The position numbers and the translations under genes were made by a program. This document shows positions 1 through 64,000 of a DNA stretch of 64,000 nt, piece by piece. This stretch comes from Arctopsyche grandis (lineage: Eukaryota > Arthropoda > Insecta > Trichoptera > Hydropsychidae). The stretch lies in NCBI RefSeq assembly GCF_051622035.1, contig NC_135360.1:6882001-6946000 (forward strand), in the 5' to 3' direction. The stretch's first letter is position 1. Each line of letters starts with the position of its first letter. The notes beneath the pieces are model-generated. The model made no database searches, was not told the origin of the DNA, and saw only the letters and a list, made by a program, of their open reading frames with translations.

Positions 1-319
1 TCTGCTTTTATTCTGATTGGTCGAGCGCCAGAAAATTCGACCAATTACTAGTACGTTCCAGTTGCTTCTCGTTCTCACTATCAACGCTAAAATGTTCTGC
101 ACGCAACTCGTTGCCAATATTAGAATGTTACATTACTTTCTATAGTACACTATTGAATTCGAACAAAATCAAATCTATTTAAACATTCACAGTTAAATCT
201 TTTCTCCAATATTACCGCTTTAGTAAGTAAGACGAGGATCTTAAAGGCAACTAGAGGTTGTGATTTCTCGACTTTTTTTTTGATTCTCGAGATTCGAGAA
301 TCTCATTTTCTCGGAATAT
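1..319 (-). promoter_or_regulatory. Left arm of inverted hsp70 promoter duplication
   Basis: This stretch is the reverse complement of 2349-2667, with equal arm length (319 bp) and no difference in the parts compared by eye. It carries the same promoter parts as the intact hsp70, in mirror image: TATA-like box near 5-12, CCAAT at 16-20, HSE-like GAAnnTTC at 31-38 and a second CCAAT at 41-45. The window begins within a few bases of this TATA-like box, so transcription should run leftwards out of the window. I infer a second, head-to-head hsp70 copy beyond position 1. The gene itself is not visible. Confidence 0.8.
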
Positions 320-771
320 TTGAATCTCGAGATTTGAGAATCTTATTTTCTCGAAATATTTGAATCTTGAATTTTCTTTTTTGTTTCGAATCTCGAGAAT
401 TCTCGAGAAAGTATAATTTTTTTTTTAATATAGTGAATTGATGAAGACACAAACACGATATAGTAAATACACGAATAAATAAATAATAAATCAAAAATCT
501 TTGTTTTATGTGTGTTACAGTGGGGTCATATTGTCAGTGAAAATATATTTATTACGAAAATAATTATTTACGAGTTAACAAGTATACAAATCAGTCAGTT
601 TATTGAACAAAAACATGTAGTGATAAATTTAAAATATTCTCGATATTTTCGAGATTCTAATAAACGATTTCTCGAGATACGAGAATCTCAAATTTTCACA
701 ATAAAATATTCTCGAGAAACGAGAATCAAAATTTCTCGAGAATTCTCGAAATTTCTCGATCACAACCTCTA
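252..771. mobile_element. hAT-like MITE with TCTCGAGA repeats
   Basis: The termini are inverted: TAGAGGTTGTGATTTCTCGA on the left and, on the right, the complement of TAGAGGTTGTGATCGAGAAA. The interior is filled with palindromic CTCGAG and TTCTCGAGAA motifs and has no coding sequence. The octamer AAGGCAAC lies immediately left (244-251) and recurs at 858-865, after an adjoining small element, as expected for an 8-bp hAT target duplication later split by a second insertion. Superfamily assignment is inferred from TIR style and TSD length. Confidence 0.6.
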
Positions 772-857
772 ACCGCTTAGCTGCCCAAAGCGCCTTAAGG
801 CGCAAACAGCCGTATCAATTGTACGCCCAGCGCGTCGGCTGGGCGTCTAAGCGGCTA
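772..857. mobile_element. Small foldback element nested beside the hAT-like MITE
   Basis: An 86-bp GC-richer stretch with inverted ends (ACCGCTTAGCTGCCC against the complement of TAGCCGCTTAGACGCCC) and an internal palindrome CGCCTTAAGGCG. It sits exactly between the right end of the hAT-like MITE and the second AAGGCAAC, so it probably inserted at that junction later. The family is not recognised. Confidence 0.5.
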
Positions 858-865
858 AAGGCAAC

Positions 866-1840
866 CAAAGAGCACCGAGACGTTTTGATGTGCATCGTAA
901 CAAAAAATATATCCTTAACTCAGAATCTATTCTAGAAACGAAAAACACAATCTTAAAGATATTATTCCCAAAAATATTTTTATCTGCAGTGCGTTTATCG
1001 TATGTTTAACGGAGAGCTGAATGAGGTTGATCTATTTGGTATTTCCCTAAATCAATTCAGGTCTAACATCAAGAGGATCTTGACCGATTGATTCATTTCT
1101 TCTCCTATTATATTTTTCCAATATTTCCAATATTTTTATACTTTAGTTTAGTTATGTAATGTGCTATTTAATCATATTATAGCTTTCATTCTTTTCCTTT
1201 TCATTTGTTTATTTTGTATTTACCTTTTTCATTTGTTTTATATTTGTAAATTTCAATTTCTTCTTATATTCTATTTTATAACCTTTTCCAAATATTTTAA
1301 TACTATAGTTTAATTATGCAATGTTCTACATATTTTGTCATGCCTTTATTCTTTACTTTTTAATTTGTTTTCCTTATATTTATCTTTTTCATTTTTGTAA
1401 AAATCTATTATTGGACTCGGATGTTACATATATTATTTATTTACTATTTGTTTTTTTATACATATCTATGTACATCCTGTCTATTGATTTTTCAATTAAT
1501 AAAATAAAATAAAAATAAAAATAAAATAAAATATTATACAGGTAACTTTATCTTAAACCATAATATGTATATATGTATATACATATATAAGTTTTATATT
1601 GAAATTCAATTGATTTTATATTGAAATGCAATGCAGTGTGGAATTAACATAACAGCAAAATGCTCTTAATAAAGTATATAAAGTATTCATAGACTTGATA
1701 ATTATGATATAGTATTTATTTTGGTAATCCATTGGAATTCACATAATTGTTGCAGTGCTTTTTACAAATGCTAACAAATGAACAAACAAATCCACAACTT
1801 CTTTCGCATGGGTCATGGTGTCATGGGTCAAAGTAAAAGT
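866..1840. other. AT-rich hsp70 spacer, nothing coding seen
   Basis: AT-rich spacer between the divergent hsp70 promoters, with poly-T tracts and A/T runs such as AAAATAAAAATAAAATAAAAT near 1500-1530. I see no promoter, gene or transposon end here. Confidence 0.6.
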
Positions 1841-1844
1841 CATT

Positions 1845-2348
1845 ACTTTTGACCCATAACTGACCCATATTTTTTGCGTCTACAAATGCAAAAGAAGTTC
1901 AAAATATTAATTTGGAAATTTTGGAAACTTGTTAAAAATGCGTCATTTGGAATATTTCCAGACCAAGAGTTACTAAATTTCATTGGACGCAAATTAATAT
2001 TCTGCAAAATAAGCATAGAACTCTAAAATATCTAACCATTTATATATATTAATAAATAGCAGGAAATAAGTTAGACTTACTCGGTAATATTGGAAAAAGT
2101 TCGGGAGTGACCAACCATAACTTGAATTTTGACTTTCACCCATAATTTTTGCGTCTACAAATGCAAAAGAAGTTCACAATATTAATTTGGAAATTTGGAA
2201 ACTTGTTAAAAATTCCGTCATTTGAAATATTTCAAGGCCAAGAGGTACTAAATTTCATTGCTAACTGCTTTATTTTTTAAATACGACATTTCCAAAATTG
2301 TAACCATTTACATATTTTAATAATTAGCAAGAAATAAGTTAGACTTAT
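1845..2348. repeat. Imperfect direct repeat, about 230 bp twice
   Basis: Two head-to-tail copies (about 1855-2085 and 2143-2345) share the phrase GCGTCTACAAATGCAAAAGA, then a region with AATTTGGAAA and GGAAACTTGTTAAAAAT, and the end AAATAAGTTAGACTTA. They differ by small indels and substitutions, so they are older than the promoter inverted repeat. No coding potential was seen. Confidence 0.75.
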
Positions 2349-2667
2349 ATATTCCGAGAAAATGAGATTCTCGAATCTCGAGAATCAAAAAAAAAGTCGA
2401 GAAATCACAACCTCTAGTTGCCTTTAAGATCCTCGTCTTACTTACTAAAGCGGTAATATTGGAGAAAAGATTTAACTGTGAATGTTTAAATAGATTTGAT
2501 TTTGTTCGAATTCAATAGTGTACTATAGAAAGTAATGTAACATTCTAATATTGGCAACGAGTTGCGTGCAGAACATTTTAGCGTTGATAGTGAGAACGAG
2601 AAGCAACTGGAACGTACTAGTAATTGGTCGAATTTTCTGGCGCTCGACCAATCAGAATAAAAGCAGA
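2349..2667 (+). repeat. Right arm of inverted hsp70 promoter duplication
   Basis: Mirror copy of 1-319. The arm starts inside a remnant of the hAT-like MITE (2349-2416) whose complete copy is at 252-771. It then includes the octamer GTTGCCTT (2417-2424, complement of AAGGCAAC) and the whole hsp70 upstream region to just beyond the TATA-like box. Matching arm length and lack of visible divergence indicate recent duplication or gene conversion. Confidence 0.85.
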
Positions 2668-2692
2668 GCGCGCGGCGACAGCGTCACATTCA
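2623..2692 (+). promoter_or_regulatory. hsp70 core promoter (CCAAT, HSE, TATA)
   Basis: Elements in order: inverted CCAAT (ATTGG, 2623-2627), a two-unit heat-shock-element core GAAttTTC (2630-2637), CCAAT (2648-2652) and a TATA-like AATAAAAG (2656-2663). An initiator-like CACATTCAAA near 2686-2692 lies about 30 bp downstream and resembles the Drosophila hsp70 start region. The HSE has only one well-formed dyad; neighbouring GAA units are degenerate. The motifs are read directly; the start site is inferred. Confidence 0.65.
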
Positions 2693-2780
2693 AACTCAGA
2701 GCGAGCGACAAGCGCACTCAGAGCTACGAATCGATACTTACCAACGCATATCAGTTAAAGTGCAACGAAATCAAATCAAG

Positions 2781-4694
2781 ATGCCTGCCATCGGAATCGA
2801 CTTGGGCACCACCTACTCCTGCGTTGGAGTCTGGCAACATGGAAACGTCGAGATCATCGCCAATGACCAAGGAAACCGAACGACTCCCAGCTACGTCGCT
2901 TTTACAGACACCGAGCGACTCATCGGTGATGCTGCCAAAGGACAAGCCGCTCTCAATCCCAATAACACCATTTTCGATGCCAAGCGACTCATCGGCCGCA
3001 ACATAGACGATTCAAAGGTGCAAGAAGACATGCGCCACTGGCCCTTCAAAGTCATCAGTCATGGCGGAAAGCCAACCATCGAAGTCGACTTTCAAGGACA
3101 AAAGAAGCAATTCTCCCCAGAAGAGATAAGCGCCATGGTTTTGGGAAAGATGAAGCAAACTGCCGAGGCTTATTTGGGTGAGGCAGTGTCCGAGGCTGTC
3201 GTCACGGTGCCGGCATATTTCAACGACTCTCAACGACAGGCCACCAAAGATGCAGCGGCCATTGCTGGACTCAAAGTTTTGAGGATCATCAACGAACCCA
3301 CGGCTGCTGCTCTGGCATATGGACTTGACAAGAACTTGAGTGGAGAGCGCAACATTCTCATTTTCGATCTGGGTGGAGGAACTTTCGACGTGTCAGTACT
3401 CACTGTGGACGAGGGTTCTCTGTTTGAGGTGAGGTCGACTGCTGGAGATACGCACCTCGGCGGAGAAGACTTTGACAATCGTCTCGTCAATCATCTCGTG
3501 GATGAGTTCAAGAGGAAGAATCGAAAGGACATTCGTAGTAGTCCGCGATCATTGAGACGTCTCAGAACAGCAGCTGAAAGAGCTAAGAGGACATTATCTT
3601 CAAGCACTGAAGCCACTATTGAAGTTGATGCTCTATTCGAAGGAATAGATTTCTACACTAAAGTTTCTCGAGCGCGATTTGAAGAACTTTGCGCCGATTT
3701 ATTCAGAGATACGCTGCGTCCAGTGGAGAAAGCGCTGGTGGATGCGAAATTGGATAAGAGTGCAATTCACGACGTCGTCTTAGTCGGCGGATCCACAAGA
3801 ATTCCAAAAATCCAAAGCTTATTGCAAAACTTCTTTTGCGGCAAGAATTTGAATCTATCTATAAATCCAGACGAAGCTGTAGCTTACGGTGCAGCCGTTC
3901 AAGCGGCCATTCTATCTGGAGAAAACGACAAGAAGATTCGCGATGTGTTGTTGGTAGATGTTACTCCTTTGTCCATGGGCATCGAGACAGCTGGAGGTGT
4001 GATGACCAAAATCATCGAACGCAATGCTAGGATCCCATGCAAGCAAACCCAAACGTTTTCAACGTACGCTGACAACCAACCGGGGGTTAGCATTCAGGTA
4101 TTCGAAGGAGAACGAGCCATGACTAAAGATAACAACATTTTGGGTACGTTTGAGCTGACTGGAATTCCGCCGGCTCCTCGTGGAGTGCCCAAGATTGAAG
4201 TCACTTTCGATCTAGACGCTAACGGGATCCTGAAAGTATCAGCCAAGGACACGGGATCAGGAAGAATGCGAGATATCACCATCAAAAACGACAAGGGAAG
4301 ACTTTCACAAGAGGATATCGAGCGAATGGTTTCCGAAGCCGAGAAATATCGCGAAGAAGACGAGCGTCAACAAAAACGTGTTGCTTTGCGAAACCAACTC
4401 GAAGGATACGCACTGGGAATACGGCAAACGCTGAACGAATGTGGTGATCGTTTGTCTCCGCAAGATAAAGACACTGCGACTTCTGCTGTGGAAGGAGTGC
4501 TTCGCTGGGTTGACAGCAACAGCTCGGCAGAAGTAGACGAGTTTGAACATCAGTTGCGGGAACTCACCAACGTCTGTAGTCCAATCATGACACGTCTCCA
4601 TCAATCACAACAGCAGACCAAGGGGCAAGAAAATTGCTCCCGTCAAGCTGGAGCCCAGAACTACCAGGGTCCCACAGTCGAAGAAGTCAGCTAA
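2781..4694 (+). CDS. Hsp70: Heat shock protein 70, cytosolic, inducible type (C-terminus EEVS)
   Basis: ATP-dependent chaperone of the cytosol and nucleus. The frame is uninterrupted and intronless (637 residues), as usual for heat-inducible insect Hsp70. All three family signatures are present: IDLGTTYS at residues 6-13, [14 protein letters not shown] in the nucleotide-binding domain, and [14 protein letters not shown]. The linker [15 protein letters not shown] leads into a complete substrate-binding domain and helical lid (GVLRWVDSN). The start MPAIGIDLG was chosen because it matches the family N-terminus; an in-frame upstream codon would add a non-homologous extension. The oddity is the tail GPTVEEVS: the last codon is AGC where EEVD proteins have GAC or GAT, so the TPR-cochaperone docking motif is altered. 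The Gly-rich tail is also replaced by a Gln-rich one (QSQQQTKGQ). About 90 bp of 5'UTR lie between the inferred start site and the ATG. Confidence 0.97.
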
Positions 4695-4794
4695 GCACTT
4701 ATACTACCGTGAACTATCCAGTTGCATTTTATTTTTTTTTAAAACTCATAGTTCCTTTAGTTTAATTTTAATTATATCTAAATGTGTGTATGTC

Positions 4795-4866
4795 GTAATA
4801 CAATCCTTTGTATTAATTAAAAATAAATTTTTATTTGTTTTAAAATAATAAAAATCTTTTATTTAT
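4795..4866 (+). terminator. hsp70 polyadenylation region
   Basis: AATAAA-type signals occur about 130 bp after the hsp70 stop (AAAATAAATT near 4820-4829 and AATAATAAAAATC near 4846-4858), within an AT-rich 3'UTR. A GT-rich stretch (AAATGTGTGTATGTCG, around 4780-4795) precedes them. This region is copied again downstream. Confidence 0.6.
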
Positions 4867-5222
4867 TACTTCTTGTCATTGCTCTACATTACAACGCTTA
4901 CTAGTATTTCATTCATCAGAAATAATAAGTAACGTTACTATGAATTATAAACAGGGGCACAAAAGGTACTCAGTAATGTCTAGTCTTCGGCATTGTATTA
5001 ATTAAAAAGAAATTTTTATTTGTTTTAAAATAAAACTAGATCATGAAAACGTGATCAGTGATCGATTCTGAGTTCGAATCAGTCAAAATCTCGAGTTCGA
5101 ATTTTCGCATGATCACAAAACTTCATCTATTGTTACTACGTACATAGATAAAGTAAAAATCTTTTATTTATTACTTCTTGTCATTGGCTCTACATTACAA
5201 CGTTTACACAAATTTCATTTAA
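4805..5222 (+). repeat. Tandem duplication of the hsp70 3' end, second copy interrupted
   Basis: The segment from TATTAATTAAAAA to CTCTACATTACAACG (about 4809-4903) recurs at 4995-5034 plus 5153-5210. The second copy is split by a roughly 120-bp foreign sequence (5035-5155) that is also present elsewhere in the window. The duplicated part includes the polyadenylation signals. Confidence 0.75.
5035..5155 (+). repeat. Dispersed repeat K, copy 1
   Basis: This 120-bp insertion in the duplicated hsp70 3' flank recurs in reverse complement at 39998-40118. Shared blocks include CGTGATCAGTGATCG-like, TCAGTCAAAATCTCG and GATCACAAAACTTCATC, ending in TACGTACATAGATAAAGTAA. It contains TTCGAATTTT/TTCGAACCC motifs that only weakly resemble a pol III B box. 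Unclassified. Confidence 0.7.
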
Positions 5223-5406
5223 TAATCAAATTAATATTATTCAATTCAATGTTTTTCAACTGCACGTCTGCACCCGATTCTGACAAGCGGAATCCAATGT
5301 TAAAAATGCATTGCTTCTTTTAAACCTCGATGTACACACCGAATGTTAAAAAGTCGAAAATGTTCGTTTACCATGCATACATATGAAAAACGGTTAGTAT
5401 ACATAT

Positions 5407-5700
<294 letters not shown>

Positions 5701-5825
5701 ATAGTACCGTTTACCATGCACCCTTTTTTTTGATCTTTCGACTTAAGATCTTTCGATTTTCGATCTTTGCCTTCCGATATTTGCGTTTTCGGACTTTTCA
5801 CTTTCGGTTCCGTGAGGTAGACCCA
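5701..5825 (-). mobile_element. Half copy of foldback family A
   Basis: Only the right half is present: GTACCGTTTACCATGCACCC, poly-T, then GATCTTTCGACTTAAGATC and ATCTTTGCCTTCCGATATTT, ending GAGGTAGACCC. The left half is missing; the (TA)n tract stands in its place. Confidence 0.7.
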
Positions 5826-6094
5826 TTATACTATACATATATGTGTAAAACCGTTGGCACTTACGGCATAAACTCTGGGTTGACGAAGACACGAAAAATG
5901 AACTCGCACCAGGAGAACGTCCCAAAACAGGAAGGTAATACGGGACAAGTACGCGTGTATGCGTGAGATTCATGGGAGGAAGCGACGAAGTCTTCTACTC
6001 CCACTCCTAATCTTAGAGCTTCTACACACTCGATTTCATCATTTTTCGAGTCTTCATCAACTCAAAGTTTGTTCCGTAAGGTGGACCCGTGTAA

Positions 6095-6171
6095 AGGTCT
6101 GTTAAAACGCATTCATACTCAATTGGCGCATGCGCATTCACGGTTCGTGCTGGATAGGTATGAACAGACCT
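6095..6171. mobile_element. 77-bp Harbinger-type MITE
   Basis: Ends AGGTCTGTT and AACAGACCT are inverted and flanked on both sides by TAA (6092-6094 and 6172-6174), the TWA target duplication typical of PIF/Harbinger elements. The interior includes CATTCATAC and GGATAGGTATGAACAGA, shared with the 24.4-kb element that holds Harbinger coding remnants. Confidence 0.7.
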
Positions 6172-6174
6172 TAA

Positions 6175-7337
6175 AACGTATTTTTATAATAAATCAAACT
6201 ACCTTTTCAATTTTGTAACAGTAAATACATACAAACAAAAATGAAACAGCAGTTATAAACAGGTCATAAATAAATTAACATTAAATTGTTTAGATGTACA
6301 TATGTAGGTATATTGTTAATTGATTCAATTAACCAAAAATTTTGATCAATAGAATGAAACTCCATAATGAAAATGAGCATAGTGTATTTGAATCGTTTTC
6401 TGTTTATGCTATAAATCACTGAATAATATCTTATTATATAATACGAAACTGCAAACTGAATGCATTGAATCATTGGCATTGCTCATTTTGTGACGTCATT
6501 CTCGTACATTGATATAAATTAAATAAATATCAATCAAGGCAACATACATAGCACCACTGAAGGTCTTGTTTATCATCTTACGTTAGTTGATCGAGAAGCG
6601 CATGGAAGCTTATCATACGCATTTAATAGTAATCGTAAGTAGTAAATGCACCTGCCATATTATCACTACGTGCGATTAAATTTATACATTTAAAAAATTC
6701 AAATAGAATGCTTCTTTGCATTCATTTGTTTTGTTCAAAATTATTTATGAAATCATTTTATATTAGGCATTATTATCATTACCAATTTAGTGATTATGAT
6801 GGAATACTTTTAATGGTATGAAATATTTGGGATATTCAAGTGATTTATAAAAATCATATACATATTAATAACTAGCCGACGTTGCTCGCGTGGGTGAAAA
6901 TCGGAAATAAAAATTTCAAATAATAATAATGTATTTGCTATCTCCGTGGTATTTAACAGTTATGTAACAATATTGAAATGTAGGAATTTTTTAATGGCCG
7001 TGTAATTTTTCATTATTAAAATTGAAAATTAGATATTATATAAATTAAGTACGCTATTTGAATATCTCAGATTTATGTCAAACACACCAACGCTGTCAAC
7101 AAAACAATCGATACAATTACCACTGGATACTGTGTCATATTATAAATGTCACGTGTTTTGAGCAAAATCTCAATTTTACGAACACGTGGCATTGTGGTGA
7201 CCATGTTTCATATATTCCAATGAAATCTTATACATTCAAATAATTAAATTATTAGATCAATGCATGTTTTGTAAATACATACGTATGTACATATGTACAT
7301 ATGTATGAAAACTGTATGTTTGATATATCTAGGTAAA
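6175..7337. other. AT-rich intergenic region, one possible Helitron end
   Basis: No gene is visible. At 6871-6895, ACTAGCCGACGTTGCTCGCG resembles a minus-strand Helitron 3' terminus (CTAG plus a short GC-rich block), but no matching 5' end was located. ACATATGTACATATG microsatellites occur near 7280-7310. Confidence 0.4.
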
Positions 7338-7672
7338 GGGGCCGTTCAAGTATTACTTAAGCACTATAGGGGGGCGGGGGGGTCTTTGCTTTGCTTATTT
7401 TTGATGACATGGGGGGTGGGGGGGTCGAGATGGTGATTACGTCAGCAGTAGTTATTTTTTTTTACACATTGGCAACCCACACATTGTCTATGCTTGAAAA
7501 CCAAACACATATTCGGGGATTCCCACAAATAATGAATATGCATATAGGTACCAATGTTTACGTAAGCATGGGAGGGGGGGGGGGGTAAGAGCTTTGCTTA
7601 CTTTTGCTGACAAGGGGGAGGAGGGGGTAAATAATTGTAATAAATCTACTTACGTAATACTTGAACGGCCCC
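7338..7672. mobile_element. MITE with GGGGCCGTTCAAGTATTAC termini
   Basis: Left end GGGGCCGTTCAAGTATTAC and its inverted copy GTAATACTTGAACGGCCCC at the right bound a 335-bp non-coding stretch. G-rich runs follow each terminus internally (GGGGGGCGGGG, GGGGGTGGGGG, GGAGGGGG). Similar GGGGCCGTTCAA termini are common in arthropod MITEs (general knowledge); the superfamily was not determined. Confidence 0.75.
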
Positions 7673-7844
7673 AAATACGAATAACACTATTTTCTTTGCC
7701 ATATATGTATACCTTCCAATATACATATATGTACATATGTAAATTTGTTTTATTTCAATAGTTCTTTTTATTTTTTCATTAAAGATTTTAGTTAGTCATT
7801 TTTACATTGAAAATTGCTTAAATTTAGAATCCTTTTATAATATA

Positions 7845-9122
7845 AGGTGGGCTGAAAAGTTCGTAGGCTGACACATAGATGGCGCTACTAGTATTAAATC
7901 CATATGATTTTTAGTTAGCCCTAACCTTCAAAATACACGTGTTTAAATTTGACAGCCGTCGTACTATTAGTTTGTGAGTTATAGCATTTTGAGTGAAGCA
8001 ACTTTTATTAGTTTGAAAAAATGGATAAAAAGAAATTTCGTGTGTTAATAAAGCATTGCTTTTTGGCGAAAAAAAATACTATTGAAGCCAAGGCTTGGCT
8101 TGATAAACATTATTCGGACCTTGCACCAGGAAAATCAACCGTTGAGAAGTGGTTTGCTAAGTTTAAACGAGGTGAAATGAGAACCGAGGACGATGCACGC
8201 AGTGGACGCCCCAAAGAGGCTGTTACCGACGAAAACATCAAAAAAGTCCACAAAATAATTTTGGATAACCGTAAAGTGAAATTGATTGAAATAGCTGAGA
8301 CCCTAAAGATATCAAAGGAACGCGTTGGACATATCGTGAATGAATATTTGGGTATGCAAAAGTTCTGTTCAAAGTGGGTGCCGCGCGAGCTCACAATCGA
8401 CCAAAAATAACAACAAATTGATGATCCTGAGCAATGTTTGGAGCTGTTCAATTGTAATAAACCCGAATTTTTGCGTCGATATGTGACAATGGATGAAACA
8501 TGGCTCCATCATTTCACACCGGAGTCCAATCGACAGTCAGCCGATTGGACTGCACGTGATGAAGTGACTCCAAAGCGTGGAAAGACGCAAAAGTCGGCTG
8601 GCAAGGTTATGGCATCAGTATTTTGGGATGCGCATGGTATAATATTCATCGACTATCTTAAAAAGGGAAAAAACATAAACAGCGACTATTACGTAGCGTT
8701 ATTGGAGCGTTTGAAGGACGAAATCGCGGAAAAACGGCCCCATTTGAAGAAGAAGAAAGTGCTGTTTCATCAAGACAATGCACCGTGTCACAAATCAATG
8801 AAAACGATGGCAAAATTGCATGAATTGGGCTTCGAATTGCTTCTGCATCCACCGTATTCTCCAGATCTGCCCCCCAGCAACTTTGTCCTGTTCTCAGACC
8901 TCAAGAGGATGCTCGCTGGACAGAAATTTTGCGCCGATGAAGAGGTAATCGCCGAAACTGAAGCCTATTTTGAGGCTAAAGACAAATCGTACTATAAAAA
9001 GGTATCGAATTGTATGACCGCTATAATCGTTGTATCGCCCTCGAAGACAACTATATTGAATAATAAAATCAAATTCAAACAAAAAAAATATTTTTTCTAT
9101 GCTAGCCTACGAACTTTTCAGT
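7845..9122 (+). mobile_element. mariner element, inactive
   Basis: Terminal repeats share CTGAAAAGTTCGTAGGCT at the left (7852-7869) and its complement at the right (9103-9121), so the element is about 1.28 kb, the normal mariner size. TA dinucleotides flank it, though the extreme right end is eroded. The transposase inside is broken (see separate entry). Its sequence resembles mellifera-type mariners. Confidence 0.9.
8021..9064 (+). pseudogene. mariner transposase, disabled
   Basis: Cut-and-paste DD34D transposase: N-terminal paired-like DNA-binding region (FRVLIKHCFL to GKSTVEKWFAKF), the linker WVPREL, then the catalytic domain with TMDETW (first Asp), HQDNAPCH (second Asp) and YSPDLPPSN. 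Three lesions are visible. A TAA stop interrupts the frame at 8408-8410 just after TIDQK. The third catalytic Asp (SDF in relatives) is Asn, codon AAC at 8879-8881. A one-base shift near 9000 puts the normal ending (RYNRCIALEDNYIE) out of frame. The rest reads in one frame with high similarity to the family, so inactivation is fairly recent. Confidence 0.92.
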
Positions 9123-9194
9123 TATAAAGCGAACTGTTATAAAGCGTATTTTTAAGTTTTCCAAAAAAATATTTTTCTTAAACACACTAAACAC

Positions 9195-9495
9195 CACGGC
9201 CGTAACCGGGATTTTTTTAGGGAAGGGGGCCGAAACACAGGCGCACCCCCCCCCCCCCTCAAGCTTTAAAAAAAAAGAAAATCTTTAAGGCCTTTTTACG
9301 TTCGGAAAACTAGGGTTATTATTAGAGCGGACAAACTTTGCGCAGTTCATTGTTCATTGTTCTCCGTGCTTTGTTCGTTTTTATGATGAACCTTTTTTTA
9401 TGCTCTCTAGCTTTGTAGTTTGCCCTGTTTCCTGGAAAATAGACCCAAAACGCCTTGTTTCATGGAAAAAGTACGCTTCCGGTCCTACCTCTAGT
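9195..9495. repeat. C-rich run and a fragment related to the 44-kb MITEs
   Basis: A run of C (around 9247-9258) is followed by sequence shared with the MITE array at 44.1 kb: TAGAGCGGACAA-like start, GAACCTTTTTTTATGCTCTC, AGCTTTGTAG, AATAGACCCAAAACGCC and the right end GGTCCTACCTCTA at about 9482-9493. The left boundary is uncertain. Confidence 0.5.
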
Positions 9496-10418
9496 GATGG
9501 CTATTGAGTGATTTTCATGATTTTTTTTTTCAAAACAGAACAAACCTGTTATATTATATTTACTAAAAAGACAGGATATATACATACATATAATGATGTT
9601 TTTAAAATCACCGGATGGTCTTTATTTAAGATAGAATATGCGAGAGTTTTAAAAAGATCAGTACAGTAACTTTGATTCGTTGATGAAATAAACTGATTTA
9701 AATATGATAAAAATTTCGCTAGCCTTTTCGCTCGTTTCAAAATGTAGTTTTTAAGTAGTCGCCCGTTTTCAAAATGCTTTTTTTTTATTAAATCAAATTA
9801 TATAACTAAATACTGGGTTTGACGGTCGGATAATCTGCACATGGATAATTGAATGTTTACTGTAACTGTTATTGACAGATTGGAAAATTAAGAAAATGAA
9901 TAATATATTTATATATTGTACGTAGGTGCCTATGTATGCATGCCCTCATATACTATTTACATATACATACATATAAAGATTGGACAATACAACATTGCTT
10001 CTCATACTAATTGGATTATAGAATTAAAGCTGTGTATTATTTTACAAACGTTAAGCCTTTTCACCAATTAAAATTTATTTCACAGTGCTTTGATTGACTG
10101 ATTAAACTTCCGATAAATTTGTTTATATGTATATGTATTTGCACCAGATTTTTAAAATTTAATTTAGCGATGGATCATTTTGCCTATTGTACATATAACA
10201 CAGGCCCGGGCACAGTGTGGCCCGATTCAAATATTTGTGCGGCCCCCCCAAATTGTTTGTTATTAGAGGATAACTTATTTTTTATGTTGAAATTCTTTTT
10301 CATGACAGTTAATATATCTATTATATAAACAGTATTTTACTCGCGGCCTAACGTTCATTTTTAATTCCTAACGCAGCCATTTATTCGAAAAGTTTGTCCA
10401 GACCTGGTATAACATAAC
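9496..10418. other. AT-rich intergenic region
   Basis: Nothing coding is recognised. A short G/C-rich stretch, CAGGCCCGGGCACAGTGTGG at 10200-10219 with GCGGCCCCCCCA after it, could be a transposon end, but no partner was found. Confidence 0.5.
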
Positions 10419-10551
10419 TAAAGCCCGAACCCAGAGGGTGCCGCGTATTGTTCAAATGTTGTAATTGCATTGTTAAATGTTTACCGAACCTTTTTAACAA
10501 AGGATTTACAACAATGGAACAATGAGCGGCACCTTGGCTATCCTACCTCTA
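10419..10551. mobile_element. Hairpin MITE, family D, 133 bp
   Basis: Begins TAAAGCCCGAACCC and ends CCTACCTCTA. The centre folds on itself: ATTGTTCAAATGTTGTAA pairs with TTTACAACAATGGAACAAT around TTTACCGAACC. Flanking octamers AACATAAC (10411-10418) and AACATAAT (10552-10559) fit a slightly mutated 8-bp target duplication, suggesting a hAT-type element. Confidence 0.75.
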
Positions 10552-10751
10552 AACATAATATAACTATTTAATTTTTAGATAAGTCAAAAAATACCCTTTT
10601 ATAAAATGCGACAAATGAAAACATCCAGGGGAGGGCAATCACATGCATTGTCCATTTAAATAAATTAATAATAATCATTAAATCAGTATACGTACATAGA
10701 AGATTGGTTCAAATTATAGAACTGGTTGTTATTCAATTTTTATTTTAACAA

Positions 10752-11290
10752 TCTAATATATAATTTGGAAAGAGACTTTGTATATATGTATGTATGTATG
10801 TACGTGTGTATTTATCCTTCGTTCGTAGAAATCCGTGATGTCATCGAACAATTATTTCGCTGTTTTCCAATTCAAAGGATTCGAAGTTCCCGGAGGCGTA
10901 GGTGCCGAGGGCAAAGCCATAGGGGGCGCAGATGTCGGGGGCGGAGCTCTAGCGAACGCCAACGGCAAAGCCCATTGGCCAGAGGCGGAGCCCTGGGGGC
11001 GAAGCCCTACGACTCCGCTCCCAAGGGGCGCCGAGGGCAAAGCCCTAGTGGGCGGAGACGCCGGGGGTGTATATATATATTTTTTTTATAAGAGACTTAC
11101 TATACATATACATATGTTTGTTTTTTCGTGACATTCAATTTAATAAAAAAAAAAACAAATGAGTTCAAATAAATTTATATAAAATAAAACTATTCAAATA
11201 AATATAATAAAATGTTTACTATAAGATTAATCATGTTTAAGCAGTTTAAATATACTACAAATACCGAGTGAAGCCGGGTAATACCGAGTA
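10752..11290 (+). mobile_element. Helitron-like element, non-autonomous
   Basis: Starts A|TCTAATATATAATTT and continues GGAAAGAGACTTTG, a 5' end shared with copies at 28.2, 61.1 and 63.99 kb. The right end has ACCGAGTGAAGCCGGGT, a bulged hairpin typical of this family's 3' end, followed by GAGTAG, a degraded CTAG. It contains no protein. Helitron assignment is inferred from TC/CTRR termini and the 3' hairpin in sister copies. Confidence 0.6.
10872..11066. repeat. GC-rich degenerate minisatellite in the Helitron-like element
   Basis: About 195 bp rich in units like GCCGAGGGCAAAGCCCTA and GGGCGGAGCC, in sharp contrast to the AT-rich flanks. Long overlapping frames here are a by-product of composition, not genes. 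Confidence 0.7.
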
Positions 11291-11941
<651 letters not shown>

Positions 11942-11957
11942 TTGTGAAGGACTAAGG

Positions 11958-12859
11958 CAGTGCTACTCAAACTTTTTCAGCTGGTGGACCAGTATATATT
12001 TTTCAATAATAATGTATGGTTGAAAACTTGTAAACAAATAAAAATAAAATAAAATCTAAGTATTAAAATTTATTTTATTGAATTCAAAGAAGTACAATAA
12101 CTAATGAGACATACATATGAGCTTGTTTGTTATTATAACTTATCCAGTCGTGGTTTAATCGAAGACAATGCCACACGCAATGGATCATAAATATCCACAC
12201 TATTACGATATTTTGTTTTAATTATACTCATGGTTGAGAAACCAGTCTCGCAAAGGTAAGTTGATGCAAATGGTAAAAGAGTTTTCACTGCAAGTTCATA
12301 AATATATGGGAATTCTACTTTTAATTTGATCCAAAAGCCTGCAAGTGAAGTTGTAGTTTCAAAACATTTTTTTTTAATTCTTGATTTGCAGTCAGATCAA
12401 TTAGTTTATCTTCCAAATTAGGTGATATATCATCATTCCATAGCGAAAATGGATTTCGTATCCATCCTTTTCATCTGGTGGAAAATAGAAATCGAATCGC
12501 TCTGATAAATTCGTCAAATGACAACTGATTATATCGCGCAAAGACGTCATATTAAGCTCCTCTCCTCCTTCGTAAATAATATCAGCCAAATTGTGAAACA
12601 TGTCATAGCAATCTTTTGAAACACGAATCTTCCATGATTTTAGCTTTCGTTTCAACCCATCTGTATTGTCTGCCATTGTGAAATAAGATGACATTCTTCC
12701 TTGCATGGATAAGTTAAGGTCATTCAAAATGCAAAACATATCTGTCAAATAAGCTATATTTTGAAATAGTTTTGACATAAGCTATTGTGTTATTTTTTTT
12801 AATTACGTCTTTCTCCGCGGACCAGTAATGGGCGGCGGACCATAGTTTGAGTAGCACTG
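11958..12859 (-). mobile_element. hAT element, 902 bp, with exact 8-bp target duplication
   Basis: Inverted ends CAGTGCTACTCAAACT and AGTTTGAGTAGCACTG are flanked by the identical octamer GACTAAGG (11950-11957 and 12860-12867). This is a textbook hAT insertion. It holds minus-strand transposase remnants and is shorter than an autonomous hAT, so it is internally deleted. Sequence after TTTTTCAGCTGGTGGACCAG mirrors the right-hand GCGGACCAGTAATGGGCGG. Confidence 0.93.
12133..12778 (-). pseudogene. hAT transposase C-terminal half, degenerate
   Basis: Reading right to left, one frame gives MSKLFQNIAYLTDMFCILND, then SMQGRM and LKSWKIRVSKDCYDMF. This resembles domesticated hAT relatives of the ZBED5/SCAND3 kind, where LAYLADIFSHLN and NLSLQG motifs precede the dimerisation region. 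After a frame change near 12370-12400 it continues to PFASTYLCETGFSTMS, IIKTKYRN and the terminal block RVALSSIKPRLDKL. The latter is the hAT C-terminal dimerisation domain. The N-terminal zinc finger and the first catalytic region are absent, so this is a relic. Confidence 0.8.
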
Positions 12860-12867
12860 GACTAAGG

Positions 12868-13197
12868 TATTATTTAACTTTCAGTTCAACGCGAACGCTC
12901 AGTATGCGAAGACGCTTCCTCACCAAAAACTTTATCAGTTACGAGTGAGTTTTTTTTTTAATTTTCTATACTTGTTTGAATATTGTTTAGTATCTTAGTA
13001 TATAAAGTTAAGTATCTTATTATATAAAATTTGGATTATTTTACAGTACCAATTATTATTTATATCACGTCCTTGGAGCACAACGCTGATGTGTCTTTAA
13101 AATCTAATTAGTCAAGACTTAATATAAATATGATTATTTGCCATAGTCACTGTTGTGCTCTTATGTCGCGATATTAGTATTTTGTATAATACATATA
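12868..13197. other. AT-rich intergenic region
   Basis: No gene, repeat boundary or regulatory site is recognised. Confidence 0.5.
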
Positions 13198-13578
13198 CTA
13201 GATGAACCCGGCATGCTTTGCAATGCCACAATAACGCATGCAATTCCCGTTCCCGTTCCCGCTCCCGTTCCCGCTCCCGTTCCCGTTCCCGTTCCCGTTC
13301 CCGTTCCCGTTCCCGTTCTCGTTCCTGTTCCCATTTGTCGGAAAAACGCAGGCAGCGAACACGTTGGTTGCGACGCGAAAACATTTGAAATTATAGCGTT
13401 GCAATGACACTCATTCCCGTTTTTCCCGTTTCCATTCCCGTTTTTACCGTTTTTTTCACATTAATCTTCCCGGACATACATGCAACAGATCCTGGAAGTT
13501 CCATCGTAATCGGTTCAGTGGTTTAGGAGCTTATTCGAGACACACACACATACATTCATTTTTATATATGTATATAGA
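13198..13578 (-). mobile_element. Helitron-like element (minus), copy with expanded hexamer
   Basis: In minus orientation it begins A|TCTATATACATATAT at 13578 and ends with a hairpin-like GGCATTGCAAAGCATGCC, then GGGTTCAT, then CTAG|T at 13198. These are Helitron features: TC start, 3' hairpin, CTRR end, insertion between A and T. A second copy is in cry intron 5 (18632-18921). Non-coding. Confidence 0.7.
13243..13332. repeat. (GTTCCC)n hexanucleotide repeat
   Basis: About 14 units of CGTTCC/CGCTCC inside the Helitron-like element. The sister copy at 18676-18697 has only about two units, so the array expanded after the copies separated. It creates meaningless Pro-Val and Asn-Gly frames. Confidence 0.95.
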
Positions 13579-13721
13579 TTATCGACGTTGTTCATAGTGT
13601 GTTCTGAAAAAGCAAAAATGAAATTAATAAAAAAATATTTAATGATAAAATTATCATTAATCTTCTAATAACAATCAGTATCTACATATGCGTATATTCA
13701 AAGATGTTATTTTATTTAAGA

Positions 13722-13760
13722 CTAGTGGTGCTACCCGGCATCGCTCGGCAAATCATACTA
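13722..13760 (-). mobile_element. Helitron-like 3' terminus (minus)
   Basis: ACTAGTGGTGCTACCCGGCA then TCGCTCGG: CTAG followed, in minus orientation, by the CCGAGC...GCCGGGT hairpin seen at 27035, 28751 and 58884. No 5' end was located nearby; probably truncated. Confidence 0.5.
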
Positions 13761-14158
13761 ACTTAAAATTATTAAGGTTTTGGCTAGAATTCGTGAATTG
13801 GAAGTAGTAATTTTTTTTAAAACAATATGTAATAATTTTATTTTGACTTTTTAAATTATTTCTATATTCTTAATATTTTATGTTTATACTATTTACAGTG
13901 ACGTTAAGTAATAAAAAAAAATTTAAACAAAATCCGACAACCGGAAGTAAAACTTTTGTCTAGTGTAAGTTTCACTACATTTGCCCTCAATTTGTATCGA
14001 AAATGCTCTCATAGCCGATATGTGTCAACGTGAATGTATGTTAAATTATCGAATTTCGTTGTTTATCCTTCTTATATTCCTCAAATATAGAGATAAAGTT
14101 ATGGGTTGTCATATCCGAATTTATTTTATTTGTGTGTGTCACACACATATGTACTATA
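13761..14158. other. AT-rich intergenic region
   Basis: No gene is recognised. Around 13930-13975 a short phrase (CCGACAACCGGAAGTA) resembles part of the repeat-like stretch at 40.2-40.5 kb. Confidence 0.4.
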
Positions 14159-14346
14159 CACCAGCAGTCACATAAAATGGAACGCTTGTGAATTTTACGA
14201 CTTCGAGGTCATTAAAGGATAATCCCTTTATGTGTAGGGTTTTTAACGACCAAATATTCTAAATATGATTGTTTTCTAAGATTTGAGTTCAGTTTAGTGT
14301 GGGTTTTCGAGGAGAAAGCATCAAATTCGAATTTTAACACGTCAAC

Positions 14347-15463
14347 ATGAAAAAACGAGCTCAGTTATCATTGCAGAAGAGTGTAAAAATCGTGACATTG
14401 GCGAGTTCAGGATTTTCCTTTCGGTCAATTTCCAAGAAAATGGGATGTTCTATATCGACTGTTTCGAGAATGCTGATAAAAAAAAAGAGAATCTGGAAGT
14501 TTTGATCGTAAGAAGGGGACCGAACTGAAAAGATGCACATCGGAGAGGCAAGACCGTGTAATAACCAGATTATCTTTACAGCAGCGATTCAAAACTGCTG
14601 TAGAAATAAGAACAGATGTATCTTCACAATTTTCCATGGAAATCAGCGACTCAACAGTAAGAAGGCGACTCAGAGAAGCTGGACTGTACGGTCGGAAAGC
14701 TGCAAAAAAACCACTACTAACCAAGAGAATGAAAAACAATCGATTGGAATGGGCGAAAGCACATGAAAATTGGAGTCCATCAGATTGGCAACGAGTGATA
14801 CTTTCCGACAAATCAAAGTTTAACCTCTATAGTCCTGATGGTTTTCCGTATGTCCGAAGGAAAGTTGGCGAAAGGTATAATGAAAATTGTACCCTTAAAA
14901 ATGTTAAGCATCCTCCAAGTCAAATGGTCTGGGGATGCTTTTCGTACCATAGCATTGGACAATTGGAGTTTCTACAAGGTGCCATCGATGGAAAAAAATA
15001 TAAAAAAATTTTAGAAGAAAGCTTTGTCCCATCGATGGAAAACCACCTTTCATATACCGATGATATAATTTTTCAAGATGACTCTGCCCCTTGTCATCGA
15101 GCTAAATTGGTGAGAATTCATTTTATTTGATAGCATTGAATATAAATTATAAAATTTCATTCAAAAAACTGATTTTTTTTTTTTACTTTTTTTTTGGTTC
15201 GGGACTATTTACAAGAAATGGGTGTAAAGACACTACCATGGCCTGGCAATGGTCCCGATTTAAATCCAATCGAAAATTTATGGATGGGTATCAAGTACAG
15301 GATAAGGAAGAACAATGTTACTACTCTTAAATCGTTGAAAGAAATAATAGAAAAGATATGGTACGAAGACTTCCCAATCGAAAATTTAAAAACTTTAGTA
15401 GATTCCATGCCAAACCGAATAAAAGAAGTTATAAAATCGAAAGGAGCCGCTACAAAATATTAA
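14347..15463 (+). pseudogene. Tc1-like transposase, disabled, with intron-like insertion
   Basis: DD34E transposase. An N-terminal helix-turn-helix region (SFRSISKKMGCSISTVSRML) is followed by STVRRRLREAGLYGRKAAKK, then catalytic blocks LSDKSKFNL, WGCFSYHSIG, QDDSAPCHRAKL and PDLNPIENLWM, ending in IKSKGAATKY. Two disruptions are seen. A frame change occurs in an A-run (14478-14486). Between AKL and VRDYLQ lies an 87-bp insertion (15110-15196) that begins GTGAGAATTC, has a long T-rich tract and contains stops; its length keeps the frame. If it were spliced the catalytic domain would be continuous, but its last dinucleotide is TG, not AG. Confidence 0.88.
15110..15196 (+). other. Intron-like insertion within Tc1 transposase
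   Basis: A strong 5' splice-site consensus (G|GTGAGAATT), a plausible branch stretch and a polypyrimidine tract of more than 20 T residues end at TTTG|GTTCGG. The canonical AG is missing; TG occupies its position. Length is 87 bp, divisible by three. Confidence 0.55.
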
Positions 15464-15777
15464 TTTCTTTTTTATAAGTTGTATATAATAATATGTGACT
15501 GTAATAAAATTAAAAATGTATATGTATAGTGTTATTTTCATTTCAAATTTCATTTAACCGTGAAGTCAACGCACGGTCGTAAAATCTGCCCTCCATTAAA
15601 TTTCTCCCCAACTCATTTTTGTCAACTTTTTTTTTTCACGTTTGGTATTACACGAATGCACTATGGTACAACCTATCATTTAAATGACTTTCGGTTTTGG
15701 TTTTATATAAGATTAACGAAATTTCACGCAAAAACATGTTTCGCTTAAGCGTTCCGTTTTATGTGACTGCTGCTGTA

Positions 15778-16057
15778 TATTTTTTTTTGACTTTTGAGAA
15801 AAAAGTTTACATCAAAGTTGAAATTCGGACAAGGGTTGCATTTGTTGAAATTCGTCGCTTTGAAGATATTGCTTTTATTGCCTTTAACCCTTTTAATTGC
15901 CTTTTCTTTACACAAGCAGGTTCAACGAGGCGTTTAATCAAACAATATACATATGTACTCTGTATCGGTTATTAACTGGAGTATTACGACATTTGTTTAC
16001 GTATATTTGATGAAAATAATTGCTTTCAGAAAAAAGTAAGTAAAGCTAAAGGTTACG
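15778..16057 (+). promoter_or_regulatory. cry upstream region / 5'UTR
   Basis: The 280 bp between the Tc1 element and the cry start. TTGATGA followed by TTGCTTTCAG|AAAAAAG just before 16031 looks like a branch point and 3' splice site. The cry transcript may therefore have an upstream non-coding exon, possibly on the far side of the Tc1 element. No TATA box or E-box was seen here. Confidence 0.4.
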
Positions 16058-19000
16058 ATGGATAGAAAACATGGAGGAAGCGTGCTGTGGTTTCGGCATG
16101 GGTTACGACTTCACGATAATCCAGCTCACCAAAATGCCGTCAAAAATCCGGAAGTGCCGTTCTACCCGATCTTCATCTTCGATGGAGAAAGTGCAGGTAG
16201 TGAAGAATATTCAGTATACTCCAAAGAATATATATATATCTGAGAGATTATTAAATAATATTTATAAAAGTCGTATTTAACATACATATATTTGGTTAGT
16301 GAGTTGAATAAACGGTCTGTAAATTCATTCGGATCATTTTTGTCCTCTGGGTTAATATTTAATCGAAACTTTATGTATAATTAAACATAAACATAAAAAA
16401 AGTTTTTTAAAAACATACCTCTTCTTTAAATTGTATATAAAATTATTATTTTGAAAAAAAACAATTATTTTATTTTAATACCGCCATCTATGTTTAAAAC
16501 TAATAAACAAGCGATGGATGGATAAACGTCAACGACTATCTCGCCGGGCAGATATTAAACGCGTCTTATACGTTTTCATTTAGGATTCATTTACTTAGTA
16601 TGAAAACGATCGGATAAGAGGCAAACTTTTTCCTGAATTGTAATCTTAAGTGAAATGTAAAGGAGGTATGTAAAAATCGGGTCTACCTCACGGGCCGGAA
16701 TGTGAAATGCCGGAAAACGCAAATATCAGAAGGCAAAGATCGAAAATCGAAAGATCTTAAGTCGAAAGATCAAAAAAAAGGGTGCATAGTAAACGGTACA
16801 TACTCACTTAATTTGCGCGACCAGGAAACAACAGGATCAAGAGGAACAGGCTTTTCCTCCCGTATTAATGTGCGCGCGCAGAATACAGGAGGAAAAGCCT
16901 GTTCCTCTTATTCCTGTTGTATCCTGCTCGCGCAAATTAAGTGAGTATGTACGTGAGTATGTACCGTTTACCATGCACCCTTTTTTTTATATTTCGACTT
17001 AAGATCTTTCGATTTTCGATCTTTGCCTTCCGATATTTGCGTTTTCCGGCATTTCACATTCCGGCCCGTCACGGAGACCGGTAAAAATCATATTTTGTGG
17101 AAAAAATTGAATATGTATTCAGGATAAAAATAACTTTGTCGAGAAAAAGTTGACTGGGTGAATCAGTATCGTTGGCTTAGAAAACGCATTATTAATATTG
17201 GAAATTCGAGTGTGCAAAAGAATTATTCATTATACATACATATATAATACGCACTGCGCTTTGAATTTACCACATTCATTGATAATTATTTAAAATGTAA
17301 ACAAATATTTAAATGGATTAGTTTATGCAATAGCACAACGCTTAAATACATGTTTAATGAGATACTTTTTATTCAATTTAAAATAGAAACAACGAGTGTT
17401 TTGCATTAGTAGGTATTACACAGTCAGATGTGAAATGTATGAGAGAAACTCGACTATTCACGTGATACCATTGAATAAATTTGGTAACTCGTATTTGTTT
17501 AACTTTAAAAAAGCTTACATACATTATAATACATTACTTTGAATACTCTGAATTAACACGCACTGATTATTTAAGGTACAAAGTTGATAGGATACAATCG
17601 AATGCGTTATTTGTTGGAGTCGTTGGACGATATCAACAATCAGTATAAAATATTTGGTGGAAGATTGTATATGTTTAGCGGAAAGCCTGATGTTATCATT
17701 CGAAGACTGTGGGAAGAACTAGGTAAACTTAGCAAATATCCTGCAGGGTGAATCAAATCCTCAACGTTGAACTTTTTCAACAACTTGTTTTCAAATATAT
17801 GTATGTATGTATGTAGGTATAACCGACATATCGTTAGAGCAAGACTGTGAACCGATTTGGACTAACAGAGACTCTTTAGTCAAATATTTATGCAGAGACA
17901 TAGGAGTCGTATACAATGAGTTTGTATCACACACTTTATGGGATCCTGCTAAAGTCATAAAAGCCAACGGAGGTATACCACCGTTGACATTCCAGATGTT
18001 TTTAGTGAGTATTGTTAATTGTTTATCAATATTTATAATTTTAATTTCAATTAAATACAACTCTATATTTTTTTAGCACACGGTTGAAACTATCGGACTT
18101 CCTGCAAGACCAGTAGATGACGTTGACTTTAAAAATGTTAAATTTGGTATTATCCCACCGTATTTATGTAATGAACTTCTCATGTTTGAAGAGGTAATCT
18201 AGCTGCAACTCTACCATAAATAAAACAAAAGTTAATTCAATGTAACATTTAGTAATTTATAAAACAGACTCCGAAACCAGAAGATTTTGGAATACTCTAT
18301 GAGACGCAACTGGATGAATTACCGATGATAAGATGGACTGGCGGGGAAACTTTGGCTTTAAGGCTATTCTCAAATCGTCTACAAATCGAAGCACAAGCTT
18401 TCATCAGGTTGTTTTTAATGAATTATTTCTAAATCTATGTATTCGGTAATTTGACAAAAGATCTATATCCATATCAGGGGCGGCTCGTTACTTTAAAAAC
18501 AGGTGGGCACAAAAAAGCTAACCCCCCCCCCTCTTCCCCTTCCTCATACATATAAATTTTTTTTTCAAAGAAATGAAATTTCTATATTTTTAGTGACATT
18601 TTCTACAAGGAAAATGACTTTTATTAACAAACTAGCTAAACACGGCATGAGTTGCAATGCCACGATAACGCATGCAATTCCCGTTCCCGTTCCCATTTGT
18701 CGGAAAAACGCAGGAAGAGAACACGTTGGTCGCGACGCGAAAACATTTGAAATTATAGCGTTGCAATGATAACCATTACCATTTTTCCCGTTTTTTTTTC
18801 ATAGTAATCTTCCCGGACATGCATACAACAAATCCTGAAAGTTCCATCGTAATCGGTTCAGTGGCTTAGGAGCCTATTCGAGACACACACACATACATTC
18901 ATTTTTATATATGTATATAGATTATCGACGTTGTTCATAGTGTGTTCTGAAAAAGCAAAAATGAAATTAATAAAAAAATATTTAATGATAAAATTATCAT

Positions 19001-22000
19001 ACAATTTTTATCTTTTAATATATAGTGGAAATGTCGAAAAACGTTGACGGTTTTGTGTATTTTTCGAATCGACCGGGGCTGACGTATTCAGCCCCAAAGA
19101 GACCTTAACGCAGTCAACTAAAAGCGACCTTCTGTATACGGTAATACGGGTCATTTTACTCTGCTTCGACTGAATGTCTACAGTCTGTAGCAGGTAAACT
19201 GAAGCTGGCGACTACGGGACTACGGCAGATAAGCAACTACCCCGAATTTAATTACGAATCGGTTCTGCTAATTGCGTGGCGAGCGGGATAAATAAACACT
19301 TGTTGTCTCTTGACGAGAAATTACTAATATACAAAATTTGTTTTTTCAGTACAGGCAGTGTCTTTATGCGCGATATTTATCAAATAAATGTTTTACATTT
19401 CTCTGGCTGAATGAAATTTTTTCAACCAATTAGCTGTATATACTATGGGGATCTAGTCTTGTTGTGAAGGTCTTCTTCACCACCAGTCCGCCATGTATTA
19501 TAGACAGGTTCGTCTGTGTTCGGTATTAATACAACTATATGTTGAATGTGGTATTTATTCGATAGTAACACGTACACACAAGTATGATTAATTGTTGGTA
19601 AAAGTATATCGTTCAGAGGTCTCTAGATGTGGTAGAGGGTCGCTGGCTCGGCATTCGGCTATGTTCAGCAAGTCTCTGGATACGGCAGTGTGTTGCTGGC
19701 TGGTTGTTCTTCCAAGTCCGCGTAGTGAAGTGGTGGCTGGTCAGGAGCTGGATGTTGACTGGTCTGCTGCTTTGTGTCGACGCTTGCTGCTGTGGGTCGA
19801 CTGGCGTTGTTTGGGTTGTACCTCCTTTTATAGTGTTTCTGGAATCGCCTGACCGATGGTGGTGGTTTGTTGATGCGTAAGAAAGGAATGCACTTTTGTC
19901 GAGGCGTAGCATTTTCTGGAATGCTTGGCGCTGTTCCGCTCGATGTATTTTGTTGTTGCGGAATATTCTCGAAGGTTTCGATGACGATGACGACGACGAG
20001 ATTCCTACAATACATACATATAACGGGTCTACGTGACGAGACAGAATGTTAAATTACAGAAAACACAAATATCGGAAGGCAAAGATCGAAAATCGAAAGA
20101 TCTTAAGTCGAAAGATCAAAAAAAAAGAGGAACATGCTTTTCCTCCCGTATTCTGCGCGCGCACATTAATACGGGAGGAAAAGCCCTCCTGTTCCTGTTG
20201 TATCCTGCTCGCGCAAAATTAAGTGAGTATGTACCGTTTACCATGCACCATTTTTTTTTTGATCTTTCGACTTAAGATCTTTCGATTTTCGATCTTTGCC
20301 TTCCGATATTTGCGTTTTCTGTAATTTAACATTCTGTCTCGTCACGGAGACCGACATATAACTTATAAATAGTTGACAGTTAAATACATATAATTGTATT
20401 AATTATATTATCGCCAACAGTATTTTTAATAGAATATGTCATTTGTTTTCAAATTTAGGGGATCCTTTTTACCAACTCATTCTAATCTTGATCTCCTTGG
20501 GCCGCCGATTAGTCTAAGTCCGGCGCTTCGATTTGGATGCTTATCAATACGGAAGTGAGTATCAGTTTGGTATAAAATCAATCAGACAAGTTGATTTTTA
20601 AACTACATATATAATCTTGTATATTCATAAGATTTTACTGGGGCATTCGCGACTTGTTCAATCAAGTGCACGGAAACTCATTGGAAGCAATTCCGCAAAT
20701 CACAGGTTTAATTCCTTTACATAAACATATGAAGTCTAAATATTACATACATATATATTTATATATGTATATAGTCTAAATATTGCAATTTAACAATCAT
20801 TTATTCAAGGTCAACTAATATGGAGAGAATACTTTTATACGATGAGCGTGAACAACCCAAACTATGGACAGATGGAAAATAATCCTATTTGCTTGGACAT
20901 CGGTTGGTACAATCCGAATTCGTTCATTTTAGAAAGGTAAGTACACAGATCTTGTACAAAGTGAGACAGAAACAATTAAGACGATGTGTATCTTCAAAAT
21001 TGAGATACTCAAAAACAATATGATTGGTTTTAGTTTCGATTCCCGATTCTGATTTCAGTACCGATTCTCAATTTCGATTTCAGTTCCGATTCCCAATTCC
21101 AATTTCAGTTCCGATTCCCGATTCCGATTTCAGTTCCCATTCGCGTTTTAGATTTCAGTTCCAATTTCCGATTGCGATTTCAGTTCCAATTCCCGATTCC
21201 TATTTCAGTTCCGATTTTAGTTTCATTTCCCGATTCTGATTCCGACAATTGTTGTTTGTTATTATTATTATACATATGACTTTATTTCAATGTATCAATT
21301 ATTTTTCCGAAACCACAACAATAGTATATACATAGATATATAGTATGAAAAAATATATATTATTTTGCGTGATAACTTATCGAACGCCCACTTGACTTTA
21401 TTCCGTTTTAAGTGTATTTTGCTCAATTTTGAGTGGGGTTACTTTTTACCCCATATCGCGTCTAGTGTGATATTTTCGGTATTGGTACTCGAAGGTTAAA
21501 CCAAACATGAAAATCGAAACTACAGAATTAACCTTATTATTTTGTGATACAAAGTTATCTTATATAAATATGTAGTTGACTGGTGAATATTTACTTTTCA
21601 ATTAAATAATCATCATCTAATTGTTTTCATTCCACTCTAAATAAAATTGTTTGTGAAATCATTATCATTTGATTGATGTTATTAAAAATGTTTTCAGTTG
21701 GAAGCAAGGTAAGACAGGGTTTCCTTTTATCGACGCAGCTATGAGACAGTTAAAACGAGAGGGCTGGCTTCATCATACCGTTAGGAACGCCGTTGCATCA
21801 TTCCTTACCCGCGGAACACTGTGGTATTCGTGGGAGCATGGACTTCAGCACTTTTTGAAGTATTTATTGGACGCCGATTGGTCTGTATGCGCCGGCAACT
21901 GGATGTGGGTGTCAAGCTCGGCATTTGAAGCCTTGCTGGATAGTTCAGCATGCGCTTGTCCAGTGAATTTGGGCCGTCGTTTGGATCCCTCGGGAGAGTA

Positions 22001-22573
22001 TGTACGCCGATATGTTCAAGAGTTACGTAACATGCCCGAGCAATTCATGTAAGTTAAATAACTGTCGGGTAATTCAATACATAACTAATATTGTAGGTGA
22101 TACTTTTTATTTATTAAGATATGAACCATGGAAAGCGCCAATCGAAGTACAGGAGAAGGCGAACTGTGTCATCGGTAGAGATTATCCAAATCGTTTAGTC
22201 AACCACAAAACTGCTAGTGAAATGAATCGTTCTAAGATGGAGGTAAAATAGATCAATTTGAATTGGACCATTGAAAAGGTGGGAGTTTCTTAGAAAGTAG
22301 CCATTGAAAAGTGATAAAATTTACATTGAATTTAAAAATTAAAAAAAATAATTATAATGAAGGCCTTCTTGGAAATTCTTAAAATAGCAATATTCCAAAA
22401 GAACTCTTGTTTTGCAGGAAAATTAACACCTACATATGTACATGATTGATATTATATTTTAGAATCTTCGTATTTCGCTTCAAAATACACTACCTCACTG
22501 TTGTCCTTCCAATGAAGAAGAGATAAGAAAATTCATGTGGTTGCCGGATGAAATATCAGATATGGTAGAATAA
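16058..22573 (+). CDS. cry: Cryptochrome, Drosophila-type blue-light photoreceptor
   Basis: Flavoprotein that resets the circadian clock by light-dependent binding to Timeless. Exons: 16058-16196, 17576-17722, 17817-18004, 18077-18193, 18268-18407, 20459-20554, 20632-20705, 20810-20936, 21698-22048, 22119-22242, 22463-22573. All junctions are GT-AG with consistent phases, giving 537 residues (Drosophila CRY is 542). It opens [13 protein letters not shown] with FIFDGESAG in the photolyase domain. The FAD domain has [20 protein letters not shown] and [20 protein letters not shown]. Cys407 in SVCAGNW is the insect-type residue near flavin N5, and the electron-transfer tryptophans map to W333, W385, W388 and W411. 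The tail KFMWLPDE corresponds to the FFW lid motif, with Met in the middle. Type 2 (repressor) CRY and photolyase are excluded by these motifs. Introns 1, 5 and 8 carry repeats. No lesion was found. Confidence 0.97.
16540..16678 (+). repeat. Dispersed repeat H, copy 1 (cry intron 1)
   Basis: Shares ATGAAAACGATCGGATAAGA and, at the end, GTAAAGGAGGTATGTAAAAAT with 31185-31268; the complement of the end block recurs at 59694-59718. The family A foldback inserted exactly at its end, duplicating GTAAAAATC. Confidence 0.55.
16679..17080. mobile_element. Foldback MITE, family A, copy 1 (cry intron 1)
   Basis: A near-complete palindrome of 402 bp. The left half (GGGTCTACCTCACGGGCCGG, ATCGAAAATCGAAAGATC, TTTGCGCGACCAGGAAAC) is mirrored in the right half, ending GTCACGGAGACCG. 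It is flanked by the same 9-bp word GTAAAAATC (16670-16678 and 17081-17089). Long terminal inverted repeats plus a 9-bp duplication fit a Mutator-like (MULE) foldback; that assignment is inferred. Confidence 0.85.
17459..17464. promoter_or_regulatory. E-box CACGTG in cry intron 1
   Basis: A single perfect CACGTG, the site for CLOCK/CYCLE-type bHLH-PAS factors, lies 117 bp upstream of exon 2. It may be a chance match. Confidence 0.2.
18476..18560. mobile_element. Possible hAT-type end in cry intron 5
   Basis: CAGGGGCGGCTCGTTACTTT followed by GGTGGGCAC and a C-run is typical of a hAT 5' terminus. The matching right end was not found; the following sequence is a Helitron-like copy. Confidence 0.35.
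18632..18921 (-). mobile_element. Helitron-like element (minus), copy in cry intron 5
   Basis: Same family as 13198-13578. CTAG at 18632-18635, the GCATGAGTTGCAATGC hairpin block, GTTCCATCGTAATCGGTTCA, and the TC end at 18920-18921. Similarity to the 13-kb copy continues a further 77 bp beyond the TC end, through ATCGACGTTGTTCATAGTG to AAAATTATCAT near 19000. Confidence 0.7.
19001..19459. other. Unclassified insertion-like sequence in cry intron 5
   Basis: About 260 bp (19030-19290) is more GC-balanced than typical intron (CCGGGGCTGACGTATTCAGC, CTGGCGACTACGGGACTACG) and contains AATAAA at 19289-19294. It may be a fragment of a retroelement, but no family was recognised. Confidence 0.35.
19460..20009 (-). 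mobile_element. Putative solo LTR (minus) in cry intron 5
   Basis: In minus orientation the 550-bp unit starts TGTAGGAATC and ends CTTCACAACA (TG...CA). It has a good TATA box (ACTATAAAAGGAGG, complement at about 19828-19841) and AATAAATACC as poly(A) signal nearer its 3' end. This is the order of a promoter-bearing LTR. No second LTR, primer-binding site or target duplication was found, so it is a solo LTR at best. Confidence 0.45.
20025..20353. mobile_element. Foldback MITE, family A, copy 2 (cry intron 5)
   Basis: Begins GGGTCTACGTGACGAGACAG and ends GTCACGGAGACCG, with a palindromic interior of the same GATCTTAAGTCGAAAGATC blocks. It is flanked by an exact 9-bp duplication ACATATAAC (20016-20024 and 20354-20362), and is about 75 bp shorter than copies 1 and 3 in the centre. 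Confidence 0.9.
21028..21245. repeat. Imperfect minisatellite in cry intron 8
   Basis: Tandem units of roughly 12 and 24 bp built from GATTCCGATTTCAGTTCC variants, extending about 215 bp with substitutions. Confidence 0.85.
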
Positions 22574-22992
22574 TGTCATAAGCGCTGTACTAAAATCTTC
22601 CATCACATTACGTACTACTTATTCATTATTGTTTGAAGTAATATGTATTCTTATATGTTAAAATTCTAGTTGTATGTGTATTAGTTATAAACTTATATAA
22701 ATATAAAAAAAATATGTTTAAAAAAAAACAACTATATATACGTATGTATATTGATATTCATTTGTAATTTTATTGATTAAAAAGTGGTAACTTTTAAGCA
22801 CAATTATAAATGGATTTAGAAATACATCATTATATAATATGTATGATATTATAAATTGAATCAATGATAATACATATGTACGTAATAAAACTAATCTTAA
22901 TACATATATTCATACACATATATTGTGAACATATGAAAATAAAAGTACATATGTATAATATATTCATGTTAAAGAACCTTCAAAAAAAATTC
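22574..22992. other. Convergent 3' region of cry and Nubp2
   Basis: Holds the 3'UTRs of both genes. AATAAAACTA near 22884-22893 and AAATAAAAGT near 22937-22946 could serve cry. ATATGTAC microsatellite sequence is present. Nothing else was seen. Confidence 0.5.
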
Positions 22993-24013
22993 TTATGCAC
23001 CATTATTCTCTTTCCCTTCTTCCAACAATAGCTTGACTAAGGCGTAAAAGGCTTTAGAAATTTCAGAGCCTGGAATCTTAGCACCGGCACTTTTGCCAGT
23101 TCCGGCCAACTTGCCGACCCTCGGATCGATGGGAAATTTGCCCAAAAATGGAACTTTTGCTAATTCAGCAAGCGATTGACCTCCACCAGCGGAAAATATA
23201 TTTGTGCATTCATCACAGCTCGGACAAATATAACTGTAAAATTAAAACAATTACATAATCATATAAATATAAAAAAAATAATTATAAATATATAGAAAAA
23301 TTCCCTCACCCGCTCATATTTTCAACAATTCCTAAAATATTTATACCAGTCTTCCTGCAGAATGTGAGCTCTTTACGAACGTCTTCTATGGATACTTGTT
23401 GAGGTGTTGTTACCAAAATTGCACCGTCACATTTGATAGTTTTCAAATTTTCCATCACAGTGATGTGCTCGTCAGAGGTGCCTGTAATATTCATCATTTA
23501 TAATAATAAGAATAGAATAAAAAAGTGCATTTAAAAAAAAAAACCTAACCTGGAGGGGTATCGATTATCAAATAATCTAATTCGCCCCAACGCACGTCCT
23601 TAAGAAAAGATTTAACCATTGCCGTCTTTTTGGGGCCTCTCCATACTACTGCGTCGTTTCGATTGCCAAGTAAGAATCCAATAGACATGACAGCCAGACG
23701 CTGTTCATGGTCAGTGTATACTGGAATCCAACCTTCATTACTTTGATGTACATCTTTTCCTTCTAAATTTAATATGTATGGAATGCTAGGGCCGCATAAG
23801 TCTATATCTAATAGCCCAACCTGAGAAAATAGTGAAATAAGTTAAAGTTAAAAAATAAGAAAGATACATTTTAATTTTGGACAAATTTGTGTCAAAGTAA
23901 ACCTTAAATCCTTGATCTTTTAAAGTGAGAGCAAGTTGTGAACTGATTGTGGACTTTCCTACTCCACCTTTGCCCGATAGCACCAGTACTATATGCTTTA
24001 CGTTGGACAACAT
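22993..24013 (-). CDS. Nubp2: Cytosolic Fe-S cluster assembly factor NUBP2 homologue
   Basis: P-loop NTPase that, with NUBP1, forms the scaffold of the cytosolic iron-sulfur assembly pathway. Exons on the minus strand: 24013-23903, 23820-23550, 23481-23310 and 23233-22993; phases agree and give 264 residues (animal NUBP2 proteins are about 260-271). Visible features: Walker A GKGGVGKS at residues 14-21, [53 protein letters not shown] and the C-terminal cluster-binding CPSC (188-191) followed by CTNIF. It lacks the N-terminal Cys extension of NUBP1, which separates the two paralogues. It starts at the Met of [17 protein letters not shown] and is convergent with cry. Confidence 0.96.
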
Positions 24014-24412
24014 TGTCGAACTGACAGATGGTAGCTGTCAAGCGGTACAAAGTCGCCAACACAAAAATTTAATTGTACAAGTCCTGATATAAACTGTTTT
24101 TCTAGAAAAAAAAAAATGATCGTACACGGGTTTTCTCATAAAAACCTACCTAACTAGTTGGTCGTATCCCTCTACCTAGCAGATATATTCAAAATAGTTT
24201 TTGGAATAGTTAGGAAATCGAGTATTATTTTATTGTAGAGATCTACAAAATTTGTAAAACAAGAGTCAATATTTTAAGTATTAAAAGCACAGAATAATGT
24301 TAGACTCAACTTTGGACGTCTATATTTGCAATTTATGATTTTATAGAGGTTGCTAGGATTTGAGATGAACGCCACATTTTGGCCCGTGAACCGAAATTTG
24401 AGAACCTGTTAA
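24014..24412. other. Nubp2 upstream region
   Basis: Contains the Nubp2 promoter by position. An interrupted palindrome, CTGACAGATGGTAGCTGTCA, lies at 24020-24039. No TATA box was identified. Confidence 0.4.
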
Positions 24413-25236
24413 AGGTCTGTTCATACCTAGTCAGCACGTACCGACTTATCCGGCCGTACGAAAAGTATTCTTTGGTACATTTTGTATAGGTATATTCATA
24501 CCAACCGTCACGTTTACGCTACGGCAGGCTTACAGCAGTACCCGTCATTTCCTGTTCATACCTTACAGCAACATCCGTCAACGTATCGTATCCGTTTTTT
24601 TGGCCATCGTGGAAATATACACGCGAATTACGTGCCATGAGTCTGCCGCTTGGCTGTTTTGGAACAATTATCGATAGTGACAATTGACAGCTGTTCAATC
24701 TTTCGACATGGTTTTGGCGCAAATATTGAAAAAATATTTGAAAAATTTTTAAATTTTTTACGGAAATATTCAAAAAATTTTTGTCCATCATCCACAAGCT
24801 CGTTATACAGTGTCCAAAACTCTCCTTCGGTTTTTCTATTTTTTAACATGGGATGCACATCAAAATGCCTCGGTGCTTTTTTATTGCCTTCTTGAGCTTT
24901 TTCTTCCAACAACAACGCGATTATACATCATTTTTCGTTCGATAAACGCCGAAACATTTTTGCTGACTTGTGTTCTGACGCGTAGCTACGAATGCAAGTG
25001 TATGCATTCATATTGTAAGTACTCGACAATACGACGTAAGCAATATTGCGCCGTATCGTCATGGCCTGTAATGTATAAGTAAGCCGATTTTGCCTTGCAC
25101 TCGGCCAAAGTGCTGTGAACGTGACGTGGCCGCGACGTGTAGGTAGATATGAATAGAAATGTAATAAAATGACATATTTGAAACGGAGTCGTGCAGTGCT
25201 GAAGCCGTGCAGTGCTGTTAAGTATGAACAGACCTT
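24413..25236 (-). mobile_element. PIF/Harbinger element, deleted
   Basis: Ends AGGTCTGTTCATAC and GTATGAACAGACCT are inverted, flanked by TAA (24410-24412 and 25237-25239). The length is 824 bp. A minus-strand frame in the middle carries a Harbinger-type nuclease beginning, so the family is assigned by protein and target site together. Smaller relatives sit at 6095, 34231 and about 60785. Confidence 0.85.
24519..24915 (-). pseudogene. Harbinger transposase N-terminal fragment
   Basis: The start reads MLLEEKAQEGNKKAPRHFDV, then HPMLKNRKTEGEF, LYNELVDDGQKFFEYFRKKF and, after a stop in one frame, YFHDGQKNGYDTL. Harbinger nucleases begin with a WVHP...GEF..LY.EL..D..KFF.YFRM block, so this is the N-terminal part. 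The downstream DDE core is missing; the remainder to the stop is not recognisable. Confidence 0.75.
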
Positions 25237-25239
25237 TAA

Positions 25240-25690
25240 TTATAATGGTTTTAAACAAGGCTGTTTTTCCCATGTAACGTGGTGGAACTGTATTCCGGCA
25301 CCTTTTTCCTAGGCATTTTTTATGTTTCAAACGAATATTCTATATAATGTAATTTAAAAATAATTTTTTGTAATAAAAAAAAGTGAGTTCCGGCACTTTA
25401 AAAAAAAAAAGCCCTGGTTTTATACAATCGCAATCAATAATCTTTCTATTACTATGCGAAAGTTTTCGCTGTATGTTTTACTATTATCTTGTGTACGTTC
25501 ATTTAAATTTTGTCACAAATATTTCAAAATGAAAGTTATTTTGAATCGCATTGTAGATTAATTAGGCTACGTGCATTCAAACACAACGGGGCATATTCCA
25601 CTATCAATATTTGCATGAGATCCCAATATTTGTATGTAATACCCCCCACTATGAAACAATGAACGATACCGATTCCTTATTGTTTGTCGT
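25240..25690. other. Intergenic, no feature seen
   Basis: AT-rich, with poly-A runs near 25375 and 25405. No gene is recognised. Confidence 0.5.
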
Positions 25691-26690
25691 GTTGCATTGT
25701 ATATATAGTTCTCTGAACGTAACTTTATTTGATTGAAGTAAGTCCCGTCGTAACGTCGCCTGACATTGTGCCCGGGTGTACACAGCTTAAAACGAATTCA
25801 AAAAGTGTGCAATAAATAGCGAGCAGTTGGCGGCAGTGGCATCTTAAGCGTGTGGAGGCGAAGGGGGTGAGGTGGGCGGTAGCGGCAGTAGCGCGCCGGT
25901 GTCGCGGCGAGCGGTCGTTTCGCGAGCGAGCTCTTCATCCGCGGAAGGTCCAGGTCCTCGACCGAACCCTCTGTCGTCCCGCCCCACCACACCGCACCGC
26001 ACCCCACCACATCACACCCCACCACGTGACGTGTCCGGCCGCCACTTTGTGTCATCGACTGCACCCCCACATCTTCCGCTGCACCCCAGGTCAGTCTCAC
26101 AACGTCCACTTTCAGCGACTCCGCCCTAGTTGCTAGCGCTTAATCGATAACGGCCAGGGGGGGCGTATGTAACAGCACGTAAACACGGAACTCGCCCACA
26201 TCGGTCGCTCGCCGGCCATAACCCACCCCCACGTCCACCCCAACCCCACACCCACCCCATTGCTGAAAAGTGTCGCCGGTTTTTAATTTGGCGCATTTTT
26301 AAATTAAGTATCGGGATCGAATGTGGAGCACACACGTGAGGGGTGTGTAGGGGCAGGGGTAGGGGATAGAGGAGAGGGGCGAGGGGGGAGGGGAGGGGTG
26401 GTGGTCCCGGGAGTGCAGCACGCCCCCGTTTCCGTCCGGACATGCGCCGGGGGTGGCGAATGGCGAATGGCGAGTGGCGATCGTTTGCCGGTTTCGGCTA
26501 CTATTCCGATACGCTCCCAGACCGGTTCTCTCCGGCATGTGCGGCCGTCGTCAGAAAACCGGACGGGGGCTGAAAATTCCCTTTCAAAATGTTGCCTTCG
26601 ATCGATCCAATCGATTGTCTATGGTCGCTCTTTTCGCCGGGTACCGATTTCTTATGGTCGATTTCCGTCGCGTTTCACTCAAAATCTGAG
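25691..26690 (+). promoter_or_regulatory. GC-rich island, candidate promoter and non-coding first exon
   Basis: Roughly 1 kb stands out sharply from the AT-rich surroundings. A TATATATAG at 25700-25708 precedes it. Dense CpG and CACC-rich sequence follows, with a strong splice donor CCCCAG|GTCAGT at 26089/26090. Several overlapping frames on both strands reflect base composition and none resembles a protein. I infer a promoter with a 5'UTR exon of a plus-strand gene whose coding exons lie beyond the recognisable part of this window. Confidence 0.4.
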
Positions 26691-27034
26691 TCGTATTTTA
26701 ATAATGTTTTCATTTGTTTTCTTTTTTTTTTATTTTAAATTAAAAAAATGTATTGAGCGGTTTTCCTTTGAATTTGGCACAAACGTGATTCGGTATTGTT
26801 TTGTATATACAATCTATTCCATATGAATAATATTCAAATTTGATTTCTGTCTCTTGTATGTCATTTTGTACAATTAAAACAAATTTGATAATAGACATAT
26901 GAATAAATATCAAACTGTATATTATTGAAGATACGCCATTTGTAATTGACCATTTTATGATTATTCCTATATACATATATGGTTATTCCATATAATAATA
27001 TGCGATTTTCGTATATGTAAATATGTATAATATA
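26691..27034. other. AT-rich sequence, no feature seen
   Basis: A T-rich tract at 26715-26750 is followed by ordinary AT-rich sequence and TATATACATATATGG-type microsatellite bits. Confidence 0.5.
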
Positions 27035-27092
27035 CTAGTGGTTTTACCCGGCTTCGCTCGGTATTTGTATTACCGATAGCTTCGCTACGGCT
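27035..27092 (-). mobile_element. Helitron-like 3' end (minus), host of a hAT insertion
   Basis: ACTAGTGGTTTTACCCGGCT followed by TCGCTCGGT: CTAG plus the family hairpin. Its interior is interrupted by the hAT element at 27101-27822. Confidence 0.6.
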
Positions 27093-27100
27093 AATCTAAT

Positions 27101-27822
27101 CAGTGGCGTAGCCAGGATTTTGTCAAGGGGGGGGGGGGAGTTTTGACAGGAAAAAAGGCAAAATAAGTTAATTAATATAAAATCACAACATATAAAAATA
27201 AAGTAAATACGTAATAAAAATATGGTATGAACAAAATTCAAATAAAATAAAAATAATGAATAATGAATTACGAAATTCACAGATCCAATCTTCGCGTCTT
27301 TATTGTAAACATATCTAATATTTTTTCTGCACTAACATTTATATCCCTATGAATATTTAATAAAGCAAGTAGTGTGGAAAAGCTCCGTTCACTTGTGGCT
27401 GTTGTCACCGGAAGTGTTGCTATAATTTTTAGAAGTATGTAAATATATTGAAGGATTGCAATTGCAGCTAGTACGTTTTTGGTCGATTTTCACTAGTACT
27501 TATATATTGTCACCACATTTCCAACTCTCCAGATAGAATGCAAGCCCCACAAAATATATCTTGGTTGTAAATTTCCCCCAAAGTCTTTATCTTATTTTTT
27601 AAAACACTTTATGGTTGAGAGCTTCTTCCATCAGGAAGCAAACATTGGAAATTTTCAAGTATATGTTTATGTCGTAAAAATCTATCATGGATTTGTGATA
27701 AAAAACTATCCAAAAATGGTACAAACGATCAATTGCGACAGGAGTGGGATATTTTGCCGCCGACCGCGATCCGCCAAGGGAGGGGGGGGGGTCCAGACCC
27801 CCCCCCCTTCGCTACGCCACTG
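27101..27822 (-). mobile_element. hAT element, 722 bp, with exact 8-bp target duplication
   Basis: Ends CAGTGGCGTAGCC and GCTACGCCACTG, each followed internally by a G- or C-run, flanked by AATCTAAT on both sides (27093-27100 and 27823-27830). It contains a minus-strand hAT C-terminal fragment. This is an internally deleted derivative. Confidence 0.93.
27277..27440 (-). pseudogene. hAT transposase C-terminal dimerisation fragment
   Basis: Reads ATLPVTTATSERSFSTL, then directly LALLNIHRDINVSAEKILD, and ends KTRRLDL before a stop. In full-length relatives about 15-20 residues of the KRIKTYLRS type separate these two blocks, so an internal deletion is evident. This is the Tam3-like hAT dimerisation region of TTF/ZMYM-type transposases. 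Confidence 0.85.
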
Positions 27823-27862
27823 AATCTAATAGTAAACATTTCATGAAATTTATTTAAATTTA

Positions 27863-28182
27863 CTAGCTGAACCCGGCATGCGTTGCAACGCAGTAAAAGA
27901 GCTTATATTTTGATACCAAATTATTATTAATATTTTTTATGTTTCCATCTGGTGCGTATACGAATATACGATATTTGTTGCACCGAACGATGTCATTTGG
28001 AAACATGAATTGTATTTGCGTATGTTTTTTAAGAAATGTTTCGATTGGCTTGTGTAATTCTCGCAATTTCACTTTTCCACCCGCGCAGGTTTTTTTTAGT
28101 AAATTTAACGTTACGGATTATACAAACCAAAACTATAAATACATTTGTACATACAAAGTCTCTTTCGAAATTATATATTGGA
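27863..28182 (-). mobile_element. Helitron-like element (minus), complete ends
   Basis: In minus orientation it begins A|TCCAATATATAATTTCG then AAAGAGACTTTGTATG. It ends with the perfect palindromic hairpin GCGTTGCAACGC, ATGCCGGGTTCAG and CTAG|T at 27863. The length is 320 bp, with no coding sequence. Confidence 0.72.
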
Positions 28183-28487
28183 TTTATTCACTGCATACTA
28201 TTCATACTTTTTTTTTCAGATAAAATAATACTCGAGCATTGAAAAAATAAAAACAATTTTAAAAAACATTAGGTTTATCATAAAATTTTACCTTATAAAA
28301 GTTGTTACATTATTTTGTCGATTTTCGGTAACCTTGTATCGTATTTCACTGTTGAAACTTATTTTGTTTATTGTAGATTTGAATAGCATCAAATATATTA
28401 TATTTGATTTAATGATATACAGCTATAATCGAAATATTGTGTAAACATGACTTAAAACTATAATCTTAAGCATACATCTTACATACA
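28183..28487. other. AT-rich sequence, no feature seen
   Basis: Nothing is recognised between two Helitron-like elements. Confidence 0.5.
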
Positions 28488-28751
28488 TATATATAAAACC
28501 GAAAAAACGTCTGTAATTCGTTTCTGATTGGCTGTCGTCAAAGTCGTTTCCGATTGGCGGGATTGGTCAAAGACGTTTGTGATTGATCGGTCATTGAATA
28601 TTTTTCGTTTCAAATGAATTTAATAAAAAAAAAACAAATGGAAGTTTTTTTCGTGATTCGATAGTATTCTCACTACTAGAATACTGTATCCGTGCTAAAA
28701 CGGAAGAGATCGTTAAAAGTGGAACCGAGCGAAGCCGTGTAGCACCACTAG
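28488..28751 (+). mobile_element. Helitron-like element, plus strand
   Basis: Begins ATATATATAAAACCG, has two GATTGG-rich blocks (TTCGTTTCTGATTGGCTG), and ends ACCGAGCGAAGCCGTGT then AGCACCACTAG|T. A sister copy is at 58672-58884. Confidence 0.68.
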
Positions 28752-29103
28752 TATAACATAAATGTATGTATGTAGCAATCGATCGGTTCATTTCATTTCT
28801 TATAACATTTAAAGAGATGAGGATAAACGTAAACAAAAATATTATAATATGTAATTGAGCTCATAATTTTCTTTAGGAGGAATTGCTTCATTGATCTTAT
28901 CATAAAATTTGGCTTTCAATATATGTATGTATAGTTAGGGCTTTCAGTATTTTCTTTCACTTTCTAGAGTTGATAGAAATTAATCAAATGGAGGAGCAAT
29001 GATTGGCGATACACGGCGATGCCAATTTCATTTAAAGAAATCTGAGTCAAGTCAAATAAAATTCACAAATTTTGAATTAATTTTTGCAAATAGCAATATA
29101 CAT

Positions 29104-29147
29104 ACATATAATTCGATGTAATTCGACAATTACATCGAATTATATGT
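29104..29147. repeat. Perfect 20-bp inverted repeat, 4-nt loop
   Basis: ACATATAATTCGATGTAATT is followed by the loop CGAC and then its exact reverse complement. A cruciform or hairpin could form; a transposon remnant or small-RNA precursor are alternatives. Confidence 0.85.
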
Positions 29148-29627
29148 CTTATAGTTTATGTTAAAGACAATTATCTATAATTTTTTTTTATATTGTTTCC
29201 CTCGTTTATATAGCATAGTATGGTAATTGAGTTTCTCTGCATAGAAACATTTCAAAATGCATTTATATTTCCACCTGCTTGCAATTTAGGCGTACAGCTG
29301 AGACTGAAGGCTGGGTGGCTTCTATCGATTCTATAGAAAAGTATCTACTTCAGTAGAAATGGGGCGGAAGCGCTCACAATTTCCCTAATTTTAAATAATA
29401 AGTATTTTGAATGTAATATTTTCATTTTTTACAATAAAAAACTTGTTTGCTGATTATACATACTACCACGATAAGTTAATATGCAATTGAAAGTAGCAGT
29501 AAGTTGGCAAGTGCGATGACACTCGACCGTTTCAGCATAGTGGTTTCTGCCTTATCTCTGATAATCGCGCACGGTTTTAAAAACAGCACCTCGGAAGAGA
29601 TAAGAGTCATTTCCAGGGTCATCACTA

Positions 29628-29690
29628 GAGGTAGGATAGTCACAGTGCTATCCATTGTTCCATTGTTGTAGATTCGCCGGAAATTACCGA
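29628..29690 (-). mobile_element. Truncated family D MITE
   Basis: TAGAGGTAGGATAGTCACAG, then TATCCATTGTTC, the reverse complement of the right end of the family D units at 44.6 kb. The other half is missing. Confidence 0.6.
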
Positions 29691-30429
29691 TCAATTAAGA
29701 TGTAATTAAGCGTTCCCATCCCCTCCCTCCTAAATTGTCGCGAAAATGCACAAGGAAGGCGTGTCCGTTTTCCGGGAAACGTAGATAAATCGCGGTCGAC
29801 GAAGGCGGCTTTATCCTCGACGGGGGTGACATGTCCGAGATAAATGGGGAAACGAAATCCGCACGCTTTGGCAACCTCTGTTGGAGAATTCGCCGCTTAT
29901 GCGAATTGTATGTTTTCGGGTTCTTTGCAACGCCACTTAGTCTGCTGACTTTGGCCGCTCCTGTGTGTATGTATACTCGCTACGAAAATTTGGGGATGCT
30001 ATGTGGCTAGTTTTTGTACACTAAAGCGGGCTTGTAGAGTTTGGTAGTTGTAGGTAGTGTATTTATCGACCGCAAAGTTGTTTCAAAACTATTAAGCGGA
30101 TGTAAATGAGCTCATATGCGTATGGTAGAGTATCTGCTAGGCGATTAGCGTTTCGTGCGTGTACTTGACAGTGCCGTCGGATATTCACATCATAGCTTTG
30201 AAACACGTACATATGTACGTATGTATATGCATAGGTGCCGTTTAGAAATTTCAGTAATTAGTTAATCTATGATTTGATTATTTTAATAATACATACATAC
30301 ATATACATATGTATTTTGCCATTCTGTTGGTCTTTTTTGGATATATGTTTTCGGGCGAATTTTTTTACTAACCTCTTATACGTTTCACATGGTTTTTTTA
30401 TAAGGTTTATATTAGTTTCACTTTGCGAT

Positions 30430-30745
30430 TGTTTTGAACACACCTTTTAAAACTCTTCCGATCGCTTTGAAACTTTCCTATTTTGTGAGGTTTGACCCCC
30501 CCGATAGAGTATTAGAGATTTGAATTGTGTCCGCTTACTCGATAGTGAAATATAATCGTGACATGTTTAAAAATTCAAAAAATCTGGAGACGATGACAGC
30601 TCTCGACTACGTTCGGGTGATTATTGCCTATGCATGTTTTTTTCCGCGTCCCCCCCCTCGTTTTGTCAGATTTTAATTGTTTAAATGTCTATAAATTTAT
30701 CTCTTTCTCACTAGATCTTATTTCTTGCATGTAATAAAATATCTC
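30430..30745 (+). repeat. Dispersed repeat G, copy 1
   Basis: Shares with 39540-39835 the blocks CCGCTTACTCGATAGTGAAA, TTTAAAAATTCAAAAAATCT, GAGACGATGACAGCTCTCGA and CGTTTTGTCAGATTTTAATT in the same order and strand. No termini or coding sequence were recognised. Confidence 0.8.
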
Positions 30746-31184
30746 ACGGCTAAATTTATTCAAGTTGATACGTAAAACACGCGTTTTAAACAAATTGCTT
30801 CGACATTTGGGTATGGAATGAATGAGGCAACATACTATTCGTCTCAAAATTGGATCAACTACACAAATAGTGGTCGACTTTATGTATAGTTTTTTTGTTT
30901 TCATAGTTTTACGAATGTGAAAAAATCTGAATTCGATCTTCCACGACAGGGTATGATGGATACTGGCGAGACATACGCTATTTTGTATGTACACGTGCAC
31001 TCTGACCGACTTGGATAATTTTCTTCTCTGCACATTTGGTTGACCCCCCATGGCGTAAGGATCTGTTGTATGTTCTTTTTGACGTGCGAAATTTTCTATG
31101 TTTGCAATTTTCTGTGACCGGTTTTATCCGATCGCATTTTCATCCATGTAATTTTATTTCACAGTGCTCAAAAGCTTTTTCGTA
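30746..31184. other. Intergenic sequence, no feature seen
   Basis: No gene is recognised. Confidence 0.4.
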
Positions 31185-31268
31185 GTTTAATGAAAACGAT
31201 TGGATAAGAACCCAAATTTAGTCAAACGAAATCGGACGTAAAAACGTAAAGGAGGTATGTAAAAATTG
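31185..31268 (+). repeat. Dispersed repeat H, copy 2
   Basis: ATGAAAACGATTGGATAAGA ... ACGTAAAGGAGGTATGTAAA matches the end of copy 1 in cry intron 1. Confidence 0.55.
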
Positions 31269-34227
31269 AAAGCGAAGTATGAAAAGGCTAGTAAAAAGAA
31301 CATGTATAAACAAATCATTTACATACGTTTTTTACGCCATTTTTTTAGCAACCGTGTTGTACACACACTTCGTACAAACATTTACTCAAGTAATTTTTTT
31401 TTATTAATTTTTCAATTATCCACCACTTACGTCTTAATTAACTTCCATAAAAGAAAAATAAAACAAGTACATATGTACATACATATATACAGGTATAACA
31501 CAAAACGTTCTTGACAATTGTAGGCACCACACTCGGCTTTTGGGGTATGCTTTTAAATATGCATGCGGTCGTATTTACGGGTTGCGTTGTGTGTGGGTGA
31601 CCTAGGGTTGAAGTTTAGGGTCGCCGCCCCCTAGCTGACCCCGATACAATTTCGACTTCGTTTTGATCTCCAACCCTTACGAAACCTTCAATATTCCACG
31701 CTAAACTGAACATTGTCTGAACAGAGAGAGAGAGAGACACGCAAAAATGCGAAACCGTACGTATGTACATATGTCAATTATGTACATCAAAAAGAATTTT
31801 TTTTTTTACAAAAAAAAATGTTTTTATCATCTCACATTCAGTGAAATGTGTCATAGGAGTGTACGGATGTCACTTAAGCTGGGTAATTGTATTTTTTTTC
31901 AAGGCTTCCCTTTTTATGTGACTCTTTCACCTGTGGGTCCATAAAAATATGTTTTTTATATTTATTTCTTGGGCTTTTCCTCGTTTTGGTACCCGTTGGG
32001 TGTCTATAATGCTTGTCGTGCGTTTGTTGTCCGGTAACTCGTGGGTGGATGTTTTCGTTTATGTCGCGATTTATGTGTTTATCTGGGTGAAGTTTTAAAC
32101 TTTCACGATGGTGTCTTGGAGGATGATGAAGATCTGCTATCAGTTCGAAGGATCGGTCAATATACGAGACTTTCTGAAACAAAAAGCCGGAATCTCCTTT
32201 GCTTATTGGCCGATGTGAGACAATAATACTGTTGATTGACGCATCCGGTCGTTTGTTCGGTTCAAGATGTATATACATATGTATGTATGATTGTATAGGT
32301 ATGTGGGGAGTCCGAAATCTGGAAGGTCCGCAAACTCTGCATCCTGTCGCTTCATTGTGTGGAGTGTTTTCGATTTGAGTTTCGATCTGTGGTTTGAAGA
32401 AGTTGATGATTTTTCCCAATTTAAATTTGCTCTAGTTGTTTTTCTTTTGTCTTTAATGGTAGGCTAGTTCTAAGTGTAGGAAAAGTTTTGGGTCTATCAT
32501 TATTTTGATGAGCTGTATTTCTCAGGCTTTTTCAGTGGTCATTTTACTAACAGATTTGCAAATAGACTTGTATTACATTTAATCTGACCCCCAAGTTTGT
32601 CTAGTACGTATCTTTGGTAGAATGTATTTTAATTTTGGAAAGCCCCTTTTTCTTGATGGACCATAACTGATACTAGTTATTCGTTACTTCATTCTTACCT
32701 TAAAATATTTTTTCTGCGCTGACAGTGTAGTACTTTGTACTACAATCATTTTTGTAGTACGAATTTATCCCAGGTGAGGTTGGGTACTTTCGTTAAACAC
32801 TTCAAACCATCGAAATTTCATTTCTTGAACAAGGGATTTCATGCCAATGATTCAATTACCACTGAGCTTCGTATTATACGGCTATCGGACAGAATGACTC
32901 GGCTGTAGTCAATATGGCGAACGACATTTTGTAAAACTAAATGTTAAGTAGATTTTAACCACGATATTATTCCCAGTAGAGCATTTGTTCCATTGTATTC
33001 CGCACAATGACCCAAAATACAAAAAGTCCCCGAACTGAAACTACTTAAAAGTCTAAATATGATTTTTTCTCCTACATACCCATATGAAAGGCTCAAACTT
33101 TTCAGATGACTCGAAAAATCTTCCGCAAAACTTACAACCCCCCCTCCTCTCTCCCCCCGCCACCTCCTTCAAGATTTTATCTGCGCCCTCGCAACTTTTC
33201 GCACAAATTCGCTGTTTACACATCGAATTTGTCATATTTACCCCCCGACCCACCCCTTATCTGAAACATGGGTATCACCGCCTGGGTTTTTATTCCTTTT
33301 CTCTTTTTAACGGGATAACCGTTCATTTTACGCTCGCCGGATCGGAACGTTGGCTCGTATAATGGATGTTTGCATTCGGATGCAGCTCGCACCTGGTGTC
33401 TATCACTATACTACTCCTTGTTATATAGCGTATACTGAATTTATATAACTTCGGTCCATGGGAGACGGCTTTTGTGTCGCTGAAGGACGCCCCCATAAAA
33501 GGAGCCGCATTTTTCCAGTTTTGTGCATTAGATGCGGCCCATGTGTGTGTGTTTGAGGAAATATTCGCTATACATGTATTGTGTCGAGTTGAAACTGGGG
33601 ATCTTTGTCTGGATCGCACGATCTCTACTACAGAGGTCACTGCTGTGAGTCATCGATTTGGTTCTAGTGAAAGTTTACTGGGATGTTGGGTATATCGACT
33701 CTGATTCCATCGGTAGGACTTAAAATTACACGTAGTATGTATGTCACAGTAAGTATATATTTATTTTTGTGTCGGCTTGGAAGTATTTCTTCGGATATGT
33801 ACCTAATTTTTTTTAACTGAACTCTAGTTAGGTTTGTATAGTATGCATATTGGAGCGATGATACAGTGAGGTGTCATTAAGAAGATGAAACTGGATGTTC
33901 TATTGTGTCGTTGCATCATGTTGGACCGATGTATGGCCTTTGAGATATTACATTTGCCAACTTCGATATTATTCTGCCTTATGTGGATAAAGTCGTTCTT
34001 TTTTCGTGTCATTCAGTACTTATCATATAATTATCCAGTTGATAAGTCTCACGATTCGATTTCGTTCTTGAATTACTTATAATGGTGGTAATTCACGTAG
34101 CGAATTGTCGATAGAAGTCTCTGGCTACGACATTTGTCGTGGTTAGAGACGCTACGACGGGCCCCAAGAAAGACAAATAAGCAAAATAAAAAGAAAAACT
34201 TTTGCCAGTGAGTATAGCAGGTACGAG
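31269..34227. other. Gene-poor sequence
   Basis: Contains a GA microsatellite (near 31720-31735), a pyrimidine-rich tract with C-runs at 33130-33175, and a 181-codon minus-strand frame at 31874-32419 without recognisable homology or motifs. No exon could be supported. Confidence 0.4.
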
Positions 34228-34230
34228 TTA

Positions 34231-34481
34231 AGGTCTATTCATAATGGCACGGCACAGTCCTGCAAATGCACGTAATCAGCAATTACGAAAAGTATTCTTT
34301 GGTGCATTATCCATATGTGAACACATTCATATATTCCATTGGCGTATTCTCATTAACGCATTCATATGCCGATTTTGCCTTGCACTTAGCCAAAACTGAA
34401 TAGTATGAATAGAAGTAGTCTTTACCGTGCACTACTATGCCGGGCTGTTGACTTGCAGTGCTGGATAGTATGAATAGACCA
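34231..34481. mobile_element. Harbinger-type MITE, 251 bp
   Basis: AGGTCTATTCATA at the left and TATGAATAGACC at the right, flanked by TTA on both sides (34228-34230 and 34482-34484). It shares TACGAAAAGTATTCTTTGGT with the 24.4-kb element and the 60.8-kb remnant. Confidence 0.8.
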
Positions 34482-34484
34482 TTA

Positions 34485-36884
34485 TTCGTTATTAATTTAG
34501 TTGTATTTACAAAGCATTTTCACATCAATTATTGTACATATTTGTATACACTGAGCTGTCAGTTCTTTAGCATAATATATAATTGTTAGATAAGATTAAC
34601 TAAGGCGCAAGTCACAATCAGTTAGGGTGCAGCGTTTATTCTGTGATGAATTTGGTTTTAAATTGTAAATCATATTGATAATATTTTAACGACAGATAAA
34701 ATTATCAAACATGTATTATACACATGTTTGTACATATGTACATACATATGTATGAGGAAACGGTACCTCACACTTGAACTTGTGATCTGTCTTTCGGATA
34801 TCATTTGTGCACGTCAACAGGACGAGAAGGGGTTACACAAGTCATGCGCCACATGTCGTAAAAGGGATTTGCCCTTTCAAAGGCCAACGTGGAGGACAAC
34901 CCTTTTTTGTATTATTTCACTTTGATGTTCTCTCCGCTGCTGTGCCATAGTCAACTATCGTCACTTCCCCACACGTGTTACCCATAATGTACGTATGTAC
35001 ATACATACATACATACATATAAAACAATTGGTTCTTCTTTCAGCAGTCGAAAGTCGGTTATGCGTCTTGACAGTTATGCTACTGAATGTTTTTGCTTCCT
35101 CTGAGACGTATTTTTCTTTTTTGTTTTATGAATTTTGAAGAGTTTATTTTGAGCGTTTCTATCCAGGTCCACGTGTTTGTGCTGGAAAGTCGATCGAACA
35201 CGTCATTACAGAGATAAAAAAGCGTGTGGAAGAAAGAAGTGAAGGGTTTTGTTTTTCGTTGCGACACTTCAAAGTGGGTATCTCAGCTTCATCCATGTAT
35301 TTCCGTCCATGCTAGTGCTGAGTGCAATTCTACGAAAAATCGCTTGTTTCGATACTTTCAGCTGAAGTAGTGCTTTTTAGTTCATTTTTATTGTGAAAAA
35401 ATGTCGGGTATTTCGTTAATCGTGTTGGAATCATAAAGGCTTAAATACTTTTCTACTTTCTCGTCGCAGCTATCAAAATTTCAAAATTTAACTCTTAAAT
35501 ATATATGTACATACATATAATTCACAGATATGGAAGTGGTCTACAAAGTGTTTCGAAGAAGATAAATTGAGTAAAGAATTTCAAATGGCGACACCTCAAG
35601 TCGAACGGCAGCTTTTACGGGTGATGCATCTTGGGCTAACCTACGATTCTTCAGAATCAAGATGTAATGTAATTTGACAACTGACATCTGCCTCAACTAC
35701 TATTCAATTACACACTATGCTCTACCTCTAAAAAGGCAAACAATAACCACCAGAACTTTTCTGGTCTTTCGGGCTTTATCCTCATTGAAAATTTCATCAG
35801 TAAAAGTTTGCTCGAATCCAACAGCTGTAATGAATGGTTATTTTAAATTAAGTTTTATTTGTATACCTGACGTGAATGTGTAAGCTAAACAGGTGTCTCG
35901 AAACGACTTTATTATCACTGTGTATTTCCTCAAACTTGGAGAATTGTTTGTACACACTTTACAATTATTGTAATATCCAGCATTTGTTTCCCAATCCTTT
36001 ACTGCGTATACGTAAGTATCTGTCGTAACATACGCACTGTGGTCAGTGCGTCAGTATCGCGTGACATATTCAATATATGTATTGTCTTTTATGACAAACC
36101 CACTTTCACACTGCCCTGGAGCAAAATTCGCGTTCGCAATTGTATTATCAGAGAGCACGAAACAATTGCGACTTCCTGTCGACGACCGACTGGAAGTCGT
36201 CCCGTTTGTCACTGCATTTGTGATAATGATGATGATGATGCTGCTATGCTTCGATCGACTATTATGCTTGATTGAGTCGTCGAGGTACTTACGAGGTACG
36301 TCTCAATCTTCAACGACGACCACGAGATAAGTAACGGTGGACTATGTTCACCTATGTAAGTGGGTTATCGCGTTTATTATTGAACTCGAAAGGTCTCCCG
36401 AGACGTGCCGTATGTTCGATCGAGAACTAGCTCATCAAATTGTGCTTAGGTGGGTATGTATGCAGGCGAGATGCATATTGTGCGTTTATGGGATGGATAC
36501 ATTGGAGGGGAGATTGTAGGAACAATACTTTGATGGGTGCATCGCACCCGTCTGTGTTGACAGATCTCCGACTTGATTCAAAACACAACTGGACAATTTG
36601 TCTGGTGCTGTAAAAGGAAAGCAGTCAATGGTGGAGTAATAGGGATGACTTATTCATTTAAGAAGGACGATCTAGAAGATGACTGGTGATTATTGTAATG
36701 GTTATTTTCATTTAATTTGGAAATTGTGTGATCTCAGTTGGGTTTGGGTTTCATGGGTGTGTTAAGGTGCAGCCCAAATTGTGGTACGCGGCTCGTGCAT
36801 TTATTTTTTTAGGTTTAGTTTTGAAAATGCGTAAAAACACTAGCACGCCTAGTATATGCCGTCGCGATCCTTGGCAAAAATCAC
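34485..36884. other. Gene-poor sequence
   Basis: ATGTACATACATATG microsatellites occur near 34720-34755 and 34990-35020, and a short (GAT)n run at 36225-36240. No coding exon, RNA gene or transposon end is recognised. Confidence 0.4.
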
Positions 36885-36990
36885 CCTATGGCGTATTTTC
36901 GGTGATATTTTATCATTGTATTGACGTAGGTTTGACAGGGATCGATAACGTTGATTCCCATATTTGAAAAAATGTAGGAGTAACTTGTGG
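36885..36990 (-). repeat. Dispersed repeat F, copy 1
   Basis: The reverse complement reads CAAGTTACTCCTACATTTTT, ATATGGGAATCAACGTTATC and AAAATATCACCGAAAATACG, matching 39180-39275 and 61905-62015. Confidence 0.7.
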
Positions 36991-37315
36991 AAATAATAAT
37001 ATCATACGAATTAACAATGACATAAAGATAAACATGGAAGCTACGGGCACGTATTGTGCTGCATTTTTTAGTGTGTACAAAAATGTTGGGTACATTGATG
37101 TACATACATACATATGTTTTCAAGTTGAGAAAACACGCCCCTTTTATTATTATACATCGTGAGACAATATACGCCGTCATGAGATAAAAACGCCGTACAT
37201 TATTTTTCATTGTGATCTTTCGGTAGAATGTTTACGATATTCAACTTATTTGACTTCACTTGAAACTATCTTAAACCTTACTTAATGATCATTGAAAGAC
37301 CAATTTTACACCGTG

Positions 37316-37705
37316 CTGAAAATTTCATCGCGCGAACTTAACATCGTGGTAGCATTTCATCGTATGGACATTTCATCGCGTGGATAACTAGCCGAATGAT
37401 TTCATCCAACTATTTTTTAATTATAACATACGGCAATAGATTACATTCATTTATGTACGTAGTAACCTCTGAACGTATTAAAATATTTACAGTTTAGAAA
37501 TTATACTTGGTATTATTATTTCTATTTTTTATTAAAATCTATTTAAAAAACCTTAAATTTTATTTTATCAACAAAACAGAATATATTAGAATATAATAAA
37601 AAAAATATTGCCGCATGTTTTAATTTAAAACATATTTGTATGAAATCTGTCAGCGAATTATCCCTGCGATGAAAAGTTCGTGTGATAAAATGCCACCGAG
37701 AAAAA
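37316..37705. mobile_element. Foldback repeat with TTTCATCGCG motifs
   Basis: The left part has three copies of ATTTCATCG (AATTTCATCGCGCGAAC, GCATTTCATCGTATGGA, CATTTCATCGCGTGG). The right part holds the inverse (CTGCGATGAAAAGTTCG, GTGATAAAATGCCACCG), separated by AT-rich sequence. The two halves form a degenerate inverted repeat; no family was recognised. Confidence 0.6.
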
Positions 37706-39179
37706 GTTTTTCAGTTAATTCAGCGTACAAATTTGTCTACCGAAGGGTTTTTTTTTTTCAAAGAATAGTAACTTGGTGGCCAAAGAAAAGACTTAATTCA
37801 CAACACAATAAAATCAGGCGATAAAACGGAATTATGATTGGTTTTCAAAATATATTTTTATTTGACATTCTCAGAAGCGAAATCAAGAAATTTGTGTTTC
37901 GTACATATTTTTTCTATATGTGTATGTACATAGTTAGGAATAGATGTAGCAAAAACCCTACGATAGCCGTGTCTTCCGACAAATCACTCCTATTGGGGCA
38001 ATTGCAAATAAAAGAACACCGTAAAGTTAAAACTATTCGCTTTCTGCCAATCTTGCTTCTTGCACAGCGCTTCCATATTATGTATATGTACATACATATA
38101 TATGTAGGTATTTACAACAGAATTGGAGCAGTATCTGGATAGTTTCACATTGCTTTCCACACTTATTTTCAATTTGAAATACTTTTTTTTTTAGCCATAC
38201 ACTTAAATTATTTATAAGATAAGAAGTCAAATTCGCATATTCAAGGTCTCAAAACGTACACATACAGATATATGTTTGTCTAAAATGAGATTTTTAAAAA
38301 TCATATGAATGGATACTTTCCTATTGAAATCTCTTGGGATACCTTCACAGTTGTATTCATTTCGGCACGCACTCATTTGATCCCAAATTTGCCCTCCACC
38401 GCCCATTAGCAACAACTATCAGTCCCGTATGCGTAATTAGCGATGCTTTGCGCGCTCGTACACTTATAATTTAACCAAGTTTGAGGACCGGCGAATTTGG
38501 TAATGTCGCTTCCTGGGTCTAAAACTTCAACATCTTCTCTCTCCCTGCTCTTCCATCCGCGGCGGAAGTTCGTGGATGTCGTTGACATTGGACACGCTCG
38601 TGGAGTCGGCTCGTGACGGAGTCGCAAGCGTGGCGATTATTGGGTCTCAATGATGGGTCTTCACCTTTTTATTATTATTATTTTTGTTTTGTTTGCGTTG
38701 TTCGTTGATTAAATCCGCTCGTTAGTCAATCAGCACTCGTCCCTAATTGAATTGGACCGCTGCTCTCTCCGTTTGTGTCGTGTTGTTCAGCGTTTGATTG
38801 AAACGATGTGGCCGAAATGGTACGCGCGAGTTTGTATCGAGTGCGTGCCTGCAGTAAAAAGGCGGCTCAATTTATTAATAAGGGTATAAAGAAAATTAGC
38901 AGGACTTCCAGTTAGCCCAATTACACTTTGCTGGTGCAGCGTTGAACTCGTGGGTCAAACGTTTGGTGGTTTTTCACTTTGGCTTGGTTCGCATCTGCCT
39001 ATTTTTACAAGGCTTTTCTTAGTTTCAATTGTGCAACGATAGGAGTATGGAACTTCAGGTCCTTTGGCTTTGACCGTTTCACAATGGGGCTTCCCCAAAC
39101 CGAATTCGGGTGAAGTTGCACGTGCAGAGTGCGTATGTTTGGGAGCTCGCACGTGTATGCATATCCATATGCAACCGAG
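37706..39179. other. Gene-poor sequence
   Basis: Nothing was identified. The stretch 38500-38640 is less AT-rich but without a supported frame. Confidence 0.4.
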
Positions 39180-39275
39180 ATTAGACAAGTTTCTCCTACA
39201 TTTCTTCAAATCACTGTCAAGCAAGAATAAATACAAGGATAAAATATCACCGAAAACACTCCAGGTGGTGATTTT
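39180..39275 (+). repeat. Dispersed repeat F, copy 2
   Basis: ACAAGTTTCTCCTACATTTC ... AGGATAAAATATCACCGAAA and ACACTCCAGGTGGTGATTTT, related to 36885-36990 and 61905-62015. Confidence 0.7.
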
Positions 39276-39314
39276 TGGGACGGTGTACCATGCATATGGG
39301 CGGGCTAGGGGTGC

Positions 39315-39428
39315 TGTGTTTTTGTCGCATGTTTAAAAGTATCTAAAAAAAAAACATGTGCCACGTACCACTTGTGTTTTTGTCGCATGTTTAAAAGTAT
39401 CTAAAAAAAAACACGTGCCACGTACCCC
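39315..39428 (+). repeat. Tandem duplication, about 56 bp twice
   Basis: GTGTTTTTGTCGCATGTTTA followed by AAAGTATCTAAAAAAAA and ACRTGTGCCACGTACC occurs twice in tandem with only an A-run difference and one substitution, so it is recent. Confidence 0.92.
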
Positions 39429-39539
39429 TCAGTGTGTTTTCGCCCTAACTTCGTAGATCACCTCTTTAGCCTAGACAAAAAATATTTTTGATATGATTGA
39501 CATAATGGCATATGTAAAAATACTAACGGAGAAGGGGAA

Positions 39540-39835
39540 TGAAATGTTTTTCCCGTAAAAATTTGCCTTGAAACTTGGCCATTTTGCGAGGTTTGGTCCC
39601 CCATAGAGATTTAAATTGTTTCCGCTTACTCGATAGTGAAATATAATCGTAATAAACATGTTTAAAAATTCAAAAAATCTCGAGACGATGACAGCTCTCG
39701 ACTAAGTTCGGGTGGTTGCCCAGGTATGTTTGACTTTCAGTCGCTTACTCGTTTTGTCAGATTTTAATTGTTTAACCGCTTATAACTTTAACTTTTTCAC
39801 ATTATATCTCTCATTATGTAATGAGATAATAGAAT
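39540..39835 (+). repeat. Dispersed repeat G, copy 2
   Basis: Same order of blocks as 30430-30745, with small indels. Confidence 0.8.
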
Positions 39836-39997
39836 AAATAATGAATGATAAAAAAAGGTTTTTATAAAATTGAAATGGCCGATGCGGTGTTCGTTCTTTG
39901 GCCAAGGCATTCTTGACGCTTGTTAGACCTCTCTATTTTCGATCTCATCTATGTATATTTGTTTTCAACTCTCTGATTTTGACTTTTCGGATTGATT

Positions 39998-40118
39998 GTT
40001 ACTTTATCTATGTACGTAGTAACAATAGATGAAGTTTTGTGATCATGCGAAAATTCGAACCCGAGATTTTGACTGATTCGAACTCAGAATCGATTACTGA
40101 TAACGTGTTAATGATCTA
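39998..40118 (-). repeat. Dispersed repeat K, copy 2
   Basis: Reverse complement of the insertion in the hsp70 3' flank (5035-5155). Here it continues into a (TG)n tract and further repeat-like sequence, so it may be part of a larger element. Confidence 0.7.
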
Positions 40119-40560
40119 GAAAAAATGTGTGTGTGTGTGTCTGTGTGTTTTGGGGATTTTTTGAACACCGTTAGTCCTATCGAACCAAAACTTGGTATCG
40201 GGTACTAAAATTCTTATAGACATGACGAAAATTTTTTTCAAATTTTTAAGTTGACCGGAAATGGTACCTCCCCTTATAGGTGTCCTCTTTTTTTAAAGTT
40301 TTTGAATTCAATTATCTCCCAAACCGCTGACTGAATCGGATTGAATTTTTTTACATATAATAGAAATAATAATATCTATAACCTTATATTTTTTAAATAT
40401 TTTTATCTGAACCGGAAGTAGTAGTTTCACTCTAGAGAATTGAGGTTTTTTATGTTTTTCTCAAAAACCTTTTGGTTTATTGAACTGAAATTTTATATCT
40501 ATAAGTTTAAGCGTAATAGCAAGTTATGGATAAAATTTGGTAAGCATTAAGTTTTTATTT
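40119..40560. repeat. Repeat-like sequence after K
   Basis: (TG)n at 40126-40148, then GAACACCGTTAGTCCTATCG, GACCGGAAATGGTACC, ATTATCTCCCAAACCGCTGA and GAACCGGAAGTAG. The style (repeated ACCGGAAGT with poorly conserved T-rich linkers) is that of ancient insect retroelement debris; only weak similarity to 13900-13975 was found in the window. Confidence 0.4.
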
Positions 40561-42082
40561 AGTTATTCGAATTCGCTATGTGGCCCAATGGCAAATTATA
40601 GCGCAACAAAGTGCATGTAGATCCTTCTTAACGACAAGCAACAAAAAATTTCGTAGCTAGCAATTCATCGCACGCTAAATTGCTCTGTTAAAGGCAATGA
40701 CGTCACATCATAAATCTTTTAGCGTTGTTTTTTTATAAATATTGACCCGAAATCAATATTTATAAAAAAAACTTGGATTTGATATGGGTGCTTAAATTTT
40801 ATATCACACTGTACATGACGTGATTGACCTTAATAGAATTTATATAAATTTCAATTTTAACCATTTTGATTCGTTGCATTCAATTCAGATAACGTGCGAT
40901 AAAAATATTGATGCAGGTTAACATGTCGATGATGATATGCTACTTTTAAGCGGGTTTTGAATGTTTTAATTAGAACAGGTTAGATTTGACATTGACGTGA
41001 ACATATACGATATGTACGATCTGGACGTTTTTGTATGGGAGTCTTTCAATTCAGAGTTCCAAGCCATTTCCTAATCTGCTAGAGTTAAGATACCGGATGA
41101 TAGTATACAAACTTTGACAAACACTTCCTTGGCCTTTTTATGGCAGCCCCTCGATCCAGAACTCCGAGCCATTCTTAAACTGGTTTGGAGTCAATTGCAT
41201 GTTTTATTTATTTATTTTAATTTTACGTAGTCAATCAATTAATGCAGATGTATTGTTACAATTATGGAGACGCTAGATAATTTTTTTTTCATTTTTGTTG
41301 TTTCGGATTATCCAGCTGGCGACATCGAGCCAAAACGTTTGACACTACCACTAAATTCAAACGAATTTTGAATGTATAAATCAGATACGCGCCTTCAGTA
41401 CGTACAATAATAATATGTGAGCTGCCCACGCGCTTCACACAAAGGGCTTTTTACTCTTTTTGTCCTTTTTGGTACATACAGCTCATTCTTCCGAGAAGAC
41501 AGGCAGTTGTGGGCAAACGAGTTTAAATGCATTTATACACGTACGTACTTATTATATTGTATCGTACATGGGTTGTATTATATAGATGTCGAGTCGATTC
41601 ATCAATCGATACGATCCGATCTATTATGTTGTTCCACTCTGCACCTAAACCGTTTACGACCTTTCGTCCGCGGGACGCTCTTCGAAGGGTTCGAGGTATA
41701 CTCTCATCTCTTCGCGTTGTGAATCACGAGCATATTTGGGGCTAAAAATACTCGACGAAAGCGGACTTTGTGATGAATTCGACTTGTTTTCCTCATGCTA
41801 ATGCATCGTGTTCTTCTTCCTACTCTTCTATCGTGTTTTGAAGATTTAATATTGCGCTTCCTGTCTGTATTCTATCAAAATTTGATTTTATTGTTGTTGT
41901 TGGTGTTTGATTCCATTATATAAAAAATGTGCTTTTTACTTTATTTTTCTTGGTATGTGTATATTGGTAATACATACTTGTTTTACTCGATCTTTATTTC
42001 TTCTTCTATGAAATGTTAGTAATTGTTAATTTTCATCTAGCTAATAAACTATGTACCTTTTTTATTTATTAAATCTATTACC
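40561..42082. other. Gene-poor sequence
   Basis: No gene is recognised. A short inverted repeat (AATATTTATAAA around 40755) is present. Confidence 0.4.
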
Positions 42083-42258
42083 AGCGGAATAGAAAAGTGG
42101 TTGGCATATAATGCTTTGAACAAAGTGGTCACGGATTCAAATCCCACTGGTTTCTGCTGGCCAGACTTTGGATTTGTGACCCCAGGTCGATCGTTTCCTA
42201 TTAGAGTTTGTCAATTTATCTGATTTTCATTGAAACGGTTCCAACAAATTGGCAACCT
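42083..42258 (+). mobile_element. tRNA-derived SINE, plus strand
   Basis: A tRNA-like head with an A-box-like TGGTTGGCATATAATG and a pol III B box GGATTCAAATCC (42133-42144) is followed by a body starting TTGGATTTGTGACCCCAGGT and ending ATCTGATTTTCATTGAAACG. Other copies are at 54955, 58313 and 63211. Confidence 0.75.
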
Positions 42259-42309
42259 TACCCATTTACTTGCAAATTTTGAAACGGGATACGTGGGTGA
42301 GAAGTATGC

Positions 42310-42605
42310 AAAAGTAGTTGATATATTGGAGACAGTGAAGGATTCAAATGACAAAGAGCGGGTCACGCAGTTCAAAGAATGGACGAAAGGTTGACATAAA
42401 AAATGCTGAAATGGTACTCAAGAGAAAATAAAAATAAGTAAAAAGGTCGCGAGGAAAATGAAAGGAAAGATGGGTGGATGAAATTAGAAAAATGTGTGGG
42501 GTGAGATGGATTAGAGTTGCGCAAAACAGCTCGAATGGAGAGTTGGTGGAGACAAATGGATGTGTGTTGGACAGGCTTTCATCTGGCTGTAAATGATGAT
42601 AAGTA
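42310..42605 (+). mobile_element. RTE-type non-LTR retrotransposon 3' fragment
   Basis: Degenerate plus-strand match to the fragment at 57961-58288, including GAATGGACGAAAGG, ATGGTACTCAAGAGAA, GTGTGGGGTGAGATGGATTA and a tail CATCTGGCTGTAAATGATGAT. The stop-containing reading frame would encode the end of an RTE reverse-transcriptase protein. Confidence 0.7.
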
Positions 42606-44118
42606 AACAGCTGTGGTTGAAAATCAGCTGATGGGTATTTATCAAATAATTAAGGCTTAGTTTCAGAATTAGATGCGCGATGTCGTGTCGAACTATAAAT
42701 CTCTTTTTTTGCATTTGGATTTTACATTCATAGGTCAATATGCCGTAGTATTGATCCGGTTTTCCACGAATTTCTACTATTGGTATAAAAAATGGTCCCA
42801 GTGCAAAAAAAGGGAGTTGGGGCACGAGGAAGATATACAGCGCAAACATCCGAATCTGGTCTTTATCTGGTCTGGTCTTTACGTATATCCCAAAATGCTG
42901 CTTATCCCATTATCATGCGATCCCTAAGGCCTTGTCTGATTTTACAGTTTGTTTTTTTACTGAATTTTCCTAGATTAATCAAAATGTTTTACATGCTTTT
43001 TGTTGCATACGTATATAATAATAATATTTTTTTTCTTTTCAGGTTTGTGCGATTGACTCACTCATTGATGATCGATACATTCCTGTTGTAATCATCATCC
43101 ATCTCACTGGAGGTTCGGTAACGCAAAGGTACATACATACATATATACCTGTAATATGTGTGGTCGTTGACGTTCTGATGACATGAAAAAGTCTGCTGTG
43201 GCACAAAAATTGCATTCAATCGATGTTTTTACTCGTTGCTTTACCGGTCGTTTGACCGGTTTTCGGTTTGACTCATTTGTCGAATTTAATGTTTCAATTT
43301 AATCATAATCGATTCGTGTAAACCGGTCGTATATGTATAATATAATATGTAAGTACATATCTCAAATGTTATTCTACCGATCTGCATAATTGCTGTCATG
43401 ACGCACGATTCGACGGAAATTGGGCTCCATAGGCGCATTTCTTCCTCGATCTTGTGCAGTAATTTATTAAATGTATTTATTTGCATTGTGGAAAGTGAAG
43501 GTTGGACCTGCTTTTGAGTTATATTTGGGCTAAGCAAGGCCAGCTTAATTTACGCTTTTTGTTCTTATCGTATTTTTTGTATTGTTTGCTTTTTCTTCAT
43601 TTTCCTATTAGAAATGTTTGTAAGTTTTTATTTATTTTTTTATTATTTATGTTTTACGGTTGCATTTGGTATATGTAATATATAAATATCATCACGATCA
43701 AAGTGTGTGGTTTTAAGCTTCTAAGGTTTACTAAGGTCTGTGCGCTGCAACGACGTTGGTACAAAAGGAAACACTCATAGTGCGTTCTATTTCACACAAA
43801 CAATATTTGGCCGCGCTGCGTCGCTGCAGTACAGTGCCGACTAGTGTAGTTTTTATTTTTTAGTTTACGTATGTCGGATCTGGTTGTCAGGAGTCATAGG
43901 CGATAGGATAAAAAAATGAGACTCGATGAGCGGCTTAAAACATTGACTATTTAACTGAGCGCCACAACGATAATTTATTGGATGGTACAAGATGACAACT
44001 TAAACATTCTTCAACTCATGCTTGCCAACCTAATCGTTCAAAGATGTATTATTCTAGGCTAGAAAGTTTGATAGCTAATTAGTTTTTATGTCTTGGGTTG
44101 GGTCTTGCGTTGCGTCTT
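42606..44118. other. Gene-poor sequence
   Basis: No exon is supported. It has T-rich tracts and TACATACATACATATATACC microsatellite sequence near 43130. Confidence 0.4.
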
Positions 44119-44676
44119 GTCATAACTAGATATTGGACCGGAAGCGTGCCGTTCATTGTAAATCGTTCGCTGTGCTTTGTCCAATTTTATGACTAACCTT
44201 TTTTTGCACTCTAGCTTTGTAAATAGACCCAAAACGCCCTGACTCCTGGAAAAAGCACGATTCCTATCCGCTCTTTAGTCATAACTAAAGAGGTCAGGTT
44301 TCCGCCATAAAATAACAATAGACATCTCAATTGTCCGAGAAAGCCGGATAACAAAAAAATGGTTGACAATGGTGAACCATTTTTTTAGCCGTCGAGCAAC
44401 CTGACCGCCGTACTTTAGTCATAACTAAAGCCCGGACCCTGAGGGGGCCGTTTATTGTTCAAATGTTGTAAATACATTGTTAAAGGTTTGTCGAACCTTT
44501 TTTACAAAGCATTTACAACAATTGAACAATAGACGACACGCTTCCGGTCCTACCTCTAGTCATAACTAGTCATCGGAGCCTGAGGGGCCCGTGTATTGTT
44601 CAAAGGTTGTAAATGCATTGTTAAAGGTTTGCCGAACAATGGATAGCACTGTGACTATCCTACCTCTAGTCATAAC
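44119..44676. mobile_element. Array of four MITEs separated by identical 8-bp targets
   Basis: The octamer GTCATAAC occurs at 44119, 44278, 44418, 44559 and 44669. Between consecutive octamers lie four units of 151, 132, 133 and 102 bp. Each starts TAAAG or TAG and most end with CTTTA or CCTCTA. Unit 3 is the hairpin family D seen at 10419 and 53279; units 1 and 2 are different relatives; unit 4 is a shortened family D. A possible fifth unit follows to about 44785. Eight-base spacing fits hAT-type target duplications. Confidence 0.8.
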
Positions 44677-44784
44677 TAAAGCGCGGCGCGTGGATGCGCC
44701 GGCTCGAAATAAATGGGTTCACAATAGGATCCCGTTTCGGCCACTTCGTCCGCCGAAAACTGATCATAAGTTATGTAGTTATGA

Positions 44785-46349
44785 TTCATAACCACCTAGT
44801 AATATTTCAACAGTGTATACTTGGTACATGTATTTCCTTGTGAAGGAGATAGCATGGGTGGGATTGAAATTTTTTTTAAGTGTCTAAAGTGAGGAGTATT
44901 TCTTCGGAGGTTTCCAATGATTTCTAAGGACAAGGAATCGTCTTATTAGTTACATTGATTAAAATCGGTTAATTTGCTCATTTGAATATTTTATTGTTCT
45001 TTTCTTTTACATACATAACTATCTATTTCTTCATATTGCTTAGCGCTGAGCGTGTCTTATATCTATCTGGGATTTGGAGCGCGATTCGACTACATTCTTC
45101 CCAGTCCTCGGTCAAGTTTATGGCAGTGCTTAAAGAGGGTCCTATTAATTTCGTTATTTGGTCTGTCCATTTTGCAGGAGACCGTCTTCTTGTTTGATTT
45201 TCTCCACTGTGATGAAGAATCATAGCTATGGGATTACTCATAACAGTCATAACTATCAAAAAAATCGATTCAAGATTTGAACCGTTGCAAGATACTCCTG
45301 TGAAATTTTGAATTGCTTCGACTCTTATGTAGAAAAATTCTCATGGCTCTAATCGGTGTTTATTTGGTGGAACTATTTGCTTTTTAATATAAATAAAACG
45401 GTTTAATTTCTCATTTCGATCATTTCCCAAGTTTTCGATCTCAAACACATCTCCGTATTTCCTCCCCGTTTGAAATGTATGTATGTAATATGTTTATTGC
45501 GCAAACGAGTCGTATCCATTCCCACACAACGTACCTAATATAATCGAATTACGTCTCCAAATAGAGAAAGTTAAGCCATTACAAAGAGCAGAAAGCTCCA
45601 AATAAGTCGATATATTATGCATACGCAAGCGGCTCGCGAAAATTGTACAAATTAAAGTGCGCGTGTAAACGCTATACGGTCAACTTAAGCCGTTTAGTAA
45701 AGCCGAGGGTAGCCGGCTATAAATTCCTCTGGAAAGGGGGCCAGTGCAATAAAACTTGTCGAGTTTTCTCCCCCTTTCTTTATACCGTATTTTTTTATTT
45801 CCTCCTTTTTTCCCTTCTTATTCCCGGGTTTATCTCTACGGAGTCGGATGCGAGAGCGTATCATTACCGGAGGAGTCCGCGTTTCGGGCAGATTTCCCCA
45901 TAATAGCCCATTAACGTCAAACAACTCGCGGTGCCCTCTGGCGCGAGTGATGACCCGTCGCCCACGGCTCGAATAATCCTCTCTCTCTCTCCTCTCTCGC
46001 TCTCCTCTCGCACAGCCAGTGTCCCTTTGCGAGGGGAAATAAATCGAGTCAGGCAAATTTTCAACATAATCAGACGGATCTGTCAAGGTCGCGGTTGTGA
46101 CGCGCGTTTCTGTCGCTTCGGTATGCGGCCTCCCTCATTCCTTTTTTTTTCAATCAACAGTGCATAGGACTTTCTGCTTCTTCTTCGTTCGCTGGAACAC
46201 TATCGTCGTTATTGCGATGTGAAGGCATTGACGACCAGCGCCTCTCAATTTTATTTAATTTGATTATTTACTTCTCTATAAAGGTTTGGGTTAACTTTTA
46301 GCGACTCGACGTCATTATTCTATGCTATTGTAATGGTGGGCGTGAAGAG
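44785..46349. other. Gene-poor sequence with GC-balanced patch
   Basis: From about 45700 to 46110 composition rises in GC, with CT-rich runs (CTCTCTCTCTCCTCTCTCGC). Frames there are open on both strands but lack motifs. No exon is supported. Confidence 0.4.
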
Positions 46350-46500
46350 AGTTTTCCGAAATCCGAATGAAAGACGCAACGCGTAGTAGTAGAGGTAGTT
46401 TATTGTTATTTCATACGCCGAGGCCTTTTGGCGCGAACGCCAGATCAGGTGATCAGTGCCAGTGAACCAGTGGTCGACAAGCACTCTACGTTACACCATA
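46350..46500 (+). repeat. Dispersed repeat J, copy 1 (internally deleted)
   Basis: TGAAAGACGCAACGCGTAGT, ACGCCGAGGCCTTTTGGCGC and CCAGTGGTCGACAAGCAC match 62861-63130, but about 110 bp present in that copy between GTTATT and CATACG are missing. Confidence 0.75.
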
Positions 46501-46736
46501 AATCTTTATTTGGCTATTTATTTGCACTGCGATCAATTTCACATCGAAGACATTAATATTTTGGCATATAAAACCAAACTGAAAATAGCTATGGATTTGG
46601 ATATTATACTGAGACACAGACACCTTCTTTCAGTTGAACTGTTGGAATCGTGTTAAGGCTTTTGAGGCCAATTTTTATTTCTACCCTTATGGGCGATACA
46701 CTTTAAGGCAATCCCAAATAACAACTTATGTACATG

Positions 46737-46915
46737 ACGGTAAACGGATTATTTCGCACATTGCGGTCGCGCCCACGAAAATCGCGAATACGGAATATCC
46801 GGCACTCGAATACTCGTTATTATGATAGTTCACGTGGGTAAATCTCGATGGATAGAATTTTCGAGTGCCAGATATTACGTGATCGAGATTTTAGTGACGT
46901 GTGTGAGACCGCTTT
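46737..46915. mobile_element. Palindromic repeat I, copy 1
   Basis: Inverted halves: GGATTATTTCGCACA and CCGGCACTCGAATACTCG on the left against TTTTCGAGTGCCAGATATTA and GATCGAGATTTTAGTGACGT on the right. Related to 52599-52740. Probably a foldback MITE. Confidence 0.65.
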
Positions 46916-49900
46916 GTGTGGAATACTCACTGAACCATACGTTACAAATAACAAGTAAAAAGAGGTTTTTCTTCGAAGCTAACAATAGGTAAAGAGTTTT
47001 TGGGCGATGAGTATCCGCGGTCTAGTCATGAGATAAGTTTTTAGTAACTGCGATCTAAAGGCACGTTGATCCTGACATATCTTCATATTGATATTAACCT
47101 CGCGTCACGCTGTCGCAGACATCCAAAATGTACTTTTTGTATACTTTTTATTAGATACGGGTCACTCACTTATGTATGTAATTCACGTGCTCCTCACGAG
47201 GAAGCAACAAAGTTTTAATCCGAGTTATCTTAAAACACATACCTTTTTGGTTTAGTTTGTGATAAATTCAGAAAAGGAATGTTGTTCGAGTATGCATGTA
47301 GGTGTTGAAATGTCTGCAACTTTGTCAGTTTGTTCCTTTTATTCCAGTCAATTTTGCTAGTCCTGCTTCTCTCTCTTCGTCTGTCGTCTACACGTGAAGA
47401 TTCCATTTCAGATAGTGTGCGAAATTGTTTCGTATTCGCTATTCAATTTAAATAATGAACAGTGTCCCAATTATATACTGTGCTTTTATTGAAAAAAAAT
47501 CCGGTTTTATTTTGATTCGGACGTGAAAAATTCGACGCTGAGCTAGAAATTATACCCGAGGGATGTTATAATTTAGTATCCACTTACCTATTCTAAAACT
47601 GGACGGTAAATTTTTCTCCTCCTTCCTCGTAGAGATACCAAAATTTGACAACACACGTGTATGTAAATTTGCTGAAGTTTGGCGAATGAAAAATGCATCG
47701 ACTTTGTGAAATTGACGTCGCGTTTATGTCTGAAAATTTAGCCATTGAAATTAAATAAACGATTTAATGTATCTAATTATACATACCTATATTAAAACGG
47801 CATACACTGATAAAAAACCTTTCCTTATGTATACTAAGGGAAATGCGACACGAGTAGTACCATCGATTATTATCAAGATAACATGGTAGTTCTATATCTT
47901 CTTCATCTCCAACCGTTTTTCCTCGAAATACGACCTAATCCGAAAATAAGCCCTACTATGATTTTAAATGCTTTCATAAGAAATTGGTGTATGTACCATA
48001 AGGTAAGGCACACCAAAAAATAACCCTTAGAGCAGTTTTCGATTGTAAAATTAATATAACACTGGATTTTATTTTCGGGGAAAGACAGTATTCATATGAC
48101 CTTCATTTCCATAGATTTCAACAATATTTATTTTGCATAAACTTGGTTCTGCAAAAAGGGTTAAACCCGCTAGTCCAACTAATCACTGCAATTTAGTGAA
48201 ACATTTTTATAAAATGTAAATACATCTACATATATGGGTTGGATCATTTTTCCAAAACTGCGCCTATGTGTATGTTATTTGTACCAGCGTTTCCCAACCG
48301 AGAGCATGCAATGGGTCGCATAGGTGTACGCGAAAAAATTAAGAAGAGGTTAGTAAAAAAAAAACCACACACCGATTGCTGTTTTTTTTTTATTTCGTCA
48401 AACATTGGCATGACACGGTTTCCTATATCTATCTTATGTAGGGCTGCCATTATTGTCGAGATGCCGGCCGGGACATTTGGGATTTGATTGATAAATGGAA
48501 AAATTGAAATCCTGAGACATTGAAGATCTTGAACCACTTTTTAGTTATTTTAAGTTCACTGAAAGATATTTCAACTGATTGGCGGTTACCGAGAAATTCT
48601 AAATACTATCGTCAATTTTTTTTTTATAATTTACTGTCAAAATAAATCTATCCATAAATAAAACAACTTCTAAATGGTCAATTTTTTAAAAGTTTTCTTA
48701 CAACGGCGGGAACGATATATTTGCGAATATTATTTCACATTTAAATTCGGGAAATTGTCGCATTCATATAAAATTTGCATTCAAATTGATATTTGTGATG
48801 ACAATTTTGACGCCTCTAGATTTTGAAGCCTCGGACCGTTGCTCCTTTCGCACGGTAAAAAGGTCACGCGGTGAAATTACTAATCTAAATGAAGATATGA
48901 GGCAGTCGACTCGAAATTAGAACTTGTCCTTGAACCCTTCTGGTCCTTTAACCTTTCATTAACATTTACTTGTTTATAGAATACTGAGACAATTGACTTG
49001 TGTCTATCTTGTGTGATCTATCGGGACGTATACCGGCTCTATATTTTTTGGAAATTGACTGCACGCGAGTCTAAAAATGATGTGATGATTTGTTCACTTA
49101 TAAATCGCTTGTAAGTCACCCCCGTACGTACGTTTTGCTAATAGGACAGTAGGCATATTTCAGGTGTGTGCCGCTTTCCAAAATTGTTTGATAAAACTTA
49201 AGCGTGACTTTTACGATGTAAGTTTGACTGAAAGTGTCGAGAATAATTCGCACATATTGGGAACCGCCGTTCTGGTGATATGTACATACTTTTTGGCCCG
49301 AATCCAAACCGTAAAAAGTAAGGCGTTCGAACTGCGAACTTTTGAAACTACCATAGCGTTGTGAACGGACCATAAAATGCAGATATCTGCGTTCACAAAT
49401 ACACGTATACATCGACATATGTACATATGTATCTGTGTGTTTGTAATTTATTACTCATACGAATTCAATCAATCGATTATATGCCATTAGATCATATATT
49501 AAGATAATTGTGATATCTGTCTACGTTTTGGGACACACCTTTTTTATTGTTTCGTTCGCCTTCATGCATATTAAAAGTCTATTGATAGATTATTGCTCAT
49601 CGGTTTGTTTTTTAATTAAAGTTTTTTGTAAACTTTGAAAGTTATTAATACAAGTATGAATCTATGTGACCCAAATGTTAAGTCGAACAATCGCGACGAG
49701 TTTATTATTCAGAGTATGAAAATAGGCTTCGAAATTGACCTTTTGTTAAGTCTATTATTGGATGGGTCTCGTCTCATTCGTTTGAGCCTCTTTTCGATTT
49801 AATTTTCATGAGAAATTAATGTGTTTTGCCAAAGCGGTGTGAAAATCTCGGATTTTATTTGCAATTAATGGAAAATTCGTAAAAGGAATTTATATTCAGT

Positions 49901-51038
49901 TGGTATTTTGCTCGTTGTATTTTAATTAATTTATTAATTAAATTGGAAATGTTTTACTGTTTGTTGTTCAGTAAATAAGCTGCTATTTCTGTAGAACTTT
50001 TGGACACGTTTTTCGCGTTTGAATTACCCATTTAAAATATATTTACGGTTTCGAATTGTTATATCTTAAAACACAAGTCAAAAGATTCTGAATGCTATCT
50101 CTATGTATGGATATCTTAGATCCGTGTCCTTTCACATAATTATTATGAAGATTGGTATCACAGTAAGGTAACCAACCTCTTTTATTTTGTGAACTGTCGG
50201 GTATTGAACTTATTTTTATCGATGCCATTAAAACAGTTGGCATTACTCTTAAAAAAGGAGGAAAAGCATCTATCGTTGTGTCCGCTGTCAGTCAGGATCT
50301 TAGTCGCACATTTAAGACTTGCAAGGTTCCGAAAGATCTGATTTGCAGTTTGATATATTTTTTTTTATTCGTTTAATTGCTTGAGAGTTTGGAGAATCAG
50401 ATCTTTTGGAAAGATTGCAGCTGAATAGATGTATTAGAAAACAATCGAATATCTTCTTATTCACCCCTATATACATACATGTGTATGTAGAAGGCTTGCA
50501 GTTGCCGGATACAACTCACCAGCTGAGGCGTCTAGAAACCGATTCAATTATTTTAGTATGTGTTTAGTGCCAACCATTGACACTACCTCTCGAATATATA
50601 ACCAACCAACGAAAAATATTGACTTTAAGATGTCGCTGTGAAGAAACCAAAATTAATTTCGAACCAATAAATATTAAATACAACCTTAAATATGAAGGAG
50701 CGCGCACCGGTGCGCTTATGGCGATGAAGTGGTTAAAGAGGTAAGAGGCTCGCGAATTTGTAGTCAGAATTTGAGAGATTCAGAAGACTAATTCACAATC
50801 TTGGGGGGACGGTGTGTTGATTCCGTAGTACTCCGTACATGACCGGATGAAAAGGGATATCATTGGGGATGATTTATCGGAGATTAATAAGATGGCTCCA
50901 GAGAAAAGAAAAAGTCTTATTCACCAACTGTATGAACATTGTACATATATACAAATGTATGTGAAAACGAAAATAATCTATAGATCAAATCTTTCAGAAA
51001 TATTCTTATTTATTATATAATCGCCTTAATTTGTCTGT
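46916..51038. other. Gene-poor sequence
   Basis: About 4 kb of AT-rich sequence without a recognisable exon or RNA gene. At 48290, CAGCGTTTCCCAACCGAGAG resembles a hAT-type terminus of the hobo/Charlie kind, but no partner was found. Confidence 0.4.
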
Positions 51039-51080
51039 GTGTTACTTACACACACACACACACGTGTGTGTGTAAGTAAC
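51039..51080. repeat. Near-perfect (AC)n/(GT)n palindrome
   Basis: GTTACTTACACACACAC is followed by ACACGTGTGTGTGTAAGTAAC, giving an inverted repeat of about 42 bp centred on an ACGT. It could extrude as a hairpin and may arise from template switching in a CA microsatellite. Confidence 0.85.
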
Positions 51081-51829
51081 GCTCTCCGTAATATAATTGT
51101 CGTTTCGATTCGACATACGTCACAGTTAAAACACTGCCAACATAATGTACGAATATAATAACAAATTAAGAAAAAACCGATCACTATTTATATATTGTTT
51201 GCTACCAATATATCCTCTTAGAAAATAGTGCCTCGAGCATTTAGCGCCATCTAGTGAAAATTAAATCATAATTATTTCTATTGTTGTTTTATATTGTTTA
51301 TTTGTAGGTAGGTAGGTAGTTTTTCCTTATAATACAACCATTGCAATTTTCATCGAGTCTATCACTAGTTAGTAATAATATTATTAGTAGGGTTCGTTAT
51401 TACGAATGTTTGTATACAAATCCAAAGTTTTCAAACCACCAAATTTGGCATACTGTCGTCGATAGATTTTGAAATTTCTTTTAAGGTTTTCATACAACCG
51501 GTTTCTATTTTTTAATAAGATACATTCTACTATAATGTATCAAAAATGCTTATCAAGTGAAAATATGATAATACTATATAGATAGGTACATAAATTTCAC
51601 AAAGGCATAACCTACATACTAGAGTGGCACTTTCCCTACCATCTTCAAATCAAGTGGGGTGAGAGCTTCATACATCTTATGTACATACATCGGAAAACTA
51701 GCTTCTGGTCGTATCTTGGGTTAAATTACGTATAGTTTAATTCTAGTAGCATGACATGCATGTACATAGTTGACTCCGCATCGGAGATGAGATTGATAAC
51801 ATGCAGTCGAGGCGGCTTTTTTTTGCTCT

Positions 51830-52350
51830 CATTAAACTCTCCAGAAGGTGTAGTAGTAGTAGTAGTAGCAGGGGGAGGAGGGGTAAGTATCGAATTTTTA
51901 ACCCCTCATGTACGCCCCTACCCCTCATTGTGGGGGTGCAACGTGCGTTATGTAAAGCGCGCGCCAATTTCGGTCCCGAGAGCAGCAACGGCCGCACAGC
52001 GCTCAGCGTCCCACGCGGCAGAGCACTGGCAGGTGGGATGTTGCAGGGGCTTCGTTGCGGGATTCGGGGGGAGAGGAGGGGTGGTGGGAAGAGAGGGAAT
52101 AAGGGGGCGAGTGCCTGGGCAGGGCGTGGCGGGATCGATATGGAGCCTCCCGGCGCGCCCTCCCCTGGCTCCGCGGCGCCTCTTCCTCCCCCTCGCTCCA
52201 CCCCACGCAGCCTCCCACCAACCACTCGACCTGAGATACATCACGACGTTCGCATACCTCGCTATACCCTAATTCAAGGTCATCGTGCCGAAAATTACCG
52301 ACACATTTCTCCCTTCCCTATCTCGACTTGGGTACCGGTTGCATAATAAA
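51830..52350. promoter_or_regulatory. Second GC-rich island
   Basis: About 500 bp of CpG- and G-run-rich sequence in AT-rich flanks, with (TAG)n at 51850-51872 and a donor-like GGAGGGGTAAGTATCG at 51878-51893. Open frames on both strands are compositional. It could be an alternative promoter/first exon or a regulatory element; the strand is unknown. Confidence 0.35.
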
Positions 52351-52598
52351 TGGATCAACCGTGTTTGTGTACGTATCTACACACGTACATATGTATGCAC
52401 GTGTAAGATATCAGCGCTCTATGCTCGGATTCGTTAACGGACTACGTGGTTCTGCAAAAAAGATCTAAGCCACATGATTTTGGTTTGAATTAATTGAATT
52501 ACTATTTTCAAGGAAGAACGCATCCCCAAGCTGCATCATGTTCTATGCGTGCATAGTGAGGTGACGCGAACTGTCTTCGAGGAATGTAGCTTTGATAA

Positions 52599-52740
52599 CG
52601 GTAACCGGACTATTTCGCTCACGAAAATCTGGCACTCGAATTCTCGTTATAGTTCGCGTGCTTGACTCTCGGGGGTGGAATTATCGAGTGCCAGATATTC
52701 CGCGATCGAGATTTAAGTGACTTGTGCGAAACAGTAACGG
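52599..52740. mobile_element. Palindromic repeat I, copy 2
   Basis: CGGTAACCGGACTATTTCGC at one end is answered by TTGTGCGAAACAGTAACGG at the other; TCTGGCACTCGA is mirrored by TCGAGTGCCAGA inside. It is a cleaner palindrome than copy 1. Confidence 0.75.
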
Positions 52741-53037
52741 ATGTATTTTCGTCTTGAGATTAGTTTGTAACACGCTCGCGATAATATGCTTAAAAAATGC
52801 TCACTTTGAACATTGGTGTTTTTTTATTTTTAACATTACATTATTTAATCATGTGATTAAATACGGGTACGATTTAACTGTACATTGATAAAAATACTTT
52901 GTATCTTAAAAAAAATGTTTGTGCATTAAAAATTTGTATGATTTTCGGTGCATTAAATGCACATTTATTTTATAAAATGGACGTTTAAATTCTTCCCATT
53001 AAATTCTATACTCGCAAGCATGTTTCAAATGCGAATT

Positions 53038-53425
53038 GCACCCTTTTATGTTCTCTTGGGTACCATTCGAGCACTTCTTTCGTACATTATTCTAGTTACG
53101 TGACCCCCCTCATTGCCGTCTACGTCTTTAACTACCTTTGTCATACTTCTAACCCACATATTCCGTTTTCTACCTCTCCTAGTTATGCCAAGCATATATC
53201 TTTCTGTACTTCAGTGCACTGGACCTTATGCAGTATTCTGGCATTCAATTCCTAAGTTTCGCACCCATACATCATTACTAAAGCCCGGACCCAGAGGGTA
53301 CCACGTATTGTTCAAATGTTGTAAATGCATTGTTAAAGGTTTGCCGAACCTTTTTTACAAAGGATTTACTACAATGCAACACCTTGGCTATCCTACCTCT
53401 AATCATTACCGACAAGACATCTGGC
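53038..53425 (-). mobile_element. RTE-type retrotransposon fragment, split by a MITE
   Basis: Minus-strand RTE 3' coding remnant (CTCTTGGGTACCATTCGAGC, TTTGTCATACTTCTAACCCA, GCCAAGCATATATCTTTCTG) continuing to GTTTCGCACCCATACATCAT. The MITE at 53279-53401 interrupts it with duplication of ATCATTAC. It extends further 5' into the RT region than the other copies. Confidence 0.75.
53279..53401. mobile_element. Hairpin MITE, family D, 123 bp, exact 8-bp duplication
   Basis: TAAAGCCCGGACCC to CCTACCTCTA with the same internal hairpin as 10419-10551. It is flanked by ATCATTAC at 53271-53278 and 53402-53409. The interrupted host sequence is an RTE fragment, which proves insertion. Confidence 0.9.
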
Positions 53426-54954
53426 AAGGTCGAAAATCATTTTCTTCAGGCACAGTGGCGTTTTAGATTTGAAAACGGTATTAAACAAAAAAAAAAAAAA
53501 CACGTCGGTGAAAGTTAGTCTTGTCGTGTCGCGTCGCATCACTTTGCACGCAGTTTAGTTGAAGTAAGCAATATTTTAGTTTTTTTTTAATAAAACTTGC
53601 ATGAATTTGTCTTAATTATAGGACTACATATATATGAATGTTGGTTCGAAAGGAAAATAAGAACGTAAACCTTTTTTTTCACTTTTATTACCTAATATGA
53701 AGAAGTAACAAGTGTGGCGCTTATTTTTACGCACAATCTCTCGTAAAGATTGCACGTTACGATTTCTCAAAAAAAAATAAAGGTCATACGCACTACGAAC
53801 ATATCGTCCTTGCCTCATTTTTTTTTTGTGCACGAATGCGTGGGAAAACCCTCGTAAGCTGCGAAAATCGTACAGTACAAAAAAAAACTTTCTTTTTTAT
53901 TTTTTTGTTCAAATTCGCAATAATGGGGTTGTATTTGAATTATTTATAAAGCGGCGCTTTAGAATTGCACTCGGTGAAAATTAAATCAACATTTTCCGCT
54001 CATAATCCCTCCCGCGCACATTATTCTGCTGGAAAATGTAAATTGAATAAACGCAACGACTTTGCCGCACAAATTACGAACCGAATGGGTTTTCGGTGTC
54101 TCTTTCCTACATTATGCATCATATCAGCTGCATGCGGTATTCCTATGCGAATATTTTCATATAACTAGAATTTGTGCAATCTGCGTAAAATTCCCTCTCG
54201 GGTCTATTTTCGAACCGTCGAAAAGGGCCCTTTGAACCGGCCCGAGTCGTTGACGGTCAAGAAGTGTCGTCCCTTTTGACCCTTCGTTGCCGCAAAGTGC
54301 GAATTTGTAGTTAATGTAATATTCGACCCGTTTAAATTACACAATGTCAATGTTTATTTTGCCGTTTTTGATGTATACTAACCGAACGGACTCGGCTCCG
54401 CGCGGGTTAAATTCGCACGTTGCAAACATGTATGTACGTATTTATGTCTAATATTTCAAAAGGCAATTCACATTGACGTACGGTTTGATCAATGGCCCCA
54501 CTACCATACGTCGCATAAAATGCTATTTTGACAGATGCGAGAGACTCATTGAGGATTTTTCGTTTCGGTGTCACTTTACTATTTTTGGTCATTCGCTAAA
54601 AATTTTCGACAAATTTTGAAAAGATACGTTTGTTCTAAAGAATGTGTTAACTAGTTGGATAAAATAAGTGAATCTTGATTATGATATCAAGTTCGGCAGA
54701 AGTGAAACTTTTGAGGTGTCGACTGGATAAACGTGCCATGACTGGAATTACCCCAAGGCGATACATATGGTTATATTATTTTTGTACTAACAATTTGTCT
54801 AACAACAGTACATAGGATACAATAGAGATATCTATAGATAATTAACATTTTTTTTCATACACAACAAATTTGCAAGAAAAACATTATTATAGTATGTAGG
54901 TAGCATATTTATATGATTCAATAAATTCGAGATGCTAAATTTGAGTATACCAAT
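53426..54954. other. Gene-poor sequence
   Basis: A-runs and T-runs (53490, 53580, 53820, 53885). No exon is supported. Confidence 0.4.
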
Positions 54955-55138
54955 TTTTTGGATCCGTGTCAACAAATAAGCTAGAAAAATCAGATAATTC
55001 CAACATGAGACAGTCGATCCTTGTTTTTTTTTAATCAGTACACAAATTCGCCAGCAGTGAATTTGGCCGGGATTTGAACCCACGACCTATCTACTGTTAT
55101 GCAAAAGCTTTACTAGTGCACTACGCTGTGGCTAAGTG
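54955..55138 (-). mobile_element. tRNA-derived SINE, minus strand
   Basis: In minus orientation the head reads GCCACAGCGTAGTGCACTAG, TAAAGC and a B box GTGGGTTCAAATCCCGG (about 55066-55082). The body with TTATCTGATTTTTCTAGC matches the 42-kb copy. Intact A- and B-box spacing makes it the best-preserved head of the family. Confidence 0.8.
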
Positions 55139-55173
55139 GCTATAGAAGTACATACAACAAAATTTTTCATAAT

Positions 55174-55358
55174 AATCATTTACAGCCATCCACTCTTCAC
55201 TGCTGGATGAAGTCCTCTCCAACCACTCGTCTCTTTTTTGCGCACCTCTCTTCCATCTCACGCCTCACATTTATCTAATTTATTGCGTTCTTCGTTTCAA
55301 CCTTTTGCATTCTCTCGGGTACCATTCCAGCACTTCTTTTGTCCATTCTTCTAGATTA
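55174..55358 (-). mobile_element. RTE-type 3' fragment
   Basis: Complement ends GGCTGTAAATGATTATT, the RTE tail, with CATCCAGCAGTGAAGAG and TGGTACCCGAGAGAATGC upstream. Same family as 57961-58288, 5'-truncated. Confidence 0.75.
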
Positions 55359-56030
55359 TGATTTTATTAAGTTATGCATGTTCTTGGTTGTTGTTTTTGC
55401 GTGCGACATGCAATTCTAGGTACGTAAGACAATGCATTATTAATTTATTAGCGTACTGTCTACGAGTCACGTAGTACATACTACGTATTGTGGTTTTTGC
55501 AAGACGACTTATGTCAGCTCGCGAATCACGTAGCACTACGTTTAATATGTTGCGGCTTTTATTTGGTCCACGCTGAGAATATAGGAATGGAGGTTACTAT
55601 TTTTTGTTATCTGTAATATTTGACACTGTTTTCAACAAGGGTGTGACGTTTGTATTATATTTACATATTATTAAATATTAAAAATCGACACACAATAATT
55701 ATGATGTAGCAAGTAGATATTGATATGTTGAGTTGTGTCAAGTTGGTAGTAATTGTTTTAAGCTTAAGAATATTTATGATTTGTTTTTGATAAAGTTCAC
55801 TTATTCATCTTACTTATTTAATTCTATTACCGGCGCCGCATCCCAAATAAGTCATCAAACATTCGATGTATTGCGCCCGAAGGCTATTTCTAACAACTGC
55901 GAGGCCAATTGATCTCAAGATCGCGCGATTTATCATTTTTTTCCTTAAACTCATTTTTATCTATCTATCTTTTAACTATCATTTTTGCCTATATTTTTTG
56001 TTCTATACATATATGTACATACATATGTTC
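55359..56030. other. AT-rich sequence, no feature seen
   Basis: No exon or repeat end is recognised. Confidence 0.4.
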
Positions 56031-56200
56031 CTGTGGCGTGCTGTGGAAATCTCCGTGTTTTTGCCACACCGCCTTACGTGTACGCGAGCAGGATATAAGA
56101 GGACTAGGTGACGCCATACCGAGTCCCCTTGTATCCCGCTCGCGCACACGTAAGTAAGGCTGTGCGACAAAAACAAGGAGATATCTACGGCACCCCACTG
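56031..56200. mobile_element. Foldback MITE, family B, copy 2
   Basis: Ends CTGTGGCGTGCTGTGGAAAT and (complement) CAGTGGGGTGCCGTAGATAT. The interior is a long palindrome with TACGCGAGCAGGATATAAGA mirrored by TTGTATCCCGCTCGCGCA. The GCGAGCAGGATA core is shared with family A. Confidence 0.8.
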
Positions 56201-57960
56201 AAATGTACATATGTATATTGAGTCGTGCAATTATATACATAATATTCTACGATTTATTTAGTTACATAAAATGTAAATATCGTCGGTATACAGGCAGAAA
56301 GTTTTAAGTCAATATTTCTTGTTTTGAGAAGATCGTTTTTTTTCGAAAATCGAGGGGTTTGAAGCTCTCCATTTTGTGACTTAAATCATTATTCATTTTT
56401 TGTTTGACTAACAAACTCTATATACATATATAATATATCAGTGATTCGTTGAAATAAATGTTGATAATTTTGGTCCAAATCAGACATATGTATATGTAGA
56501 TATAGTAGGTATCTCAAAAGTCAATATTTATAAAAGCACACATTCGATACAATACTCCTTAGTCCCTTATAAAAAGAGAAAAAAAAACTTATTACGAATA
56601 ATTCAGCTAATTGATTTGAGTCCCCGCTAAACTGTCCAATTAAATTACTGCTATGTAATTTTTATATTTTTAGACTATATGCCCAGTGCATTATCATCGG
56701 GTGCTTTATTAGAATAATATTTTAATCTGACATACGATATAAAAACGAGAGAAAAAATTTTCGCCACTTTGTCTCGTCCGTTCGTTTTTCGCCAGGATGT
56801 CGCATACCGAACATATCAGCATCTGAAAGGGCGGATATGCCATTTTTATTGTGAAAAGTTTTGACCTTGTAAACGAATTCGTAGTGATTTAAGAAGACAT
56901 TTTTATATGACAATTGTGACGCACTCGTACGTCCGTCCGGACGTTCATTATGCGGCCGGCCTCGAAGCAACGAAAGCACACGCAATAAATATAGAAAATG
57001 GAGAATCTGCGTTGCGAACATTACGCGATTTGGTGGGTCGTTACCGTATATTTCGCACAATTTGTTTTGTTGCCGGTACGCAAACGTAATACGCTTAATG
57101 AGCGCAACATTTTCACGTATCACTTATCTACGCCATATTTATTCCAAAACCCCACTTTATACCCTCCGAACTCTCTCCCTCCCCCGTTTCGCGGACATAA
57201 AAACGGGGAAATAACGCGTCATTAGGGCTAAAATTTAATATCGTTTCAAATGTTGTTTTTCTCGGTGATTAATGGCGATGCCCTCTTCGCTCTCGACGTG
57301 TATATATTCACCCCCCCCCCCGAGTTTTTTTTGAATTGTGAGTTTTCCCGCGGAAAATTAGCATGAGCTCGAATGGGTGTGTCGTCAATGGCGTTCGCTC
57401 TGTTTGGTTTTGCGGCTTTTAATCGTGTCAATGTGTCAACTTTAGGTGTGTGTTTTCGGTTCTGAAGAATATGAACAGATGGTGAGCAACGTGTCAAAAT
57501 TTGTCTCTGACACGTGTGCTTGGATTTTTCATCGCGTGTATTGTACATATGTATGTATGTATGTGCGTCTGAAATATTCTCTTTGGTGGATTTATTTTCT
57601 TTATTGTTGATTAAATTTCAATCGAATAATTGAAAACAATTAAGTGGCATCAAAATGCAAAATGGCCCAATTTAAACCTGTTCGTATTTTTGCAAAACTA
57701 CGTTATTACTTAATTACTTTCGATCATTTTGAATACATATTTTTTTATCTTGCTGTAGGTATGTAACTGTTATGGAATGAGAAGTTGGTCAGAAAAGGAA
57801 ATATTTACTTTCAACGCTCTACGATTTAATAAAAACATTTTTTGGTTGATAAACACATGGCATATTTACTAGGTTTTGATATGAATCATAGCTACAGTTT
57901 TTTCTCAATTAATTTAATGCTTATATTAATTATTAATATTAAATATTATAATCCTTATAT
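56201..57960. other. Gene-poor sequence
   Basis: A 133-codon minus-strand frame at 56722-57123 shows no motif. GC is moderately higher at 56900-57400. No exon is supported. Confidence 0.4.
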
Positions 57961-58288
57961 CATCATCTACAGCCATTCACCATCCACTGCTGGATGAAGG
58001 CCTCTCCAACACGCCTCCACTCATTCCATCTCACCCCATACATTTTCCTAATTTCGTCTATCCATCTTCCCTGCGGTCTTCCTCTTACCCTTTTGCATTC
58101 TCTCAGGTACCAGTCAAGTACTTATTTTGTACATTTTTCGTCCATTCTTCTAGTCACGTGACCCGCCCATTGCCATTTCAATCTCTTTACTCTATCTACT
58201 ATGTCCACTACCCTTGTCATACTTCTCACCCACTTGTTCCGCTTCCTGTCTTTCCTTGTTATGCCGAGCATACAGCGTTCGAATGCTA
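57961..58288 (-). mobile_element. RTE-type non-LTR retrotransposon 3' end
   Basis: In the minus direction the end of an RTE open reading frame is readable: ERCMLGITRKDRKRNKW, then RVVDIVDRVKRLKWQWAGHV and TRRMDEK, followed by WYLRECKRV-like and EMYGVRWNEW blocks and the tail GGCTGTAGATGATG at 57961. These are the conserved C-terminal blocks of RTE reverse transcriptases. It is the best preserved of four copies and 5'-truncated. Confidence 0.85.
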
Positions 58289-58312
58289 TATATAGGTATA
58301 TATACATATATA

Positions 58313-58412
58313 CAGACTTGGATATTTGTGACTCCAAATCGATCGTTTCTTATCAGAGTTTGCCAATTTATCTGATTTCACTGTTGAAACGGTTCCTCCA
58401 TCATATTGGCAA
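58313..58412 (+). mobile_element. SINE body fragment, plus strand
   Basis: GACTTGGATATTTGTGACTC, AATCGATCGTTTCTTATCAG and AATTTATCTGATTTCACTG match the body of the 42-kb SINE; the tRNA head is missing. Confidence 0.65.
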
Positions 58413-58671
58413 AATTCATCCTACCCAATATGTCACAAATATCTGACTTTGATTTATGTACAATATGTAAAAAAAATATGTACAAGTCTGAATCCATAGA
58501 TGTCTATGGGTTAATTAATTAATTGTTAATTTCGTGTTCATCAGCCTCTCGAAATACAGCGATTTATGTAATCAAAATACTGCAGTGTTTGTATTAAATT
58601 AACTGTCTAGGAAGGCGTATTGGGGTCTATCTGTTAGGCCTTCCTGGTATATATCTATGTAAAATAAAATA

Positions 58672-58884
58672 AAATATAAAACCGGAACGGTGTCTGTAAT
58701 TCGTTTCTGATTGGCTGGATTGGTCTAAGACGTTTGTGATTGGTCGTTCGTTAAATATTATTAATTCGATTGAAATAAATTTAATAAAAAGTAAAACAAA
58801 TGAAGATTTGTTTCATATTTCGACGGTATTCTCACTACTAGACTTCATTTCCATTTACCGAGCGAAGCCGGGTAGCACCATTAG
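58672..58884 (+). mobile_element. Helitron-like element, plus strand
   Basis: AATATAAAACCGGAACGG, TTCGTTTCTGATTGGCTG and the 3' end ACCGAGCGAAGCCGGGT, AGCACCATTAG (CTRR position reads TTAG). Sister to 28488-28751, with one GATTGG block deleted. Confidence 0.68.
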
Positions 58885-59635
58885 TAATAATATAAAATAC
58901 ACTATAAGAGTCTAAGTGCATGAGCTGCAGGCAGAGATCTGCGATTTCGATCTTTGGTACTCCTTTCTAGCATAATTTATTAAAATTTGTGTAATGTTTT
59001 TATTTTGATAATTAAAATTTTGTTCACTTGCTTCAAAAATGGAGATGACCGCCAAATAAACGTGTTTTTGACAGTTGTATTATATTATATTTGGACCCCA
59101 ATTACCTATTATGTATGTAAACTGCAGAGTAATCACGGCCTTGAATATATGTATGTACATATGTATATTTAAAATAAAACGTAAACAATGTAAGATAACC
59201 GATTCGATCAACGGTTAAAAATAAATAAATGTTCTTATAAATAATATCAGAGATTCTCAATCATGAAATAAAAACAACACATTATTATTTTTTATTTAAC
59301 TTCGAACTATTAAACAACGTCGTAAATCACCTGTGCTATGAAAATATTCCAAAGTTGAAAAATCGTCGTCAATTAGCGCTTTTTATTACATCAATCGCAA
59401 ATGATTGCCCCTGTCGACCCCCACACTGACATTTAAAAATAGTCGACGCAAGTTTCACGTGTTTTTCTACATATTATGCATAAATTTAGAAGCAAAGATA
59501 AAATTAAATAATAAAAAAAATCGTTATGCAAAGTTGTGCGTAATCGAAATTTATTCCTTTTGAATATTTTACTGTAGATTCCTTTACATGTAGCTGCTTC
59601 ATATTACATATCATATATTTTGTTGATTGTAATAT
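58885..59635. other. AT-rich sequence, no feature seen
   Basis: No exon or repeat boundary is recognised. Confidence 0.4.
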
Positions 59636-59840
59636 GTTGTATCCTGCTCGCGCAAATTAAGTGAGTATGTACCGTTTACCATGCACCCTTTTTTTACATA
59701 CCTCCTTTACGTTTCACATGGCTTTCGTGTCAGTGGTCATTTTTATTTATCTTTCGACTTAAGATTTTTCGATTTTCGGTCTTTGCCTTCCGATATTTGC
59801 GTTTTCGGGCGTTTCACTTTCGGGCCCATGAGGTAGACCC
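59636..59840 (-). mobile_element. Half copy of foldback family A with a short insertion
   Basis: TATCCTGCTCGCGCAAATTA through ACCGTTTACCATGCACCC to GAGGTAGACCCC, the right half only. About 50 bp (59694-59745), beginning ACATACCTCCTTTACGTTTC and matching the end of repeat H, replace or interrupt the poly-T region. Confidence 0.75.
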
Positions 59841-60784
59841 CTCTTCACTGTATGATTGTTGACACCTGTTGCTTCTGTGTGTTTTTTTTTAGATCTACAT
59901 ACAACGGCATCAGAAAAAATAAATAATAATACAATTTAGCTCAATTTTTTTTGTATTTTGAATGAACTAAACTAAAATTGAATTCTACAATTTGTTTACG
60001 TCACAGCTCGGCTCTCGTTTGACAAATCGACAAATCAACTTCAAATATTAATCAAATTACATCTCCGAAAAAGTTCAAGGACGTCGAATTATCGAACCGA
60101 AAACGGTACACAATGTACATATATGTATATTACGCCGATCCATTGAGTTGAAACAAAACAAATAAATCACTTTCTTTTGAACTTTTTCGACAGAATAACA
60201 AACGACGATGAAATTTCGGGACGGCGGCGCGGCAAATTGAAAATCCATACATACGTATGTATATAATTATTTCGGGTTTTCTGGAACAAGTTCGGGAATT
60301 ATTAAAACGTCGTTTACGACGAAACGGAAGAAGCTTTCGACGGAAAGTTTGCCGTAAAAGCTGAGCCGGCAGATTGATTGCCACGCGATAGTGATATATC
60401 AAAGTCAATATGTATATTTCGAAAGGGTACTCACTTTCGTATTTTATAACGCTTCATCGAAGCTTTTAATCCGCTAACGGCCGAACATGGAAACAATTTG
60501 TCAAACAAATCCTATCCATGTATGTAGTTTTATAAATTTCATATTGTTTAATGGAAAAAACACTTTAATAATGTAGCTTTCAGCACTTGCTATCGATTCA
60601 AAAATTAATTTGTAAATAGCTTTTCTATAGGGGGGAAATCTTAAATTTTCATAGCATATTGTATCTCCATCGAAAATCTACGTGTGTCATAAATAATGAT
60701 AACAACATTTTACCATCACAAAAATAAATGTCGGGTTAAATTACACCGTATGATAAAAAATACGTATACACGTGTATTTATAAT

Positions 60785-61240
60785 CCACCACTACGAAAAG
60801 TATTCTTTGGTACATTTTATATAGACACATTCATACCTAACGTGACGTAGACATGACATAACAAGAGTAGCCGACAAAATCCATTCATACTATACAGCAG
60901 CAACGTGTGCGCTGATCATCGTCGCATCTGAGCATTAAATTTTCAGAAGAAAATAAGGTGTGCAAATATGCAGGTGCCTTAAAAGAATTTAAAAGCCCTA
61001 AAAGAATTTGTCATCCAATTTTCGTCATCAATCTTCAGTCAACCAATTTTTTGCACATCTTCGAACACAACACTTATTCGTTTGTCTTAACAAAAATGTA
61101 ATATAATTTCGAAAGAGACTTTGTATGTAAGTTTTGGTTCGTAGAATCCTCGGCAACTATAAATTCAAGATCACAATATTGCTGTCGTTTACGTGAGCTG
61201 CTGTGCTGTGTTGTTGCCGTGGTAGATAGTATGAATAGAC
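60785..61240. mobile_element. Harbinger-type element remnant with Helitron fragment
   Basis: TACGAAAAGTATTCTTTGGT at the left and GATAGTATGAATAGAC at the right match the 24.4- and 34.2-kb Harbinger relatives; the left terminus is lost. Around 61098-61160, TAATATAATTTCGAAAGAGA and CTTTGTATGTAAG are a Helitron-like 5' fragment inserted within. Confidence 0.6.
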
Positions 61241-61904
61241 TTTACAGCATTTAAAGATTAGTTTAATGCTACGAAATTTTCCACATACGTACATATGTAG
61301 GTTTTCATTGAATCACAAATGTTTTTTGATTTTTTGAAATGGATTTTTTTTATATTATTAACATTTTAGATGTTTATTTTAAATAAAATTTAATCATTCT
61401 TTATATTAATTGCCGTTTTGAATAAAATTTAGGCAAGGCTGTCGAGATGACTCATTGTAGCCAGCAGCCACAGCTTGGTTTAGAAGGTAGTGTGAGAATA
61501 TGCCAGTATTTTTACAACACATGGCTTGGACGTTTATAAAATTCAAATCCTACTAGTTTACTGATTTTTATATGACAATTTTTGAGTAAGTTCCAAAATC
61601 ATTCATTCGTTGCTAATTAAATCATGTGTAATCGTAATGACATACTTTGTATGCATGTAGTATGGTGGTTGGCTATTGGAGCACTTAATTAGGTTTTATT
61701 ACGCGTATCGCGTTTCATATTGATAGTGTAATAGGATAGTGTGATAATCAGTAGCAACTCCGGGTTGTTTTTGAAATCTGCCATACTAGAATCACGATCT
61801 GTATTGATAGCGATGAGGCGCAAACACACTGGGTCGTACGGCATGGACTTGTTTCCAACTGGGAAGGGCGTTTCTTCGGGTCATAGATTTTTTACGATCT
61901 CACT
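61241..61904. other. AT-rich sequence, no feature seen
   Basis: No exon or repeat boundary is recognised. Confidence 0.4.
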
Positions 61905-62015
61905 ATTTCGACAAGTTTCTCCTACATTTTTTCAAATATGGAAATCACTGTTATCGATCACTGTCAATCCTTTATCAAACCAGGATAAAATATTACAGAA
62001 AACACTCTAGGGGCT
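61905..62015 (+). repeat. Dispersed repeat F, copy 3
   Basis: ACAAGTTTCTCCTACATTTT, ATATGGAAATCACTGTTATC and AGGATAAAATATTACAGAAA, the same family as 36885 and 39180. Confidence 0.7.
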
Positions 62016-62711
62016 GAGTTTTGAGAAGATGGCGACGAGACAGACTAAGCATGCTAGCGTTTTTTTTTTGTATGCAAAACTATCTAGAAAATAATGAAGA
62101 TTTCTCGATTCGATCAATATGATCCATTTCTGACAGTTCTATAGAATGGTGGTACGAGCTGCATTTTGCGATGAAAATTCAACATGGTTTGTATTGTTGA
62201 CGTTTCGTGAATATAATCCTCTGTGGGTTTTCATCGTATAGTTGTAGCGTGTTTGACCATTTGGCCTCTAGCTGTTATCGTTACGAAATTGATAGAATTT
62301 TATATAGGAATATTAAAAACGAAATGAGGTGAATTTATTAATTGATTATATTGATACAGGCATGTCATTGGTATTTATATCACACCGTTGTAAATTATGC
62401 TTGTGCACGTTTCCGTGCGTCGCATCCTCTTGAATCACGGCTAAAAATGTCGATTTCATTAAGAAAACGATCATCATATAATATTATAATAACGGCTTGT
62501 CTCGTAAAACGATTTCAATTTAATCCGAAGGCCGGAATATATATTTTATTTTAACCTTTTGCGTGGGGCCGTTCCGCGATTTGAATACTGAGCGCCCCTC
62601 ACTTTTTCACCTTTTTCGCGCTCGTTTAAACCTGTTGATGAAACGAATGTGCTCAAGATAAATATATATCACACCAGAATTAACGCACATTTTTTTACCG
62701 TTTCATCTGTA
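62016..62711. other. AT-rich sequence, no feature seen
   Basis: No exon or repeat boundary is recognised. Confidence 0.4.
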
Positions 62712-62745
62712 ACTACTGTTGTGCCCGTTGAAATTTCAACGGGTG
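62712..62745 (-). mobile_element. 20-bp perfect palindrome, possible Helitron-like 3' hairpin
   Basis: CCCGTTGAAATTTCAACGGG is a perfect palindrome. In the minus direction it is followed by CACAACAGTAG, the spacing expected between a Helitron hairpin and its CTRR end, although the terminal bases read GTAG. No 5' end was identified. Confidence 0.45.
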
Positions 62746-62860
62746 ATTTCGGAAACTCATTGATACATGATTTAAAATGAAGCTACAATACGTATAATAA
62801 TAATTAATCGAAATCGGAACTGAAACAGAGATCGGTGAATGGAACTGAAATAGGAAACTG

Positions 62861-63130
62861 AGTTTCCGAGATCGGAGTGAAAGACGCAGCGCGGTGGTAG
62901 AGTTAGTTGATTGTTGTTCCGTCGACGATCCGCCTCCGAATGAAGCACGGGCCAAAACCGCCTAATATTTATAGCGTGTACACTCAACACAGAGAGATCA
63001 TTGGTCAATGGATCGCGCGACCTTATTGGGTGTTTTAGGCAGCTTTTTCATACGTCGAGGCCTTTTTGGCGCGAACGCGCGATAAGACGATTAGTGATGG
63101 TAAACTGACAGTCCACGAGCACCAATTACG
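62861..63130 (+). repeat. Dispersed repeat J, copy 2
   Basis: The longer copy of the repeat at 46350: TGAAAGACGCAGCGCGGTGG, an extra 110-bp block with TATTTATAGCGTGTACAC, then ACGTCGAGGCCTTTTTGGCG and CAGTCCACGAGCACC. The TATTTATA inside the extra block and overall size could suit an LTR fragment, but this is unproven. Confidence 0.7.
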
Positions 63131-63210
63131 TAATATCTACGCTACATTATCAACAAACTCGACATACTATAAGCTAGAATTTGCGAGAGACAGTTTAGGT
63201 TACAAATTTT

Positions 63211-63368
63211 GGTGGAATCGGACAATTTGGCAAACTATGATTGGAAACGATCGACCTGGAGTCACATATATCCAAAGTATATATATACATATATGACCAG
63301 CAACACCGGGTCAAAGATTGAATCCATGACCCCTCAGTTAAAAGCATTACATTCTGAGCTATGCTGAC
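63211..63368 (-). mobile_element. tRNA-derived SINE, minus strand
   Basis: The minus orientation reads GTCAGCATAGCTCAGAATGT, AATGC and a B-box-like CATGGATTCAATC, then GTGACTCCAGGTCGATCG and TTTGCCAAATTGTCCGATT. The family A foldback is inserted at its 5' edge (63369). Confidence 0.75.
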
Positions 63369-63774
63369 GGGTCTACGTGGCGAGACAGAATGTTAAATTA
63401 CAGAAAACACAAATATCGGAAGGCAAAGATCGAAAATCGAAAGATCTTAAGTCGAAAGATCAAAAAAAAATTATGCATGGTAAACGGTACATACTCACTT
63501 AATTTGCGCGAGCAGGATACAACAGGAACAAGAGGAACATGCTTTTCCTCCCGTATTCTGCGCGCGCACATTAATACGGGAGGAAAAGCCTGTTCCTCTT
63601 GTTCCTGTTGTATCCTGCTCGCGCAAATTAAGTGAGTATGTACGTGAGTATGTGCCGTTTACCATGCACCATTTTTTTTTTGTTTTTTCGATTTAAGATC
63701 TTTCGATTGTCGATCTTTGCCTTCCGATATTTCCGTTTTCGGTAATTTAACATTCTGTCTCGTCACGGAGACCG
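63369..63774. mobile_element. Foldback MITE, family A, copy 3
   Basis: GGGTCTACGTGGCGAGACAG to GTCACGGAGACCG, 406 bp, nearly palindromic throughout (TTGCGCGAGCAGGATACAAC mirrored at 63609-63628). The flanking nonamers TATGCTGAC and GTTGCTGAT agree at 6 of 9 positions, a decayed target duplication. Confidence 0.88.
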
Positions 63775-63985
63775 GTTGCTGATATAACAGGTCGAAATCT
63801 TTGTTTTTTCTTTATATGCTGATAGAATATTTAATTTTGGTGGTTGAAATTTTTTGAAAGATGGGAATTGTTTGGTGGCAGTTTCGTGTTTTTTACCGGA
63901 AGAATTTCTAAGAAATTATAAAAAAGAAGCCGTAAGCTGAAGTAAGCTGTTCCGTGCGGCATTTGGCTCCGATTCCTTTTTATTA

Positions 63986-64000
63986 TCTAATATATAATTT
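63986..64000 (+). mobile_element. Helitron-like 5' end, cut by window edge
   Basis: A|TCTAATATATAATTT is identical to the start of the element at 10752. The rest lies outside the window. Confidence 0.45.

Follow-up and report, generated by a model that had tools for sequence, protein, structure and literature searches.

The C-terminal tetrapeptide EEVD serves as a hallmark of cytosolic Hsp70s, and its two jobs, one toward TPR co-chaperones and the other toward class B J-proteins, have been separated so far by peptide mutants. At Drosophila 87A, heat-inducible hsp70 genes form an inverted pair. Inverted hsp70 pairs have also been described, together with gene conversion, in Stratiomyidae, and the available portion of that study regards the inverted pair as a fundamental, probably ancient unit that is apparently primitive in Diptera (PMC3071340). 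Natural departures from the EEVD end have been described as well. According to the accessible part of its description, PfHsp70-x carries a natural EEVN tail and binds human Hop, the motif being needed for this binding (PMC6282620). A Glossina Hsp70-family gene ends in EEID, for which its authors, in the excerpt at hand, thought a sequencing error possible (PMC5597180).

The window, by which we mean the whole 64,000-nucleotide stretch of Arctopsyche grandis DNA analysed here (C6:6882001-6946000), contains on its forward strand an intact, intronless hsp70 coding sequence of 637 aa (2781..4694, with its ATG at 2781). Residues 3-606 of the product correspond to positions 1-597 of the 599 in the Pfam HSP70 model (PF00012; 829.8 bits, E 1.4e-249), so that both the ATPase and the substrate-binding domain are covered by the match. 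Among relatives with solved structures, the best are human-type HSPA1A (971 bits) and HSPA2 (959 bits), and the best BiP reaches 769 bits; being nearer to cytosolic than to ER or mitochondrial members and having no targeting signal, the protein appears to be of cytosolic type. The last codons on the same strand (4680..4694) are GAA at 4680-4682, GAA at 4683-4685, GTC at 4686-4688, AGC at 4689-4691 and TAA at 4692-4694, and thus a Ser codon stands where cytosolic Hsp70s carry an Asp codon. This end is in frame with the ATG at 2781, within the codon string GTC GAA GAA GTC AGC TAA, and the product terminates in GPTVEEVS. Numbering the tail from its last residue (4668..4691, forward strand), Pro at P7, Thr at P6, Val at P5, Glu at P4 and P3 and Val at P2 are kept, and only P1 is changed. 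Just before it, residues 608-629 (4602..4667, forward strand) form a Gln-rich linker, with 8 Gln and 2 Gly counted by eye, which in the alignment to the Hsp70 encoded on C4 stands in place of the usual Gly-rich tail. The original prediction had read the ending as Val-Glu-Glu-Val-Ser-stop, preceded by a Gln-rich tail in an otherwise intact protein, and each of these statements agrees with the codons, the linker composition and the full frame with its near end-to-end model match; the first-named Val is encoded at 4677-4679, just outside the span that had been given for the motif. An AATAAA polyadenylation-type signal, found by eye on the forward strand at 4822..4827, begins 128 nt past the stop codon. 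The sequence downstream of the gene also holds a long AT dinucleotide array shortly 3' of it (5574-5698), a mariner-type transposase fragment (PF01359; 8438-9127) and a Tc3-like helix-turn-helix fragment (PF01498; 14636-15130).

Self-comparison places the gene, together with its promoter region and 3' flank, in the right arm of a large palindrome (2349..4995, forward strand), whose left arm passes the left edge of the window and whose arms are separated by a spacer of ~2 kb. The inner part of this arm (2349-2667) equals positions 1-319 at 100% over 319 bases, and over the outer part (2668-4995) the arm is 99.7% identical to sequence beyond the left edge of the window, with 7 mismatches in 2328. 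The inner left arm (1..327, minus strand) is the upstream region of a divergent hsp70 partner encoded outside the window, and we read this partner in the assembly of 475.7 Mb and 189 contigs. It occupies C6:6881887-6879974 on the minus strand, head-to-head with the window gene, has the same AGC TAA ending, and differs from the window gene at 2 of the 1914 nt of coding sequence: codon 536 specifies Ser in the partner and Leu in the window gene, and the difference in codon 615 is silent. Near-identity of the two arms is fitted equally by a recent duplication and by gene conversion. The pair shows the intronless, divergent and inverted arrangement known from insect inducible genes, with a single open frame and a palindromic partner; the pairs of Stratiomyidae, in the available portion of PMC3071340, and that of Drosophila 87A are likewise intronless and head-to-head, with copies near-identical as under gene conversion. 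What sets the present pair apart from insect inducible Hsp70, as far as its sequence alone tells, is Ser for the terminal Asp and a Gln-rich rather than Gly-rich linker. In both copies, the C-terminal EEVD of eukaryotic cytosolic Hsp70s is absent, and EEV and the free end are retained; judged from its sequence, the product would be a cytosolic type that departs from its class in this one defining feature and conforms to it in the other features examined.

A sequencing or assembly error, which the original prediction had named as one option, is scarcely credible as the source of EEVS. The ending occurs in both arms, whose outer parts differ from each other at 7 of 2328 sites, and AGC differs from GAC at two positions and from GAT at three, at least 2 base changes thus separating it from any Asp codon; since both arms carry AGC, a multi-base slip would have been needed twice. 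We therefore regard the EEVS ending as a solid, biological observation.

Upstream of the gene, a heat-shock-element-like array of eight alternating GAA/TTC pentamers (2599..2638, forward strand) agrees with the consensus at 18 of 24 positions, a score that none of 300 dinucleotide shuffles attained, and it lies upstream of a TATA-like site, AATAAAAG, recognized by eye at 2656-2663 on the same strand. The 8-unit array is the best among three array lengths scored, the observed best being reached by 0/300 shuffles for 8 units, 6/300 for 6 units and 169/300 for 4 units. When sites were counted, the observed numbers were reached by 2/300 shuffles for 3-unit sites at ≥7/9, 39/300 for perfect 2-unit sites and 27/300 for 4-unit sites at ≥9/12, and no 3-unit site at ≥8/9 was present in the scanned hsp70 upstream sequence. 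The scans are accordingly mixed, some settings being near background. Intronless structure and a divergent pair fit an inducible gene, and heat induction of the pair is plausible from these sequence features. By eye, TTCTCGAGAA-like repeats, which hold TTC and GAA units resembling heat-shock elements, abound in the palindrome arm and spacer at 241-420, 640-780 and 2356-2410.

A recently decaying duplicate, for which the original prediction had also allowed, would be a functionless copy in which the tail is lost first, and a related copy on C12 (L014, about 16756900-16759400) is truly a pseudogene, with matches in several frames, an insertion of ~0.9 kb and upstream homology to this hsp70. For the pair itself we consider decay very improbable, because the open frame is complete in both copies, the HSP70 model is matched almost end to end, and the comparison with the pseudogene points to an old split with strongly asymmetric amino-acid change. 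Gene and pseudogene can be aligned gap-free at 434 of the 637 codons and are separated there by a dS of 1.29 and a dN of 0.071. With changes polarised by the Hsp70s of C1 and C4, at sites where both agree, 4 amino-acid changes fell on the gene branch and 32 on the pseudogene branch, 2 being ambiguous. The corresponding nucleotide counts were 6 versus 33 at codon positions 1 and 2, and 21 versus 32 at position 3, the latter being rough because synonymous sites of the C1 and C4 outgroups are saturated. As the two branches evolved at broadly comparable rates at third positions and the gene nevertheless kept its protein, the gene lineage is judged to be under purifying selection. The pseudogene was also considered as a witness of the ancestral ending and was dropped for this use, since it gave no match past about codon 460 within the 7 kb examined.

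The assembly has 52 matches to the HSP70 model, which we assigned to the following loci: the EEVS pair, the C1 Hsc70, the C4 Hsp70, BiP, one mitochondrial-type gene, three distant Hsp70-like genes, the C12 pseudogene and genes on three small, foreign-looking contigs. The ends were identified by a set of predefined motifs, and other endings would escape such a search. The Hsc70 on C1 ends in GPTIEEVD, the intron-bearing Hsp70 on C4 in GPTVEEVD and BiP in KDEL, and no listed motif was recovered at the ends of the mitochondrial-type and the three distant Hsp70-like genes. Among insect loci with the end read, EEVS is thus confined to the pair, and both of the other cytosolic-type Hsp70s (2/2) have EEVD; the one Hsp90 locus with its end read, on C4, ends in MEEVD. 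The C1 Hsc70 and the C4 Hsp70 belong to the same family as the pair, with 67% and 76% identity over the longest aligned pieces, and share with it the GPT(I/V)EEV end, but they have introns, a Gly-rich linker and EEVD. An 8-residue open frame ending in EEVD in L016 was taken as a chance occurrence and left unassigned.

Several loci of other appearance were encountered during this survey. L017 (C171) and L018 (C153) carry a divergent Hsp70 that ends in DVEEVN, with Asn for the last Asp, and whose C-terminal piece is 36-37% identical to the window protein; their contigs look like microsporidian-type contaminants. The small contigs of L019 (C149), L045 (C90) and L046 (C100) carry organelle-type or bacterial-type Hsp70 together with a divergent DnaJ, an integrase-like frame adjoining in L046 as seen by eye, and perhaps come from the same contaminant as L017 and L018. 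On the chromosome-size contig C1, a near full-length cox1 that is open under the invertebrate mitochondrial code (L040, C1:36084329-36085669) represents either mitochondrial sequence placed there in error or a copy that entered the nuclear genome recently.

A described parallel to the ending is PfHsp70-x, likewise a natural Hsp70 in which the last Asp of EEVD is replaced by a neutral polar residue, and Plasmodium falciparum, like this genome, also has an EEVD Hsp70; PfHsp70-x differs in being an exported parasite protein of an unrelated lineage that has Asn instead of Ser and binds human Hop in vitro, as far as the accessible text goes (PMC6282620). The Glossina EEID is, like that of the pair, an insect variant of the EEVD end, but from the excerpt at hand the change is at P2 and not at P1 (PMC5597180).

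The likely partners of the tail are present in the genome, with Hop on C4, CHIP on C6 and a class B J-protein on C13. When Hop TPR1 was aligned to human STIP1, whose clamp residues we take to be K8, N12, N43, K73 and R77, all five positions matched (5/5). The clamp residues of CHIP include K30, N34/N35, N65 and K95 in the available portion of PMC11393453; one TPR exon could be aligned to the human protein and conserves the residues that by spacing correspond to N65 and K95, and a motif scan did not recover the exon expected to carry the counterparts of K30 and N34/N35. The C13 J-protein aligns through CTD I to DNAJB1 (3agx/3agy), and the alignment covers the Ile-Val-Phe stretch in which, judged by spacing, the pocket residues given in the accessible part of PMC8913300 are located.

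That part of PMC8913300 also gives the peptide data against which the tail can be read, obtained with human CHIP and DnaJB4 and with Ala rather than Ser at P1. In the human Hsp70 tail, the features that matter most to CHIP are P1, P2, P5 and the carboxylate; DnaJB4, a class B J-protein, depends on P5, P3, P4 and the carboxylate, less on P7, and gains modestly from Val at P5. The side chain of the P1 Asp is required by CHIP and is dispensable for DnaJB4. An EEVD-type TPR ligand offers both an Asp side chain and a carboxylate, and here P1 is Ser and the carboxylate remains; PTVEEVS has all that is expected of a class B J-protein ligand, namely Pro at P7, an aliphatic residue at P5, Glu at P3 and P4 and a free carboxylate. 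Since the determinants of DnaJB4 are kept and only P1 is lost, the predicted outcome is weakened binding of CHIP, probably weakened binding of Hop and intact binding of class B J-proteins. The analysis suggests, in other words, that EEVS would weaken CHIP binding while the docking site for class B J-proteins stays, and we are less confident of a loss for Hop than for CHIP, because PfHsp70-x with its EEVN still binds Hop (PMC6282620). In the original prediction, Hop, CHIP and class B J-proteins all dock on the terminal Asp, which holds for CHIP and probably not for DnaJB4 (PMC8913300, in its accessible part); its view of a functional chaperone with an altered interface is supported by an intact and maintained gene, and from the available portions of PMC8913300 and PMC6282620 the alteration is probably selective rather than general.

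Our preferred reading, to which we give a probability of roughly 0.5, is that the pair encodes a working stress-type Hsp70 with a natural separation-of-function tail, in which binding of CHIP and probably of Hop would be weakened and that of J-proteins kept. The C-terminus would have changed from EEVD to EEVS before the palindromic duplication, or would have been homogenised with it. Without the Asp side chain at P1, the TPR clamp would contact one carboxylate instead of two, and CHIP and probably Hop TPR1 would bind with lower affinity; the contact with class B J-proteins, formed by Pro, Thr, Val, Glu, Glu and the free carboxylate, would be retained. Under stress, the EEVS Hsp70 would then be biased to J-protein-driven refolding, at the expense of degradation through CHIP and of transfer to Hsp90 through Hop, and the EEVD-bearing Hsp70s would keep the links to CHIP and Hop/Hsp90.

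The Ser at P1, read in one genome, may instead have arisen by neutral drift and have no consequence, being tolerated either since the carboxylate and the remaining motif suffice or since tasks involving TPR partners are covered by the EEVD Hsp70s; we hold this to be a substantial possibility, if short of likely. Compared with the C1 and C4 paralogs, the pair product shows 77-78% identity across its ATPase domain and 73-77% across its beta domain, and the values drop to 41-42% for the lid and 40-48% for the tail (27-30 residues); because lid and tail have diverged far more than the ATPase domain, the tail may just be less constrained. Persistence of two EEVD Hsp70s in the genome and Hop binding by the EEVN of PfHsp70-x (PMC6282620, accessible part) are in line with drift. 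It is harder to reconcile with P2-P7 being the same as in the C4 Hsp70 beside a rewritten linker, with the need for at least 2 base changes, and with the requirement of CHIP for the P1 Asp in the peptide assays available from PMC8913300. Returning to the separation-of-function tail, we consider it tentative, and on the whole doubtful, that this stress-type Hsp70 has left the TPR-domain triage hub for good, so that it would keep folding with class B J-proteins but would transfer no clients to CHIP for degradation or to Hop/Hsp90, such transfer being retained by the EEVD Hsp70s.

A terminal Ser with Glu at -2 and -3 presumably resembles an acidophilic kinase site, and phosphorylation of this Ser could partly restore TPR binding or block it further, so that the choice of co-chaperone would be regulated; C-terminal residues are, however, often poor kinase substrates, and we regard such a switch as unlikely. 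In its favour, a phosphomimic at P6 of human Hsp70 showed weaker binding of CHIP and unaffected binding of DnaJB4 in the available portion of PMC8913300.

Searches were extended beyond the genome. Among viral contigs, there was one pattern match and no relative, and the scan of genome contigs gave 84 pattern matches at 49 loci, all bacterial as judged by their titles, with 47-61% identity in the best segment. By title, none of the literature matches had an Hsp70 tail as its subject, most dealing with extracellular vesicles; PTVEEVS and PTIEEVS had zero occurrences among the best-ranked literature matches listed, and no EEVS Hsp70 was named among the matches listed from wider literature searches.

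The EEVS pair is a warning that cytosolic Hsp70s should not be annotated by filtering for EEVD. If our preferred reading is true, a selectively maintained EEVS beside EEVD paralogs would be a ready-made separation-of-function allele, with which it can be asked whether a stress Hsp70 needs CHIP or Hop. Should the more doubtful reading of a permanent release be true, evolution would have fixed genomically a choice that tail phosphorylation can make transiently elsewhere.
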